Shown here one piece after another: positions 1 to 46,560 of a stretch of 46,560 bases of DNA. Made by a program: the position numbers and the translations under genes. How positions within the stretch are numbered: position 1 is the stretch's first letter; each line of letters starts with the position of its first letter. The notes beneath the pieces were generated by a model that did no database searches, was not told where the DNA came from, and saw nothing but the letters and a program-made list of their open reading frames with translations. The stretch is from NCBI GenBank assembly GCA_018825145.1, contig JAHJFD010000044.1, positions 1-46,560 of the forward strand, read 5' to 3'. The DNA comes from Patescibacteria group bacterium. GTDB lineage: Bacteria > Patescibacteriota > Gracilibacteria > UM-FILTER-43-11.

Positions 1-148
1 TATTTGTGGTTAATACAAGCTATAAACCTTCATTTTGAAAAGTGACGCAGATCGCCTATTTTTTCTCAAAAAGAAGCCAAGAATATACTCAAATTCACCT
101 ACCGTTAAGTACGCAGTGGCAAAACTGGGGATAATTTAGAACAAATGC

Positions 149-177
149 TTGACAATAACAATTACTAGTGTTATAAA
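149..177 (+). promoter_or_regulatory. Sigma70-type promoter
   Basis: TTGACA at 149-154, a 17-nt spacer, and TATAAA at 172-177. Transcription would begin near 184, just ahead of the putative lipoprotein gene. This is one of the best consensus promoters in the window. Confidence 0.7.
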
Positions 178-207
178 TATTTGCCGTGATTGATTAGTTT
201 TATACAC

Positions 208-858
208 ATGGTAGAGCATTTTGATCGCAAAGCAACTTATGGATTTTCATCTGCACTTGAATTAGTTCGATCTTTGGCAACACCCACAACTTTTCGCTCA
301 GCTATGGTTGCCCTAATGGTTTCGGGCTGTGCTTCCAATGGAGTTCAACAAAGTGTGAAGGAGCCAGAACCAATATCTTCAATAGCATCAAAATCTACAA
401 CCAATACTGGAACATCTGTATCTAACCATGATCAACTTGTAGAAAATAGCGCACATCATCAAGCTCCATCGGATAAACATAATGCTAAGGAAAAGTTTGA
501 TGCTGTTTGTCAGGCAACGGGTGAGTTTAATATCACGTCCAAAGATGATCTTCTTATGGAGATAATGTGTGTGAAAGATGCTGTTGGGTTTGCCAGCTTT
601 CGAACGGAAGATATGGAATTAAGAAGTACCTCAAAGTGCCATCCAGATATTCCTCTGGCTCCTTTTGCAAATGAAGCTTATATTTCCATTGAAAGAACTA
701 GGGATCAGGTAACTGTAACCCTTTCTTTTAGAGACAAAAAAGGTGCTTCTAATCATATCGAACTTCCCAGAATACAGGAGGGAGCATATAAGTACTCTTT
801 CGCCGATTATGTTCCCAATGACATGATTCCTGAAAATGATTTTCGCACATTTGAATGA
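208..858 (+). CDS. Putative secreted lipoprotein, unknown function
   Basis: I do not recognise a family. The open frame runs from a TTG at 190; I prefer the ATG at 208, about 24 nt after the predicted transcription start. A hydrophobic stretch ending VSGC (about residues 33-41 from this ATG) fits a lipobox, so the cysteine may be lipidated and the rest exposed outside the membrane. The following 60 residues are Ser/Thr/Asn-rich, like a linker, and the C-terminal 120 residues look globular with three further cysteines. It has its own strong promoter and no same-strand partner. Base composition is AT-richer than most neighbours, which may mean recent acquisition. A non-lipidated signal peptide is possible because the hydrophobic core is short. 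Confidence 0.6.
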   Translation: MVEHFDRKATYGFSSALELVRSLATPTTFRSAMVALMVSGCASNGVQQSVKEPEPISSIASKSTTNTGTSVSNHDQLVENSAHHQAPSDKHNAKEKFDAVCQATGEFNITSKDDLLMEIMCVKDAVGFASFRTEDMELRSTSKCHPDIPLAPFANEAYISIERTRDQVTVTLSFRDKKGASNHIELPRIQEGAYKYSFADYVPNDMIPENDFRTFE

Positions 859-891
859 TAGATATAGGGAAAGATAATTTTTGACTGCTTA

Positions 892-1617
892 CTAACTAAT
901 TGTCTTTTTTGCTGCTTCCACTCCAGTTTTTGCATCAGTGAATGCTGTGTCAATTGAGTCAATTTTTTTCTTGAATGCGGCCCACTGACTAGGACTTGCG
1001 GACCAAAATTCTTGTGCCTTTTTTGCAAGTTTGCTCTGGTTGTCCATCAAATTATCCTTTGTTAGACCTAACCCAACTGGCGGCGCACTCCACTGAAGAG
1101 CATTATTTACTTCTCCAAGGTTTTCATAGACGTTGACATTCTTTTTCATCTTCCCAGCCAAGATGTCGTTACCACTGCCACCATCCCTAACAGTTTTCAC
1201 CAATTTTGGGAAGAGTGTGCCATCTATTATTTTTGTGTAGCGATCCGTTATTTCGCGCCTTGCTGTAACTAAAGGTGTCATCTTTTCTTCCAGTGCAGTC
1301 ATTGTTTTCTTTACTTCTTCTTTTTCTTTACCAGATGTGCTTTTTTGTTTTTCTAACAGTTTTTCCATTTCCGCTTTCATCGGGTCAAGCTTTTTGTCTA
1401 TCTTAATTATTGAGGCTACTCTGGCAGTTTCTAAATCTTTAAGGTCCTCTCCCCTTTGATGAAAATCAGCTATTTTACCAAAAACGTTTTCAATTTCATT
1501 AGTTCGTTCATCTGACTCTTTTTCGGACAGTTGAATTGGCTCGGAAGGATTGAAATCAAGATTTAGCGGATTGTCTGGTGAGAGTCCTTTTGGTTGGTCT
1601 AATTCTGGGCCTCCCAT
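892..1617 (-). CDS. Hypothetical coiled-coil protein
   Basis: A 241-residue protein of unknown function. The N-terminus (about 1-30) is Pro/Asp-rich. Residues 35-140 are highly charged and strongly helical, dominated by Lys/Glu with regular Leu/Met, as in coiled coils. The C-terminal third contains a small Trp-bearing segment. There is no signal peptide or membrane segment, so a cytoplasmic location is likely. It is last in a minus-strand run behind the 103-residue ORF but also has its own promoter (1650-1678). Its style matches the other orphan helical proteins of this window (14.9-16.3 kb and 36-46 kb). No catalytic motif is seen. Confidence 0.65.
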   Translation of the reverse strand: MGGPELDQPKGLSPDNPLNLDFNPSEPIQLSEKESDERTNEIENVFGKIADFHQRGEDLKDLETARVASIIKIDKKLDPMKAEMEKLLEKQKSTSGKEKEEVKKTMTALEEKMTPLVTARREITDRYTKIIDGTLFPKLVKTVRDGGSGNDILAGKMKKNVNVYENLGEVNNALQWSAPPVGLGLTKDNLMDNQSKLAKKAQEFWSASPSQWAAFKKKIDSIDTAFTDAKTGVEAAKKTIS

Positions 1618-1649
1618 ATTTTTTGTATTAATTTTTAAATTTTCATTTT

Positions 1650-1678
1650 ATTTTATCACATTTTAAACAATTCTTCAA
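1650..1678 (-). promoter_or_regulatory. Promoter for the 892-1617 gene
   Basis: On the minus strand: TTGAAG (complement of 1673-1678), a 17-nt spacer, and TAAAAT (complement of 1650-1655). The -35 box lies inside the last codons of the upstream 103-residue gene, so the downstream gene can be expressed separately. Confidence 0.5.
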
Positions 1679-1967
1679 GTATTTTCTCAGCGTTTTGCTC
1701 GTCCTGTTTACGGTCGCCGGCTTCCTCTTCATGCAGTGCGGCCATTTTTTCTTTATTCTGTTCCAGATGTTTTTTCTGTTCATCCGCCTTATCGATAATG
1801 GCCTGGTCTTTTTTGCGAATATTGTCCATGGCGATGCCAATGTCTTCGTCAGAACGATCTTTGTAGGCAAGGCAGGCATTCCATACATCTTCTTTCGATA
1901 TACCCTTAAAAGCACTGGAAGCCATTGAAACCTGAAAGAGTTCTTTGAGTACTGCTTCTGAAGCCAT
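1656..1967 (-). CDS. Hypothetical small helical protein
   Basis: A 103-residue unknown protein. The first 45 residues look like a small helical domain (hydrophobic and charged residues, two aromatics). Residues 45-95 are almost entirely Lys/Glu/Asp/Gln/Ala and should form one long charged helix or coiled coil. The start is ATG at 1965-1967. It lies 11 nt downstream of the methyltransferase stop, consistent with a glycosyltransferase-methyltransferase-this gene operon. An overlapping plus-strand frame (1695-1928) has unlikely composition and is taken as a shadow. Confidence 0.6.
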   Translation of the reverse strand: MASEAVLKELFQVSMASSAFKGISKEDVWNACLAYKDRSDEDIGIAMDNIRKKDQAIIDKADEQKKHLEQNKEKMAALHEEEAGDRKQDEQNAEKILEELFKM

Positions 1968-1978
1968 ATAAAATGGGG

Positions 1979-2545
1979 TTAAACCTGATACAAATATACT
2001 TTATCTTCTTTTTTGAGTGGTTTCAAATTGTGAATCTCAAAAGCATTTGAGACCACCCGAGTGCCTTTTTTGAGCCTGGGCCAGACTTCCTTGTGAAATT
2101 GCTTCATGGCGCCGGGCAGTAAGTAACAGAAGATGACGGTGGCGTCGCTGTAATCCTGCTTCCAGAGATTGCCGAAGCGGATGCGGGCTTTTGGATGAAA
2201 GAGGCTGAGCATTTTTCCATAGAGGACCAGCGGAATGGAAAGGTCGTAGCCGATGGCTTTTTTGGAGAATCTGGCGGCTGAAAAAACCAGGCGGCCGTCT
2301 CCGCAGCCAAGGTCGTACACAATGTCAGAGTCAGTCAGATTCGCCAGCCTGAGCATGGTCTTGTGACGTTTGCGGGCGGATGGGACAAAGGGGCCACTGG
2401 TAAATGCCGCATATAGGCCGGGAGCAATCAGAAGTGTCAGAAAAGCGATAACCCAGTAAGGACTGATCCATGTCAGGTTAAAAACGTAAAGAAGAATTAC
2501 TATGAGCGCTCCGACGATGACAATAAAAATCATTGCTTCAGCCAT
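1979..2545 (-). CDS. Membrane-anchored class I SAM methyltransferase, FAM173-like
   Basis: A 188-residue protein. Two hydrophobic segments (about 5-24 and 29-48) anchor it in the membrane. The SAM-binding motif DLGCGDG is at about 78-84, followed by an acidic GYD strand end and a later NLWKQD/LLPGAM region. The PFVPS element just before the SAM fold plus the NLWKQD segment resembles the FAM173/ATPSCKMT lysine methyltransferases, which modify membrane-protein lysines in eukaryotes. That resemblance is from memory and the substrate here is unknown. The gene follows the glycosyltransferase by 9 nt, so a role in a cell-envelope pathway is also plausible. It is short for the superfamily but appears complete. 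Confidence 0.8.
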   Translation of the reverse strand: MAEAMIFIVIVGALIVILLYVFNLTWISPYWVIAFLTLLIAPGLYAAFTSGPFVPSARKRHKTMLRLANLTDSDIVYDLGCGDGRLVFSAARFSKKAIGYDLSIPLVLYGKMLSLFHPKARIRFGNLWKQDYSDATVIFCYLLPGAMKQFHKEVWPRLKKGTRVVSNAFEIHNLKPLKKEDKVYLYQV

Positions 2546-2554
2546 ATGTCCACG

Positions 2555-3640
2555 TTACCAGACTTTTTGATATACTGCCAAAGTCTTATCGGCCATTTTT
2601 TGGGCTGTAAAATTGGCCTTAACAGTTGCTAGCGCGGCCTTTTCGATATCCCGTTTTTGGTCGGGGTTGGTGAGGATAGTTGCGATGCGGTCGGCAATGA
2701 TCTGACTGTTGGCTGGCGGAACCAGATAGCCGGTGACGCCGTCTTTGATGATGTCGGGGATACCGCCGTTGTTCGTGGCTACGGTAATCACGCCGCTGGC
2801 CATGGCCTCCAAAATCACCTGCCCGAAAGCCTCTTTGAGCGAGGGGAGGACGAGAATGTCGGAGGCCCGGAGGATTTGGGGTATGTCTTCGCGCCAGCCA
2901 ACGAAGTGCACATTCGGAATTTGAGAAGCCTGATCGCGCAGTTCACGGTCGGCCTGCCCACTGCCGACTAAAACCAAGTGAAGCCGTGGGACATGAGTCT
3001 GAAGTCTTTTGAAAGCCTCTAAAAGGTAGCGGTGACCTTTGCGGTGATGGAGTTCCGCGATGCAGGTTATGATTTGAGCGCCTTTTTGGACAGGTAATTC
3101 CGCCTTGTCGCGATTGTCCAGAAATCTGTCTATCTCGATGCCATTGTGCACTAATTCAAGCCGTTCTTTCAGTACCCCATAAAATTCGTCAAGCAGTCGA
3201 AAATTGTCCATACTGATGACGATTGTGCGATTTGTTTTGGCGAGACAGGATTTTTTGACCAAGCGTTTTATTCCGGTGAGCTCAAAGGGATCGTGTTCGG
3301 TAGTGACGATGGGGAGGCTGGTTTTTGAGGCCGCGAAAAAAGCGTAACGGCAACTGCCCGGATTCCATAGGTGCAGATGGATCAGATCGAATTTGTTTTT
3401 GGCAAGAATTTTTCTGAGCTGTGAGTAATGGCGCGGATCATGTTTGTGGAGCGTGCTAAGGACGAAGATCTGTTTGCAATACCTGGCGAATTCTGCGTGA
3501 AGTTTGCTGATTTTGCTGTATCGGCCATAAGCCAGAGAAACCTGCACTTCCTTTGCGCTGAGGTACTTTGCCAGAAGTAGCATGTGTTTTTCCGCCCCGC
3601 CAAGATTTGGGGTATCGGTGTAAAAAAGTATGTGTTTCAT
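2555..3640 (-). CDS. Glycosyltransferase family 4 (GT-B fold)
   Basis: A 361-residue retaining glycosyltransferase that would transfer a sugar from a nucleotide-sugar donor to an envelope glycan or lipid. The N-terminal domain carries the acceptor-side GGAEKH motif (residues 14-19). The C-terminal domain has the GT4 donor-binding EAFGQVILEAM motif (about 273-284) with the two spaced glutamates, followed by GGIPDII. Length is normal. The start ATG (3638-3640) is preceded by TAGAAT with exactly 6 nt between, so the mRNA may be leaderless. It forms an operon with the downstream methyltransferase. The exact sugar cannot be read from the sequence. Confidence 0.9.
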   Translation of the reverse strand: MKHILFYTDTPNLGGAEKHMLLLAKYLSAKEVQVSLAYGRYSKISKLHAEFARYCKQIFVLSTLHKHDPRHYSQLRKILAKNKFDLIHLHLWNPGSCRYAFFAASKTSLPIVTTEHDPFELTGIKRLVKKSCLAKTNRTIVISMDNFRLLDEFYGVLKERLELVHNGIEIDRFLDNRDKAELPVQKGAQIITCIAELHHRKGHRYLLEAFKRLQTHVPRLHLVLVGSGQADRELRDQASQIPNVHFVGWREDIPQILRASDILVLPSLKEAFGQVILEAMASGVITVATNNGGIPDIIKDGVTGYLVPPANSQIIADRIATILTNPDQKRDIEKAALATVKANFTAQKMADKTLAVYQKVW

Positions 3641-3646
3641 GCGTCC

Positions 3647-3652
3647 ATTCTA
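3647..3652 (-). promoter_or_regulatory. -10 box of a probable leaderless promoter
   Basis: On the minus strand TAGAAT ends 6 nt before the glycosyltransferase ATG, so transcription would begin at the start codon itself. No Shine-Dalgarno sequence is present. Confidence 0.45.
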
Positions 3653-3673
3653 GCATTTATTTTCTTTTCTAAT

Positions 3674-4221
3674 TCAGTTTTTCAGCCGTTCTTTCTTCGC
3701 TTGCTTCGGCAGGTAATTGTCCTTTGAAATTATACTTCGCCCAAGTTCTTTTTCTGTTGCTTCTCTCGCTTTGCCTGCCACAGAACCGCCTCGTTTCGCT
3801 ACCTTTGCATTTGATGGTATTTCTTTTGGCTTTTCTTTCTGTGAGATCTCAGTTGTCACCCTTTCGCCCAGCATAGTAAAGATTAATTCAAGATCAGTCA
3901 TGTTATCCCGTAGATTTGCTTTGGATTTAGTCGGGATATTTTTGTAACTTTTGTACTCGCCTGGAGTCATGCCGAAAGTTGCCCTGGAAATTTCTGCTTT
4001 CCATCAATAGCCTTCATCTTCAACTGTCGACAAACTGTCGACGGTTCAAACCCATCATCTTCTTTAACGCGAATTTTCATTTTATACCAATAATCACGTG
4101 AATTCTCACTGTCGGTAAGAGCACCGATCACATCTATAACAGAAAACCACCATTCATCATGGTGCCAGATTCGGCGTATATGTTTGGATTGAAAAAGAAT
4201 AAGTTTGCTGGATTGATTCAT
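3674..4221 (-). pseudogene. Bro-N (phage antirepressor-like) gene, internally deleted and frameshifted
   Basis: Two overlapping frames encode the two ends of one recognisable protein. The first (3967-4221) is a Bro-N N-terminus: RIWHHDEWWFSVIDVI, then the usual tyrosine/tryptophan segment, up to an LKMKAIDGK region. The second (3674-3970) is the family's conserved C-terminus: FGMTPGEYKSYK, NLRDNMTDLELIF and RGGSVAGKAR. Reading upstream of the second frame's ATG gives a family-like ATFG, showing that this ATG is internal. Intact relatives, as I recall them, are about 270-290 residues. Here roughly 100-120 central residues are missing and the junction also shifts frame, so translation stops soon after the N-terminal domain. 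The promoter survives and resembles that of hicAB. A short Bro-N fragment could still be made. Confidence 0.8.
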
Positions 4222-4248
4222 TTCATTAAAAATTAATGCTACAAATAA

Positions 4249-4277
4249 ACTCTAGTAAACAAATGTTCACTAGTCAA
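4249..4277 (-). promoter_or_regulatory. Promoter with palindromic operator upstream of the Bro-N pseudogene
   Basis: Minus strand: TTGACT (complement of 4272-4277), 17-nt spacer, TAGAGT (complement of 4249-4254). An 18-bp near-palindrome at 4254-4271 fills the spacer and differs at only 2 positions from the perfect palindrome in the hicAB promoter (26876-26893). A shared repressor is inferred. Confidence 0.65.
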
Positions 4278-4296
4278 TAGTTTTTTAGCGGGTCAG

Positions 4297-4361
4297 CTGG
4301 GAACCCCTCTCGCTTCGCTCGAATACTTCGTTACGAACCCCCCTCGCCCTTCTCGTCCCAG
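4297..4361. other. Structured spacer downstream of tRNA-Lys
   Basis: CTGGGA (4297-4302) and TCCCAG (4356-4361) are inverted copies enclosing a GC-rich stretch. That stretch contains smaller TTCG-rich inverted repeats, for example around TTCGTTACGAA. It lies just 3' of the tRNA on its strand, so it may be a trailer or terminator structure, but no clear T-run follows. Confidence 0.3.
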
Positions 4362-4379
4362 AACCCTATTTTAAAATAT

Positions 4380-4455
4380 TGGTGGGTGTTCTGGGACTCG
4401 AACCCAGGACCAATAGGTTAAGAGCCTACTGCTCTACCAACTGAGCTAAACACCC
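4380..4455 (-). tRNA. tRNA-Lys (anticodon CTT)
   Basis: Read on the minus strand, this folds as a standard tRNA. The 7-bp acceptor stem is GGGTGTT/AACACCC, the D arm is GCTC...GAGC, and the anticodon stem is GTAGG/CCTAT with loop CTCTTAA (anticodon CTT, reading AAG). The T arm is CTGGG-TTCGAGT-CCCAG and the discriminator is A. The CCA end is encoded (complement of 4380-4382). No variable arm is present. Confidence 0.95.
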
Positions 4456-4589
4456 TCGTCGTCGTTACTTGGGGAGGCCCTTTCATAAAAAAGCTTTCAC
4501 ACCTTAGCACATGAGAACTTAGCGTTCAATGCTTATTTGCCGACATCACCAAAGCTTAATTGAGATTCATTAAACTTTTTGTTCTCTGA

Positions 4590-4595
4590 TATAAT
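4590..4595 (+). promoter_or_regulatory. -10 box of a probable leaderless promoter
   Basis: TATAAT ends exactly 6 nt before the ATG at 4602, placing the transcription start on the start codon. There is no Shine-Dalgarno sequence. Confidence 0.5.
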
Positions 4596-4601
4596 TCAGG
4601 T

Positions 4602-5024
4602 ATGGAAAAGGACTGGTTCCTGTATGATCGGGAAAAACAACAGATAACAGTGCGGCTCGCTGATAAAAAAGAGCTCAGGATCACTCCGGCTGATGTTTTG
4701 CTTTCTTATTTTTCCGGCGGACCGGGGGGTCAGCATCTGAATAAGACTATGAATGGTGTGCGCCTGATTTACCATATTCCTTATGATTATCTGAATGCTT
4801 TCCAGAAAACGCGGCAACTGGTCAGCCGTTCTATCAGCCAACGGAGCAAGGAGCAGAACATGAGGCAGGCCTTTGATCAGTTGGCTGAAAAGGTTAGGCG
4901 TTACTTTTACATGCCTCAGAAAAGAAAGAAGACCAAGGTTCCAAAGGGGAGCAAGGAGAAAAGATTGCAAAGTAAAAAGATGCGAGGCAAGCTGAAACAT
5001 GACCGAAAAATGGTTGATTACTAA
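4602..5024 (+). CDS. Peptidyl-tRNA hydrolase of the RF-1/ArfB family (ribosome rescue)
   Basis: A 140-residue stand-alone release-factor catalytic domain. The GGQ motif at residues 42-44, within SGGPGGQHLNKTMNGVRL, inserts into the peptidyl-transferase centre and hydrolyses peptidyl-tRNA. The codon-recognition domain of RF1/RF2 is absent. The C-terminus (about 105-135) is a Lys/Arg-rich tail, as in ArfB/YaeJ, which uses it to enter the empty mRNA channel of stalled ribosomes. Length fits ArfB. tmRNA, the other rescue pathway, is 1.7 kb downstream on the same strand. It could be another RF-homologue subtype, but a hydrolase rescue role is the simplest reading. Confidence 0.85.
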   Translation: MEKDWFLYDREKQQITVRLADKKELRITPADVLLSYFSGGPGGQHLNKTMNGVRLIYHIPYDYLNAFQKTRQLVSRSISQRSKEQNMRQAFDQLAEKVRRYFYMPQKRKKTKVPKGSKEKRLQSKKMRGKLKHDRKMVDY

Positions 5025-5038
5025 TTCTTTGCCTGATC

Positions 5039-5623
5039 ATGGATATTATTTCGTTTAAGGATTTCATCAGAAGATATTATTCAGGAGAAGATTTTGTTGT
5101 TTTTGATACTGAGACAACAGGCCTGAACACTTTTCATGATGATATTATTGAAGTGGGCGCCCGAAAATGGAGCAAGAAGGGGCCGGGAGAATTTTTTGAA
5201 GAGCTTATCTGGGTAAATCCCGGCAAAATGAATCAGGCGGCCTGGGAAATTCACAGGATCCCGACAGAGGCGATTCAGCAAGCCCGAAAACCCGAAGATG
5301 TGCTGACGGATTTTTTAAAGTTCTGCGGAAACCGACCGCTTGTGGCGCACAATATAAAGTTTGACTTCCCTATGCTGAATTCCAATCTGGTGCGGAGCGG
5401 CCTCAGGCCCTATCAGAATGATCAGGTAGCCTGCAGCCTGATTTACGCCAAAGACAAGCTGCTGCCCGGCAAACTGGAAGAACTGGCCAGCCATTATAAA
5501 GTAGAAATGCAGTCCGATTCTTTGCATCGCGCCCTTTATGACGTGGATCTTCTGATTGAAATTCTGAATATTCTGATGAAGGAACATGAGCCGGAAGAAA
5601 TGCAGTACTCACTTGTTTTGTAA
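5039..5623 (+). CDS. DnaQ-like 3'-5' exonuclease (DEDDh)
   Basis: A 194-residue RNase H-fold exonuclease with all three Exo motifs. Exo I is FDTETTGL (D23, E25), Exo II is AHNIKFDFPML (Asp about 108), and Exo III is HRALYDVDLL (His about 163, Asp about 168). These bind two metal ions and remove nucleotides from 3' ends. The form matches the proofreading epsilon subunit of DNA polymerase III and related exonucleases. dnaE in this window (29.2-32.8 kb) has no obvious proofreading domain, so this protein may proofread for it (inference). It starts 14 nt after the ArfB-like gene, probably in one operon. No clamp-binding motif was identified. Confidence 0.85.
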   Translation: MDIISFKDFIRRYYSGEDFVVFDTETTGLNTFHDDIIEVGARKWSKKGPGEFFEELIWVNPGKMNQAAWEIHRIPTEAIQQARKPEDVLTDFLKFCGNRPLVAHNIKFDFPMLNSNLVRSGLRPYQNDQVACSLIYAKDKLLPGKLEELASHYKVEMQSDSLHRALYDVDLLIEILNILMKEHEPEEMQYSLVL

Positions 5624-5662
5624 TAATGGAGATGATAATTTTTTGGTTTGGATAAAAAATGC

Positions 5663-5691
5663 TTGCTAGAATGAAAAAATGGTGTTATTGT
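5663..5691 (+). promoter_or_regulatory. Promoter of the histidine kinase gene
   Basis: TTGCTA at 5663-5668, a 17-nt spacer, and TATTGT at 5686-5691. Transcription would begin near 5698, a few bases ahead of the possible GTG/ATG starts (5704, 5713, 5716). Confidence 0.5.
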
Positions 5692-5712
5692 ATCGTACTT
5701 TAAGTGCGATCA

Positions 5713-6699
5713 ATGATGACTAGTCGTGACCCGCTAAGTCAAAAGAAAGTACTCCTGACATCCGGACGGTACCCAAATCTGCACCCATTGGCGACTGTTA
5801 TACATGACGCCAATAATAAACTGCAACTAGTCCTGGTGGGACTGGAAGAGCGCAGAGGCGAATTTGATGAGTCTTGTTTTGAAACAATGACAACTGTTGC
5901 CGAAAGGGTCCGCAGTAAAATACAGACCCTGCTTGAATCTATAAGATCAGGAAACATAAAAATGGATGAATTTTCGGAGAATTTGACTTATTTGCGCGGC
6001 CGGCTCGGACCAATTCCGGAACATATCAGGGATGTTGGAGGAAGAAAATTTTTTGTTTCCCATAATGCGTTTGAATGTGCCGTCAGTGAATTCGATATGC
6101 TGATGGAGCGCGGTCTGCATTTTATTCAGGCCCAGCCCCCCGAAGATCAGCCGACGCCTGGGAATATTTCGGAGTATGTTTCAGGTATTGTGCTGGATTA
6201 TCAGCGTCTATATCCGCATATTTGCTTTCAGTCTTCAACTGAAGTAAATTGTGAGATCCTTTTTCATCCGCCAAGTATTAAGCGGGCTGTGGAAAATTTG
6301 TTGATCAATGCGATTCAGGCGCTTCCTGAAGAGGGAGGTAAAATATTGGTCAGAATCGAAGACAGATTTTATAATACTGAAGACAAACCATTTGCTGAAA
6401 TTGATGATGGGGCTTACATCAACATAGAAATAGAGGATAATGGTTCCGGTATTCCTGAGGATGTGCTGGATGAGCTACGTCATTCCCCTGTTACAACCAA
6501 AGAAGACGGCTCTGGTTTTGGTTTGGTGAGCGCCAGAAAAAGCATGATCAGACACAAAGGCCATCTGATCATTGAAAGCGGGGAGGGTGGCGGAGCCACG
6601 GTAACCGCCCTTCTTCCAAGCAGTCACCCGCCACTAATAACGACTTCAGAGCCTGATGATGAAGGGGATTCAGAAGAAACCGGTAAAGCTGTGTTATAA
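5713..6699 (+). CDS. Cytoplasmic sensor histidine kinase-like ATPase (orphan)
   Basis: About 328 residues (331 if the GTG at 5704 is used). A phospho-acceptor-like HDANNKL motif lies near residue 31, resembling the HDFNN box of NtrB-type kinases. The C-terminal HATPase_c domain has the N box (ENLLINAIQAL, about 196-206), G1 (EDNGSGIPED, about 241-250) and G2 (DGSGFGLVSA, about 265-274). It should autophosphorylate on His and pass the phosphate to a response regulator. No membrane segment, PAS or HAMP domain is seen and no response regulator is encoded nearby, so partner and signal are unknown. The stop codon overlaps the likely -10 box of tmRNA. Confidence 0.8.
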   Translation: MMTSRDPLSQKKVLLTSGRYPNLHPLATVIHDANNKLQLVLVGLEERRGEFDESCFETMTTVAERVRSKIQTLLESIRSGNIKMDEFSENLTYLRGRLGPIPEHIRDVGGRKFFVSHNAFECAVSEFDMLMERGLHFIQAQPPEDQPTPGNISEYVSGIVLDYQRLYPHICFQSSTEVNCEILFHPPSIKRAVENLLINAIQALPEEGGKILVRIEDRFYNTEDKPFAEIDDGAYINIEIEDNGSGIPEDVLDELRHSPVTTKEDGSGFGLVSARKSMIRHKGHLIIESGEGGGATVTALLPSSHPPLITTSEPDDEGDSEETGKAVL

Positions 6700-6700
6700 T
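6695..6700 (+). promoter_or_regulatory. -10 box for tmRNA
   Basis: TATAAT overlaps the kinase stop codon and lies 20 nt before the mature tmRNA 5' end. No convincing -35 box is seen at normal distance. Confidence 0.4.
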
Positions 6701-6720
6701 CGTTGCGCTCTTTGACATGT

Positions 6721-7154
6721 GGGGATGTATTTGGTTTTGACGTTAATGATTTAAGTTAATTGATGGCAATCCAGGCATCGCGCTGTCTGCCTGCCAATTA
6801 GCCCAGCGCATTATAAGTGCAAATACTTATAGATCTTTAGCTGCTTCTGCAAAACGAATGGCTGCAAGAGTTTCGACTCCTGCTTTCGTTCCTTTTTTTG
6901 CTTAAATAGCTATTACGCCCCGCTGAGCGGGGCTCGTCTTGCATAGCGACACCTGCTGACTGTGTAAGGCGTAATTTAGCAGGTTAAGCCCCGACGACGC
7001 CTTTGGAGGTGTCGGGGTCGAAAAAATAACCCAGATAGGCTAAGTCGCTTTTGTTCGTCTTTATGGCTTAGATGAAAATTCTAAACGAACTATGATTGTA
7101 GAGGTTTATTGACTTCATTTTCGGACCCCGGTTCGACTCCGGGCATCTCCACCA
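6721..7154 (+). ncRNA. ssrA: Transfer-messenger RNA (tmRNA)
   Basis: The 5' end GGGGATG pairs with CATCTCC at the 3' end to make the tRNA-Ala-like acceptor stem. The T arm (CCCGG-TTCGACT-CCGGG) and an encoded terminal CCA are present. With the ArfB-like protein it rescues stalled ribosomes and tags the nascent chain. The resume codon is GCA at 6819-6821. The tag frame runs through ANTYRSLAAS..., ends VPFFA, and stops at TAA 6903-6905, giving 28 encoded residues instead of the usual 8-15. A GCCCCGC/GCGGGGC hairpin follows the stop, then pseudoknot-like GC-rich segments. The total of 434 nt is long for tmRNA. The tag end resembles the FA-ending tags of mycoplasmas more than the common LAA end. 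Confidence 0.95.
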
Positions 7155-7291
7155 CCCATCACTGAGCTACTGCTTACGAAGACACCTTAAATCAAGGATG
7201 CCTTCTTCAGCATACGCTCACTTCTGGGTCCCTCCCCACAAAATCCTTCTCGGTCTTCGACCTGCGATTGAATTTTGCGGGGGCCCCGTAA

Positions 7292-7576
7292 TCAAACCCC
7301 CCGATAATCATCCGGTTCAAGATTTTCGTAGCCGGGTTTTTTGGTGAAAGGGGCAAGAGCGCCCTGGCCGACTCGCTTTGTGACGGCGTAGCCTCCGGTA
7401 ACTGTGGCGCCAAGAATTATGCCCTCCAAAATACCCTGAGAATTTGGCTTTTCGGCGTAACCGAAAAGCGCGCCTATAATAATAGCGATGGTTGGGCAGA
7501 ACTGAGAAGGAATGCCATACTGTTTGATGGCTTCGGTAATACCGATGATTGCGACAATTTTTTCGTTCGTTTCCAT
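7292..7576 (-). CDS. Small membrane protein, putative holin
   Basis: A 94-residue protein with two hydrophobic segments (about 7-15 plus 25-41, and 49-66) around a short polar turn, and a charged C-terminus. I recognise no exact family. Its ATG overlaps the stop of the upstream amidase gene (TAATG), so translation is coupled. An amidase without a signal peptide followed by a small membrane protein is the classic phage lysis layout, in which the holin lets the enzyme reach the wall. The pair converges on the tmRNA 3' end, a common integration site. It could instead be an unrelated small membrane protein. Confidence 0.55.
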   Translation of the reverse strand: METNEKIVAIIGITEAIKQYGIPSQFCPTIAIIIGALFGYAEKPNSQGILEGIILGATVTGGYAVTKRVGQGALAPFTKKPGYENLEPDDYRGV

Positions 7577-8193
7577 TAGCTTTCTTTGATTAGTTTGTAA
7601 AGGCGGTGAAACTTTACCGCGTCACGCACGTCTTCGTCATTGCGTACTTCAAATAAGTGGTTTTGGTTGACCCAGGTCACCGCTTCCGTCGCCCAAATAG
7701 GAATCCTGACTTCACCGAGTTCCTCAAAGAGCCACGCTTTGGTGATCGCTTTTCCCGGGCAGGACTTGGATGAAACATCACGATGAAAAAAGATGTTCTG
7801 TTTATCGATGCCCAGCTGATTCATCAGACACTTGATGACTCCCAACGCGTTTTCTTTGGTCTTGCCGGTCCATTTTTCATTGTCGTAATCCCCCACCACT
7901 TCGATGCCTATGGAACGGTGATTGAGCTCGCCGGCATGAATTCCGTCACTTCGCATGGGAGAAAAAAGCCAGATCCCGTCGTCTGCCACAAAAAGATGAG
8001 GGCCTGCAGGCCAGGCCTTGCCTTCGTAGTAATTCTTGAGCCCCTGAATGGAGACCGCCCCTTTCCACTGATCTTTGGTCGGGCGCCATGTATGATGAAT
8101 CACCAGCTTATCGGCCGGTTCTGTGCCAAAGTTGTAGCCAGCTATGTAGTCTATGAACTCGTGTAAATCGAGTCGTCGATTAATGATGTCCAT
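7576..8193 (-). CDS. N-acetylmuramoyl-L-alanine amidase (Amidase_2/PGRP fold), endolysin-like
   Basis: A 205-residue zinc amidase that cleaves the bond between muramic acid and the stem peptide of peptidoglycan. Expected zinc ligands are visible as in T7 lysozyme: H33 in VIHHTW, H137 in FFHRDVSS, and C145 in SKSCPG, with K143 nearby. Central GPHLFVADDG and SIGIEVVGDYD strands fit the fold. Residues 155-205 form a small C-terminal segment (WATEAVTWVNQNHLF) that may bind the wall. There is no signal peptide, consistent with holin-dependent export. Coupled to the downstream holin-like gene. It could be a domesticated cell-wall enzyme. Confidence 0.85.
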   Translation of the reverse strand: MDIINRRLDLHEFIDYIAGYNFGTEPADKLVIHHTWRPTKDQWKGAVSIQGLKNYYEGKAWPAGPHLFVADDGIWLFSPMRSDGIHAGELNHRSIGIEVVGDYDNEKWTGKTKENALGVIKCLMNQLGIDKQNIFFHRDVSSKSCPGKAITKAWLFEELGEVRIPIWATEAVTWVNQNHLFEVRNDEDVRDAVKFHRLYKLIKES

Positions 8194-8212
8194 GAATAAT
8201 CCGCGGGTTTAA

Positions 8213-8247
8213 TAAAAGGAGATCATAGTAATATGGATCTGCTTTTA
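8213..8247 (-). terminator. Imperfect hairpin between the secreted giant gene and the amidase gene
   Basis: Arms at 8213-8225 and 8235-8247 are inverted copies with 11 of 13 positions pairing, loop 9 nt, flanked by A-rich and T-rich ends. A weak terminator is plausible; the T-run is short. Confidence 0.35.
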
Positions 8248-8273
8248 TTGCAAACTTAGCGACCTGATTGCCG

Positions 8274-11200
8274 CTAACTTCCGCAACTTAGTTTTAGCAG
8301 GCTCAGCCAGTCGGGTGCCTGAACTTTTGTCTGAATTCCGCTCACCAGGCCAAAGATATTGGCCAGTTCCATCAATGTGATCTGATCTTCCTCGATCTGG
8401 GATTCCTGAATTTTTCCCCAGTTCTGCTGGAAGGTGATAACGTCAAGGAGGTCCACGCCGTAAAGCCCATCCAGGTTACTTTCGTTCCAGAGTTCGGGCT
8501 GCTCGGAAATCAGTTTGCCCCAGGCAAGGATGTCATTTATGTCGATAACATCGTTGGATTCGTCAAAATTGCCGTATCGGAACTGACGATCGTAGGCAAG
8601 GTTGAGGTGGGCTTTGTAACCGCCTCCTGTTTTGGGCTCAGCGGCGTTTAGAGTAACCGCGGATACCTTTGGCAAAACGTAACTTTGATTGGCCAGCTTT
8701 ATTTTGATGGTGTACTTAGCTCCCGCACTGAACTGTCCCAGGTTCATGTTTTCTATTTCGCCGAAGATATTGGTTTTTCCGTTTGTCTGATATACCTGAT
8801 TTCCTGACGAATCGTATACCTGAATGCTCAGCTCAGCCGCGTGTGAATTATCTTTGAAATAGGCTTCAACTTTGTCTTTGACGTCCTGAGAGCACTTTGG
8901 AATGCCGGCGCACATGATCAGTTCTTTCTCCGTGTCACTGAATTCGGAAAGATTTTTGTTAAGGTCCAATTTGGCCAGCCCGCTATCCACTAATTTGAAG
9001 ATGGCGGTTGTGTCAGTAAGTTCACTATTTAGCTCTTCAATAACAGGTTTCATGTATTGATCGATGATCACGGTGTCGCTTTCCGTGTCGTTGAGTTTCA
9101 GCGCGATCAGCAGGGGCGGAATGATGTTGAGCCGTTTTGCCTGTAGCTTAGAGCTCAGTTCAGGACCGCCATGGCAGGCCAGAATGTAATTCATCACATT
9201 GTCACTATTTATGTCGGCATTACTCAGGTTTACTCCGGCCTCGAAACAACTGAGTGTTCCGTTGTTTTCCGGGGCAGTGGTTATTTGGCCCGAAGCTGAA
9301 ATTGCCTTGTTATTTTTTTTGGCCGCCTGCACCAAAGCCTGCAATTTTTCCATAAAAAGAATATCGTAGCCTTTTTTGATTTTCACTTTGATATCGGCGT
9401 CCACGTCTATTCCTGTTCCCGGTTTTAATTCGGGATTGATATAAGCGTTACCTGTGGAACCTGTTTTTGATTCACACGCTGTTTGGGTCACCAGATAGTA
9501 TTTGTGGTTTTTGACGCGGCCGGTCGTGTTCAGCGGCACCGTTTCATCAATGTACGAAGTGAAAACCGGATTTTTTATCGTATGAATCAATTTTCCATCA
9601 CGGTAAATCATCAGGGTGAGATCATCAGAAGTCCCCTGAGAAACCGGATTATAGTGAGCGTTGTAGTAGTCACTGAAAGTATCTTTGTAAGCTGTAGCGC
9701 CGGAGAGAGATTTTTCGACGTTCAGAAGTTCATTGATATACTTCAGAACCATTTTTTCCGCATCTTCCTGAACACCGGGATCATCCATCATTCTTTCAAT
9801 GGCCTCCAGCAATACACCTGAAGTATCTTCGTCACATACCTCATTTTGTTTCACAGTTTTCTGAATCAGGTCAAATCTCGCGTCGTTCACGGATTGCATC
9901 AGGCTTAATTTGTAGGCCTCTTTAAGACAGCTTTCGATTTTTTTGACGATATCTGTTTTGAAGAAAACATCTTTGAATTCCTGAAAGGCGCTGTCGGTTT
10001 GGTAAAAGTCAATAATGCTCTGAATCTTGTAATTGTTCGCCCAGCTGAAAAGCAGAGCGTTTATATCTGACTTCAGACTGCCGACGGTACTGTCCATAAA
10101 ATTCTGATCCGCTTTCAGAGCGTTTAATTCTTCGCCAATGCTTCCTTCGTTTTTTATTTTCGCGAGTGAATCCTTCAGCTGTTTGTCGTATTTTCCGTAC
10201 ACGCTGTTTTTTTTGCCGGGGACAAAATCATCCAGCGTCAGGCCAGCCGTTACTTTGCTGACGCACTGCGCCGCCTTGGATTCCTGAGGGCTTTTTTTGA
10301 TTTCAAGTAAATTTTTGAGCAGGGTTCCAATGAACTGCTTGTAGCTGAGCGGCTGGGGCTTGAGCGCTGAGGAAACGGAAGACATAAAGATGTCCGCCAC
10401 CGCCTTGCTGTTTTTGAGTTTATCGACTGTCAGGTACGCCCACCAGTCGGAAAAATAATCATTTTTCTGGCCGATGCCAATGGAATTCAGAATATCGAGG
10501 ACCGGTTTTCCCTGGCTGTCAGACACAGCCCTTAGGTAATCCTCAAACGCGTTTATCAGGCCGTCGTCGCCGGAGTCATAAATCTGCTCGTACATATGCC
10601 GCGTAAATATGCCTTTCAGAATTTTTCCGGTACCGTCCAGTTCAGGCGTCGGGCTTTGTTTCAGGTAATCGAAAAAAATCTGAATTTTATTGGCTGTTGC
10701 CGCGTCACGAGCCTGAGCGTTGTCCCATCTGAGTTCTACCACTGATCTGCCGTCCTGATGCAGGACATTAAGTTCCGGTGGCAGGTCCAGTTTGGCGGGA
10801 TATTTGGTACAGGCCGCTCCCGCCCCGCCGCCACCCGCAGCTGACGCGGTAAGGTCGTCGAAATACTGCATGTAGAGGTCCATGTCGAAAGCCGGTGTTT
10901 CATCCTGACAGACAACCACCACGCCCGTGCCTCCGTCAGAGATCATTATTCCGTTTATCCCGTCTATACCGGCGCCGCTGGTTATGTTTATTCCCTCTCC
11001 GGCAAACTCAACACTGCCGTCGCTGGCAATATGCTGAAGTTTGTTAATCGGCCACGCTCCCCCTTCGTAGCGTGCATAAAGAAAATACGCGCCGCCATTA
11101 CCGTCCGATTGCGCCGTGCTTCTGTCAGCGGTAACAAACCAGTCTGTCTGTCCATCCGCGGTGTCAGAAAGTGCTATTGGGGCCGCCGCCCAGTTGCCTG

Positions 11201-12341
11201 TCGCGTCAAGCGCGCCCGCGGAGGTTATGTGATGAGCGTATATGTCATCAGTCGCGCCGCCGGCCGTATGCCAACCAATAATAGCTCCGCCACTGCCATC
11301 CGAGGCTATTCTTGGCTGACCGATGTAGCCATCAATATTGGTACTGCTCGCGATGACACCGGTACCCCATTGGAGGGCTCCCGCGCTGTCTATTCTTTGC
11401 GCTTCAACTGAAGTTGGTGATCCGAACGGACCGCTTGCAAAGCCAACGATTACCCCCCCACTGCCATCGGCAATAAGGTGCCTGCCAAGATTACCGTTAC
11501 CGTTCGCGTCAATTTCCAGGGGTGTGCTCCATGGCGCTCCGGCCATGACGCCGATTGACGAGAACTTAGTTGCCGCGAAATAAAAGGCAAGCAAACTGCT
11601 TTCATATACGGCCACTACGTTTCCGGCACCGTCGTCTACGATATGGGCGCTATTTTCTCTAGCGCCGGGTACTGATTCCGGGAACTGGACATGCCTGAAT
11701 GGACCTCCTCCGGCCACATTCCAGGTGGGATCCACAACCCCACCGGATGTAACACGTGTAATATAAAGTTCTCTTGTTAGAGAAGTGTCAGGATTCGGGC
11801 CTCCGTCTCCCCAAGCCATATAAAATCCTCCTGACCCGTCCGGAATCATCTGCATGAAGGATTCACAAGTGCCAAGACCATTGGTTACGTTTAATCCGCC
11901 GAATGGGAATTGTATAGTTCCGGTTGAGTCCAGTCGCTGAATAAATATGGCACAAACTCCACCGCCAAAATCCATATTCGTGGCAACATATGCACCTCCG
12001 CTGGTGTCCGGGATAATTGCGGTTGGTGCATCAAAAAGAGCAATGATAGGAGTGCCGCCATTCCACGCTGCCACAGCGGAGCCATCGGCAGCTGAAAACT
12101 TCTGCACATAGGATCTTCCCGTTAAGCCGTAAGCAACAATGTAGTCTCCATCACTTGTCTGGGTAATATATTGTGTATCTTCGGTGGCCACTGTGTTAGC
12201 CACGACTATATCACTTGGCGCCGCGGTGCTCGGCCAGACCCCCTGGGTAGCCGCGAAAGCTGACTGACAAAGAAACAACACACTGCACGCTGTAGCCAGC
12301 GCTGTGATAATAAAAGGCTTCGTGGTTCCTCGAATTTGCAT
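8274..12341 (-). CDS. Giant secreted protein: beta-propeller-like repeats and a C-terminal dockerin-like pair
   Basis: A 1355-residue protein with a clear signal peptide (residues 1-30, cleavage after AFA). Residues about 40-490 contain eight repeats of a DGSGGxY-type turn followed by a hydrophobic strand, suggesting a beta-propeller. Residues 500-900 are mostly helical with several cysteines. Residues about 1180-1245 look like a small beta domain. The C-terminus (about 1257-1311) has two Asp/Asn-rich calcium-loop-like helices, GNFDESNDVIDINDIL and SNLDGLYGVDLLDVI, resembling a degenerate type I dockerin. It is probably exported and surface-associated, binding a cohesin-like partner or calcium; no cohesin is seen here. 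No catalytic domain is recognised. Same strand as the amidase but separated by a hairpin. Confidence 0.75.
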   Translation of the reverse strand: MQIRGTTKPFIITALATACSVLFLCQSAFAATQGVWPSTAAPSDIVVANTVATEDTQYITQTSDGDYIVAYGLTGRSYVQKFSAADGSAVAAWNGGTPIIALFDAPTAIIPDTSGGAYVATNMDFGGGVCAIFIQRLDSTGTIQFPFGGLNVTNGLGTCESFMQMIPDGSGGFYMAWGDGGPNPDTSLTRELYITRVTSGGVVDPTWNVAGGGPFRHVQFPESVPGARENSAHIVDDGAGNVVAVYESSLLAFYFAATKFSSIGVMAGAPWSTPLEIDANGNGNLGRHLIADGSGGVIVGFASGPFGSPTSVEAQRIDSAGALQWGTGVIASSTNIDGYIGQPRIASDGSGGAIIGWHTAGGATDDIYAHHITSAGALDATGNWAAAPIALSDTADGQTDWFVTADRSTAQSDGNGGAYFLYARYEGGAWPINKLQHIASDGSVEFAGEGINITSGAGIDGINGIMISDGGTGVVVVCQDETPAFDMDLYMQYFDDLTASAAGGGGAGAACTKYPAKLDLPPELNVLHQDGRSVVELRWDNAQARDAATANKIQIFFDYLKQSPTPELDGTGKILKGIFTRHMYEQIYDSGDDGLINAFEDYLRAVSDSQGKPVLDILNSIGIGQKNDYFSDWWAYLTVDKLKNSKAVADIFMSSVSSALKPQPLSYKQFIGTLLKNLLEIKKSPQESKAAQCVSKVTAGLTLDDFVPGKKNSVYGKYDKQLKDSLAKIKNEGSIGEELNALKADQNFMDSTVGSLKSDINALLFSWANNYKIQSIIDFYQTDSAFQEFKDVFFKTDIVKKIESCLKEAYKLSLMQSVNDARFDLIQKTVKQNEVCDEDTSGVLLEAIERMMDDPGVQEDAEKMVLKYINELLNVEKSLSGATAYKDTFSDYYNAHYNPVSQGTSDDLTLMIYRDGKLIHTIKNPVFTSYIDETVPLNTTGRVKNHKYYLVTQTACESKTGSTGNAYINPELKPGTGIDVDADIKVKIKKGYDILFMEKLQALVQAAKKNNKAISASGQITTAPENNGTLSCFEAGVNLSNADINSDNVMNYILACHGGPELSSKLQAKRLNIIPPLLIALKLNDTESDTVIIDQYMKPVIEELNSELTDTTAIFKLVDSGLAKLDLNKNLSEFSDTEKELIMCAGIPKCSQDVKDKVEAYFKDNSHAAELSIQVYDSSGNQVYQTNGKTNIFGEIENMNLGQFSAGAKYTIKIKLANQSYVLPKVSAVTLNAAEPKTGGGYKAHLNLAYDRQFRYGNFDESNDVIDINDILAWGKLISEQPELWNESNLDGLYGVDLLDVITFQQNWGKIQESQIEEDQITLMELANIFGLVSGIQTKVQAPDWLSLLKLSCGS

Positions 12342-12410
12342 TTTGACGTTTTAAATTTTTATTTTTATTGTATTATTTTATCATAATTAAGCTTAAAAGG
12401 CCATATAATT

Positions 12411-13118
12411 TTGTTTCACAAAGAAATTAAAATCTTCGGCAAAAAAGTGCTTCTGACAATGCGCAATGAGGGTGATTATGCCATTGCCCATGAGCTTTTT
12501 CTGGATCATCAGTACAAATATTGTGATGAGGTGATCCACAATGCTAAGCACGCGGTGATAGATATTGGGGGGCATTTGGGGTTTTTTAGCCTGTATGCGT
12601 CGCTGCTGAATTCAGGTGTGCCTATTTATTGTTTTGAGCCTCATATCGGAAATTTTGCCTTGCTCAAAGAAAACTTAAAAAATAACCGTGTCAGAAACGT
12701 AACTGCGAAGAATCTGGCCGTGAGCAATAAGATCGGCGAAGCTGAATTGTTTTTGAGCAAAGAGGATTTAAATCACTCAATTGTGTGCGCCATTGAACCG
12801 ACCGATGAGGTTCAGAAAATACAGACGATCACGCTCGAAAAAATTCTTGATAGACATAATATTGGACAATGTGACCTGCTTAAGATTGACTGTGAGGGAG
12901 CCGAATTCGCCATTTTGGAAGACAGTCCGCAGAAGGTTTTTGACAAGGTGTCGCACATTTTTCTGGAGTACCATGACTGGGCCGCGTCATACGGCGGGCA
13001 GGTGACAGGCGAGAACCACAGGCGTCTTAAAAAATTCCTGGAAGCGCACGGCTATAAAGTGGAAGATTATCCGAATTCGAAGATGAAGGAATTGGGGTTT
13101 TTGTGGTGCAGGCGGTGA
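12411..13118 (+). CDS. FkbM-family SAM-dependent methyltransferase
   Basis: About 235 residues. The SAM-binding motif is VIDIGGHLGFFSL (about 50-62), the ribose-binding acidic end is CFEPH (about 74-78), and the family signature KIDCEGAEFAIL lies near 160-171. FkbM-type enzymes O-methylate sugars or polyketides and often sit in glycan loci. The open frame begins at a TTG (12411), but a TATAAT box (12404-12409) lies immediately before it. Either another promoter upstream is used, or translation starts later (GTG 12447 or ATG 12459). The N-terminal strand IKIFGKKVLL looks like part of the fold, favouring the longer form. The acceptor is unknown. Confidence 0.85.
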   Translation: MFHKEIKIFGKKVLLTMRNEGDYAIAHELFLDHQYKYCDEVIHNAKHAVIDIGGHLGFFSLYASLLNSGVPIYCFEPHIGNFALLKENLKNNRVRNVTAKNLAVSNKIGEAELFLSKEDLNHSIVCAIEPTDEVQKIQTITLEKILDRHNIGQCDLLKIDCEGAEFAILEDSPQKVFDKVSHIFLEYHDWAASYGGQVTGENHRRLKKFLEAHGYKVEDYPNSKMKELGFLWCRR

Positions 13119-13217
13119 GACAGGTGATGAAACGATAAGTTGACGCGCGCTTCAAAGATATTCGAGTAAACTAATTTTGAGAGACAAGGGGGTATACCCT
13201 GGAAGGTTAGAAATTCC

Positions 13218-13272
13218 GTTGCACAAGGTTTGTGCAAGATCTGTGCAAAGTTTGTGCAAGATCTGTGCATCA
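13218..13272. repeat. 11-bp-period repeat array A (core TGTGCA)
   Basis: Five consecutive 11-bp units start at 13218, 13229, 13240, 13251 and 13262. Units 2 and 4 are identical, and units 3 and 5 are near copies. The shared core is TGTGCAa. It lies in the 240-bp spacer between the FkbM and PolX genes. There are no spacers of CRISPR type. Confidence 0.8.
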
Positions 13273-13346
13273 GAATTCAGTACTCCAAAGAGGATACCCT
13301 GACCTTGCCATTTTTTGGGTTCGCTTTTTTTGATGGTTTGTTATGG

Positions 13347-13352
13347 TAGAAT
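13347..13352 (+). promoter_or_regulatory. -10 box of a probable leaderless promoter
   Basis: TAGAAT ends 6 nt before the GTG start of the PolX gene, so transcription probably begins at the start codon. No Shine-Dalgarno sequence is visible. Confidence 0.45.
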
Positions 13353-13358
13353 CAGCCT

Positions 13359-14315
13359 GTGAAAACCTATAATGAAGATTTTTACCGGCTCTTCAATGAA
13401 ATCGCGGATCTGATGGCGATTTTGAGTGAAAATTCATTTAAAATCCGCGCTTATCGGGAAGCCGCCAGAAGGATTAAAGCGGATATTCATCCGATTATCA
13501 AAAAGAATGCTTCGAAGCAGGCTTTTGAGAAACTGCCGGGCGTGGGAGAGGCTATAGCGGAAAAAATGATGCAGTATATTGAAACCGGCAAGATTCCTTT
13601 TCTGGAAAAACTAAGGAAACAGGTGCCTAAGCCGGTGCGCGAAATGCTGGACATTCCGCATCTGGGGCCGATCCGGGTGCGGGATCTTTACATAAATCTG
13701 GGTGTGAAGAATAAAAAAGACCTGATACGTGCGGCTAAAAGCGGTGAAATCGACAAACTGCCCGGCTTCGGAGAAAAACTGGTGGAATCAATTCTGGAAG
13801 CCATAGAAAAGAAACAGGAAAAAAAGAAACGGCATGACCGGAAAGCGGTGGCACCGATTGCGAAGAAGCTGATTGCGATCCTGAAAAAAATGAAATCGGT
13901 CAGCAGTGCCGAAGTGGCGGGAAGTTACCGCCGCGGGGAGCCAACGGTGGGTGATCTGGATATTCTGGTTATCGGCGATCTGGATAACAAGAAATTCGAG
14001 AAGGCGGTGCGAAAGGAGTTTCCGGATATCGCGATTCTGGGCAGTGGAGAGACAAAGATTTCCTTTGTGATCTTTCCAAATAACTTACAGGTGGATATAC
14101 GGTTTTTGCCTAAAGAAAGCTATGGGGCCGCCCTTTTGTATTTTACGGGAAGCAAGGATTTTAATGTGATGATGCGGAAAAAAGCGATTGAATCAGGCTA
14201 TCTGCTCAATGAATATGCCCTGTTTAAAGACGGCGAATATTACAAAGGAGCCACCGAGGAAGAGGTTTTTGAGGCGCTTGGCATGAAATATGTGGAACCG
14301 ACCAAAAGAAAGTAA
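13359..14315 (+). CDS. polX: Family X DNA polymerase without PHP domain
   Basis: A 318-residue Pol-beta-type repair polymerase. The N-terminal 8-kDa-like domain is at about 1-80, with helix-hairpin-helix motifs LPGVGEAIAEKM and LPGFGEKLVESI. The palm motif GSYRRGEPTVGDLDILV carries D199 and D201, and the third catalytic Asp is in LQVDIRF (about 246). The nucleotide-binding YFTGSKDFN comes next. It fills short gaps in DNA repair. Bacterial PolX is usually about 570 residues with a C-terminal PHP exonuclease domain; here the protein ends after the polymerase domain with no PHP remnant downstream. The start is GTG at 13359. Confidence 0.92.
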   Translation: MKTYNEDFYRLFNEIADLMAILSENSFKIRAYREAARRIKADIHPIIKKNASKQAFEKLPGVGEAIAEKMMQYIETGKIPFLEKLRKQVPKPVREMLDIPHLGPIRVRDLYINLGVKNKKDLIRAAKSGEIDKLPGFGEKLVESILEAIEKKQEKKKRHDRKAVAPIAKKLIAILKKMKSVSSAEVAGSYRRGEPTVGDLDILVIGDLDNKKFEKAVRKEFPDIAILGSGETKISFVIFPNNLQVDIRFLPKESYGAALLYFTGSKDFNVMMRKKAIESGYLLNEYALFKDGEYYKGATEEEVFEALGMKYVEPTKRK

Positions 14316-14397
14316 TATAATGGCTTTGCTGAAATATACGCTTTCTTATTGATCACTTTTTTTTCTTTATACATCACATTAAGGGAGTCTCATATTT

Positions 14398-14417
14398 AAT
14401 CCCGCCATGGCGGGATT
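14398..14417. repeat. Perfect 20-bp palindrome
   Basis: AATCCCGCCATGGCGGGATT is its own reverse complement. It lies between polX and the small secreted-protein gene. No T-run follows on either strand, so it could be a terminator stem, a protein-binding site or a mobile palindromic repeat. Confidence 0.7.
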
Positions 14418-14493
14418 GTGCGGACACCCACCTTGCTTATCAGGGGAAAATAATGTGCATATAAGGGCGGTATTTTGGCTTTTTAGGTAGTTA

Positions 14494-14521
14494 TTGACAA
14501 AAATTATGAAGTGTTTATAAT
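14494..14521 (+). promoter_or_regulatory. Strong sigma70-type promoter
   Basis: TTGACA at 14494-14499, a 16-nt spacer, and TATAAT at 14516-14521, both perfect consensus hexamers. It drives the small secreted-protein gene starting at 14543. Confidence 0.75.
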
Positions 14522-14542
14522 AAGTTCCTTAACTTTCCTTTC

Positions 14543-14821
14543 ATGTCTATCAATAAACCTTGCGGCGTTGAAGGTATGGCTAGCAGTCGTTTTAGAAAGG
14601 CAATTCGGCTTGTTCTTGTATCCTCCTTTTTAATGTGCCAGCCAACTGACGCAATCACAACTGAACCGACTCAGAAAAAAGAAGATTATTTTGAGGGAAT
14701 TGAAATTGTTCCGGATGACACACCTATTAAACGGCCTCCTGAAAAAGATAAGAAGAAACATGATGACTCCAATGGACCCAGCGCTCCTTTTTGCACATCT
14801 GACAGCTGTAAATACGCGTAA
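14543..14821 (+). CDS. Small secreted protein, unknown function
   Basis: 92 residues, or 81 from the ATG at 14576. A basic n-region (RFRKAIR) and hydrophobic LVLVSSFLM form a signal peptide near residues 16-36, with possible cleavage after TDA. A cysteine at the end of the hydrophobic core does not match a good lipobox. The mature part is about 55 residues, very acidic/basic and Pro-rich, with two cysteines near the C-terminus (FCTSDSC) that could form a disulfide. It is preceded by a perfect-consensus promoter, so it may be abundant. It parallels the short Cys-bearing secreted gene at 208-858 in layout, not sequence. Confidence 0.55.
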   Translation: MSINKPCGVEGMASSRFRKAIRLVLVSSFLMCQPTDAITTEPTQKKEDYFEGIEIVPDDTPIKRPPEKDKKKHDDSNGPSAPFCTSDSCKYA

Positions 14822-14825
14822 TAGC

Positions 14826-14854
14826 TTGATTTTTAGTGAAAATTTTGGTATAAT
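14826..14854 (+). promoter_or_regulatory. Promoter of the orphan helical-protein run
   Basis: TTGATT at 14826-14831, a 17-nt spacer ending TTTTGG, and TATAAT at 14849-14854. The same TTGATT-17-TATAAT layout with TTTTGG before the -10 occurs at 36001-36029. Confidence 0.6.
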
Positions 14855-14878
14855 TTGATGAAAAATTAAAAACAAAAC

Positions 14879-15196
14879 GTGACTGACGAGGAATTTAAAT
14901 CAACCCTTAAGAAATTCAGATATTACCTGAAGCCCGCTCTTTTTACGGTTCTGGCCGAAAACGCGGAAGTTTTTTCCGATACGACCAAGAAAGAAATAAT
15001 CGATAAAATAATGGAAGCGGACACTCAGATGAAAGAGCTTTATGATTATCAGGAAAAGCGAAATAACATCATGAAAAGGGGTCTTGAAAAAATTGAAGAA
15101 GTGTACGCCAATGTTAAAGCCAGATTTAAAGCGGCCGGCGCCAGTGAAAAGGAGCTGGAGAAAGCCGAGGCTGATAAATTAATATCTAATCTTTAG
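14879..15196 (+). CDS. Hypothetical small helical protein
   Basis: A 105-residue protein starting at GTG 14879. It is all-helical by composition. The first 45 residues contain a hydrophobic helix (LKPALFTVLAEN) and an IIDKIMEAD helix. Residues 50-105 are Lys/Glu-rich coiled coil. There is no signal peptide or motif. The first part loosely resembles the 111-residue protein at 39708, which has LKQAMFEALS and a VIDVIMEEL helix, so both may carry a related small helical domain; this is weak. First of three orphan genes in one direction (spacings 6-17 nt). Confidence 0.6.
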   Translation: MTDEEFKSTLKKFRYYLKPALFTVLAENAEVFSDTTKKEIIDKIMEADTQMKELYDYQEKRNNIMKRGLEKIEEVYANVKARFKAAGASEKELEKAEADKLISNL

Positions 15197-15256
15197 TATT
15201 ATATGCCATTTGAAGAAGCATTCGAGGTAACTAAACCAAAAGGAAAGGAGGCTACA

Positions 15257-15802
15257 ATGAGTTTGGACAGAAATATCTTTGAAATAGAAGGTAACATTGG
15301 TGAGTCAGTGGCGGAAAAAATAAATAAAATCAATGCCCTTCTTGTTATCATGCAAGCGAAAATGGAGGATAAACTCAGTTCTGATGAGATGAAAGCTGCT
15401 ATGTTAGCCATTGAACATAGATTAGAGGGGGCGATGCCTACCAATTTTTTGAAGCAATATAGAGAGGCTGCCAGAGAGAATTGGGGAAAGGCAGCTGAAA
15501 TAATCCAGACGCATATTCTGGATGATTTAAATCGATTTGTGCTTGAGAAGACTTTGGACACCGCCAAAAAGAAAAAGGCGGCGACTGAGCTTCAGTGGTA
15601 TATACAGGTTACTGATAAAGAGGATTGGATGTATCTGGATGCAGATCAAGCTGAAAAAATTCTAAGAAAACTGGACCCAAAAGTTTCCGGGGAAGAAGTT
15701 GCGGTGTTTCGATCACGCTACAGTGACGACAATCTGAGATATAGGGAAGATGTATTTACCGGGGGCAAAGAAGTGCTTGCGCGTGGCTATGGTTCAGAAT
15801 AA
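15257..15802 (+). CDS. Hypothetical helical protein
   Basis: 181 residues from ATG 15257; the frame is open back to an ATG at 15203. I choose 15257 because a strong Shine-Dalgarno sequence (AAAGGAGG, 15244-15251) sits 5 nt before it, which is rare in this window. The protein is mostly helical and charged, with no signal peptide and no recognised motif. A C-terminal segment (about 130-181) with SGEEVAVFRSRYSDD may be a small separate domain. Middle member of a three-gene orphan run downstream of the 14826 promoter. Confidence 0.6.
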   Translation: MSLDRNIFEIEGNIGESVAEKINKINALLVIMQAKMEDKLSSDEMKAAMLAIEHRLEGAMPTNFLKQYREAARENWGKAAEIIQTHILDDLNRFVLEKTLDTAKKKKAATELQWYIQVTDKEDWMYLDADQAEKILRKLDPKVSGEEVAVFRSRYSDDNLRYREDVFTGGKEVLARGYGSE

Positions 15803-15819
15803 AGAAATAAAAATAAAAA

Positions 15820-16281
15820 ATGGCTGAAGTAAAAAAGAAATCTATCGTAAAAGCTCCCGCGATCAGCGCGAAAAAAGGTCCTGTACCAAAAAGCGGACAG
15901 GCCGAAAAGTTCACCAGGGCCGTGGATCAGGTTTTTGATAAACTCAAAGCCCATTTTGATGCCAAGAAAGTGGATGCCTGGCAGGAAAAGTGGCTGGCGG
16001 TTCCGGCAAATCGTAAGAAATATGAAAAGCTTGCGGACGCGCCGGAGGTGGTAGGCGAGGAGCTGGTCGCCATGACGAATGATATTATCGACTTTGTTCA
16101 GGGGGAGGAAGGCGGTAAATCAAACATCTTTAAAAAGGTGAAGAGTGGTTTAGGCGGTTTCTTTAAACATCCTGTTCAATTTCTTCAGGATAAAGCAGCT
16201 AAGGGCAAAGCTATGGCTGAAAAGGCCAAGGCCACCGCAGACAAAGCAACTAAAAAAGCAGGCAAGACAGCTAAAAAATAA
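15820..16281 (+). CDS. Hypothetical protein with histone-H1-like Lys/Ala tail
   Basis: 153 residues. The N-terminus (1-28) and the C-terminus (about 122-153) are rich in Lys, Ala and Pro (KATADKATKKAGKTAKK), like H1-type nucleoid proteins. The middle (30-90) is a helical domain with two Trp and KKYEKLA segments. Around 102-120 there is a glycine-rich amphipathic piece (GLGGFFKHPVQFL). Binding of DNA or another acidic polymer through the tails is possible, but no DNA-binding fold is recognised. Last of the three-gene orphan run, 101 nt before pheT. Confidence 0.6.
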   Translation: MAEVKKKSIVKAPAISAKKGPVPKSGQAEKFTRAVDQVFDKLKAHFDAKKVDAWQEKWLAVPANRKKYEKLADAPEVVGEELVAMTNDIIDFVQGEEGGKSNIFKKVKSGLGGFFKHPVQFLQDKAAKGKAMAEKAKATADKATKKAGKTAKK

Positions 16282-16348
16282 TTACTAAACGAAACGACGG
16301 CACAATGAAACGACTTTATTTTCAGGGTGTTTTTGTTGTATGGTTATT

Positions 16349-16380
16349 GCGTTATCGTTACTTCGTTATTTCGTTGTAAA
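16349..16380 (+). repeat. Short 8-bp tandem repeat before pheT
   Basis: GTTAyTTC-like 8-mers recur at 16357, 16365 and (degenerate) 16373, after a related CGTTATC. They sit immediately upstream of the pheT ATG (16382), in the expected leader. Confidence 0.5.
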
Positions 16381-16381
16381 T

Positions 16382-18760
16382 ATGAAAATCAGTTTGGACT
16401 GGCTCGGCGATTTCATCACGATCACTGAAAAAGATAATCAAAAGATTAAGGATATTATTACGGAACGTTCGGCCGAGATCGAGACCATGGAAGCCCAGGG
16501 GGATCATCTGGATAATATTGTGGTTGGCAAAGTCATCGAAATTAAGAAGCATCCGAATGCTGACGCGCTTCAGCTTTGTATGGTAAATGATGGAAAAGAA
16601 AATATTCAGGTGGTCTGCGGCGGGTCGAATGTGAAAGAGGGAATGCTCTGCGCTTTTGCCAAAATTGGCGCGGTGGTGAAGTGGCACGGCAGTGAAGTGG
16701 TGAAGATGGAAAGGGCGAAGATCCGCGGGGAGGAAAGTTTTGGCATGATCTGCGCTTCGGAGGAGGTTGGGCTGGAAGACATGTTTCCGAAGACGTCGGA
16801 AAAAGAGATTGTGGATCTGAGCCACCTGAATTTGAAAGTGGGACAGCCGCTGGCCAAGGCGCTGGGACTGGACGATGTGGTGATCGACGTGGATAACCAC
16901 GCCATTACCAACCGGTCGGATTTGTTTTCGCATCGCGGATTCGCGCGGGAGTTTGTGGCTAATGGGCTTGGCAAATGGAGAAAAAGTAATGAGTATAAGC
17001 CACCTGTAAGCAGTTCCCCCGCGCCGGTTGAACTGAAAATTGAAGATAAAGATTCATGCAGTCATTACATGGGCGTTTATATTACAGGAATCGAGGTCGC
17101 GGAAAGTCCTGAATGGATGAAGAAGCGGCTGGTGGCCTGCGGCGTGAATCCGATTTCGAATATTGTGGATATTACCAACTACATTATGCTGGAGCTTGGA
17201 ATGCCACTGCACGCTTTTGATCTGGACCAGGTAAAAGGCAAAAAGTGGACTATGCGAAAGGCTAAAAAAGGTGAGAAAGTTGTGACGCTGGACGAACAAC
17301 AGCATGAGCTGAACGGAGGGGAGATAGTTTTGGATGACGGCCATGAACTTTTTGACCTGTGCGGCATTATGGGCGGTCTTTCCAGCGGTATCAGTCAGCA
17401 TACCAGGGCGGTCTGGCTGCATTCACCGATTTATCACCCCACGCTGATCCGCCAGGGAATGAGAGGGCTGGGGCATGTCAGTGACGCGGCCATTATTTAC
17501 GAAAAGGGACTTGATCCCGCGCTGGCGGAAGACGGACTGGTGCGGGCGGTTGAGCTGATTCTGGAACTTTGCCCGAAGGCCAAAGTGGCCAGTGAGGTTA
17601 TTGACGTGTGGAATGCGCCTAAAGAAAACAGAGTGATCGATTTGAGCGTGGACCGAGTGAATTTACTGATCGGCACGAAACTGAAACCCAAAGAAATCGA
17701 AAAGATTCTAAGTGATTTAGGGTTTAAGGCGGCCAAAGCGAAGGGCGGTTACAAGGTAACTGTGCCAAGCTTCCGCCATAATGATGTGAAGCGTGAATCC
17801 GATGTAATTGAAGAGGTGGCGCGGATTTACGGTTTCAACAATATTCCATACAAATCACCCGTTAAGGCGATCGATCCGGTTTCCCCCGGCAAAGACCGCC
17901 GCTATTGCCGTGAGCTAAAAGAAGCGCTGACGGCCCAGGGATTTGATGAAATCTATACTTTCGCTTTTATCGGGCCTGAACTTTTGGATAAGTGTGGTAT
18001 GGAGGTGACGGGTGAAATTGTGGAGGTGGCTAACCCGATTTCGGCGGACATTTCGCTGATGCGCACCAGTTTACTGCCCCGCATGATGGATACCATTGCC
18101 GGCAACCTCCGCTACAAAACAAGTTTTAAGCTGTTTGAACAGAGTAAGGTTTACTTCCGCAAGTCGGATACTGACTGGGAGGAAAAACCAGTTTTGGTGA
18201 TGGCCGCCGTGAATGAGGATTTCAGAGTGCTTCAGGGAGCGGTGGAAAGTTTGGGGATTCAGGTCTTGCCGCCCAGAGCAAAAGACCGTGTGGCCGCGCA
18301 TCATCCCGGACGTGTGGGTGAGCTTGTGGTACTAGGTAAAGTGGTGGGCTACTTATATGAAGTGCACCCGCAAATCAGGAAGAATTTTGATATTAAGCCC
18401 CGCGTGACGGTGGCCGAAGTGGACGTGCAGGCAATTCTGGACATGAATATTGATACCCGTAAGAAGTACACGGAATTGCCAAAATACCCTTCGGTTCAGC
18501 TGGATGTGAGTATGGTTATTCCCAAGAGGAGTATGGCTGGCGACTATTTGAACACGATTCAGAAAACCGATCAGAAATTGATCACCGGCGTGGAACTTAT
18601 TGACGAGTATACCGGTGATAAGATTGCCGCCGATAAACGCGGTCTGACTTATTCAATTACCTATCAGGCGCCTGACCGCACGCTGACCGAAGCTGAAGTT
18701 GAAGCGGTGCACAGGCAGGTATTGGAAAGGCTGAAGAAGAATGGGGCGGAGATAAGGTAA
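16382..18760 (+). CDS. pheT: Phenylalanyl-tRNA synthetase beta subunit
   Basis: 792 residues from ATG 16382 (MKISLDWLGDFI, a typical PheT start; the upstream in-frame ATG at 16340 adds unlikely residues). Domain order: N-terminal region, OB-fold tRNA-binding domain (about 38-150, IVVGKVIEIKKHPNADAL), the B3/B4 editing region (about 210-380), B5 (about 395-465), the catalytic-like core, and the C-terminal FDX-ACB anticodon-binding domain (about 700-792, starting YTELPKYPSVQLDVS). With PheS it forms the (alpha-beta)2 enzyme charging tRNA-Phe and editing mischarged Tyr. pheS is not adjacent, so the subunits are unlinked here. No SD is seen. Confidence 0.97.
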   Translation: MKISLDWLGDFITITEKDNQKIKDIITERSAEIETMEAQGDHLDNIVVGKVIEIKKHPNADALQLCMVNDGKENIQVVCGGSNVKEGMLCAFAKIGAVVKWHGSEVVKMERAKIRGEESFGMICASEEVGLEDMFPKTSEKEIVDLSHLNLKVGQPLAKALGLDDVVIDVDNHAITNRSDLFSHRGFAREFVANGLGKWRKSNEYKPPVSSSPAPVELKIEDKDSCSHYMGVYITGIEVAESPEWMKKRLVACGVNPISNIVDITNYIMLELGMPLHAFDLDQVKGKKWTMRKAKKGEKVVTLDEQQHELNGGEIVLDDGHELFDLCGIMGGLSSGISQHTRAVWLHSPIYHPTLIRQGMRGLGHVSDAAIIYEKGLDPALAEDGLVRAVELILELCPKAKVASEVIDVWNAPKENRVIDLSVDRVNLLIGTKLKPKEIEKILSDLGFKAAKAKGGYKVTVPSFRHNDVKRESDVIEEVARIYGFNNIPYKSPVKAIDPVSPGKDRRYCRELKEALTAQGFDEIYTFAFIGPELLDKCGMEVTGEIVEVANPISADISLMRTSLLPRMMDTIAGNLRYKTSFKLFEQSKVYFRKSDTDWEEKPVLVMAAVNEDFRVLQGAVESLGIQVLPPRAKDRVAAHHPGRVGELVVLGKVVGYLYEVHPQIRKNFDIKPRVTVAEVDVQAILDMNIDTRKKYTELPKYPSVQLDVSMVIPKRSMAGDYLNTIQKTDQKLITGVELIDEYTGDKIAADKRGLTYSITYQAPDRTLTEAEVEAVHRQVLERLKKNGAEIR

Positions 18761-18788
18761 GGGCGTAATGATGAAGGCATTCAATTTT

Positions 18789-18866
18789 GGGCAACATTGC
18801 CCCAACAATGCTGGAAAATTGCTAGGTCAATGTGTCTTCTTTTATGGTGTCATTGATATATCAATG
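18789..18866. repeat. 11-bp-period repeat array B (core CATTG/CAATG)
   Basis: CATTG or CAATG-like cores end at 18799, 18810, 18821 and 18832, exactly 11 bp apart. After a degenerate unit, CATTG (18851-18855) and CAATG (18862-18866) resume 11 bp apart with a 1-bp shift. Located in the convergent spacer between pheT and the SLH gene. Confidence 0.7.
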
Positions 18867-18901
18867 ATGACTTTTTTTGATATGGAAGAGGCTCGCCTTT
18901 T

Positions 18902-21481
18902 TTAGTCCGCCAGCTCAATGTATTTAGCTTTATCAACAGTGTCGAGGGTGCTGGCTTTCACGCCGCCCTGAGCGATACTATAAAGGAAGTCACCGATGTA
19001 GATGATACGCTGGATATTCTTGTTGTAGTCGTATGGGAAGTAATCGTAAAGGCCGACAGTCAGGTCATCATCGCTAAAGTGGGTGACGCGGCCGCGTTCT
19101 TTGAAGCCGTCTTTTAGATTGAAAGTGTAAACCAGTGCGCCCGAAAACGTTGTTTCATAACGGTCGTAACTTGGGTCCGTACAGCTGCCAAGGCCCTCGC
19201 AGTCATCCGTGCAGACTGACATACCGTTTTCCAGATGGCATTCGGACGGAATACAGCGCTGTTCGCACATTACTGGACAAGTGCCGTAAAGGTATTTTCC
19301 GCACTGAAGTTCTGCTGAGCTGACCTTTTCCTGAATCGTTATGGGGAAGGCCAGAAGCTCTTTTTCTTTGTCGAAAAGCAGGGCCTTGTGGTTGTTAAGA
19401 AGTTCGGAATAAGTTCCGCTATCGCCAATATATTCGACAAATTTCTGTTTGGGGTTGTTCGGGTCACTGACGTCAAAAATGGCCATTTTAAAGCCGTCGG
19501 TGACGGTGCCGCCCCATTGGTTTTCGGTAGTTTCCTGACCGAAACCAATGATGTTGTTTTCGTCGTAAGGGTGGATGTACTCGCTGAAGCCCGGAATCTT
19601 GAGTTCACCGAGCACAACCGGTTTGGCGGGGTTAGAAAGGCCGATCACAAAGAGTGGATCGATCTGTTTGAAAGTGACCATGTAAAGGCGGTTGCCGAGA
19701 AATCGGGTGGAATAGATTCTTTCGCCCTTGGCCAGCCCTGTCAGACTGCCCACGGTTTTCATATTGCCGTCGAGCACGTAGACATTGTTTATTGCGGGAT
19801 CTTCCTCATTCCACATGTTCCCGCTGTTGGTGGCGATGCGAAAATATCCGCTGTACTGATCCATCGAGAACTGGTTGAGGATGGTACCGGGAACTTCGCC
19901 GCGGGCCTTGAAGTCCATTTCGCCGTCTTCCAGCGCGAAACGGAAGATGTGGGTTTTGCTGTGGTCGCGGTTCCAGTCCCAGTCGGTGTAGCGGTCATAA
20001 TCAACGGCCCGGCTGGCCACAAAAAGATCTGTTTGCGAAGCGTACACGTTGTCGGAACTGCCCAGAAAGACGTTGCGATGAATTTTTGAATCCGCGTCAT
20101 CGATATCAAAAGAAGCTGTAATCAAGTACTGAGGCATGCTGTAACCGGGAAAATAACGAATGTCCGCGCAGCCCACCATTGCTTCGGGTTCACCATCACC
20201 ATCAACCAGAGTAGGCACCAGGTTGTCGCCGGACTTGATATTATCCCAGACCCAGTAATTGGGGCTGGCGTTAAGAACGAGGTAAAGCTGGTTATCGATT
20301 CTGCGGGAAGTATTGTAGTAACCGTCGAAGGCCACATGCCTTAGTTCTTTGGGGTTCGCCTTGTCCGAGATATCGTAAACGTAAATTTTAGTCTGGCTGG
20401 TGTTGTAGTAAGGGGGCATTATTTTCGCCGATTCGCTCATCGGCATGATGTCGTAATAATTGGATGACTGGCCAATGACCACCAGGCGGTCGGAGTCGAC
20501 GTAAATCTCCTGTGGGTAGAAGGAATCATCACCAAAATCAATACTGGATTCTTCATGCATCAGGGCGGGCGGATAGGCCCGGACAATGCGGACTGTGTCG
20601 CCCTTGACAAGGTAGATGTGAGATCCGTCGTTTTTTATGATGTCAGCTTCGTCCACACCTTCAACCTGAATATTGGTGGTGGAGTATTCGTCCGCAACAG
20701 CCGATTTTTGAGCGGCAGAGGTCTCTGAGCCTGGTCCTGGAGCTTCAGCTCCGACAAAATCCGCTTCTTCCATCATCAAAACATCACCGCGCATCAGTGG
20801 GTAGTACTGGCGGCTCTGGTATTCTTTGAATTTATCCATCAGCGCGGGACAGGAGGCAATAGCCGGAAGCGGATCGGTGAGTTCGGCGTAGGTGGCCGAG
20901 ACTTTGTCGGTACGGTTGTCTTTGAGGCGATACACGGTTTCGGACATCTCTCCGCGGGTAATCTCTTTATCAAAAAACTGAACGGTCGCGGGGATGGCTT
21001 TTTTGTTTTCCAATCCCTTTACATAACCCGCGAACCATTCGTTGTTGGTGCCGACGGTGTCTTTCGGAACATTTTGGGACTCGGCAACAATTTTGCTGGC
21101 CTCCGCGAAGTTGATAAAGCCGGCGGGCTTGAAAGTCCCATCGGGATAACCGCCGACCACGCCGTGTTTTTTGGCCATACAAACATACTTACTGAACCAT
21201 TCACCGGCGGGAACATCGGGGAAAGACGCCTTAGTACATGCGCTGATTTCGTCGTCGGGATAGGTGGCTCCGATGATGATCTTGGTGAATTCGGCCCGGT
21301 TGATTCTGTTTTCGGGCTTGTAGGAGCCGTCCGGATAACCCTGAACAATGGCCGAATCTTTAAGATACTGGATGGCGTCACCGTTATAATGTTCACTTTG
21401 AACATCGTTAAAAACCTCGGCTCTGGCATTGGGTACCAGAAAGAGCAGAGGCAGTAAAAGAAGGATTGCCGCTTTTTTCAT
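18902..21481 (-). CDS. S-layer-homology protein with secreted beta-propeller domain
   Basis: 859 residues. The signal peptide (1-21) ends ARA. Three SLH repeats follow (about 22-190), with motifs IVQGYPDGSYKPENRINRAE and VVGGYPDGTFKPAG; these bind pyruvylated secondary wall polymers and fix the protein to the envelope. After a linker, TTNIQVEGVDEADIIKNDG (about 275) begins a beta-propeller domain of the secreted Beta_propel family, running almost to the end. A cysteine cluster near 740-780 (about eight Cys) may be disulfide-bonded. It is probably an abundant surface protein; ligand unknown. An inverted repeat (CGTGAT...ATCACG) overlaps its -10. Confidence 0.88.
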   Translation of the reverse strand: MKKAAILLLLPLLFLVPNARAEVFNDVQSEHYNGDAIQYLKDSAIVQGYPDGSYKPENRINRAEFTKIIIGATYPDDEISACTKASFPDVPAGEWFSKYVCMAKKHGVVGGYPDGTFKPAGFINFAEASKIVAESQNVPKDTVGTNNEWFAGYVKGLENKKAIPATVQFFDKEITRGEMSETVYRLKDNRTDKVSATYAELTDPLPAIASCPALMDKFKEYQSRQYYPLMRGDVLMMEEADFVGAEAPGPGSETSAAQKSAVADEYSTTNIQVEGVDEADIIKNDGSHIYLVKGDTVRIVRAYPPALMHEESSIDFGDDSFYPQEIYVDSDRLVVIGQSSNYYDIMPMSESAKIMPPYYNTSQTKIYVYDISDKANPKELRHVAFDGYYNTSRRIDNQLYLVLNASPNYWVWDNIKSGDNLVPTLVDGDGEPEAMVGCADIRYFPGYSMPQYLITASFDIDDADSKIHRNVFLGSSDNVYASQTDLFVASRAVDYDRYTDWDWNRDHSKTHIFRFALEDGEMDFKARGEVPGTILNQFSMDQYSGYFRIATNSGNMWNEEDPAINNVYVLDGNMKTVGSLTGLAKGERIYSTRFLGNRLYMVTFKQIDPLFVIGLSNPAKPVVLGELKIPGFSEYIHPYDENNIIGFGQETTENQWGGTVTDGFKMAIFDVSDPNNPKQKFVEYIGDSGTYSELLNNHKALLFDKEKELLAFPITIQEKVSSAELQCGKYLYGTCPVMCEQRCIPSECHLENGMSVCTDDCEGLGSCTDPSYDRYETTFSGALVYTFNLKDGFKERGRVTHFSDDDLTVGLYDYFPYDYNKNIQRIIYIGDFLYSIAQGGVKASTLDTVDKAKYIELAD

Positions 21482-21497
21482 AGAAAATTTGTTAATG

Positions 21498-21516
21498 CGT
21501 GATTTATTATATCACG
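21498..21516 (-). promoter_or_regulatory. Inverted repeat over the -10 of the SLH gene
   Basis: CGTGAT (21498-21503) and ATCACG (21511-21516) are 7 bp apart. The minus strand reads TATAAT within this element, 17-22 nt before the ATG at 21481. A repressor site overlapping the promoter is inferred. Confidence 0.45.
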
Positions 21517-21544
21517 GCAAAAAAACATATTTCCGGAACTGAAA

Positions 21545-23071
21545 TCAGCGAGCTGAATAGTACCTAGTATCGGGTTTCGGCTTTTCCGGTTGTTCACCTG
21601 CTTCAGTAACTCTTTTTTCCTGCTCTTTGCCGATTTTATACCATTTGAAAGGCGTGACGATAGGAACCAATGCCCGCGGACTGAGAGGTATGTACTGGAA
21701 AGCTCTGAATTGACCGGGTTCCATAGGCATCGCTATGCCGGGACCTTGTGTCGGAAGATTTGTCACGACCACCGGATAAGGCAAAGCATATTCCTGTAAT
21801 TCGCGATTACTAGTCACATCAAGTGGTTGCATTCCAGATATGTCGGTGTATATAAATTTTTTGCCTTCATCCAGTGGTAGTCCTGTTATCCCCTTCACTT
21901 TAACAATAGCGTCTTCCAGGCTATCCGCCTGAAAATCCCCCTTCCTGAAATCGGCAATGGCAATGGCAAAGCCCAAGGCGCGTTCTATTATTGGCGGCAT
22001 CTCAGCCAGGACTGTATATGTAATTGTGCCACCCGGTAAAATCGTAAATTCTACCGACCGGTTCCTGTAGGTGAAGTGATATACTTTCATGGCTTCCGGC
22101 GTATATTCGATGCGGATGTTTTCCAGTCCGTGCTTTTTCATCACATCCGTCACAGAGTCCTGGGTTTTACCGGGATCTATTTGAGATACATGCTCCCAGC
22201 TCCAATTTTGCTGCAATTTCGCGGTGGCTTCCAACCCCCTGGAAAATTGCCAACCTTTTGCCTGTTCCTCGGCTTCTTTTACTGCTTTATTCCGTTCCGT
22301 AGCCTGTTGCGCGTTAGCACTTTGCTTGGGCAATCTTGTATTTAGATCTGCATCATCAGGTTCCGGGGCTACGGCTCCCGGTATTAAACCGCTTAGCGCC
22401 AGGAGGGCCACCTGAGGTGCTATCTGGTTTGTAACGACTTCTTTAACAACTTCGGCTGTTGTCGGTTTCTTGGCCATCGCTTCAGCTTTTTTGAACGCGG
22501 CATCGGCTTTTTCATCGAAGTGCTTGTCATTAATTTGTAAGCAAACACTTCGGAGTGCCATTTCAAGACGGCTTCCAAATGCTATCCCCAGAATTTTAGC
22601 CGCTTTATTAAGATTCACCTCAGCATCTCCTCTTCCGGCCCTGTCGTCCAATATATACTCTATGCCTCTTCTTATACCCTCCTTTAATTTTTTCTTATCA
22701 ATCTTATCGATTTCCGCAGTTGTCATCCCAATGCTTTCAGCAACTTCCCTGAGCTTTTTCTCAGGAGCTTTCTTCAGAATTTCGTCCACTCGCTCACGTT
22801 TCATGTGAAGCTCCATTTCGTCGTCGATCATTTCACTGAACATTTCTGAATCCGAATGCCTGATTGCCAGTACCTCAACTTCATCCCCGCGTTTGGTAAA
22901 AATCAGCTGATAGCCCTCGCCGTCAATTTTGGCATCATATTCCGCGCGTGATCCCTCAATTCGCCTGACGCGGATATCTTCCAGCCCCATTTGCCTCATC
23001 ATGATTTGATTCGGATCATTCTTTGCCAATTCATGCAAGTCCCTTTGTTGTGGTGTTTCCTGATTGCCCAT
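21545..23071 (-). CDS. Hypothetical protein with a duplicated domain
   Basis: About 508 residues from ATG 23069-23071. This start is preferred over the frame's earlier starts (23125, 23089) because the promoter at 23093-23121 would begin transcription near 23086. Two similar segments of about 45 residues are visible: MRQMGLEDIRVRRI... near the N-terminus and MKKHGLENIRIEYT... near residue 310. Each is followed by alternating strands ending in an E-V/T-Y-V-L run, suggesting a duplicated alpha/beta unit. A helical region lies between (about 80-200), with a hydrophobic stretch IAPQVALLALSGLIPGAVA (about 215-233) that could be a membrane segment. The C-terminus is Pro-rich. Family not recognised. 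Confidence 0.6.
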   Translation of the reverse strand: MGNQETPQQRDLHELAKNDPNQIMMRQMGLEDIRVRRIEGSRAEYDAKIDGEGYQLIFTKRGDEVEVLAIRHSDSEMFSEMIDDEMELHMKRERVDEILKKAPEKKLREVAESIGMTTAEIDKIDKKKLKEGIRRGIEYILDDRAGRGDAEVNLNKAAKILGIAFGSRLEMALRSVCLQINDKHFDEKADAAFKKAEAMAKKPTTAEVVKEVVTNQIAPQVALLALSGLIPGAVAPEPDDADLNTRLPKQSANAQQATERNKAVKEAEEQAKGWQFSRGLEATAKLQQNWSWEHVSQIDPGKTQDSVTDVMKKHGLENIRIEYTPEAMKVYHFTYRNRSVEFTILPGGTITYTVLAEMPPIIERALGFAIAIADFRKGDFQADSLEDAIVKVKGITGLPLDEGKKFIYTDISGMQPLDVTSNRELQEYALPYPVVVTNLPTQGPGIAMPMEPGQFRAFQYIPLSPRALVPIVTPFKWYKIGKEQEKRVTEAGEQPEKPKPDTRYYSAR

Positions 23072-23092
23072 AGTGAAAATATGATTCATATC

Positions 23093-23121
23093 ATTATAAC
23101 ATATTTTATTTATTAATACAA
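23093..23121 (-). promoter_or_regulatory. Promoter for the duplicated-domain gene
   Basis: Minus strand: TTGTAT (complement of 23116-23121), 17-nt spacer, TATAAT (complement of 23093-23098). It decides for the ATG at 23071 as the start. Confidence 0.55.
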
Positions 23122-23190
23122 GCATACAAAATGCTGTAATATCTAACTATTGAGAAAATGCATGCTAATAATTCCTTAATCCAAGTTCTT

Positions 23191-24189
23191 ATGATTATCG
23201 TAATGCAAAATACCGCCACCCGCGAAATGGTGGACGAAGTCGTTAAAGTGGTCAAAGGGCACGGCCTGAACACCGAGGTCATGCATGGAACAACCCGTGT
23301 GGCCATCGGGGTGCTCGGCGATAAGACACAATTGGAGGAGGGTAACGTGATCCGTCTGCCGGGAGTGAAAGAAATTCTGGCTGTCAGTAAGCCTTATAAG
23401 AAGGTGAGCCGTGAATACAAAATTGATGACACCGTGGTAACGGTGGCTAATTCAGTTAAGTTTGGCGGAAAAAATCCGCCTGTCATCATCGCGGGCCCAT
23501 GCACGGTGGAGTCCCGGGAACAAGTTTTAGAGATTGCCCGGGGTGTAAAAAAACTAGGAGCCAAAATGCTGAGGGGAGGCGCTTTCAAGCCCCGCACTTC
23601 TCCTTACGCCTTTCAGGGGCATGGGGTGGAGGGCTTAAAAATGCTCAAAAAAGCCGGCCAGGAGGTTGGTTTGCCGGTGGTTTCAGAAATCATGTCCGCC
23701 GAATATCTGGATGAGTTTATGGAGAATGTGGATATGCTGCAGATCGGCGCGCGCAACATGCAGAATTTTGATTTGCTGAAGGCGGTTTCGAAAGTAAAAA
23801 AGCCGGTGCTTTTAAAGCGCGGCATGAGCGCGACGGTGGAGGAGTTTTTGCTGGCGGCCGAGTATATTCTGGCCGGCGGGAATGATCAGGTGGTGCTTTG
23901 TGAGCGGGGAATCCGGACTTTTGAACAGTCGACGCGGAATATTCTGGACCTTAACTCGCTCGCGCTGATTAAGGAGATTTCGCATCTTCCGATTATTGCG
24001 GACCCGTCTCATGCCGCGGGACGTTACGACATTGTGCCGGCTTTGGGACTCGCGAGTTTGGCCGCGGGCGCCCATGGACTGATTATTGAAGTACATAATA
24101 ACCCCTGTGAAGCGCTGTGTGACGGCAAACAGTCGTTGACTTTCTACACGCTTGAAGCTTTCATGGAAAAGGCAAAACCACTCATATAA
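23191..24189 (+). CDS. aroF: 3-deoxy-7-phosphoheptulonate (DAHP) synthase, type I beta with N-terminal regulatory domain
   Basis: About 332 residues from ATG 23191 ([10 protein letters not shown], matching where this family begins; the open frame reaches 23158). It condenses PEP and erythrose-4-phosphate, the first shikimate-pathway step. Residues 1-65 are the ferredoxin-like domain found in Thermotoga-type enzymes, which confers feedback control by aromatic amino acids. The TIM barrel shows [48 protein letters not shown] and DPSHAAGR, covering the PEP and metal sites. The stop overlaps the aroB ATG (TAATG), so the two are translationally coupled. Confidence 0.95.
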
Positions 24190-25232
24190 TGGGCAGACTC
24201 CGGCATTGTTTCATCATCCGCTCGCCTCATGGCAACTCCAGAATCTGTATTAAAGCAGAAGGGTTTTTGGAGCTTCAGAAGTATCTTGATAAACATCATA
24301 AAGGGGGCAGGGTCGCAGTCATTAGCGACACGAACGTGGCCGGAATTTATCACGACCGGATTAAGTCCGCTTTGCCGGAAGCCGATATTTTTGTGACAGA
24401 AGCGGGCGAGAAGTCGAAGACCATGAAGGTGGCCGAAGCTCTTTGCGCAGACCTTCTGGAAGCGGGTTTTACACGAAAAGATGTGGTGGTTGGGCTGGGC
24501 GGAGGAATGATTACAGACCTGGCCGGCTTTGTGGCCTCGGTTTATATGCGTGGCGTGCCATTTATTGCCATGCCCACTACCCTGCTGGCTATGATCGACG
24601 CGGCGGTTGGAGGAAAGACGGGCGTGAATCTGGGGGCCAAAAACATTATTGGAACTTTTTACCCCGCGGAGGCCGTGCTGGTCGATCAGGCATTTTTGAA
24701 AACCCTGCCCGAACGTGAAATGAAAACGGGTATGGCCGAGGCCATTAAGTACGCGACCATTCTTGATGCCAGTTTAGAAAGGGACCTGATAGCGAATCAG
24801 CCGGATCTCAGGCCTATTCTGGAAAAGAGTATCGCGGCCAAGGTGCAGGTGTGTAATGAAGATTTGAAGGAGAGCGGACTGCGAAAAGTCCTGAACTTCG
24901 GCCATACTTTCGGCCACGCCATTGAGTATCTGAGCCGCTATAAACTGACGCATGGCGAAGCTATTAGCATCGGAATGGTGCTGGCCAACAAGATTGCTCA
25001 AAAGCTCGGCAGACAATCAAAAGCCCACGGCGACCGGATTTCTGAAATGCTGAAAAAACACGGCCTGCCAACTGAGGTACCCAAGTACATCAAACTGAAG
25101 GAAGTTATTGAGATGGTGTACCGCGACAAAAAAATGGACGGGCAGAAAGTAACCTTTATTCTGTCGCTGGGAATGGGCCAGCATAAAATAGTGAAACTAA
25201 CGCCGGACGAACTGATGAAAATGCTAAAATAG
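24189..25232 (+). CDS. aroB: 3-dehydroquinate synthase
   Basis: A 347-residue NAD- and metal-dependent enzyme converting DAHP to 3-dehydroquinate, step two of the shikimate pathway. NAD-binding GLGGGMITDLAGFVAS is at about 98-113. PTTLLAMIDAAVGGKTGVN and the metal-binding NFGHTFGHAIE (His pair) follow in normal order. Length is typical. Its ATG overlaps the aroF stop. Later shikimate genes are not in this window. Confidence 0.95.
   Translation: MGRLRHCFIIRSPHGNSRICIKAEGFLELQKYLDKHHKGGRVAVISDTNVAGIYHDRIKSALPEADIFVTEAGEKSKTMKVAEALCADLLEAGFTRKDVVVGLGGGMITDLAGFVASVYMRGVPFIAMPTTLLAMIDAAVGGKTGVNLGAKNIIGTFYPAEAVLVDQAFLKTLPEREMKTGMAEAIKYATILDASLERDLIANQPDLRPILEKSIAAKVQVCNEDLKESGLRKVLNFGHTFGHAIEYLSRYKLTHGEAISIGMVLANKIAQKLGRQSKAHGDRISEMLKKHGLPTEVPKYIKLKEVIEMVYRDKKMDGQKVTFILSLGMGQHKIVKLTPDELMKMLK
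25225..25230 (+). promoter_or_regulatory. -10-like box 6 nt before rdgB
   Basis: TAAAAT inside the aroB 3' end is followed by exactly 6 nt and then the rdgB ATG at 25237, the same geometry as the leaderless starts at 3640, 4602 and 13359. It may give rdgB separate expression. Confidence 0.3.
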
Positions 25233-25236
25233 ATGC

Positions 25237-25839
25237 ATGCAAAAAATACTGATCGCCACGCACAACTTCGGGAAGTTCAAAGAATTGATGGAGGTTCTGG
25301 AAGACTTGCCTTTCAAGTTTGTTTCGCTGAATGATGAGAAGATTGAAGAGGACGTGGAGGAACATGGCGAAAGCTTTGAGGCTAACGCGATTATTAAGGC
25401 GGAATTTTTCAGCCGGCTTACCGGCCTGCCCGCCATTGCCGATGATTCCGGGATTCATGTGGACGCCCTGAACAATGAGTTGGGGGTAAAAACGAGACGC
25501 TGGGGGGCCGGCGCGAATGCCAGTGACGAGGAGTGGCTGGCCCACTTTCTGGACAGGATGGCGAAGGAGAAAAACCGCCGTGCCGAGTTTGTTGCCTGCA
25601 TCGCTTTTGCGCATCCTCATGCGGAAACTATTACATTCAGAGGGGAGTGCGTTGGACAGATTTTAGACAAACCTCAGACAGAAATCGAACACGGCATTCC
25701 CCTGTCATCAGTTTTTCTGCCGGACGGAAAGGATAAGGTTTATTCGGCCATGAGCAAAAAGGAGAAGAATGAAATTTCTCATCGCGGTCTGGCCATAAAA
25801 AAATGTTATGATTATTTACTGAAAAAATATGCCAAATAA
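25237..25839 (+). CDS. rdgB: Non-canonical purine NTP pyrophosphatase (RdgB/HAM1)
   Basis: A 200-residue house-cleaning enzyme hydrolysing dITP/ITP/XTP to the monophosphate, preventing incorporation into nucleic acids. Family motifs are present: ATHNFGKFKE at the N-terminus, E-ANA-IKAEF, IADDSGIHVDAL (catalytic Asp in DDSG), and C-terminal ISHRGLAIKK. Length is normal. It is 4 nt after aroB and overlaps the next gene by 11 nt, so it belongs to the aro operon. Confidence 0.95.
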   Translation: MQKILIATHNFGKFKELMEVLEDLPFKFVSLNDEKIEEDVEEHGESFEANAIIKAEFFSRLTGLPAIADDSGIHVDALNNELGVKTRRWGAGANASDEEWLAHFLDRMAKEKNRRAEFVACIAFAHPHAETITFRGECVGQILDKPQTEIEHGIPLSSVFLPDGKDKVYSAMSKKEKNEISHRGLAIKKCYDYLLKKYAK

Positions 25840-26233
25840 ACCTGGGTCTTTTGACTCACTGATGGAAGAATATACCAGGCCAGAGGATATCGAGGCCGCT
25901 TTAGCGGAAAAAAGAGCTTCGAAAGAAGCCGGCCCCAAAAGCACAGGTGAACTTGTCAAAGACTATCCTCGTCCGCAACGTGAAACTGATCTGCATGGCA
26001 TGACCAGCTCGGAGGCTATGTTTGAACTGGAGAGTTTTATCAACCGGTCCATTCAGCAACGGATCCGGACGGTGCGGGTGATTACTGGTAAAGGCCTGCA
26101 TTCCCAGAACATGAAGTCGGTACTCCCTGAGATGACGGAGGGAAAGCTGGCGGAACTGCGTCGGGCGGGTAAGGTATTGGTTTTCAGACGTGAAAAGACG
26201 GGCGGGTCGTTTGTGGTTTACCTGGTTTCATGA
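25829..26233 (+). CDS. Smr-domain protein
   Basis: 134 residues. The Smr domain has DLHGMTSSEA (from residue 54) and the ITGKGLHS loop (about 85-92), the two signatures of this endonuclease-like fold found at MutS2 C-termini and as stand-alone proteins; nicking or RNA-cleaving activity is known for relatives. The N-terminal 45 residues are charged and probably flexible. It overlaps the rdgB end by 11 nt, and its own 3' end overlaps that of convergent hicB by 16 nt. Confidence 0.88.
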   Translation: MPNKPGSFDSLMEEYTRPEDIEAALAEKRASKEAGPKSTGELVKDYPRPQRETDLHGMTSSEAMFELESFINRSIQQRIRTVRVITGKGLHSQNMKSVLPEMTEGKLAELRRAGKVLVFRREKTGGSFVVYLVS

Positions 26234-26640
26234 ATTCGATTCACCCTTAACTCCGCCCCCATTATTCCCAAAAGTTTCACGAATTGTTCTATGCCAGGCA
26301 TACGTCGCCCTTGTTCGTACTGAGCGTAGGCATTTTTGCTTTTGAAACCACAGGCATGACTGACTTCTTCAATTGTTTTCCGGCTGGCAGTGCGTAGGCA
26401 ACGAAGGATTAAAGGAATGGCCAAGCGATCTTCAGCTATTAATATCAAGTCTCCTGACTGATCTGTCATTGTTTTTACTTCAATTTTCTCGTCAAAATAA
26501 GCCAGGAACATTGTTTCCAATAGATCTTTGACCATTAATTTTGCCTCTTTTTTTGTCCTGCCTTGAGTCATGGCATCAATTTCCTTTATTTCTGCAAGGT
26601 AGAACCTGCCATCTTTTGTGAATGTCGGTTTAAACTCCAT
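26218..26640 (-). CDS. hicB: HicB-type antitoxin with C-terminal HTH
   Basis: 140 residues. The N-terminal HicB fold (about 1-50, DGRFYLAEIKEIDAMTQG, then a KKEAKLMVKDLLETM helix) binds and inhibits HicA. A C-terminal XRE-like helix-turn-helix (about 86-130, TIEEVSHACGFKSKNAYAQYEQGRRMP) should bind the operator. It overlaps the hicA 3' end by 11 nt. It probably autoregulates through the 18-bp palindrome at 26876-26893, and perhaps also the Bro-N promoter at 4249-4277 (inference). Confidence 0.9.
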   Translation of the reverse strand: MEFKPTFTKDGRFYLAEIKEIDAMTQGRTKKEAKLMVKDLLETMFLAYFDEKIEVKTMTDQSGDLILIAEDRLAIPLILRCLRTASRKTIEEVSHACGFKSKNAYAQYEQGRRMPGIEQFVKLLGIMGAELRVNRIHETR

Positions 26641-26821
26641 AATTTCGGGGGTTATCTTTTGCTATTCGTATTATATTCTTGGCCAACCATTCGCTGATGT
26701 CATTATGTCTGGGTATGCTTTTATAGACCTCTCCGTTAGTCCAGAAGTCATGGTTGGTACCATGCCCCTTAAAATACCATCCATTTTCTTTAAGTCTTCT
26801 TAGAAGTAATTTCCTCTTCAT
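26630..26821 (-). CDS. hicA: HicA-type mRNA interferase toxin
   Basis: A 63-residue double-stranded-RNA-binding-fold toxin that cleaves mRNA. The catalytic His is in GHGTNHDFW (H24), and the conserved IPRHNDISEWLAKNIIR segment follows. The toxin gene precedes the antitoxin, which is usual for hicAB. Translation start is the ATG at 26819-26821, about 43 nt after the predicted transcription start. Confidence 0.92.
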   Translation of the reverse strand: MKRKLLLRRLKENGWYFKGHGTNHDFWTNGEVYKSIPRHNDISEWLAKNIIRIAKDNPRNYGV

Positions 26822-26870
26822 ACAAATTTTACATCAATTGATATACAACGTCAACTCTTTCAGGTGTTTG

Positions 26871-26899
26871 ATATTAGTGAACATATGTTCACTTGTCAA
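26871..26899 (-). promoter_or_regulatory. hicAB promoter with perfect 18-bp operator in the spacer
   Basis: Minus strand: TTGACA (complement of 26894-26899), 17-nt spacer, TAATAT (complement of 26871-26876). AGTGAACATATGTTCACT at 26876-26893 is a perfect palindrome filling the spacer, so a bound dimer would block RNA polymerase. Confidence 0.8.
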
Positions 26900-26995
26900 T
26901 AACTTTTATTTTTATATATGCGAAAGTAGGTAGGCAGTTTTTGATTTACCAAATTCCCTGAATCCCGTACAATACTGATAATTTAAGAAGCAAAA

Positions 26996-27916
26996 ATGAA
27001 GTTATCCGAGGCCATCAGGCAGTTTTTGGAGCACTGTGAGATTGAAAAAAATCAGTCCAAGCGAACGCTGGTGAATTATCAGCATTATCTGGAACGGTTT
27101 TTGGAGTTCGCCAAAGACGTTGAGCTTTCGAAAATCGATTTGGGACTGGTGAAGCGCTATAGGCTTTTTCTGAATCGCTATGAGTTTCGCCCGCATGAGC
27201 CGCTTTCTGTTAAAACGCAAAACTACCACATAATTGCGCTGAGGGCTTTTTTGAAATACTGCGTTAAGCAGGATTGGAAGACGCTGGAGCCGGAGAAGAT
27301 TGAACTTAGCAAAATTCCGGACCGCACTGTGGAATACCTGACGCGTGATGAGCTGGAACGGCTTTTTGAAGCCGTAGATACGAGCACGATTGTCGGCCTT
27401 AGGAACCGGGCAATTATGGAATTTTTGTATTCGACAGGTCTGCGTATCAGTGAATTGGTGGCGCTTAATCGTGACCAGATAAATCTGGAACGGGGTGAAT
27501 TTCAGGTGCGCGGAAAGGGCAGGAAAATGAGAATTGTGTTTTTGTCAGGGCGGGCAAAGGAGTGGGTTTGTGATTACCTGGAGGCGAGGGACGACGGTTA
27601 TGAACCTCTGTTTTTGAATCATCGTCGGGCACGGGGGAAAAAGGCGGGGGCAGTTGAAATGAAAGGCGAACACCGCCGGCTGACCGAGTACACGATTCAG
27701 GAAATGGTTCGCCGTACGGCTTATGAAGCGGGTATTGTAAAAAAAGTAACACCCCATGTCCTTCGTCATTCCTTCGCCACTGAGCTTTTGATAAACGGTG
27801 CTGACATACGCAGTGTGCAGGACATGCTGGGCCACGCAAGCATCACGACGACCCAAATTTACACTCATCTGACTAACAAGAAACTTCGGGAAATTCATGA
27901 GAAGTTTCATAGATAA
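26996..27916 (+). CDS. Tyrosine recombinase of the XerC/XerD type
   Basis: 306 residues, the normal Xer length. The N-terminal SAM-like core-binding domain (1-95) precedes the catalytic domain with Arg about 150 (STGLRISELVAL), the beta-hairpin Lys in GKGRKMRIV, HVLRHSFATELL (His about 254, Arg about 257), LGHASITTTQIYTH (His about 280) and the nucleophile Tyr about 288. It could resolve chromosome dimers as the single Xer of a reduced genome, or serve an integrated element. Housekeeping is favoured because it resembles full-length Xer proteins and no att sites are seen. Confidence 0.92.
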   Translation: MKLSEAIRQFLEHCEIEKNQSKRTLVNYQHYLERFLEFAKDVELSKIDLGLVKRYRLFLNRYEFRPHEPLSVKTQNYHIIALRAFLKYCVKQDWKTLEPEKIELSKIPDRTVEYLTRDELERLFEAVDTSTIVGLRNRAIMEFLYSTGLRISELVALNRDQINLERGEFQVRGKGRKMRIVFLSGRAKEWVCDYLEARDDGYEPLFLNHRRARGKKAGAVEMKGEHRRLTEYTIQEMVRRTAYEAGIVKKVTPHVLRHSFATELLINGADIRSVQDMLGHASITTTQIYTHLTNKKLREIHEKFHR

Positions 27917-27921
27917 AAAGC

Positions 27922-28470
27922 ATGACTAATGTATTTATCATTCATGGGGTGAGCGGTTATCCGGAAGAAAACTGGTTTCCGTGGCTCAAAAAAGAGTTGG
28001 AAGCGCGTGGCCATAACGTGATTGTGCCCCAGTTTCCGACACCGGAAAACCAAACTCTTAAGAGTTGGTTTAAAACGCTGGAGGAATATAAAGAATTTAT
28101 CACCCCGTCGACCTTATTTGTCGGGCATAGTTTGGGAGTTCCCTTTGTGTTGAATATCATTGAAAAACAGCCTATTAAAGCGGCCTTTTTGGTATCTGGT
28201 TTTGTGGGTAAGGCCGGAAATGATTTTGACGATTCGATGAAGACTTTTGCTCAAAAAACTTTTGATTGGGAGCAAATCAAAAAAAATTGCAAAAATCTTG
28301 TCGTCTTTCATTCGGACAATGATCCTTATATAAAACTCAAAAAAGCCCAGGAGTTGGCAGAACATTTGGGTGTAAAAGTAAACCTTGTTAAAGGCGCCGG
28401 ACACTTTAACGCGGCCGCGGGCTACGACACTTTTGATTTGTTGCTGAAAAAAATTAAATCCATTCTATAA
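27922..28470 (+). CDS. RBBP9/YdeN-like alpha/beta hydrolase
   Basis: A 182-residue small serine hydrolase. The nucleophile elbow GHSLG has Ser70, the acid is Asp134 in SDNDPY, and the His is 161 in GAGHFN, completing the triad. The N-terminal FIIHGVSG forms the oxyanion region. Length and motifs fit the RBBP9/YdeN family; the natural substrate is unknown. It starts 5 nt after the recombinase gene and is probably co-transcribed. Confidence 0.9.
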   Translation: MTNVFIIHGVSGYPEENWFPWLKKELEARGHNVIVPQFPTPENQTLKSWFKTLEEYKEFITPSTLFVGHSLGVPFVLNIIEKQPIKAAFLVSGFVGKAGNDFDDSMKTFAQKTFDWEQIKKNCKNLVVFHSDNDPYIKLKKAQELAEHLGVKVNLVKGAGHFNAAAGYDTFDLLLKKIKSIL

Positions 28471-28500
28471 TCCCAGTGAGGCGTGCCCATATTAAAAAAG

Positions 28501-28544
28501 TCATTATTAATCCGTTAATAACCGGTTAACAATGGGTTAATAAC
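28501..28544. repeat. 11-bp-period repeat array C1 (core TTAATAA)
   Basis: Four consecutive 11-bp units start at 28501, 28512, 28523 and 28534. The core is TTAATAAC or its inverted form ATTATTAA. A related partial unit follows. Confidence 0.8.
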
Positions 28545-28577
28545 ATTGAAAAGGGATACTGGAGGGTAGTCAAAAAA

Positions 28578-28632
28578 GTTAACATTAGTGGAACATTGGT
28601 GGGTCAATGGTGGATCAATGATGGCAAAAAAG
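28578..28632. repeat. 11-bp-period repeat array C2 (core ACATTGG/TCAATGG)
   Basis: Units of 11 bp start at 28578, 28589, 28600, 28611 and 28622. The middle ones share a TGG(N)nCAATG or CATTG core, the same words as arrays B and D2. Confidence 0.8.
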
Positions 28633-28663
28633 ACATGCCATAGGACACCCTTTAACTCCACTC

Positions 28664-28729
28664 GCAAATTTTACCCATAGAGGTGCATTACAATGCATAC
28701 TCATCACTACCTGTATGGGTGAAAATTGC
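28664..28729. repeat. 66-nt inverted-repeat element with inner hairpin
   Basis: GCAAATTTTACCCATA (28664-28679) and TATGGGTGAAAATTGC (28714-28729) pair almost fully, with small bulges. Between them TGCATT-AC-AATGCA (28684-28697) forms a second stem. It could be a structured RNA, a small non-autonomous element or a protein site. Confidence 0.6.
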
Positions 28730-28961
28730 TAACGGCTTTGAAAGGGGTTGCTTTATAGAGCCAGCGATAAGCGAACTTGTCCAACAAAAGTCACAACGGT
28801 TAGAAATTCCTCATCAGTTGGAATTCTAGAAGAAGGGGCAGTATCTGGTGGTGACAAAAAAGAAAAAACAGTAAACGCACCATTAACAAATGGCCAAACA
28901 GTCATTTGTACTAAGGTTCATTTCAGATCAGATCCAATTTGTCTTTAACCGATATTTAAGA

Positions 28962-28973
28962 GGGGCCGGCCCC
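28962..28973. terminator. GC palindrome at the end of the small membrane-protein gene
   Basis: GGGGCCGGCCCC is a perfect 12-bp palindrome lying at the minus-strand stop of the small gene. A terminator stem is plausible, but only a short T stretch follows. Confidence 0.35.
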
Positions 28974-29164
28974 TAGAAGAAGGAGCCGGCGATGTAGGGG
29001 GTGACGTACGTGGAGTACGCCACGGCGAGATCCTCGTGGAACCGGAAGACCAGAGCCGCCACTGCCCCAAGGAACAGAGCGAGCTTGATCATCTTCTTCG
29101 CGAGCCAGAGGCCCACGAAGAGGGTCACGAGGCCGAGAGCAACCCACATCAGATTGGGGTCCAT
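28973..29164 (-). CDS. Small two-helix membrane protein, GC-rich, unknown
   Basis: 63 residues from ATG 29162-29164. This start is chosen because AAGGAGG lies 7 nt before it; a TTG one codon upstream would be only 4 nt away. Two hydrophobic segments are seen: about 5-20 (LMWVALGLVTLFVGLW) and 28-42 (LALFLGAVAALVF), joined by AKKMIK, with a polar tail. Function unknown. About 87% of its codons end in G or C (roughly 55 of 63), far from its neighbours, and it has a consensus promoter plus a textbook SD, which is unusual here. Transfer from a high-GC donor is the simplest explanation. It could also be a phage-type small membrane protein. Confidence 0.7.
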   Translation of the reverse strand: MDPNLMWVALGLVTLFVGLWLAKKMIKLALFLGAVAALVFRFHEDLAVAYSTYVTPYIAGSFF

Positions 29165-29201
29165 CAAGGAACCTCCTTGTTAGGGTTATGGTTGCTTAGT
29201 A

Positions 29202-29229
29202 ATTATACAACTATTTTACTATTTGTCAA
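29202..29229 (-). promoter_or_regulatory. Consensus promoter of the small membrane-protein gene
   Basis: Minus strand: TTGACA (complement of 29224-29229), 16-nt spacer, TATAAT (complement of 29202-29207). Both hexamers are perfect. The -35 overlaps the last codons of dnaE. Confidence 0.7.
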
Positions 29230-32200
29230 TCATTTCGTTTACCTTGGCTTCCAGCTTTTCGTTCCAGGCGACTTTTGTAGGCAGAGACAGGACTCGGTCA
29301 CCGATAACCAACTCCACTTCGTCTTCGCCGGGATGTTTGTCGAGGAGTTTTTTCAGGGCCACGTAAAACTCTTTTTCCATATCCCGCGGCAGAATTATTT
29401 GATGGGCGGCGGGATTGGTGAACAGGGAATCGTTTTCAAGTTCGGTGACCTGAGCACCTTCGACTTCCAGGACATCTTCGGCTTCCGTGACTTCCTCATC
29501 TTCAACCTCGTGTCGGGAGGGGCGGCTGACTTTTTCGCCCTCTGTCCATAAGCCCTCTTTTTTGGCTAGTTCTTGTAGCTCTTCAAGGGTCATGCCTTCC
29601 ACGTTATCGACCACCACCTGCATGTCGCCCATGCGTTTTTCGAGTTTGCCATGAACGATTAAAATGCGTCCTTCAATGAGTTCACTGGCCAGCTTGGCGT
29701 AAGATTTTGGAAAGGCCACAACTTCACCTTTTCCCGTAGTGTCTTCCAGCTGAATCATGGCCATCATATCTCCTTTTTTGGTCGTGATTTTCCGGAAACC
29801 GGTGATCATACCGCCCACGCGGATGGGGTTCCCGACGGTTTTGCTATGCAGTTTTTCGAAAGGAATGACCTTTCTCTGGAAGAACTGAGAAAGGCCCACC
29901 AGCGGATGCGAGGAAACGTAGAGACCCAGATATTCCTTTTCCCAGGCCAGTTTCTGGCTGTCAGTAGCGGGCTCCAGCTTTTCTAATCTAAGGTGGTCAG
30001 CTGGTGCTTCATCGCCCATTGAATCAAAAAGTCCGGCTTGTCCAACAACGGTACTGCTATCGGCGGTTTTGGCAAAATCGGCGATCGCCTCCACATTCAG
30101 CCCAATCTGACGGCGCTCGCCAAAGGCGTCCATCGCGCCGCCAAAAGCCAGAGCTTCGATCGTTTTTTTGTTCAGAATTTTGGAAGGCGCGCGCTTGGCA
30201 AAATCCTCAAGGCTATCAAATGGACGACCTCCGGCTTCACGGGAATCGATGATTTGCTTGACCGAACCGGCCCCCAGCCCTTTGATAGCCGAGAGTCCGA
30301 AGCGTATTTTGCCGTCTTCTACCACCGTGAAATTGGAACGGGATTCGTTGACGTCGGGAGGAAGTACCCGTATACCCATCTGCTCGCACTCGCCGATTTC
30401 GATGACGATGCGGTCGGTGTTGTCGGAGTCGGCGGACATGAGGGCGGTCATGAATTCGGTGGGGTAGCGGGCCTTTAGATAAGCGGTTTGATAGGCGATC
30501 ATGGCGTAACATGCGGCATGGGATTTGTTGAACCCGTAGCCCGCGAAAGGCTCGATGACTTTTTCGAAAATCTCGATGGCCAGATTTTTGGGATGTCCTT
30601 TTTTGATGGCTCCTTCGATGAACTTTTCGCGCTGAGCCTCGAGCTCACTGGCGATTTTTTTACCGATGGCGCGCCTTAATAAATCGGCTTCGCCCAGACT
30701 GAAACCCCCGAAGACCTGAGCAATCTGCAATATTTGTTCCTGATAAATAGCAATGCCGTAGGTGGTTTTAAGGATAGGCTCAAGAGAAGGGTGGGCATAC
30801 TTGGTTTTTTTGCGTCCGTGTTTGCCGGCAATGTAATCGGGGATCCATTCCATCGGACCGGGACGATAGAGGGAAACCATAGCGATGATATCTTCGAATT
30901 CGGTGGGGCGGAGTTCTTTTAGGTAGCGCTTCATGCCGGCAGATTCCAGCTGGAAGACACCTGTCGTTTCTCCACGGGCCATTAGTGCGTAGGCTCTTTT
31001 ATCGTTGATGGGGATCTTTTTGAGATTAATGGTGTCCCCTTTTGTGCGCTCAATGATTTTGAGAGTTGTTTGTAAAATTGTCAGGTTTTTAAGACCCAAA
31101 AAGTCCATTTTCAAAAGGCCAAGCGCCTCGAGCGGTTTGGCGGAATACTGAGTGATCAGTCCCTGATCGTCTTTGGGCGGACGCATAAGGGCCGTGTATT
31201 TGGTTAGCGGTTCATCGGCAATCACCACCGCGCAGGCGTGCACCGATACGTGGCGGACGGCGCCTTCCAGCTTGAGCGCGCTTTCCATAACTTCCTTAAA
31301 CGTGTCGTCTTTTTCTATGGCCGCGCGAAGTTCGGACGACCTTTCTAAAGCTTCTTTAAGCGTGGTTCCGGGACGTTCGGGAATGAGTTTGGCGAACTCA
31401 TTCATACGTACAAACGGCACGCCCATGGTTCGTCCGACGTCTTTGACCGCCGCTCTGGCGGCCAACGTTCCGAAGGTGCAGATTTGGGCGACCCGGTCGC
31501 GGCCATATTTTTGGGCTACGTAATCGATAACTTCGTCACGGCGGTTATCGGCAAAATCAAGGTCGATATCCGGCAGGCTGATACGGGCGGGGTTGAGGAA
31601 GCGCTCAAAGAGCAAATTGTATTTGAGCGGGTCGATCGTGGTGATGTCGAGGCAGTAAGACACCAGCGCGCCCGCGGCCGAACCACGCCCCGGCCCCACG
31701 ATGATCTGGTTGTCTTTTGCCCATTTCACAAAATCCCAGACGATGAGGAAATACCCGATAAAGCCCATGTCCGAGATGATTTTGAGTTCGTATTCAAGCC
31801 TGTCTTTCAGGGCTTTTACGTTTTCCTCTTTTGAATCTAAAACGTTTTTTTCTGTCCTGCATCCTTTTTCGGCAAGTTTGAATTTGGCAATCAGACCCTG
31901 AAAGCAGAGTTCCCGCATATATTCCAGATCGGATTTGCCTTCGGGAGTGGGAAAAGTGGGAATGCGATAGGTCTCAAAATCAAATTCGACCTTACAACGG
32001 TCTGCTATTTTGAGGGTATTTTCGATGGCATCAGGAACATCCTTGAAGTAGTCGATGACTTTTTGGGGGTCGTGCATGGAGTAGTCGGCATTCATCATGC
32101 TGAAACGCCCCGGATCATCCAGGTTTCGTGCGGAGGCGATGCAGGTCATGATATCCTGAGCCACGTTGTCTTCAGGGGTTACATAGTGCACATCCACCGT

Positions 32201-32818
32201 GGCCACTACCGGGACTTTGAGTTCTCTGGAGAGTTTAATGAGGCCGTCGTTGATGGTTTTTTGCTGACTCAGAGCCGGGTGGTGCATTAGTTCGAGGTAG
32301 AAGTTTTCTTTTCCAAAGACTGACTGAAAACGTTCAATCATTTCTTTGGCCCGTCCGGTGTCGCTGTTGAGTATGGCCTGAGGAATGTCGCCCATTAAAC
32401 AGCCGGAAAGCGCGATAAGGCCTTTGGAGTGTTTTTTGAGAAGATCCCAATCGACGCGGGGTTTATAGTAGTAGCCTTCCAGGCTGGCGACCGTGGCCAT
32501 GGCTAAAAGATTCTCGTAACCTTCCTGCGTTTCGGCGAGCAGAACGGCGTGCGTGCGTTTGTTGTCGATCTGGTGGCGTTTGTCGGTGAGTTTGTTGAAG
32601 GCAACGTAAACCTCGCAGCCAAGGATGGGTTTGATGTTATGCTGTTTACAGGCCTTGTAGAATTCGATGGCCCCGTGCATGGTGCCGTGGTCAGTGATGG
32701 CGATGGCCGGCGCGCCTTGTTCAACAGCTTTCTTCACGTATTCTTCCGGTGGCGAAAGACCATCCAGAATGGAATAGAAGGTATGAACGTGAAGATTGAC
32801 GAACTTGGATCCGGGCAT
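29219..32818 (-). CDS. dnaE: DNA polymerase III alpha subunit
   Basis: A 1199-residue replicative polymerase (C family, DnaE type). The N-terminal PHP domain begins FVNLHVHTFYS (about 6-16). The palm has GPGRGSAAGALVSYC and PDIDLDF (about 413-419), with the third catalytic Asp in KMDFLGL (about 570). Finger and tandem HhH regions follow (about 880-920), and the OB-fold is at about 1000-1045 (IRVGGMITGFRKI). The tail after 1090 is acidic and may contact the clamp or tau. Length is typical. The DnaQ-type exonuclease at 5039 could serve as its proofreader. Confidence 0.97.
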   Translation of the reverse strand: MPGSKFVNLHVHTFYSILDGLSPPEEYVKKAVEQGAPAIAITDHGTMHGAIEFYKACKQHNIKPILGCEVYVAFNKLTDKRHQIDNKRTHAVLLAETQEGYENLLAMATVASLEGYYYKPRVDWDLLKKHSKGLIALSGCLMGDIPQAILNSDTGRAKEMIERFQSVFGKENFYLELMHHPALSQQKTINDGLIKLSRELKVPVVATVDVHYVTPEDNVAQDIMTCIASARNLDDPGRFSMMNADYSMHDPQKVIDYFKDVPDAIENTLKIADRCKVEFDFETYRIPTFPTPEGKSDLEYMRELCFQGLIAKFKLAEKGCRTEKNVLDSKEENVKALKDRLEYELKIISDMGFIGYFLIVWDFVKWAKDNQIIVGPGRGSAAGALVSYCLDITTIDPLKYNLLFERFLNPARISLPDIDLDFADNRRDEVIDYVAQKYGRDRVAQICTFGTLAARAAVKDVGRTMGVPFVRMNEFAKLIPERPGTTLKEALERSSELRAAIEKDDTFKEVMESALKLEGAVRHVSVHACAVVIADEPLTKYTALMRPPKDDQGLITQYSAKPLEALGLLKMDFLGLKNLTILQTTLKIIERTKGDTINLKKIPINDKRAYALMARGETTGVFQLESAGMKRYLKELRPTEFEDIIAMVSLYRPGPMEWIPDYIAGKHGRKKTKYAHPSLEPILKTTYGIAIYQEQILQIAQVFGGFSLGEADLLRRAIGKKIASELEAQREKFIEGAIKKGHPKNLAIEIFEKVIEPFAGYGFNKSHAACYAMIAYQTAYLKARYPTEFMTALMSADSDNTDRIVIEIGECEQMGIRVLPPDVNESRSNFTVVEDGKIRFGLSAIKGLGAGSVKQIIDSREAGGRPFDSLEDFAKRAPSKILNKKTIEALAFGGAMDAFGERRQIGLNVEAIADFAKTADSSTVVGQAGLFDSMGDEAPADHLRLEKLEPATDSQKLAWEKEYLGLYVSSHPLVGLSQFFQRKVIPFEKLHSKTVGNPIRVGGMITGFRKITTKKGDMMAMIQLEDTTGKGEVVAFPKSYAKLASELIEGRILIVHGKLEKRMGDMQVVVDNVEGMTLEELQELAKKEGLWTEGEKVSRPSRHEVEDEEVTEAEDVLEVEGAQVTELENDSLFTNPAAHQIILPRDMEKEFYVALKKLLDKHPGEDEVELVIGDRVLSLPTKVAWNEKLEAKVNEMIDK

Positions 32819-32863
32819 AGGGAAAAGACTTGAAATGCAGACTTAAGATTATCACAAGCAGGG

Positions 32864-34201
32864 TTATTTATTAATCCTTTTGATAAACTCCTCCGCCTCC
32901 TTCTTTGTCTTCACCTCACCCTCAATTTGAGCTTCGCGGAGGGCGTTTAGCAGGTCCTGAATCGCGGGGCCGGGCTTGAGGCCGGTGAGTTTCATGATCT
33001 CGTCGCCGTTGAGTTTGGGTTTGAAGTGGTCTTCGAGGAGTTTTTCATCTTTGAACTCTGTGTAGAGCTTAATGATCTCTTCATACAATTTCATATCGGC
33101 AGGCACGCTTCCCTTTTCGTCACACCAGTGAAGGCGCATGAGATCTTCGAACCAGGGGTGCAGAAAGAGATTTACCTGATGGATGCGCTTCATTTTTGGA
33201 ATAAAGCCAACGGTCATGTGATGGTCAATGAGCCAGCATATTTTGGTGACCATGGCTTTTGGGAATTTGAGGCGAATGAGGATACTGCGGGCGATTTGAG
33301 CGGAAAGCTCTGCGTGGCCGTCGAAGTGGATACGGTCGGGGCGCAGTTCGAATTTGGCCGGTTTGCCGATGTCGTGTAAAAAAACCGCCCAGCAGAGTTC
33401 AAGCGTGGCCCAATCTTTGGGTATATCGTGGAGCGACTTGAAAGAGTGGGTGAGTACGTCACCTTCCTGATGGAAGCGGACGGGCTGGGCCACGCCTTTT
33501 TCAGCCAAAACTTCAGGCATGATGTGCTCAAAAATACCGAATTTTTCAAGCTCACGGAAGCTGTGGGCGCGGCGTGGATGGAGGATCATCTTATTGAGTT
33601 CATCGGCCACGCGTTCTCTGGAGATATCTTTGAGCAAATGGGCCAGTTCTTTGATAGCGGCTTCCGTGCGGGAATCATATTCAAAGCCAAGATTGTTACT
33701 GAAACGGATGGCACGGAGAATACGCAGGTGATCTTCTTTAATGCGTTCGTGGGGTTCGCCGATAAAACGGATGATTTTGTTTTTGATGTCGTCCTGACCG
33801 CTCACGTAGTCGATAACTTTTTTAGCGATGGGATCGTAAAAAAGTCCGTTAATAGTGAAGTCACGGCGCACCGCGTCTTCTTTGGCAGAAGTAAAAAGCA
33901 CCGCATCGGGCCGGCGGCCGTCGGAATATGAGGAGTCGGAGCGGAAGGTGGCGATTTCAAAAGCGTGGCCGTGCACAATGCCCAGCATAACCCCGAACTG
34001 CTTGCCGATGGGGATGGTTTTGGATTCCAGATGGATTGCATCGACGATTCTTTCGATTTCGTCGGGTGTGGCGGAAGTGGCAATGTCGTAGTCTTTGGGT
34101 TCGCGTTCCATTAAAAGGTCGCGCACTGAGCCGCCCGCAAAATAGGCTTCGTAACCTGCCTTTTGGAATGCCTTGACGATTTTGATGGCCGTATTTTCCA
34201 T
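32864..34201 (-). CDS. cca: CCA-adding tRNA nucleotidyltransferase with HD domain
   Basis: A 445-residue class II nucleotidyltransferase. The catalytic GGSVRDLL (from residue 23) and DYD (D37, D39) bind the two metals. The neck RRDFTINGLFYDP and an RILRAIRFS segment follow, and an HD phosphohydrolase domain (FLHDIGKP, about 275) lies in the C-terminal half. It adds or repairs the CCA end of tRNAs; the single tRNA seen here already encodes CCA, so repair may dominate. A poly(A) polymerase role is the alternative, since the two families are close. It is 45 nt upstream of dnaE on the same strand. Confidence 0.93.
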   Translation of the reverse strand: MENTAIKIVKAFQKAGYEAYFAGGSVRDLLMEREPKDYDIATSATPDEIERIVDAIHLESKTIPIGKQFGVMLGIVHGHAFEIATFRSDSSYSDGRRPDAVLFTSAKEDAVRRDFTINGLFYDPIAKKVIDYVSGQDDIKNKIIRFIGEPHERIKEDHLRILRAIRFSNNLGFEYDSRTEAAIKELAHLLKDISRERVADELNKMILHPRRAHSFRELEKFGIFEHIMPEVLAEKGVAQPVRFHQEGDVLTHSFKSLHDIPKDWATLELCWAVFLHDIGKPAKFELRPDRIHFDGHAELSAQIARSILIRLKFPKAMVTKICWLIDHHMTVGFIPKMKRIHQVNLFLHPWFEDLMRLHWCDEKGSVPADMKLYEEIIKLYTEFKDEKLLEDHFKPKLNGDEIMKLTGLKPGPAIQDLLNALREAQIEGEVKTKKEAEEFIKRINK

Positions 34202-34219
34202 TTATCTTTCTTTGGGAGC

Positions 34220-34248
34220 ATTATAGCAAAAAACCTATTATTAACCCA
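34220..34248 (-). promoter_or_regulatory. Promoter of cca, overlapping repeat array D1
   Basis: Minus strand: TATAAT (complement of 34220-34225), 18 nt before the ATG, with TGGGTT 17 nt upstream (complement of 34243-34248). The -35 region lies in the first units of array D1. Confidence 0.45.
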
Positions 34249-34288
34249 TTATTAATGGGCTATTAATAGATTATTAATGTGCTAATAG
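34234..34288. repeat. 11-bp-period repeat array D1 (core ATTATTAA)
   Basis: Units of 11 bp start at 34234, 34245, 34256, 34267 and 34278. The first four end in TATTAA; three have ATTATTAA. It lies in the divergent spacer between cca and the aminopeptidase gene. Confidence 0.85.
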
Positions 34289-34300
34289 TGTCTAAAAGAG

Positions 34301-34344
34301 CATCATTGACTGATCAATGCTCCATCAATGCCGGGTCAATGACA
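34301..34344. repeat. 11-bp-period repeat array D2 (core TCAATG)
   Basis: Four consecutive 11-bp units start at 34301, 34312, 34323 and 34334. Three carry TCAATG and the first carries TCATTG, close to the inverted form. Paired with D1 as C1 is with C2. Confidence 0.85.
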
Positions 34345-34424
34345 CCCAAAATCAGAATGCTGGGGTTGGACATAAAAATTTCGTTTTGATATCCTAGTTT
34401 CGATTTAACTAACGCAAAGAAGCC

Positions 34425-35924
34425 ATGATGACTGCCCAGGATATACTCAGACTGACTGAACCCAAGAACCAGAATTTGCCTGAAATAAACGCTGATTCGA
34501 GTTTTAAGAAGTATGATCTTGTTTTTGTGCCGGTATTTGAGGAATCGGTGAAAAATGTTGAGAAGATGTTTCCTTCCCTTAAAAAACTCAAATTGAAGGG
34601 TGAAAAGAAGGAGTCTCATGATGTGGTTGAAGGCGGGCAAATTTTGAAAGTTCGTGGAATGGGCAAAAAATCCGAAATGAATAACCGAAAAATCAGGCGT
34701 ATGTTCGGCGCGTTTTATCTGAGCGGGGAAGCGGCAAAGGCAAAGAAGATCGGGATAATCTGCGACGAACTGGATTGGATTTATTTTGCCGCACTGGCGG
34801 TTCATGTGGCGGCGCTGAATCCGGATATTTTTAAGTCAAAATCGAAGCCGGAAAAGGCGCCGGAAGTGGCTTTGATAAATTCTTCTTTCAAGGCCAAGGC
34901 GACGGCTGTCAAAAAGGAGATCGGACGAGGAATCAATATGGCGGAGGGTAAGAATCTGATGCGTGTACTCGGGGCTACGCCGCCCAATAGCCTGGGAACG
35001 GAAATGTATGCCAAAGTTATCGAGATGCTCTGCAAAAAGTGGGGTGTGAAGTGTAAGAACGTGGCGAAGAAAGACCTGAAGAAATACGAACTGCTAAACG
35101 CGGTGTCGGAGGGCAGCGGTCATGATTCAAAGCTTCTTGTGATTACCATTCCGGTGGCTGGAAGTAAAAAATCGACAGTAGTTGTGGGCAAAGGGCTTTG
35201 TTACGACTCAGGCGGTGTTCAGGGAAAAGGCTCTCACATGAAATCCATGAAGGAAGATATGTCCGGAAGCGCTAGTGTTCTGGGCGCCATTTTAAACATC
35301 AAAAAGAACGGACTGAAGCTGAAACAGACGACACATTTTCTGCTTCCATTAGCCGAAAACATGATGGGGAGCCGTGCCATGCGCGCCGATGATGTTTGGA
35401 CGGCCGGTGACGGTCAGACGGTCGAGGTGATCCATACCGATGCCGAGGGGCGCCTGGTGATGAGCGACGCCATCTGTTACGCCAAAAATAATTTTAAAGA
35501 CATTGATCAGATTTATACCATCGCCACCCTTACAGGTAGTTGTATCGTGGCTCTGGGTGAAGTGTATACGGGATGTATGTGTAACGATGATAAGCTTAAG
35601 GAAGAAGTGGTAAAGGCAGGCAAAACTAGTGGTGAGCTGGTTTTTCCGGGCCCCTGGGACGAAGAGTTTGACGACAATAATTCACCCATTGCCGATGTCG
35701 CCAATCTGGGAGAAAAAGACCGGGATGCCGGCTGGATCAAGGCAGCCTTCTTCCTGGCCCGTTTTGTGCCTAAAGACAAAAAGACCGGAAAACATACGGC
35801 TAAGTTCTGCCACTTTGATATCGCCGGAACTATTGATATGAAAGGTGCCGGTGCCGCTCATCGTCGCAAGGGTTTTAATTCCGGTGTGGTAGTGGGCTAT
35901 CTGTCTTTATTGCTTACCAAGTAA
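34425..35924 (+). CDS. pepA: Leucyl aminopeptidase, M17 family
   Basis: A 499-residue dizinc aminopeptidase removing N-terminal residues from peptides. The N-terminal macro-like domain spans about 1-160. The catalytic domain has VVVGKGLCYDSGGVQGKG (metal-binding Lys about 256 and Asp about 261), MKEDMSGSA, and the family signature HTDAEGRLVMSDA (about 339-351; NTDAEGRL in most members). Length is normal for a hexameric M17 enzyme. It starts at ATGATG without SD. No neighbour shares its direction before the 36-kb locus. Confidence 0.93.
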   Translation: MMTAQDILRLTEPKNQNLPEINADSSFKKYDLVFVPVFEESVKNVEKMFPSLKKLKLKGEKKESHDVVEGGQILKVRGMGKKSEMNNRKIRRMFGAFYLSGEAAKAKKIGIICDELDWIYFAALAVHVAALNPDIFKSKSKPEKAPEVALINSSFKAKATAVKKEIGRGINMAEGKNLMRVLGATPPNSLGTEMYAKVIEMLCKKWGVKCKNVAKKDLKKYELLNAVSEGSGHDSKLLVITIPVAGSKKSTVVVGKGLCYDSGGVQGKGSHMKSMKEDMSGSASVLGAILNIKKNGLKLKQTTHFLLPLAENMMGSRAMRADDVWTAGDGQTVEVIHTDAEGRLVMSDAICYAKNNFKDIDQIYTIATLTGSCIVALGEVYTGCMCNDDKLKEEVVKAGKTSGELVFPGPWDEEFDDNNSPIADVANLGEKDRDAGWIKAAFFLARFVPKDKKTGKHTAKFCHFDIAGTIDMKGAGAAHRRKGFNSGVVVGYLSLLLTK

Positions 35925-35977
35925 TTAAGATTAAATGTCGCCGGAGGGCACTTCTTTTTTTTGAGCTATGCCGGATT

Positions 35978-36020
35978 GCCCGATTTTATGGTTAAAAAGC
36001 TTGATTTTCGGGCTCTTTTT
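35978..36020 (+). terminator. Possible terminator after the aminopeptidase gene
   Basis: GCCCGA (35978-35983) pairs with TCGGGC (36008-36013), followed by TCTTTTTT. The loop is long (24 nt), and the element overlaps the next promoter, so confidence is low. Confidence 0.35.
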
Positions 36021-36029
36021 TGGTATAAT
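36001..36029 (+). promoter_or_regulatory. Promoter of the giant-protein locus
   Basis: TTGATT (36001-36006), 17-nt spacer, TATAAT (36024-36029). The block TTTTTTGGTATAATATTTAG and what follows nearly repeats before the second giant gene at 41606-41634. Confidence 0.65.
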
Positions 36030-36060
36030 ATTTAGATAATTTTTGAAAAAACAAAAATAC

Positions 36061-39000
36061 ATGGCAATCGGTAAAAAAGACAAGGGCGGGCGGTACGATG
36101 ACAAGGACACCAATGATGAAACTTCTGATGTACCTTTTGATATTAATGATTTGAACAAGGTTCCGGGGCCGGAGGAAGGGGTTGAAAGGCCCGAGGATGT
36201 TGTTACACAGACGCGAACTGATGTCACCGAAGACCTGGCTGGACGAACTGAGAGCGGTGATAATATTAAGAACCTTTCTGAAGCTATACGAAAAGATGAG
36301 CTTCTGGACATTGTTTTCTTCCACGGAAGTCCTGTTAAGAAACTCAAGAAAAAGGGCTATAAAATATCCAAAAAAAGCGAACTTAGCAAAATTGTTGATG
36401 AAATTCTTGCAACTTCTGACGAGCATGAAGAAGCCAAAAATAAAGGTTACACACCGGCAAAGAGCCTTACTGTGGCCGCTCTGGATCAGCATGGTTTTGA
36501 GTCTGATATGCTGCCGGATTTTGCCGATATGCTTGATGAACGTTTAAAAGAACAAACTGAAAAGGCAAAAGAACCTGCGACACCTGCACCTACTCCGACG
36601 ACTCCAGAACCTGCTCCTGCTCCTAAACCCGAACCTGTACCGACTGCGAAAGCTAAAGCGCCTGAGGCTGTCACTGATGATGAGATACTGCAGGCTGCAT
36701 TGAAACGAATAGAGGCATTTACGGACATCAAGTTATTTGAAAAGTTTGTTTACCAACGACTGCACGCGGACAAGCTCATCAAGAAAGACAAAAGACCTGA
36801 CTGGTCTGTCACCCCGGTTGAAGGATTTAAGGGGTCGGAGGCTCTGTGTAAAGCGGTTATGGCCAAAAAGGCCGAGCTTTCTACCAAGAAAAAGACCGCG
36901 GAACCTGCTCCTGCACCCACTCCTGAACCGACTCCTACGCCGGAACCACCTGTTGGTGCCGCCTCCGAAAAAGAGGCGCTTGATGGCCTAAGCCAGTACT
37001 TAAACAATCTGACGGAAGGGCAAACTGCCCTGGAAGACCTGCGTAAGCGGCTCGAACAAATTTTTGAAATACTCAGAACAGATCCTTCAACGTTTTCTGA
37101 AACAGACAAGGATTACCTGACTGATATTCAAAAAGAAATGGAGGCGGTACTTTTATCCGAACTTCCAAAAGTGGCCGAAGGCATTGGCTCACCTAAAAAT
37201 ATGACTGAATTGCTTGCGGCACTTAGGGCTCCGGGTAAGCTCCGTCGGAATAAAGCGGCCATGACAGCGCTCAATTCGGCCCTGAAAGGCGACGCTGAAT
37301 TCGCGGAAATCATTGAGGATTTTTACCGAATCACCGGAAAGGAGCCTGCAGTCGCCGCGGAAGAACCTTCTGCCGCTCCGGAAACTGTTCCTGAGCCGAC
37401 TGATATACCTCCATCGTTGGCCTCCGCGATTAATGCGGCCGCAGCCGGTGATGACATCAAAAAAAGGAAACTTCATTTTTTATGGCGGGTCTATAAAGGC
37501 GAAGCATCATTTGCCGACGGGACGGATCCTGAACCTGTGAAGACGCTTATAATGATTGCCCTTGATCAGGCTGAAAATCTAAATGTACCTCAAGATGAAG
37601 TGGTCGATACTCTGAATCTGGCGCTGAAAAAGGCGGGCATGCTGGAAGCCTCTGAGCCGAGTGCACCGGCTCCGACTCCGACACCTCCAAGTGCACCGGC
37701 TCCGACTCCGACACCTCCAAGTGCACCACCCGCCGCTCCGACTCCGAGCACAACGCCCGCACCTCAGCCTTCCGCAAGCCCGCAGGCATCGGTTAATGCA
37801 GGTGCTCAAAGACGTGCACCTGAATCTTACGCGACCAAAGAAATACAGACACAAGCCATTAACACCTTCATGACCAACATGGGCTTTCCCAAAAGCAACA
37901 AGACTCCGGTGGTTATGGCTATAAGAAGTGTTCTGGGCGCATGGGTCACAGGACCCTCTATTTTGACCGGACTTGAAGCCTATTTAAAAACCGGCCACGA
38001 AGCTGATGAAATCGAGCGGTTGGCCAGAAATAATTCCGAAGAAGACCTGAAGAAACAACTGCATGGCATGGCGGGAGAATTAGCTGGTCTGAATCAGCAG
38101 ATTGAGGAAATTAAACGCTATAACCGCCTGAGGTATACCAGTACCCGGACCCATGTAACCCATTCTGTTGAAGCCAAAGCACTGGCCGAAGGTCATCCGC
38201 TCAAAGAGCTACAGTCTATGCAACATAGCGCGGCTGGTGAATTTGCCCTGAATGAAATTCAGCTCAAGCGTGTTGCCGCGAATATGGCTAAGGAAGACGC
38301 CGAGCCGGACAGCGATGAAAAGAAGGCAAAGATGGAGAAACTTGAGAAAGAATTCTCTGAACTTACCGCAAAAAAATCCGAACTGGAGGCAAAAAGAAAA
38401 TACCTTGCCGAAGCGCTGGTCATTTTGTCCGAACAAGCCACACCTGTAACAGAGGAAGATGCTGAAACCCGCGGCAAAAAAATCCGTGAACTTGAAGAGC
38501 AGAAGAGCAAACTTGATGAAAGGAAACGCAATACCGAAAAGGCGATTGCTAAAAAAACTGAATTGAAAGATGAGGAACCCCTGAGATACAGCCGGGAACC
38601 TGAAAAGCTTCTGAGTATGATCAATTTTTATTTTGCCCAACAAGGTAAAGCCGCGAATAAAAAGCCTGATTATGTCCAGATTCTGAACAAAACTCAGGAG
38701 CAGATTGAAGCGACCAGAAGAAAAGAAGCGGGTAAATTGAATTGGGTATGCAACCGACTGCTTCCCTGGAATTATCTGAAGCCATTACTTACTTCGACTC
38801 TTGTCGCCATTTGTGAAAAAGATTCAGCCCTTACTAAAAAGGTTCCCCCCGAAAAAGCCAAGGAACTGGCTAAGGCATGGGATAACTCGGAAAGTGTCAA
38901 TAGCTGGATCAGCGGTCTGGGAATTCCTGAAAAGGAAGCGATGGAAACTGTTGTGCCTAAACTGATTGCCCATCTGGCCATTGTTACCAACACCGGACGC

Positions 39001-39702
39001 ATGGCTAATATAAATTCGATTTCGCTCAACCGGGCCAAAGCTCTGCTTAAAAAAATGCGTCACGCGGTGCATGAATACTCAATCAAGCATGCCGAAAGAT
39101 CCACCTCAAAAAAGAGCATAGACAGAATGGGTGCTTACTTCACTCAATATAATCAGATTAATGATAATGCCAAAGCGCAGGAGAGTATTGTCGTCGGGAA
39201 TTCAAGGAAAGTCATGGCTCGAAATGCCTTTATCGCGGGGGGAATCGGAGTTGGGGCGGTTCAGATTTTAAGTCTTAGCGGAATAGCCCTGGGAGGCGCC
39301 GGATTAGCAAGCGCCGCCGGTATAATGACGGGGGCCAGTCTGCGGGTGAAAGATCCAAAGATTAAGGAATTCTTACGCAAAGCCTCTGTAAGAACCCTTG
39401 TGGGCGGCGGTTTGGGGGCTTTGGCACTGGGGGCAGCGAGTCCTTTTGTGGCCGCGCCGCTTGGTTTGGCGGCTCTTGGCGGCGTGTTTAGTCCGGAAAT
39501 ATGGAAGAAACGAAAAGAAATTGCGGCCGCTACCAAAAAACATGGTCCGGGGGCCCTTCGGACAACCGGTAAAGTCGGATATGTCGGAGCGCGGCTTGGC
39601 TGGGCCGCCACGGGAATACTTCTTTCATGCGGTGTATTAATGCTCAGTAGTCGGTATCGCAATCTTTTTGGAATGCATTTCCGCCCTTTACTAGGTAAAT
39701 AA
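36061..39702 (+). CDS. Giant Pro-rich/coiled-coil membrane-associated protein, unknown
   Basis: About 1213 residues from ATG 36061; an in-frame TTG at 36043 is possible. The N-terminal half alternates small acidic helical modules with linkers of Ala-Pro-Thr-Glu repeats (near residues 180-200, 285-305 and 545-580). Modules near 140-175 and 500-535 share a K-S/T-L...ALDQ...D...L..LK pattern, so they are probably duplicates. Residues about 680-860 are a long charged coiled coil. After a helical domain with LPWNYLKPLL, the C-terminus (about 1055-1200) has three Gly/Ala-rich hydrophobic segments, probably in the membrane. No signal peptide and no enzyme motif. First of four consecutive genes of unknown function; a structural or scaffold role is a guess. 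Confidence 0.65.
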   Translation: MAIGKKDKGGRYDDKDTNDETSDVPFDINDLNKVPGPEEGVERPEDVVTQTRTDVTEDLAGRTESGDNIKNLSEAIRKDELLDIVFFHGSPVKKLKKKGYKISKKSELSKIVDEILATSDEHEEAKNKGYTPAKSLTVAALDQHGFESDMLPDFADMLDERLKEQTEKAKEPATPAPTPTTPEPAPAPKPEPVPTAKAKAPEAVTDDEILQAALKRIEAFTDIKLFEKFVYQRLHADKLIKKDKRPDWSVTPVEGFKGSEALCKAVMAKKAELSTKKKTAEPAPAPTPEPTPTPEPPVGAASEKEALDGLSQYLNNLTEGQTALEDLRKRLEQIFEILRTDPSTFSETDKDYLTDIQKEMEAVLLSELPKVAEGIGSPKNMTELLAALRAPGKLRRNKAAMTALNSALKGDAEFAEIIEDFYRITGKEPAVAAEEPSAAPETVPEPTDIPPSLASAINAAAAGDDIKKRKLHFLWRVYKGEASFADGTDPEPVKTLIMIALDQAENLNVPQDEVVDTLNLALKKAGMLEASEPSAPAPTPTPPSAPAPTPTPPSAPPAAPTPSTTPAPQPSASPQASVNAGAQRRAPESYATKEIQTQAINTFMTNMGFPKSNKTPVVMAIRSVLGAWVTGPSILTGLEAYLKTGHEADEIERLARNNSEEDLKKQLHGMAGELAGLNQQIEEIKRYNRLRYTSTRTHVTHSVEAKALAEGHPLKELQSMQHSAAGEFALNEIQLKRVAANMAKEDAEPDSDEKKAKMEKLEKEFSELTAKKSELEAKRKYLAEALVILSEQATPVTEEDAETRGKKIRELEEQKSKLDERKRNTEKAIAKKTELKDEEPLRYSREPEKLLSMINFYFAQQGKAANKKPDYVQILNKTQEQIEATRRKEAGKLNWVCNRLLPWNYLKPLLTSTLVAICEKDSALTKKVPPEKAKELAKAWDNSESVNSWISGLGIPEKEAMETVVPKLIAHLAIVTNTGRMANINSISLNRAKALLKKMRHAVHEYSIKHAERSTSKKSIDRMGAYFTQYNQINDNAKAQESIVVGNSRKVMARNAFIAGGIGVGAVQILSLSGIALGGAGLASAAGIMTGASLRVKDPKIKEFLRKASVRTLVGGGLGALALGAASPFVAAPLGLAALGGVFSPEIWKKRKEIAAATKKHGPGALRTTGKVGYVGARLGWAATGILLSCGVLMLSSRYRNLFGMHFRPLLGK
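37661..37720 (+). repeat. 30-bp tandem repeat coding a Pro-rich linker
   Basis: Two identical 30-bp copies (37661-37690 and 37691-37720) plus a partial third encode SAPAPTPTPP units in the giant protein. Slippage could vary the linker length. Confidence 0.9.
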
Positions 39703-39707
39703 TTCTT

Positions 39708-40043
39708 ATGCCTGAAACAAATATTGAACAATTCGACCCCGGTGTTTACCTTGATGACCTCATTAGGGAAATGGGCATGCAGGACGAAGACAGGGTTAAG
39801 CTCGCAGGGCTTAAACAAGCCATGTTTGAGGCACTCAGCCGTCAGCTTTTTCAGGCGGCCGAAGACAACATTGAGCCTGAAGTGATCGATGTGATTATGG
39901 AGGAACTGGCTGACGAAGAGGATCCTGGCTATATATTACGGGAGCTTATGCGCTCCAGTCCGGGTGTTCAGATAGCCATGGTGATGGCTCTGGATGAATT
40001 CAGGGAAAATACTTTAGAAGCTTTTAATAAACTGAAAATCTAA
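39708..40043 (+). CDS. Small acidic helical protein of the giant-protein locus
   Basis: 111 residues, strongly acidic and all-helical, with segments YLDDLIREMGM, LKQAMFEALSRQLFQAA and VIDVIMEELADEEDPGYIL. It recalls the small DUF5663-like helical-bundle domains of CPR proteins (from memory, unverified). It starts 5 nt after the first giant gene, and its stop overlaps the next ATG (TAATG), so the proteins are likely made together. It could act as an adaptor or chaperone for the large partners (inference only). Confidence 0.65.
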   Translation: MPETNIEQFDPGVYLDDLIREMGMQDEDRVKLAGLKQAMFEALSRQLFQAAEDNIEPEVIDVIMEELADEEDPGYILRELMRSSPGVQIAMVMALDEFRENTLEAFNKLKI

Positions 40044-41587
40044 TGTTCAAAGATCTAAAAAAACACTTGGAATCTGAAATTTTCGCGGAGAAGCGGCTGA
40101 TTTTCGGGGATACTGACAAACCCCGCCCTTCAGCAGACCAGCTTGCACAAGATTCCGCAACACTTTTGCAACAATTGAGCGCGGCCGTGGAAGCTAACAA
40201 AAAAGGAGGCCGGAGAAAACCGGCAACAAGCACGCATGAAACAAGTCCGACTCCAGTTCACACCCGCAGGCAAGACACCCGTGAACTTTACCGCCCGCCG
40301 GAACACTATGAAAAGTCCGTCGATATTGCCGAAACAACCATTAAGCTCAAGGACAAACTGAGCCCGTCCGAGGTACAGCTGATGCAGGATGTCCAGGGGA
40401 ACCTGCATGAGCAGTATATGAATCCCGGTTTTATGCACTACCTGACCCAGAAAGGTCTGGCGGATAAAGTTTATCCGGCTCTGGACCGGGTGATCAAAGC
40501 CCCCGCTGATTTTGAATACCGCACACTGGGCAATAACACGGTAGAAATTGTTAAACGCAAACCTGAAACAGGGGCTAATAAGGATATCGATAATAATTTT
40601 GTTATTGTTCTGAAAACAGAAAAAGGCAGTATTGCCAGAGTGAACGATGGAAAAAACGATGTGAATCTGGAAACCACCGGCGGCATCGACTGGATGACCA
40701 ATGATGAGTACAACAAACAAATGGCCGAATACCGGGCGCGCTTCTGGACTGAATATGAGCAGAACGGAAAATGGAAGGAATATGCAGAAGTTGATCTTAT
40801 CTGGCCACTGGGGTCTGCAAGGGACAAACGAATGATTGAGTTGGCCACAGAGCCATACATGCAAATCAGCGCGGATATGCAGAAGATCTTTGAGCTTGAG
40901 AATATTCAGTTTCCCAATCGCCTGATTGCCATGATTGAAAAACGCGGTTTAAACTTTGAGCAAACAGACCTGCGTTTTGCCGCACTGAAAGACCGTATGA
41001 CCAAACAGGGAAAAACTTATGCAGAAATGACTCAGGGCCGCTACGCAAATCCCAGTAAATTTCAGTTACTGGTCATCCAGCATCCGGAAGTAAAGGGGGC
41101 TTACAGGATTTTAATGAGGCCGGAAAATTTTACGGAAGGCGCCGAAAATCAGGACGTGATTCTTGATATTACCAAAGAAGGGTATTTCCTGGTTCAGACT
41201 GAAGATGGTAAATGGCAGGTGGATCCGCGTTATAAGAATTATGTATGGCGCGACTATTACATCAAAAATCCGGAGGCCCAGGTCGCTTTGACAGATGAGC
41301 AGAAAAAAGAGTTAGCAGAAAGCAAGGTGCGGATTGAAAAGGACAACATAGCGCTTGCGGAAGCTGCAAAGTATCAGAAAAAGAAAGACAAAGTCACAAA
41401 AGCTTTACAAAAAGCTGATCTGGACAAACTCAAAGAAGCGGCAAAGGCTATTACCGCGGAAGCAGATCATAAGTATGTGGACGAAGAGAAAAATGATATA
41501 GAAATGCGCAGGAAGTTCCAGATAGCGTTGGATATCCCCGACAATCTTGTAAAAATCGCGGAAGTTCTGAACGTTAATTTAGAATGA
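40043..41587 (+). CDS. Hypothetical soluble protein of the giant-protein locus
   Basis: 514 residues without signal peptide or membrane segment. Residues 1-90 are polar and probably disordered (Lys/Arg/Thr/Pro). Residues about 95-420 look globular and mixed alpha/beta, with several Trp/Tyr-rich strands (GGIDWMTNDEY, ARFWTEYEQNGKWKEYAEVDLIWPLG, and KWQVDPRYKNYVWRDYYI). The C-terminal 90 residues are a Lys/Ala/Glu-rich helix. No known motif was recognised. Coupled to the 111-residue gene by a TAATG overlap; the second giant gene follows after 56 nt containing its own promoter. Confidence 0.65.
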   Translation: MFKDLKKHLESEIFAEKRLIFGDTDKPRPSADQLAQDSATLLQQLSAAVEANKKGGRRKPATSTHETSPTPVHTRRQDTRELYRPPEHYEKSVDIAETTIKLKDKLSPSEVQLMQDVQGNLHEQYMNPGFMHYLTQKGLADKVYPALDRVIKAPADFEYRTLGNNTVEIVKRKPETGANKDIDNNFVIVLKTEKGSIARVNDGKNDVNLETTGGIDWMTNDEYNKQMAEYRARFWTEYEQNGKWKEYAEVDLIWPLGSARDKRMIELATEPYMQISADMQKIFELENIQFPNRLIAMIEKRGLNFEQTDLRFAALKDRMTKQGKTYAEMTQGRYANPSKFQLLVIQHPEVKGAYRILMRPENFTEGAENQDVILDITKEGYFLVQTEDGKWQVDPRYKNYVWRDYYIKNPEAQVALTDEQKKELAESKVRIEKDNIALAEAAKYQKKKDKVTKALQKADLDKLKEAAKAITAEADHKYVDEEKNDIEMRRKFQIALDIPDNLVKIAEVLNVNLE

Positions 41588-41590
41588 CCC

Positions 41591-41619
41591 TTCCATTTTA
41601 AGCCATTTTTTGCTATAAT
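41591..41619 (+). promoter_or_regulatory. Promoter of the second giant gene
   Basis: TTCCAT (41591-41596), 17-nt spacer ending TTTTTTGC, TATAAT (41614-41619). The -10 region and the following 15 bp nearly match the promoter at 36001-36029, suggesting co-regulation. Confidence 0.55.
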
Positions 41620-41643
41620 ATATAGATAAATTCAGCGGAATTA

Positions 41644-44600
41644 ATGAACTTTTTATCATCACATCAGCAAGACAGGAACTTTGATCTTTTTGGACTACTG
41701 GCCAATCGTTTTTTGTATATGGGAAAGCCGGTTGCCGGCCCCGAGCATAAAATTCCTCATGATGAAGTAAGTAAGACTGAGCAGGAGGCTCGGGAACAAC
41801 GTGAATTTTTTGCCAAAGCCCTGGACTCCCTGGTCAGGAGCTACAATGAAAAATATGGCGAAGAACCTGAAGAGGGTGGCGAAGACGCATATTATGAGGG
41901 GCTGATCCTGGATTTTAGCAACCTGCCTGCACTGAACAAACAGATTGATGCGATTATCGAAGAGAAAAAAAAGAAGGCGGGAACAAGCTGGGCAAATATT
42001 CTCAAAAATGATCTTCAGTACAGTATTTTGATGAATATTACGAGGACTGTTGAAGAATATCAAAAATTGGCCGCGCAGGGTCCCGAACTTGTCAGGGAAG
42101 CCCGCCGTGGCAGATTGTACGCCCGAAATGAAATGCTGACCGAGGCGCTGAACCGCAAAGAAGCCTGGGGCAAAAAGCCGCTGTACAAGGAGCTGAACGG
42201 CATTTTTGAAAGCCTGGCTACTTCCGACAAATTTAAGGATGTCTGGCAGTCGCCTGACGGCCTTTCAACTCCGTCCCAGCGCGAGGCAAGGGAACTCTTT
42301 CTGGCCATCATGGCTGACAAGACAAAGAATTTTGAGGACGCTTTTGTTTTAGGTGACGAATTTGGTAATGACGCGGCCGCCAACATCAGAAATTTCCCTT
42401 TCATCTACAATGAGTTCCTAAAGTACGAAGGTGCCAAAATAACCGGAGAAGCTGTTTCACCCGAAGCTCTGGACGCGGCGGAGGCCGCGGCCGCGGAAGC
42501 GACACGGAAATTGACCGGTATGCGGACCGCGGAAAAAATCGCGGAGGACAATACGGATGCCGGCCTCGGGGCGGTACCTCCTATTGCTTCTATTCCGGAT
42601 ACTCCAAAATGGGAAGAAAGATGGCGCGTGCTGAATGGTATGGTGTATTCGCTCAACGAAAAGGCGAATCAGGAACAAGATTCAGCCCGAAAAGCGGGCT
42701 ATGTATCGAGCGCCAAAGAAATGGAAGCGCATGTGGCCCACGCGAACGCTTACCTGGAGCTGAGCCGTCTGAAAGACCGTGAAAAAACGGTGCAAAGCAG
42801 ATTTACCCGGATTGAACTTAGCCACCCCAGCCGCCGCAAACTGGTGATGGAACTGGCCATGAAAAAGTTCATGAAGGCCAAAGAGATGGTGGACAAAGGT
42901 CCGTATGGAAACGCCAGCTGGCAGCATGCCCTGCACCCTACCGTGCGCCGCCTGCTGATTGCCGGCATTTATGACACCGGCGTGGCCCGTTACGCAAAAA
43001 GCGAAAGCGGTGATTTGACTTATGTGGAGGATATTAAAGGCGAGAACGCCTGGATGCTTTCGGCCCTGGCCCTGTCCGATTATTTCAATTTCAAGGAAGT
43101 CGGCGAAAAAATGGACCCCGATCATGAAGCTGTTTTAAAAGCGGCCTGGCTGGGGGCCAAAGCGGCTAAAGTGATTGAAGACCTTGGCCCGAAGGAAGAG
43201 GTACTGCAGGCCTGGAAGAAAGTTAAAACAGAAGTTGAACGGATCACTGATGCTGACCCGCAAGAACAGGAAAGAAAACGCCGCGATTTTATCGCGTCAC
43301 AAATGGCCAAATTTCCGCCGGATCTGGTGGAACGTTTTAAAAATTATGACGTTGATAAGCTGAATTTCACTCTGCAGCAGATTCTGAACAACAAGAAAAG
43401 GCTCGTTGAATTCACAGAAAGTGTCCGCAAAGCCATTAAAGACCCTTATTCCAACGAATCCCAGACATTTATCGCCGATATGAAGGCCGGTAAATACGCG
43501 GAGCGCGTTGGCAAAGACCTTGATGACCTGGGCGATATGGGCATTATCGATAAAATCAGCCTCGAAGGCTATCAGCGCCGGATGTTTGACCTGCAGGTAA
43601 ACTATAAAACCGCTGAACTGCAGGAGGGCAACATGCAGATGTTTTTTGAGGGGCTGGGAATCCGCATCGAGGGCGTGTACCCCAAATATCTGAGTATTAT
43701 TAAAGATAATCCAAAACTCAAAACCGATTACTGGGACGACTTACTGCTTAGGAGTGACGCGGAATTCAAACAGCTGACTGACATGTTTAACGTTATACTG
43801 GCTGACAGCATTGCGGGAGGGAAGCAGGATTTTATTGCAGGCCTGCAAGCCATTCGCGCGAAGTATAAAGGCAGAAATTCGACGACTGAGGTTCTGGCGA
43901 GCCTGGAAGAAGGCGATGAGGATGCCGTGGTGCTGAATACTTTCAGGCTGCTGAAAGAACATTTAAGCGCCCGGGCTGAAACGGGAGCGATTTCTGACCG
44001 TAAAGCCAAAGAAATTGACGCCAAACTGCGCGGCGTGCACATTGGCGACAAGGTCAGCGAGTATGTTGGCGGTGTGTGGGAAATGCTGACCGGACCGGGT
44101 CAGAGCCTTGCCAACCGGGCCGCCGGCCTGGTACTGATGTATGGTTTTTATAAATCCGCCCGCATGGCGATGAAAGGTGAAGGAACGGCCGGTAAAATGC
44201 TGAGGGCTTTGTTTGTGGCCGGAGCTGTTGAGATTGCCGCCAAAGAAATAACGGGGCGGGGAATTCTGGACAGAGCCGGACTGGATTCGATTGCCGGCGC
44301 TATGGAAGACACTTACGAAGAAGTACTCAGGCAGGATGCTGAAACGCATATGGAAGACAAAGAAATTACGCCTGAGGCCCATGGGGCCGCGCTGAAAGAA
44401 CTAAATGACGTGCCCTTTGATCAGGTCATGGAATGGTACGAAAGCTCCGATCCGAACGGCATGCCTCAGCCTCCGGAATCGAAAGATAAATTTCCGAGGC
44501 AGATAGGTTTAAGTCTGATCGCGCCCAAGGTGACCTGGGTGAAGAAAGATAAGGAGCGGGAAGCCCGCCATGTGGTTTATGAAACCGTCAAACACTTTTT

Positions 44601-46362
44601 CGGTTATGTTGGTGAAAAAGACAATAAACGCGACGCCATCCACGGGAAGGAGGAACTGAAGGAAAGGTGGATCAAAATGTATGATGACCCGAATTACAAA
44701 CCCACATACACCACTTACGACCATCTGGAATGGTTTAAGAGCGGGGCCGTAAAGAAAACCGACATTACCTGGCAGATGGTGATGCGCTGTGAAATTGATC
44801 CGAAACAAGTTGACCTGACCAAGAACAAGACGCCAGTCGGCCTGCTGACGGAAACGGCCAGGGAATGGTACGGGTCGCTGAGTGAATGGGCCCGCGAGCA
44901 TGTTACCAACCCAGGTTCCGGCTATGCCGAGGTGTTTTTTAAGAGCCTGGGTGAACACGCTCAGGACGCCAAACAATTCTTTTCGGAGGTCTATGAAACA
45001 GGTAAAAGAAAAATTTATTTCGGAAAGGAAAGGGTGGTACTGTGGTACGGGGAACACGAGTACGAAATCAAGCGCACTCTTGACGGCCACTGGCAATTGC
45101 TGTACACCGCCGTCACTATACCTTTCAGGTTTGTTATGGCGGTGGATAACTGGGCCATTCCGTGGACCCTTGCCAGACTTAACGCGGTTGAAGAAACCCT
45201 GCGCAGTACAAAACGGGAAACTATTTCAGATAAAGATGATTTCGATGAAAACAATATCATAGAGCGGTCGAATCTCGATCATCTGAACTCATCGAATATC
45301 GAACTAAACCCTAAATTCAGCTATTATGGTTTATTTCAGGATCGCTTTCTGAACGCCCTTCCTTTACGGAAAAACGCGCAAGGTGAAATAATTATGGCCG
45401 CGGACGGCCAGCCTGAAGTCGACTGGACACAGCGGGGCAACTGGTTTTACAAAGATCCCGGTGATAACGTGGGTTATTTTATTTCGGAAGTGTCTTACGC
45501 GGATGCTCATATTAACATGAACGACCCTAAATATTCCGGCAGTCCCGAAAATGTCGCCAGCCAGCTTTTAATAACTTCCAAGGAAAAGGCCAAAGCGCGC
45601 TTCAGAAGAGAAGGTATGGATTTGTCAGCAATTGACAACCATATGGACTCCATACACGAAATCCAGTTCACCAAAAGCAAAAAAATGTACGTGTTCTGGC
45701 GTATGCCGCTAAAGGACAGCGCCGAACTTCACCTTAAAGCTACCGGACGCTGGGTGGATTATACGGAAGCGGGCAAATTTAAAGACAGGGAGCCTTATAT
45801 GATGGACCCGGGTAAGAGCCGATGGGAAAATCTGCAGAAAGCTTTTTTGCTGGATACCGGCCCTTTAAGAACAGTGCTTACGATTGGCGGAGCTTACGCG
45901 GCGCAGGTGCCAAGAATTGTTTTCGGGCACATAGAATTTGCCGGCGAAATTATTGCCGGTATCGGTAAGGGCCTTAATGCGAGCAAGGAATTTCAGGACG
46001 CGGTGACGGAAGCCACCAAAACAGATGAATCGACAAGAATTCTTATTGATGAGGTATTTACCAGCGGCAAAGACAAACACCTGGCGCTTTCTGAATTTTA
46101 TAAAGTTGAAAAGAACGCCGCACTTAATGAATTCTCGCTGAATTACGCCCAGAAACGTGATAAAAAACTTAATCTTGGCCTTCTGAAAGATGAAAAAGAT
46201 TACGAAGACAGCGGGCTTTACACGAAAGACAGGCTGGACTACGCGGATATGCAGAAATTTTACAATGATTACTATGTGGCGGCAAAGAAGCCAAATAAAG
46301 ATATTGAATCCGCTCTGAATAAAGGATCTTCTAATGCCGCGGCACCAGCAGCCACGCCGTAA
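41644..46362 (+). CDS. Giant membrane-associated protein (1572 residues), unknown
   Basis: Starts at ATG 41644. There is no N-terminal signal peptide. The first 820 residues are helical and charged, with long Lys/Glu/Ala segments and an Ala-rich patch (about 275-295). Hydrophobic stretches near 825-875 (AAGLVLMYGFYKSA and LRALFVAGAVEIAA), 1155-1180 (TAVTIPFRFVMAVDNWAIPW) and 1408-1450 (VLTIGGAYAAQVPRIVFGH) may enter or lie on the membrane. The 880-1400 region has Trp/Tyr/His-rich globular parts. The C-terminus ends in an Ala/Pro tail. No ATPase, nuclease, protease or transport motif is seen. It ends the 36-46 kb locus and may work with the other giant protein. Codon use matches the housekeeping genes, so recent transfer is not indicated. 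Confidence 0.65.
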   Translation: MNFLSSHQQDRNFDLFGLLANRFLYMGKPVAGPEHKIPHDEVSKTEQEAREQREFFAKALDSLVRSYNEKYGEEPEEGGEDAYYEGLILDFSNLPALNKQIDAIIEEKKKKAGTSWANILKNDLQYSILMNITRTVEEYQKLAAQGPELVREARRGRLYARNEMLTEALNRKEAWGKKPLYKELNGIFESLATSDKFKDVWQSPDGLSTPSQREARELFLAIMADKTKNFEDAFVLGDEFGNDAAANIRNFPFIYNEFLKYEGAKITGEAVSPEALDAAEAAAAEATRKLTGMRTAEKIAEDNTDAGLGAVPPIASIPDTPKWEERWRVLNGMVYSLNEKANQEQDSARKAGYVSSAKEMEAHVAHANAYLELSRLKDREKTVQSRFTRIELSHPSRRKLVMELAMKKFMKAKEMVDKGPYGNASWQHALHPTVRRLLIAGIYDTGVARYAKSESGDLTYVEDIKGENAWMLSALALSDYFNFKEVGEKMDPDHEAVLKAAWLGAKAAKVIEDLGPKEEVLQAWKKVKTEVERITDADPQEQERKRRDFIASQMAKFPPDLVERFKNYDVDKLNFTLQQILNNKKRLVEFTESVRKAIKDPYSNESQTFIADMKAGKYAERVGKDLDDLGDMGIIDKISLEGYQRRMFDLQVNYKTAELQEGNMQMFFEGLGIRIEGVYPKYLSIIKDNPKLKTDYWDDLLLRSDAEFKQLTDMFNVILADSIAGGKQDFIAGLQAIRAKYKGRNSTTEVLASLEEGDEDAVVLNTFRLLKEHLSARAETGAISDRKAKEIDAKLRGVHIGDKVSEYVGGVWEMLTGPGQSLANRAAGLVLMYGFYKSARMAMKGEGTAGKMLRALFVAGAVEIAAKEITGRGILDRAGLDSIAGAMEDTYEEVLRQDAETHMEDKEITPEAHGAALKELNDVPFDQVMEWYESSDPNGMPQPPESKDKFPRQIGLSLIAPKVTWVKKDKEREARHVVYETVKHFFGYVGEKDNKRDAIHGKEELKERWIKMYDDPNYKPTYTTYDHLEWFKSGAVKKTDITWQMVMRCEIDPKQVDLTKNKTPVGLLTETAREWYGSLSEWAREHVTNPGSGYAEVFFKSLGEHAQDAKQFFSEVYETGKRKIYFGKERVVLWYGEHEYEIKRTLDGHWQLLYTAVTIPFRFVMAVDNWAIPWTLARLNAVEETLRSTKRETISDKDDFDENNIIERSNLDHLNSSNIELNPKFSYYGLFQDRFLNALPLRKNAQGEIIMAADGQPEVDWTQRGNWFYKDPGDNVGYFISEVSYADAHINMNDPKYSGSPENVASQLLITSKEKAKARFRREGMDLSAIDNHMDSIHEIQFTKSKKMYVFWRMPLKDSAELHLKATGRWVDYTEAGKFKDREPYMMDPGKSRWENLQKAFLLDTGPLRTVLTIGGAYAAQVPRIVFGHIEFAGEIIAGIGKGLNASKEFQDAVTEATKTDESTRILIDEVFTSGKDKHLALSEFYKVEKNAALNEFSLNYAQKRDKKLNLGLLKDEKDYEDSGLYTKDRLDYADMQKFYNDYYVAAKKPNKDIESALNKGSSNAAAPAATP

Positions 46363-46471
46363 GCGATTCAACATAAAGACGCCACGGGCCTAAGACCATT
46401 GACAAGCGGTACTTTTTATGAAATCATTCCTAACGGAGGACAAAAAGCTTTAGATATTTGTATTTAAAGCC

Positions 46472-46485
46472 TTCGCCGCGGCGAA
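46472..46485. repeat. Perfect 14-bp GC-rich palindrome
   Basis: TTCGCCGCGGCGAA is its own reverse complement, followed by a C-run and TTTTT (46496-46500). It may form the terminator stem of the giant-protein locus, though the spacing to the T-run is long. Confidence 0.5.
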
Positions 46486-46515
46486 TTGTCCCCCCTTTTT
46501 GGAAGGCAAATAACC

Positions 46516-46544
46516 TTGACAGGAAATATATATTATAGTAAAAT
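46516..46544 (+). promoter_or_regulatory. Consensus promoter of a gene beyond the window
   Basis: TTGACA (46516-46521), 17-nt spacer, TAAAAT (46539-46544). The transcript would start near 46551, so its gene lies outside the sequence given. Confidence 0.65.
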
Positions 46545-46560
46545 ATTTGCCATTTGGGGA

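Follow-up and report, generated by a model that had tools for sequence, protein, structure and literature searches.

An SOS network of Patescibacteria was published in 2017 (Sanchez-Osuna, Barbe and Erill; doi 10.1111/1462-2920.13826). In Bacillus subtilis and other Gram-positive bacteria, including Mycobacterium, the motif of the SOS repressor LexA is GAAC-N4-GTTC (PMC3323433), and lexA, recA and dinB have been defined as the core SOS genes (PMC8565304). LexA control has also been described for toxin–antitoxin (TA) loci of Escherichia coli (yafNO, dinJ-yafQ, symE, tisB and hokE; PMC2814082) and for antirepressors of the Salmonella Gifsy prophages (PMC3121763). DinD of E. coli is SOS-induced and has been reported to take RecA filaments apart (Uranga 2011, cited in PMC4786428).

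We analyzed a whole 46,560-nucleotide stretch of patescibacterial DNA (46.6 kb, hereafter the window) in which a broken Bro-N gene and a hicAB module are preceded by similar operator-like sites. Both sites are very probably binding sites of LexA, which would place hicAB and the Bro-N gene in one damage-response regulon. The features concerned are as follows.

3674..4221, minus strand: broken Bro-N (DinD-like) gene, with an N-terminal piece at 3967-4221 and a C-terminal piece at 3674-3997 in another frame
4249..4277, minus strand: Bro-N promoter, with TTGACT at 4277-4272, a 17-nt spacer filled by the box and TAGAGT at 4254-4249
4254..4271, minus strand: putative LexA-type SOS box in the promoter of the broken Bro-N gene, AGTGAACATTTGTTTACT; 26.3 bits, second best in the window
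26218..26640, minus strand: hicB-like antitoxin gene with a C-terminal HTH_3 domain (4.3e-06), adjoining hicA
26630..26821, minus strand: hicA toxin gene (Pfam HicA_toxin, 4.1e-07)
26870..26899, minus strand: hicAB promoter, with TTGACA at 26899-26894, a 17-nt spacer containing the box and TAATAT
26876..26893, minus strand: putative LexA-type SOS box in the hicAB promoter, AGTGAACATATGTTCACT, a perfect palindrome; 29.1 bits, best in the window

The two boxes are identical at 16 of 18 positions, confirming the match reported in the first-pass annotation, and at three or fewer mismatches the pattern occurs at only these two places in the whole window, compared to an expectation of 0.05 from shuffled sequences. 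Both occupy the 17-nt spacer of sigma-70-type promoters. The common spacing, -35 element and -10 box claimed earlier hold for both promoters, except that the hicAB -35 element is TTGACA and not TTGACT. The shared TATTG (CAATA) and T-rich flank is real but is simply the -35 neighborhood read on the complementary strand, and it contributes little. Elsewhere in the window, ARAGORN predicted an unusually long tag peptide of 28 aa for the tmRNA gene at 6721-7154, and two very large ORFs at 8274-12341 (1355 aa) and 36043-39702 (1219 aa) gave no Pfam match at 1e-5.

The center of the box, GAACATATGTTC, corresponds to the GAAC-N4-GTTC LexA motif; this core is exact in the hicAB site, and the Bro-N site carries GTTT in one half. 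Because the center is the Gram-positive LexA motif, the same word was predicted to precede recA and lexA, where it was indeed found: the lineage motif precedes core SOS genes in the sense of PMC8565304. A scoring profile was built from 37 recA, radA and lexA boxes only, with no Bro-N or hic site in the training set. When all window positions were scored with it, the two sites took the top two ranks (29.1 and 26.3 bits), and the third-best match reached 7.6 bits. LexA bound to a box filling the -35/-10 spacer would block the promoter; upon DNA damage, activated RecA would trigger self-cleavage of LexA at the Ala-Gly bond, and expression would start. Such LexA binding and damage induction at the window sites are predicted from sequence.

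The assembly to which the window belongs is of the metagenome type (1.16 Mb in 67 contigs, 93% complete). A genome-wide search for the motif, of the sort the first-pass annotation had suggested, returned 17 convincing sites, against two matches per strand for the reversed pattern; with one mismatch allowed, the motif gave 16 matches and its reversed form none. Nearly all boxes fill the spacer that separates TTGAC (or TTGAT) from the -10 element, so the 17-nt spacing is common to the set in general. The genes preceded by a box are listed below.

recA (L008), radA (L001) and an rmuC-like gene (L014)
C5-methyltransferase-like gene adjoining vsr (L004)
DUF488 gene (L010) and NYN gene (L009)
higBA (L003), a PemK/MazF-type gene (L002) and hicAB of the window: TA genes
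three ORF6N genes (L005, L011 and L016)
four Bro-N genes, three intact (L012, L013 and L015) and the broken gene of the window
RhuM gene (L017)

Bro-N, ORF6N, RhuM or TA genes account for 11 of the 17 targets, and hicAB and the Bro-N/DinD-like gene would be two of about 17 targets of a single damage-response regulon. No LexA was detected in this assembly with Pfam LexA_DNA_bind, Peptidase_S24 or an alignment of the family LexA proteins. In both congeners, gmk lies immediately upstream of lexA1, and in the window's own assembly gmk runs off contig C65, whose end truncates it after 72 codons; lexA1 therefore most likely falls in an assembly gap, a true loss of the gene with its regulon remaining being less likely.

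The motif was present in all 18 genomes searched from the same GTDB family (1 to 16 matches per strand with one mismatch allowed, and none for the reversed control), and 40 genomes from other families of the class gave at most single stray matches, which is background level. Within the family it repeatedly precedes recA and radA and also two LexA paralogues, LexA being encoded in most of the searched relatives, both congeners included. LexA1 (192 aa) is usually found in the order of two boxes 30-31 bp apart, a small membrane-protein-like ORF and lexA1, while LexA2 (190 aa) has one box upstream. Both paralogues contain Peptidase_S24 (2.4e-28 and 8.7e-27), the Ala-Gly cleavage site, the GDSM serine and the TVK lysine. 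Their N-terminal part matches Pfam LexA_DNA_bind weakly, which fits a lineage with a motif of its own. Weak LexA_DNA_bind matches at two other places in relatives (G010:C21 and G012:C130) were rejected as ORFs that adjoin a secA-like gene and are HrcA-like by eye.

A different S24-type or phage-like repressor could in principle read the motif, SOS genes included. The undetected LexA in the own assembly would suit this proposal, and since the family has two LexA paralogues, the motif may be recognized by several proteins. However, both paralogues have the full self-cleavage anatomy of LexA together with autoregulatory boxes, and what then separates the two accounts is mainly which LexA-type protein binds. 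We consider a non-LexA repressor very unlikely, and LexA remains the preferred regulator.

Several further features of these relatives were recorded. The ORF of 64-78 aa between the double box and lexA1 in most family genomes has one hydrophobic N-terminal segment by eye (L072:2333-2569, L074:7418-7609, L083:752-952, L084:1182-1391, L087:718-918, L089:1217-1411 and L090:1107-1307) and its position makes it a candidate for an SOS division inhibitor, comparable to YneA or SidA by analogy only. The ORF after lexA2 reads by eye as DNA polymerase IV, a layout that recalls umuDC (L097, L098, L099 and L091), and the lexA2 copy of congener G002 (L100) contains internal stops. In some relatives, recA has two upstream boxes 30 bp apart (L069, L070 and L071).

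Autoregulation is frequent among HicB-type antitoxins. The site lies within the hicAB promoter and an HTH is present in the hicB-like protein, features in keeping with binding of both sites by HicB, which the first-pass annotation had tentatively named as regulator; the Bro-N gene would then have been drawn into TA autoregulation. Where the site occurs makes this highly improbable. Eleven HicA matches were examined across the 18 family genomes, and a site within 400 bp occurs only at the window's own locus; the other 10 loci, including those of both congeners, have none within this distance and score like random sequence. Family genomes without a site before hic nonetheless carry the motif before recA, radA and lexA, and the profile that detected the window sites had seen no hic or Bro-N site. 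A HicB operator is rejected on this distribution, in which 0/10 other HicA loci but recA, radA, lexA and many non-TA genes are positive. Because the site is missing at the other 10 HicA loci, it does not belong to the hicAB module as such; the hicAB module of this genome is instead one that has come under a predicted LexA box. Of the earlier proposal, a single operator type for the two genes stands, making their shared control, present or past, plausible, while HicB as the regulator was not borne out and the bare hic loci count against it. Both genes almost certainly belong, or belonged, to the damage response and are not linked through the antitoxin.

The Bro-N gene of the window is decayed, as had been noted. 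Its two pieces match the family profile with 94.5 and 141.3 bits, the remnant at 3967-4221 matching Pfam Bro-N with an E value of 0.007, under the curated cut-off, and about 96 internal codons are missing. At the orthologous locus of congener G001 (Patescibacteria group bacterium isolate OFTM208, L109), a box precedes an intact 277-aa Bro-N gene, which has on one side a tRNA gene that neighbors an RF-1-domain gene and on the other a glycosyltransferase-like gene. Given this intact counterpart with the same box, the window gene was broken by a deletion of about 295 bp, which splits it into two frames; the Bro-N box would be what remains of an SOS promoter whose counterpart in the congener is intact. 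The site itself is preserved, at 26.3 bits. In an ungapped alignment anchored on the box, the promoter regions of the window and G001 are 49% identical, and their longest identical run, 18 nt, covers 17 of the 18 box bases (p ~1e-4). That the similarity of the window sites reflects a duplicated promoter segment or chance, with no operator, has a practically negligible probability: the TATTG and T-rich flanks do resemble each other on visual inspection, but the shuffle expectation and the 18/18 positive family genomes refute it statistically, and the motif is an isolated conserved block whose flanks have diverged.

The C-terminal piece differs from the congener by 0.152 at non-synonymous sites, compared to 0.150 between intact copies (synonymous sites are saturated), and the N-terminal piece shows a larger difference of 0.261. 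The first-pass annotation had offered either recent decay or another use of the site. Since the divergence of the C-terminal piece equals that of intact pairs, the decay is probably recent and another use need not be assumed; the loss of about 295 bp, as read from the assembly, would be a late event.

Intact Bro-N genes of relatives also carry the motif. Of the 12 Bro-N genes in the family, seven have a box 49-58 bp before the start and five have none; among the seven are the intact congener copy and all four copies in the window's own genome. Among 80 related Bro-N genes from a wide genome collection, the box was found only at that of the congener; the 79 homologues outside the family, archaea included, are without the motif, which rules out an operator specific to Bro-N genes. 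Close Bro-N relatives (50-63% identity), with no box, were seen on archaeal contigs (L118-L160) in many metagenome-assembled genomes of DPANN and other archaea. The wide occurrence of this DinD-like family suggests spread by horizontal transfer.

Intact Bro-N copies of 271-279 aa have an N-terminal Bro-N domain (4.7e-10 to 2.4e-06), as does the 274-aa DinD of E. coli (1.5e-07). A profile of 79 relatives of the window gene found the C-terminal region of DinD, at residues 144-244 (hmmsearch, E 9e-05, Z 4000). Direct comparison by hhalign gave an E value of 0.0025 at a probability of 12%, and pairwise BLASTP between Bro-N and E. coli DinD gave no match, the similarity being visible to profiles only. 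Since the relation is distant and escapes BLASTP, 'DinD-like' denotes a resemblance and not a proven function. The genes share with dinD the N-terminal Bro-N domain, the length, the C-terminal similarity and SOS control, which is predicted for the patescibacterial genes; they differ in that sequence similarity is distant (21% identity in the alignment) and that the patescibacterial copies are known from sequence alone.

In the family as a whole, 14 of 21 ORF6N genes have a box and seven have none (L215-L235); several boxed ORF6N genes adjoin genes for cysteine-rich zinc-finger-like proteins. A literature search returned no paper pairing ORF6N with LexA. The supposed TA–antirepressor link is replaced by a concrete predicted SOS regulon in an uncultured patescibacterial family, in which genes commonly taken for phage remains (Bro-N, ORF6N and RhuM) recur under predicted damage control. 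A more tentative reading, to which we would give somewhat less than an even chance, is that this regulon has been largely taken over by phage-regulator-like and TA genes, Bro-N and ORF6N proteins acting as chromosomal damage-response effectors and hicAB, higBA and PemK imposing growth arrest after damage. If so, Bro-N and ORF6N proteins would either modulate RecA in the manner of DinD or free other genes from repression as antirepressors, and cells with genomes of about 1.2 Mb would undergo TA-imposed arrest after damage. Should the DinD resemblance be functional, it would suggest a role for a Bro-N family that is widespread in many bacterial and archaeal genomes.

No new mechanism is required by the regulon. 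LexA boxes, LexA-controlled TA loci, LexA-controlled antirepressors and a Patescibacteria SOS network were already known; what appears new is the make-up of the family regulon, with its many phage-regulator-like and TA targets (11/17 in the own genome and 14/21 family ORF6N genes). The network of Sanchez-Osuna, Barbe and Erill concerns the same superphylum and regulator and is likely of the same kind. Gram-positive LexA regulons (PMC3323433) share the core half-sites, their spacing, an autoregulated lexA and targets such as recA and a polymerase-IV-type gene, whereas the family described here has a longer consensus, AGTGAACAWWTGTTYACT, a weak LexA_DNA_bind match, two LexA paralogues and numerous phage-regulator-like targets. 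As in the Gifsy prophages, an antirepressor-type gene would lie directly under LexA, although the Gifsy antirepressors are small and reside inside prophages, while the Bro-N genes here have no obvious phage neighbors in the stretches read. The first-pass annotation thought a regulatory link between TA and Bro-N genes new; LexA control had already been described for TA loci (PMC2814082) and, independently, for phage antirepressors (PMC3121763). In E. coli, too, TA modules stand under SOS control; hicAB is not named among these loci, whereas here hicAB, higBA and a PemK-type gene all carry a box.

Follow-up and report, generated by a model that had tools for sequence, protein, structure and literature searches.

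The question raised by positions 28,501–28,632 of the window, the whole 46,560-nucleotide stretch analysed (contig C51 of the draft genome G000, 1.157 Mb in 67 contigs), is which process made the two arrays of short words found there. Transposases or regulatory sites are the usual explanation for dispersed repeats in bacteria. Array C1 (28504–28543; model R2 match 28494–28554, E 1.1e-11) reads as four 7-bp words, TTATTAA (28504–28510), TTAATAA (28515–28521), TTAACAA (28526–28532) and TTAATAA (28537–28543), the first unit being inverted relative to the other three. Array C2 (28583–28620; R2 match 28573–28631, E 2.3e-11) reads as four 5-bp cores, CATTA, CATTG, CAATG and CAATG, at 28583, 28594, 28605 and 28616. 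The linker between them, AAAAGGGATACTGGAGGGTAG (28544–28582), resembles both doublet linkers of the sister genome G001 (AAAAGAGnYATGGYGGGGTAG). The original prediction described TTAATAA-type cores in C1 and CAATG/CATTG cores in C2, in 11-bp units, and, 5.7 kb away, arrays D1 and D2 with this pair of word types in matching order; the letters bear this out, and every step is exactly 11 bp. D1 (34238–34288) has five TTATTAA-type words, the last inverted (CTAATAG), with an orthologous five-unit TAATA array in G001, while D2 (34304–34341) has four CAWTG words and is missing from the orthologous G001 site. The outermost words of an array are mutually inverted, a feature the earlier description had not mentioned; usually one end unit only is turned (direct, direct, direct, inverted), C2 being the exception with a two-and-two orientation.

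Further elements lie in the window; like the preceding features, they are not assigned to a strand, and all array positions and gene contexts are based on a simple ORF caller. Array E (18784–18833) consists of degenerate CATTG/CAATG units, with a doublet of CAATG and TAATA arrays at the syntenic G001 site, and adjoins a short palindromic relative, ATCATTGATATATCAATGAT (18849–18868). A different type of element, with arms and core, spans 13190–13305 (model R1 match, E 8.1e-20); its core (13210–13278) is made of five 11-bp units with TTGCACA/TGTGCAA words, and a degenerate remnant is found in the third genome of the genus, G002. The same window encodes a tmRNA (6721–7154) with a long predicted tag, ANTYRSLAASAKRMAARVSTPAFVPFFA, a 6S RNA match (14323–14485; RF00013, 50.9 bits) and a 30-bp tandem repeat (37660–37742; Tandem Repeats Finder score 108–136) inside the ORF at 36043–39702. 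A possible 64-aa small membrane-protein ORF (28973–29167, minus strand) separates C2 from the DNA polymerase III alpha gene, and a similar stretch is seemingly present in G001. An Xer-like tyrosine recombinase gene (26996–27916) lies about 0.6 kb upstream of C1, and its G001 ortholog adjoins the orthologous doublet; the enzyme was rejected as a specific partner of the elements because the gene is present in every genome tested, including two that lack them.

Chance does not explain the 11-bp period. The pattern TCAATGN5TCAATG occurs 14 times in the 1.16 Mb of G000, against none for a reversed-letter control. A word-blind scan for four 7-mers at a fixed period, direct or inverted and with at most one mismatch, covered about 0.8 Mb of this genome (some contigs masked), including 67 kb of intergenic DNA, and detected 14 four-unit intergenic arrays at period 11 but 0–2 at any other period between 8 and 22. 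Twenty shuffles gave a mean of 0.15 such arrays, in agreement with the original prediction that AT-richness alone would not produce them, and three-unit arrays at period 11 numbered 28 against 4.85 in shuffles. Other bacteria do not share this excess: once the selecting site was masked, 536 kb from other genomes contained 2 arrays at this period and 0–7 at others. Every hand-checked array lies between genes apart from one, which the simple caller puts within an ORF that is probably a spurious extension. The genome-wide search that had been proposed thus returned further instances by pattern counts, by the word-blind scan and by family models, which covered whole genomes. The matches to a database-wide CAATG-array pattern were for the most part perfect 11-bp tandems from viral contigs and unrelated bacteria, along with one true relative (L073, in a sister genome). 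At the start of G000 contig C32 (L190:1–89), a near-perfect 11-mer array (GTGGGGCATGG) runs into the contig end, closing with CATTG/CAATG units, and probably broke the assembly.

The elements form two families, A and B/C, both non-coding, palindrome-ended and intergenic, and both consisting of dispersed, hairpin-forming inverted repeats. In family A, the ends of the arms, AATTCTGATGC and GCATCAGAATT, which are the terminal inverted repeats of the core (alignment A4), surround five 11-bp units with the word TTGCACA (or its reverse) or TGGCGCC; the window element at 13190–13305 belongs here. Family B/C has 3–5 units of CAWTG (as in C2 and D2) or TAWTA (as in C1 and D1), with the outermost units inverted, and includes array E. 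A TATACCTCTTTTTGGG-like flank motif occurs near both, reaching a score of at least 11/16 in 14 of 62 A arms and 9 of 48 B/C arms compared with a background of 2.8%. All of the words are near-palindromes, so that any unit is able to pair with any other. Twenty-nine A cores form an ungapped alignment of 70 columns, in which the whole-core pairing register gives 78.8% standard pairs versus 26.6–49.2% when slid by 1–3 columns. One G001 copy is exactly 11 bp shorter. Varying word positions show changes on both sides (A-U/C-G, U-A/G-C); since these double changes mostly separate two subfamilies, TTGCACA and TGGCGCC, they represent few independent events and count as supportive covariation only, in which pairing between units is not separable from the dyad inside each unit. 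Family A folds on either strand with z from −1.1 to −8.8, and B/C folds weakly, with z mostly from 0 to −4.

About 30 of these short palindromic elements are present per genome, as a genus-specific set. The genus sample comprises three genomes, G000, G001 and G002, all of them draft assemblies. The family A model gave 26, 26 and 22 matches and the B/C model 29, 24 and 11, respectively; because matches were counted on both strands, sites are about half as many (approximately 11–13 per genome for A and 7–16 for B/C). Among 55 genomes beyond the genus, the B/C model had no match and the A model only marginal ones (E 3.6e-4 or weaker, in 3 of the 55), and syntenic sites in two further genera within the family lack the element (A_win in G005, A183 in G012). 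A plasmid collection held nothing matching the A element of the window. Other genera of the family carry 11-bp tandems of unrelated words, TGTAGCCTCAA and TCCGAAGTCCA, which are largely direct (G017 L261–L263, G003 L247). In a limited open-access literature, no report of such 11-bp intergenic arrays in Patescibacteria was found.

Comparison of the same intergenic sites in the sister species, identified through their flanking genes, revealed what is inherited. An element is also present in a sister at A17, A26, A39, A40, A41, A47, A64, A66, B9, B33, B53, C1, C2 and D1, and the element-bearing site A53 was compared between G001 and G002. The word at a shared site is frequently a different one: TTGCACA in A64 is TGGCGCC in G002, TGGCGCC in A39 is TTGCACA in G001, CATTG in B9 and B53 is TATTA in G001, and at B33 the window genome has CAATG, G001 has TAATA and G002 has TTAATAA. 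Replacement was also seen at A26, A66, A40, A47 and A53, and at A17 relative to G002, while the word is kept in some A pairs (A17 and A41 between G000 and G001; A39 between G000 and G002). Of six comparable B/C pairs between G000 and G001, half have changed word (B9, B33, B53), and C1, C2 and D1 keep theirs. Where a word is replaced, it is swapped in all units with self-complementarity kept. Unit number differs by at most one between sister sites and spans remain multiples of 11, so the drift of the period that would have told against the original prediction is not seen, and arrays lengthen or shorten only by whole units of 11 bp. At A41 the inner array is inverted between G000 and G001. A number of sites hold no element, or a degenerate one, in a sister (A_win and A41 in G002, F25 and D2 in G001), which indicates that elements are also gained or lost.

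These comparisons change what is to be regarded as the unit. The word pair, or the doublet of a C-type followed by a B-type array, had been taken as the defining feature, a claim that is not supported: most copies are single, D2 is lacking in G001 and words change between species. The C1–C2 doublet is kept at its G001 site and a second G001 doublet occupies the site of array E, so that the doublet is a recurrent arrangement rather than the unit. What stays constant is the site, together with inverted ends, a self-complementary word and the 11-bp phase. Local duplication does not account for the elements, as the original prediction held, and its proposal that one process makes or maintains the elements is supported.

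Within a genome, A cores resemble one another more than orthologous cores do across species. Core identity across 11 ortholog pairs averages 0.657, compared with 0.677 ± 0.026 for random cross-species pairs (P = 0.77), and within genomes it is 0.80 overall (G001, 0.88; G002, 0.83; G000, 0.70, the cores of G000 being the less homogenised). Flank scores show the opposite trend, at 48–230 for orthologs versus a paralog 95th percentile of 29, and at A66 the flanks are orthologous right up to the core edge with the core alone different. Together, core identities and flank scores in family A amount to concerted evolution, in which the locus and arms are inherited and the core is overwritten, probably by copying between the palindromic copies; for B/C, homogenisation was judged by word type per genome, core identity having been computed for A.

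The explanation that we favour, and consider reasonably probable, is that of genus-specific intergenic elements with an exchangeable core, homogenised by copying, in which form is preserved over letters. C1 and C2 are two copies of a family of small non-coding elements, each with imperfect inverted arms that flank, as a rule, 3–5 self-complementary words with centres exactly 11 bp apart, and this core would behave as an exchangeable cassette. Gene conversion, or templated repair from one dispersed copy to another, may keep cores at different loci alike. Units within an array could be alike because a self-complementary word, when single-stranded, can pair with any other unit, so that a hairpin or slipped template would overwrite one unit with another and change the length of the array by whole 11-bp units. 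The inverted ends would permit conversion or exchange between loci, including an inversion of the inner array such as that at A41, and either selection or the copying mechanism itself would keep the inverted ends, dyad words and 11-bp phase rather than the letters. The two families, their phase and intergenic placement, synteny, word replacement, self-complementarity and the homogenisation of family A within genomes are shown directly; we infer the copying route by hairpin or template switch, as well as a mainly parasitic or neutral nature of the elements, as opposed to one as operators. Positions common to the species, with sequence replaced in concert while the exact 11-bp step and self-complementarity are preserved, offer a testable case of short-palindrome copying between sites in a very small genome without a known REP transposase, and make it testable what an 11-bp module is selected for.

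A more specific process is possible, though we hold it only tentatively: a dedicated cassette-exchange or homing activity may overwrite the core of about 57 bp between fixed inverted ends, recognising the form (self-complementary 11-bp modules) and not the sequence. If so, position and 11-bp form would be inherited while a sequence word sweeps the genome of each species.

It is unlikely that the elements are non-autonomous mobile elements of the MITE or REPIN-like kind, moving whole, with word differences reflecting independent re-insertion of new subfamilies at the same spots. Inverted ends, dispersed copies, near-identical cores at many loci within one genome and presence or absence between species (F25 and A97-type sites being empty) would all fit such movement, but A66, where the flanks are orthologous and only the core differs, does not. 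Nor was machinery found: the RAYT (Y1 HUH) transposase profile PF01797 matched nothing in any of the three genomes of the genus, whereas 5 of 14 control genomes were positive, and a reverse transcriptase search gave one match, in G001 only, below the cut-off. No copy with widely separated arms was present in the searched stretches, 808 kb of G000 having no pair of half-elements flanking a gene as a parent transposon would. A target-site duplication could not be defined, the candidate empty sites A41b (G002), A97 (G000) and F25 (G001) being too diverged for junction placement.

Binding sites for a dimeric DNA-binding protein, with the dyad word as the site and the 11-bp spacing placing successive sites on one helix face of a cooperative nucleoprotein stretch, are likewise a doubtful interpretation. 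Known analogues would be CarH or ParR operators and datA/oriC-like DnaA clusters, and dyad words at helical spacing, restricted to intergenic DNA, are what such a role would produce. G000 itself contains a row of four DnaA-type boxes, TTTCCACA, stepped at exactly 11 bp (contig C44, L153:15354–15400), about 0.3 kb upstream of a dnaN-like ORF (365 aa); this row, which shares the step length of the arrays, is a likely replication origin. However, a recognition word conserved across orthologous loci was not found, the word having been replaced in most syntenic A pairs and in three of six B/C pairs, and this disfavours an operator role. At least two words coexist in G000 and in G001, and replacement at each locus together with several words per genome argues that no single sequence is recognised. 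Position relative to promoters and gene orientation is also inconsistent, and the steps are exactly 11.0 bp, with no mixture of 10 and 11. A reading of family A as DnaA boxes was rejected because G002 has TGGCGCC at the same sites. Nineteen viral contigs (L348–L366) contain at least three TTGCACA words at 11-bp spacing, apparently far above chance, and in one of them (L364) the tandem runs into TTATACACA DnaA-type boxes; these are direct tandems without arms and were rejected as members of family A.

It is very unlikely that the elements are functional RNA hairpins that work in either orientation as terminators, stabilisers or mRNA 3' ends. Strong folding of family A on both strands would suit that role, and several copies lie directly past stop codons or between convergent genes, but B/C folds weakly, some copies lie between divergent genes, and the arrays have no match in Rfam. 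Where T and A runs flank B/C hairpins, as read by eye, the T run precedes and the A run follows, the wrong sides for an intrinsic terminator (a GC-rich hairpin followed by a U-run), and a terminator role is disfavoured by these flanks and by placement. Ordinary minisatellites arising by replication slippage of an 11-bp unit, which whole-unit length changes, the near-perfect array at L190 and perfect 11-bp tandems known from database pattern matches in other bacteria and phages might suggest, are the least probable of all, since spacers differ within an array, end units are inverted and unselected DNA of other bacteria has no period-11 enrichment, and the idea is largely refuted by a nearly identical 57-bp core at many separate, unlinked G001 loci.

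Elements with an exchangeable core and a preserved form have partial counterparts among known systems. CarH 11-bp direct-repeat operators and ParR/parC iterons share the 11-bp step on one helix face; in those systems one defined word is read by one protein, whereas in the elements described here the word changes. MITEs (RUP, Correia and ERIC; PMC10969869) are similarly short, non-coding and intergenic, with terminal inverted repeats and presence or absence between relatives; here the core is replaced while the element stays in place, no parent transposon was found in the 808 kb of G000 searched, and no target-site duplication could be placed at the diverged empty sites. REP, BIME and REPIN sequences with their RAYT transposases (PMC3116915, PMC2817692) are also dispersed extragenic palindromes that occur as inverted-repeat doublets, form hairpins and are alike within a genome. 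Unlike these, the present elements are multi-unit 11-bp arrays at about 30 copies per genome, in three genomes with no Y1 transposase. In organisation they resemble the pneumococcal BOX element (boxA-boxB(n)-boxC), likewise a modular intergenic repeat with conserved ends and a variable number of tandem central modules, foldable, narrow in taxonomic range and sometimes clustered, and described as confined almost wholly to pneumococcus and S. mitis (PMC3049150). The likeness is one of organisation, boxA, boxB and boxC having been compared by description, and extends to module number, with 3–5 units in B/C and one A copy a unit shorter. The boxB module is about 45 bp long; here the module is 11 bp, is itself a dyad and holds strictly to the 11-bp phase, and its sequence is exchanged at syntenic sites.

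Follow-up and report, generated by a model that had tools for sequence, protein, structure and literature searches.

The spacer between cca and pepA on a contig of an uncultured Patescibacteria group bacterium carries short words that return every 11 bp, which raises the question of what kind of element this is and what might read it. The window, i.e., the whole 46,560-nt stretch analyzed here, is contig C51 of genome G000 (1.16 Mb, 93% complete), whose size and gene content make an assignment to Patescibacteria/CPR plausible; two further genomes, G001 and G002, represent species of the same genus. An earlier note had described nine units in two blocks with an 11-bp period, and this description stood (D1 and D2; Table 1) with a small correction: D1 and D2 lie 21 bp apart (center to center), which is no multiple of 11, and they are therefore two separate elements, not one continuous array. 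The best lag-11 sites within the window were 34232, 13208, and 28581. As for the other places where the same layout had been reported, the 28.5 kb locus is indeed a pair, whereas the 13.2 kb element belongs to a second superfamily (S2) and the 18.8 kb array is weak. The window also contains a XerC/D-like tyrosine recombinase gene (26996-27916), one gene upstream of the 28.5 kb paired arrays, and Rfam matches to tmRNA (6721-7154), 6S RNA (14323-14485), and tRNA (4383-4455).

Table 1. Arrays, words, and flanking genes in the 46,560-nt window
Feature	Position	Strand	Description
D1	34236..34290	.	S1 array upstream of cca; five words: TTATTAA (x2), CTATTAA, TTATTAA, CTAATAG
D1 words	34238-44, 34249-55, 34260-66, 34271-77, 34282-88		exact 11-bp pitch
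D2	34303..34341	.	S1 array; four words: TCATTGA, then TCAATG (x3); 11-bp pitch
D2 words	34303-09, 34314-19, 34325-30, 34336-41
D1-type array, 28.5 kb pair	28504..28543	.	S1 array; TTAWTAA words
D2-type array, 28.5 kb pair	28583..28620	.	S1 array; words CATTA, CATTG, TCAATG (x2)
S2 cassette	13214..13275	.	62 bp; TTGYRCAA words, inverted arms
Weak S1 array	18795..18832	.	four words; between convergent genes
TCATTGA/TCAATGA pair	18850-18867		after the weak 18.8 kb array
cca	32864..34201	-	tRNA nucleotidyltransferase (Pfam PolyA_pol); flanks arrays
pepA	34425..35924	+	Peptidase_M17; flanks arrays

We scanned 438 kb of G000 (a 38% sample of the genome), plus samples of its relatives, for stretches with at least 22 of 33 matches at lag 11. 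Sixteen stretches passed in the 438 kb of G000, compared with 0 in local shuffles, and lags of 10, 13, 16, 17, 19, 20, and 23 gave 0 to 1 passing stretches each in the same DNA; lags divisible by 3 reflect codons, and lag 7 reflects a separate repeat type. Arrays of this 7-bp type, such as AATTTACAATTTAC, are abundant in other genera of the family, with 29 in 100 kb of G009 (loci L279-L281, L363, and L364 in G009; L240-L249 in G003; L373 and L374 in G013). The pattern TCAATG-N5-TCAATG (at most 1 mismatch) matched 20 + 20 times genome-wide in G000, compared with 0 + 1 matches for the reversed pattern; the TTAATAA pattern with 2 mismatches stayed at control level away from the two window loci, and a GTDB pattern scan returned scattered, chance-like matches only. 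The lag-11 signal is thus stronger than in shuffled DNA, the arrays recur elsewhere in G000 and in related genomes, and the fixed 11-bp pitch with changing words that had been claimed was borne out.

The elements number in the dozens, are dispersed and intergenic, and consist of four to six (usually five) near-palindromic words of 6 to 8 bp, separated by spacers of 3 to 5 nt and enclosed by inverted arms. Those of superfamily S1 usually have five words around YAWTR (word types CAWTG, CTAWTAG, and TTAWTAA) and arms like GGCAAYATT, and those of S2 are 62-bp cassettes (TTCTG(A/T)TGC...GCATCAGAA) with five words, either TTGYRCAA or TGGCGCCA, with no cassette seen to mix the two and one copy shorter by one unit (51 bp). 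Both superfamilies also share a less strict outer arm that reads roughly GGNATAYC and then CTTTTTGG. The S1 unit is symmetric (RNYAWTRNY), and its ±4 positions show symmetric R/Y with no covariation as base pairs, a combination that points to a putative symmetric protein (dimer) on duplex DNA. The elements occupy spacers of every gene orientation (24 tandem, 14 divergent, and 11 convergent array-bearing spacers; 157, 83, and 29 other spacers, respectively) and are therefore not promoter-specific; a role tied to the cca promoter, which the array had been noted to overlap, is doubtful because such elements are also found where the flanking genes are tandem or convergent. The earlier note did not include the inverted arms, the division into two superfamilies, the homogenized S2 cassettes, or the rhh genes (see below). 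G000 also contains a third small array type with GATGTTCAA arms and 11-bp AATATGG units (L052:2378-2435 and L063:721-777), and an 11-bp array of DnaA-box-like TTTTCCACA/ATTTCCACA words (L061:15338-15404, on contig C44), which is a possible replication origin.

The three species have arrays in register at shared orthologous loci, yet each species uses words of its own. Specifically, the sufC-sufB spacer holds CAATG words in G000, CTAATAG in G001, and TTAATAA in G002, and the D1 words at cca-pepA are TTATTAA in G000 versus CTAATAG-type in G001, in register and with five units each; no D2 array was found in this orthologous spacer of G001. Similarly, purH shows CATTG versus TATTA words between species, the 28.5 kb D1-type array (TTAWTAA in G000) has CTATTAG words in its G001 orthologue, and the spacer orthologous to the 18.8 kb array has TTATTAA words in G002. 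The idea that core words change together was thus supported, as orthologous spacers switch all their words, with the register kept at sufC-sufB, cca-pepA, purH, and the S2 loci. Genome-wide, CTAWTAG arrays occupy ~ten loci in G001 but are absent from G000 and G002, TTAWTAA arrays occupy two loci in G000 and two in G002 (the only genomes of the genus to have them), and the TCAATG triple is, within the genus, confined to G000. Every S2 orthologous locus was occupied (five loci shared by the three species, and L314/L234 shared by two), with words that differ between species at most of them. Both S2 word types are present in G000, which appears mixed, and the three sister genomes hold different word states.

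Next to this divergence between species stands homogeneity within them. Including spacers, S2 cassettes averaged 91% identity within G001 and 90% within G002, compared with 67% between orthologues, 70% for other between-genome pairs, and 72% within the mixed-word G000, and the outer arms were 62% to 67% identical everywhere (random, 54%). The nearest neighbor lay in the same genome for 20 out of 28 cassettes (20.3 tie-aware versus 8.8 shuffled, with 0 of 1,000 shuffles as high) and was the orthologue in 1 out of 15. Since S2 spacers are identical too, copying is needed and binding alone does not suffice. For S1, inner units of different G000 arrays were 94% to 100% identical at word positions (77% at the central A/T), whereas outer spacer positions between these arrays were 30% to 33% identical, i.e., near random. 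The S1 words are therefore under selection, and copying alone is insufficient to explain them.

The candidate readers of these words are small ribbon-helix-helix (RHH) DNA-binding proteins. An S1 array lies directly before an rhh gene in G000, G001, and G002, with comM upstream (recognized in G002 from C-terminal sequence only) and RNase J (rnj) downstream, and the rhh ATG falls inside the last S1 word in G000 and G002 and almost directly after it in G001. RHH_1 matched once in G000, at C44:3782 immediately after the S1 array, and once in G001, at C56:3144 immediately after a CTATTAG array; the S1-RHH proteins of G000, G001, and G002 scored 25.8, 26.0, and 30.9 bits, respectively, against this Pfam family (cut-off, 20.5), and among solved structures they are closest to NikR RHH domains (E-value of 0.006). 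In both G001 and G002, ~100 bp separate an S2 array from a divergent rhh-like paralogue; in G002, the array is placed between the paralogue and dprA. This paralogue has no Pfam RHH match, is matched by a local profile of the S1 proteins with E-values of 2e-4 and 0.013, and was not found in the sampled part of G000. In total, ~ten RHH-like genes were seen, five of which lie no more than 200 bp from an array (chance of ~0.013 per gene, a rough, post hoc estimate) and two of which have no array (L060 in G000 and L287 in G002). No reader could be assigned to the TTAWTAA arrays, which counts against RHH reading, as do the two RHH-like genes that have no array. The two genes without an array (L060:18000-18323, on G000 contig C42, and L287:5063-5335, on G002 contig C4) fall in the same RHH-like group and are possible readers of TTAWTAA arrays.

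We also aligned the S1 and S2 proteins to CopG and NikR and compared the residues at the three beta-strand positions expected to contact bases. The predicted contact residues of S1-RHH are T-S-V in G000 (CAWTG words), V-S-T in G001 (TAWTA), and T-S-T in G002 (CAWTG words at its rhh), and those of the S2 paralogue are R-H-F in G001 (TTGYRCAA) versus R-H-R in G002 (TGGCGCCA). That the predicted residues differ in step with the words is suggestive (n = 5 proteins).

We consider it probable, judging from these sequence features, that the 11-bp arrays are multi-site platforms read by RHH proteins, with words that co-evolve. In the mechanism we infer, each near-palindromic word would take one symmetric RHH dimer, and the one-turn pitch would place four to six dimers next to one another along the same face of the DNA; alignment of bound proteins on one face, proposed at the outset, is retained as the best reading of the 11-bp pitch. 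The RHH protein whose gene stands between comM and rnj would read the S1 words, the divergent RHH-like paralogue would read the S2 words, and the same platforms would serve at tens of intergenic sites. The S1-RHH protein probably autoregulates, because an S1 array contains or borders the start codon of its gene. A shift in protein specificity, or takeover of a site by a paralogue, would lead to rewriting of the words at each site, and gene conversion or reinsertion would be the copying that homogenizes S2 cassettes within a genome.

The same features could be read as MITE-like non-autonomous transposons, with the arms as ends, the words as sites for a transposase acting in trans, and the dialects as subfamilies. 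Inverted arms are present, near-identical S2 cassettes occur at several loci of one genome, occupancy differs between species at a few loci (C25, D2 at cca, and G002 L297), and BrickBuilt, a MITE with an internal minisatellite, provides a precedent for tandem units between inverted ends (PMC4596501). However, two or more species carry elements at several S1 loci and in six S2 orthologous groups, which weakens the idea of recent insertion. The identity seen within the inner 62 bp also does not extend into the outer arms, S1 words are kept and their spacers randomized, the Y1 transposase is absent from the genus genomes, and we saw neither an autonomous copy nor a clear target duplication, with few presence/absence loci available and spacers too diverged to show duplications; overall, this reading is unlikely. 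Repeats that are neutral, lack a reader, and evolve solely through gene conversion would agree with the strong within-genome homogenization of S2, spacers included, but not with conservation of the S1 words against randomized spacers, the all-or-none switching of words in register at an unchanged pitch, or the rhh genes that adjoin arrays, and we find this account improbable.

Structured RNA or single-stranded hairpins acting in mRNA stability or termination would suit the inverted arms and the intergenic position, and S2 cassettes, as single strands, fold far better than shuffles (z of -4.2 and -6.2). In contrast, S1 arrays reached z of only -0.3 to -2.4, with the D2-type not clearly better than shuffles; the ±4 positions of S1 do not covary as base pairs, the exit side has no T-run, Rfam gave no match at the arrays, and hairpins would not need five words changing together, all of which leaves this explanation quite improbable. 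Another reading is that a known regulator with 11-bp repeats, of the PhoB/OmpR or CarH/MerR type, uses the arrays as ordinary operators. The PhoB family binds 11-bp direct repeats. CarH does so as well (PMC9304148). Neither family has repeats that are near-palindromes, and the arrays here also lie between convergent genes. Moreover, Trans_reg_C (PF00486) is absent from G000 and G002, and MerR_1 (PF13411) is absent from G001 and G002, with one partial match in G000. Because these families are absent in array-bearing genomes (90% to 95% complete), such operators are largely refuted, and we regard them as highly improbable.

How do RHH-read arrays compare with known systems? MetJ-, omega-, and CopG-type RHH operators are tandem short palindromic boxes, each bound by one dimer, and function in autoregulation; to our knowledge, genome-wide word switching between species is not known for them. 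The arrays resemble these operators in their tandem short palindromic words, the proposed dimer on each, and the proposed autoregulation, but differ in period (11 bp here, 8 bp for MetJ, and 7 bp for omega), and the known regulators have few operators. The statement that no family with an 11-bp period has been described does not hold, as ParR of plasmid R1 (PMC9426499) and CarH (PMC9304148) bind 11-bp direct repeats. In CarH/CarA operators, the protein binds three to five 11-bp repeats in tandem along a single face of the DNA (PMC9304148), but these are direct, non-palindromic (nnnnTnnACAn), and located at promoters, whereas the words here are near-palindromes and two of the three genomes lack MerR_1. 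As in ParR-parC (type II partition), an RHH gene lies beside an array of short repeats spaced near one helical turn, and repeat sequences likewise differ among Clostridium perfringens ParMRC families, with no cross-recognition (PMC9426499); unlike ParR-parC, tens of arrays are spread over the chromosome, with near-palindromic words between inverted arms, and no ParM match was found among the scanned array-rhh neighbors (comM, rnj, and a prepilin peptidase gene; purM and dprA). Putatively RHH-read arrays with co-evolving words are a variant of the ParR/MetJ binding mode, a description that replaces that of an unknown family. Like REP/BIME/REPIN elements and BrickBuilt, the arrays are dispersed, intergenic, palindromic, and homogenized within a genome; unlike REP/BIME/REPIN elements and MITEs, they have no Y1 transposase, share many loci among several species, show word-level selection at an 11-bp pitch, and have an rhh gene beside an array. 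Two other candidates were rejected: REPIN/RAYT, as PF01797 (Y1 transposase) is absent from G000, G001, and G002, and the TIGR array, which has alternating 8-12 nt repeats and 9-nt spacers beside a Nop-domain gene (PMC12045711), compared with 6-8 bp words, 3-5 nt spacers, and flanking genes without a Nop domain in the window.

Beyond this genus, three more genera within the family have non-palindromic 11-bp arrays (CGNATNGAC and similar), several with mirror-image halves. The sampled stretches of these genera contained no RHH of this type, a point against RHH reading; several genera had no 11-bp arrays in the stretches sampled. Units of CGNATNGAC or CTAATNGAY (11 bp, mirror-image halves) were located at L242, L247, and L249 (G003), L273 (G014), and L366 (G017), and the G003 contigs of L244 and L247 start inside mirror-image 11-bp arrays. 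Among 18 genomes, the S2 arm pattern was limited to this genus, with single chance-level matches elsewhere.

Arrays flank many housekeeping genes and also adjoin comM, dprA (in G002), comEC, pilB (T2SSE), and pilC (T2SSF), as well as a metallo-beta-lactamase gene that may be ComEC-like; in G000, ~five DNA-uptake-type genes lie near arrays versus one expected (a rough, post hoc estimate). A regulon, a link to DNA uptake or competence, a nucleoid or partition-like function, and a combination of these are all candidate roles. Since rhh lies by comM and dprA, and arrays lie beside pilB, pilC, and comEC, the system may organize the chromosome or govern DNA uptake/recombination. Tentatively, two small RHH proteins might read chromosome-wide arrays with species dialects, their specificity and the arrays changing together through co-evolution and gene-conversion-like copying, and in this way serve such a role. 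Orthologous arrays rewritten in register represent a natural series for a change of protein-DNA recognition across a genome, and they make it testable how a regulator changes specificity without losing its targets. Such a system would account for short intergenic repeats of a kind that readily escapes notice and would provide, in a little-known group of bacteria, a concrete candidate for a protein that organizes DNA genome-wide or is linked to competence.
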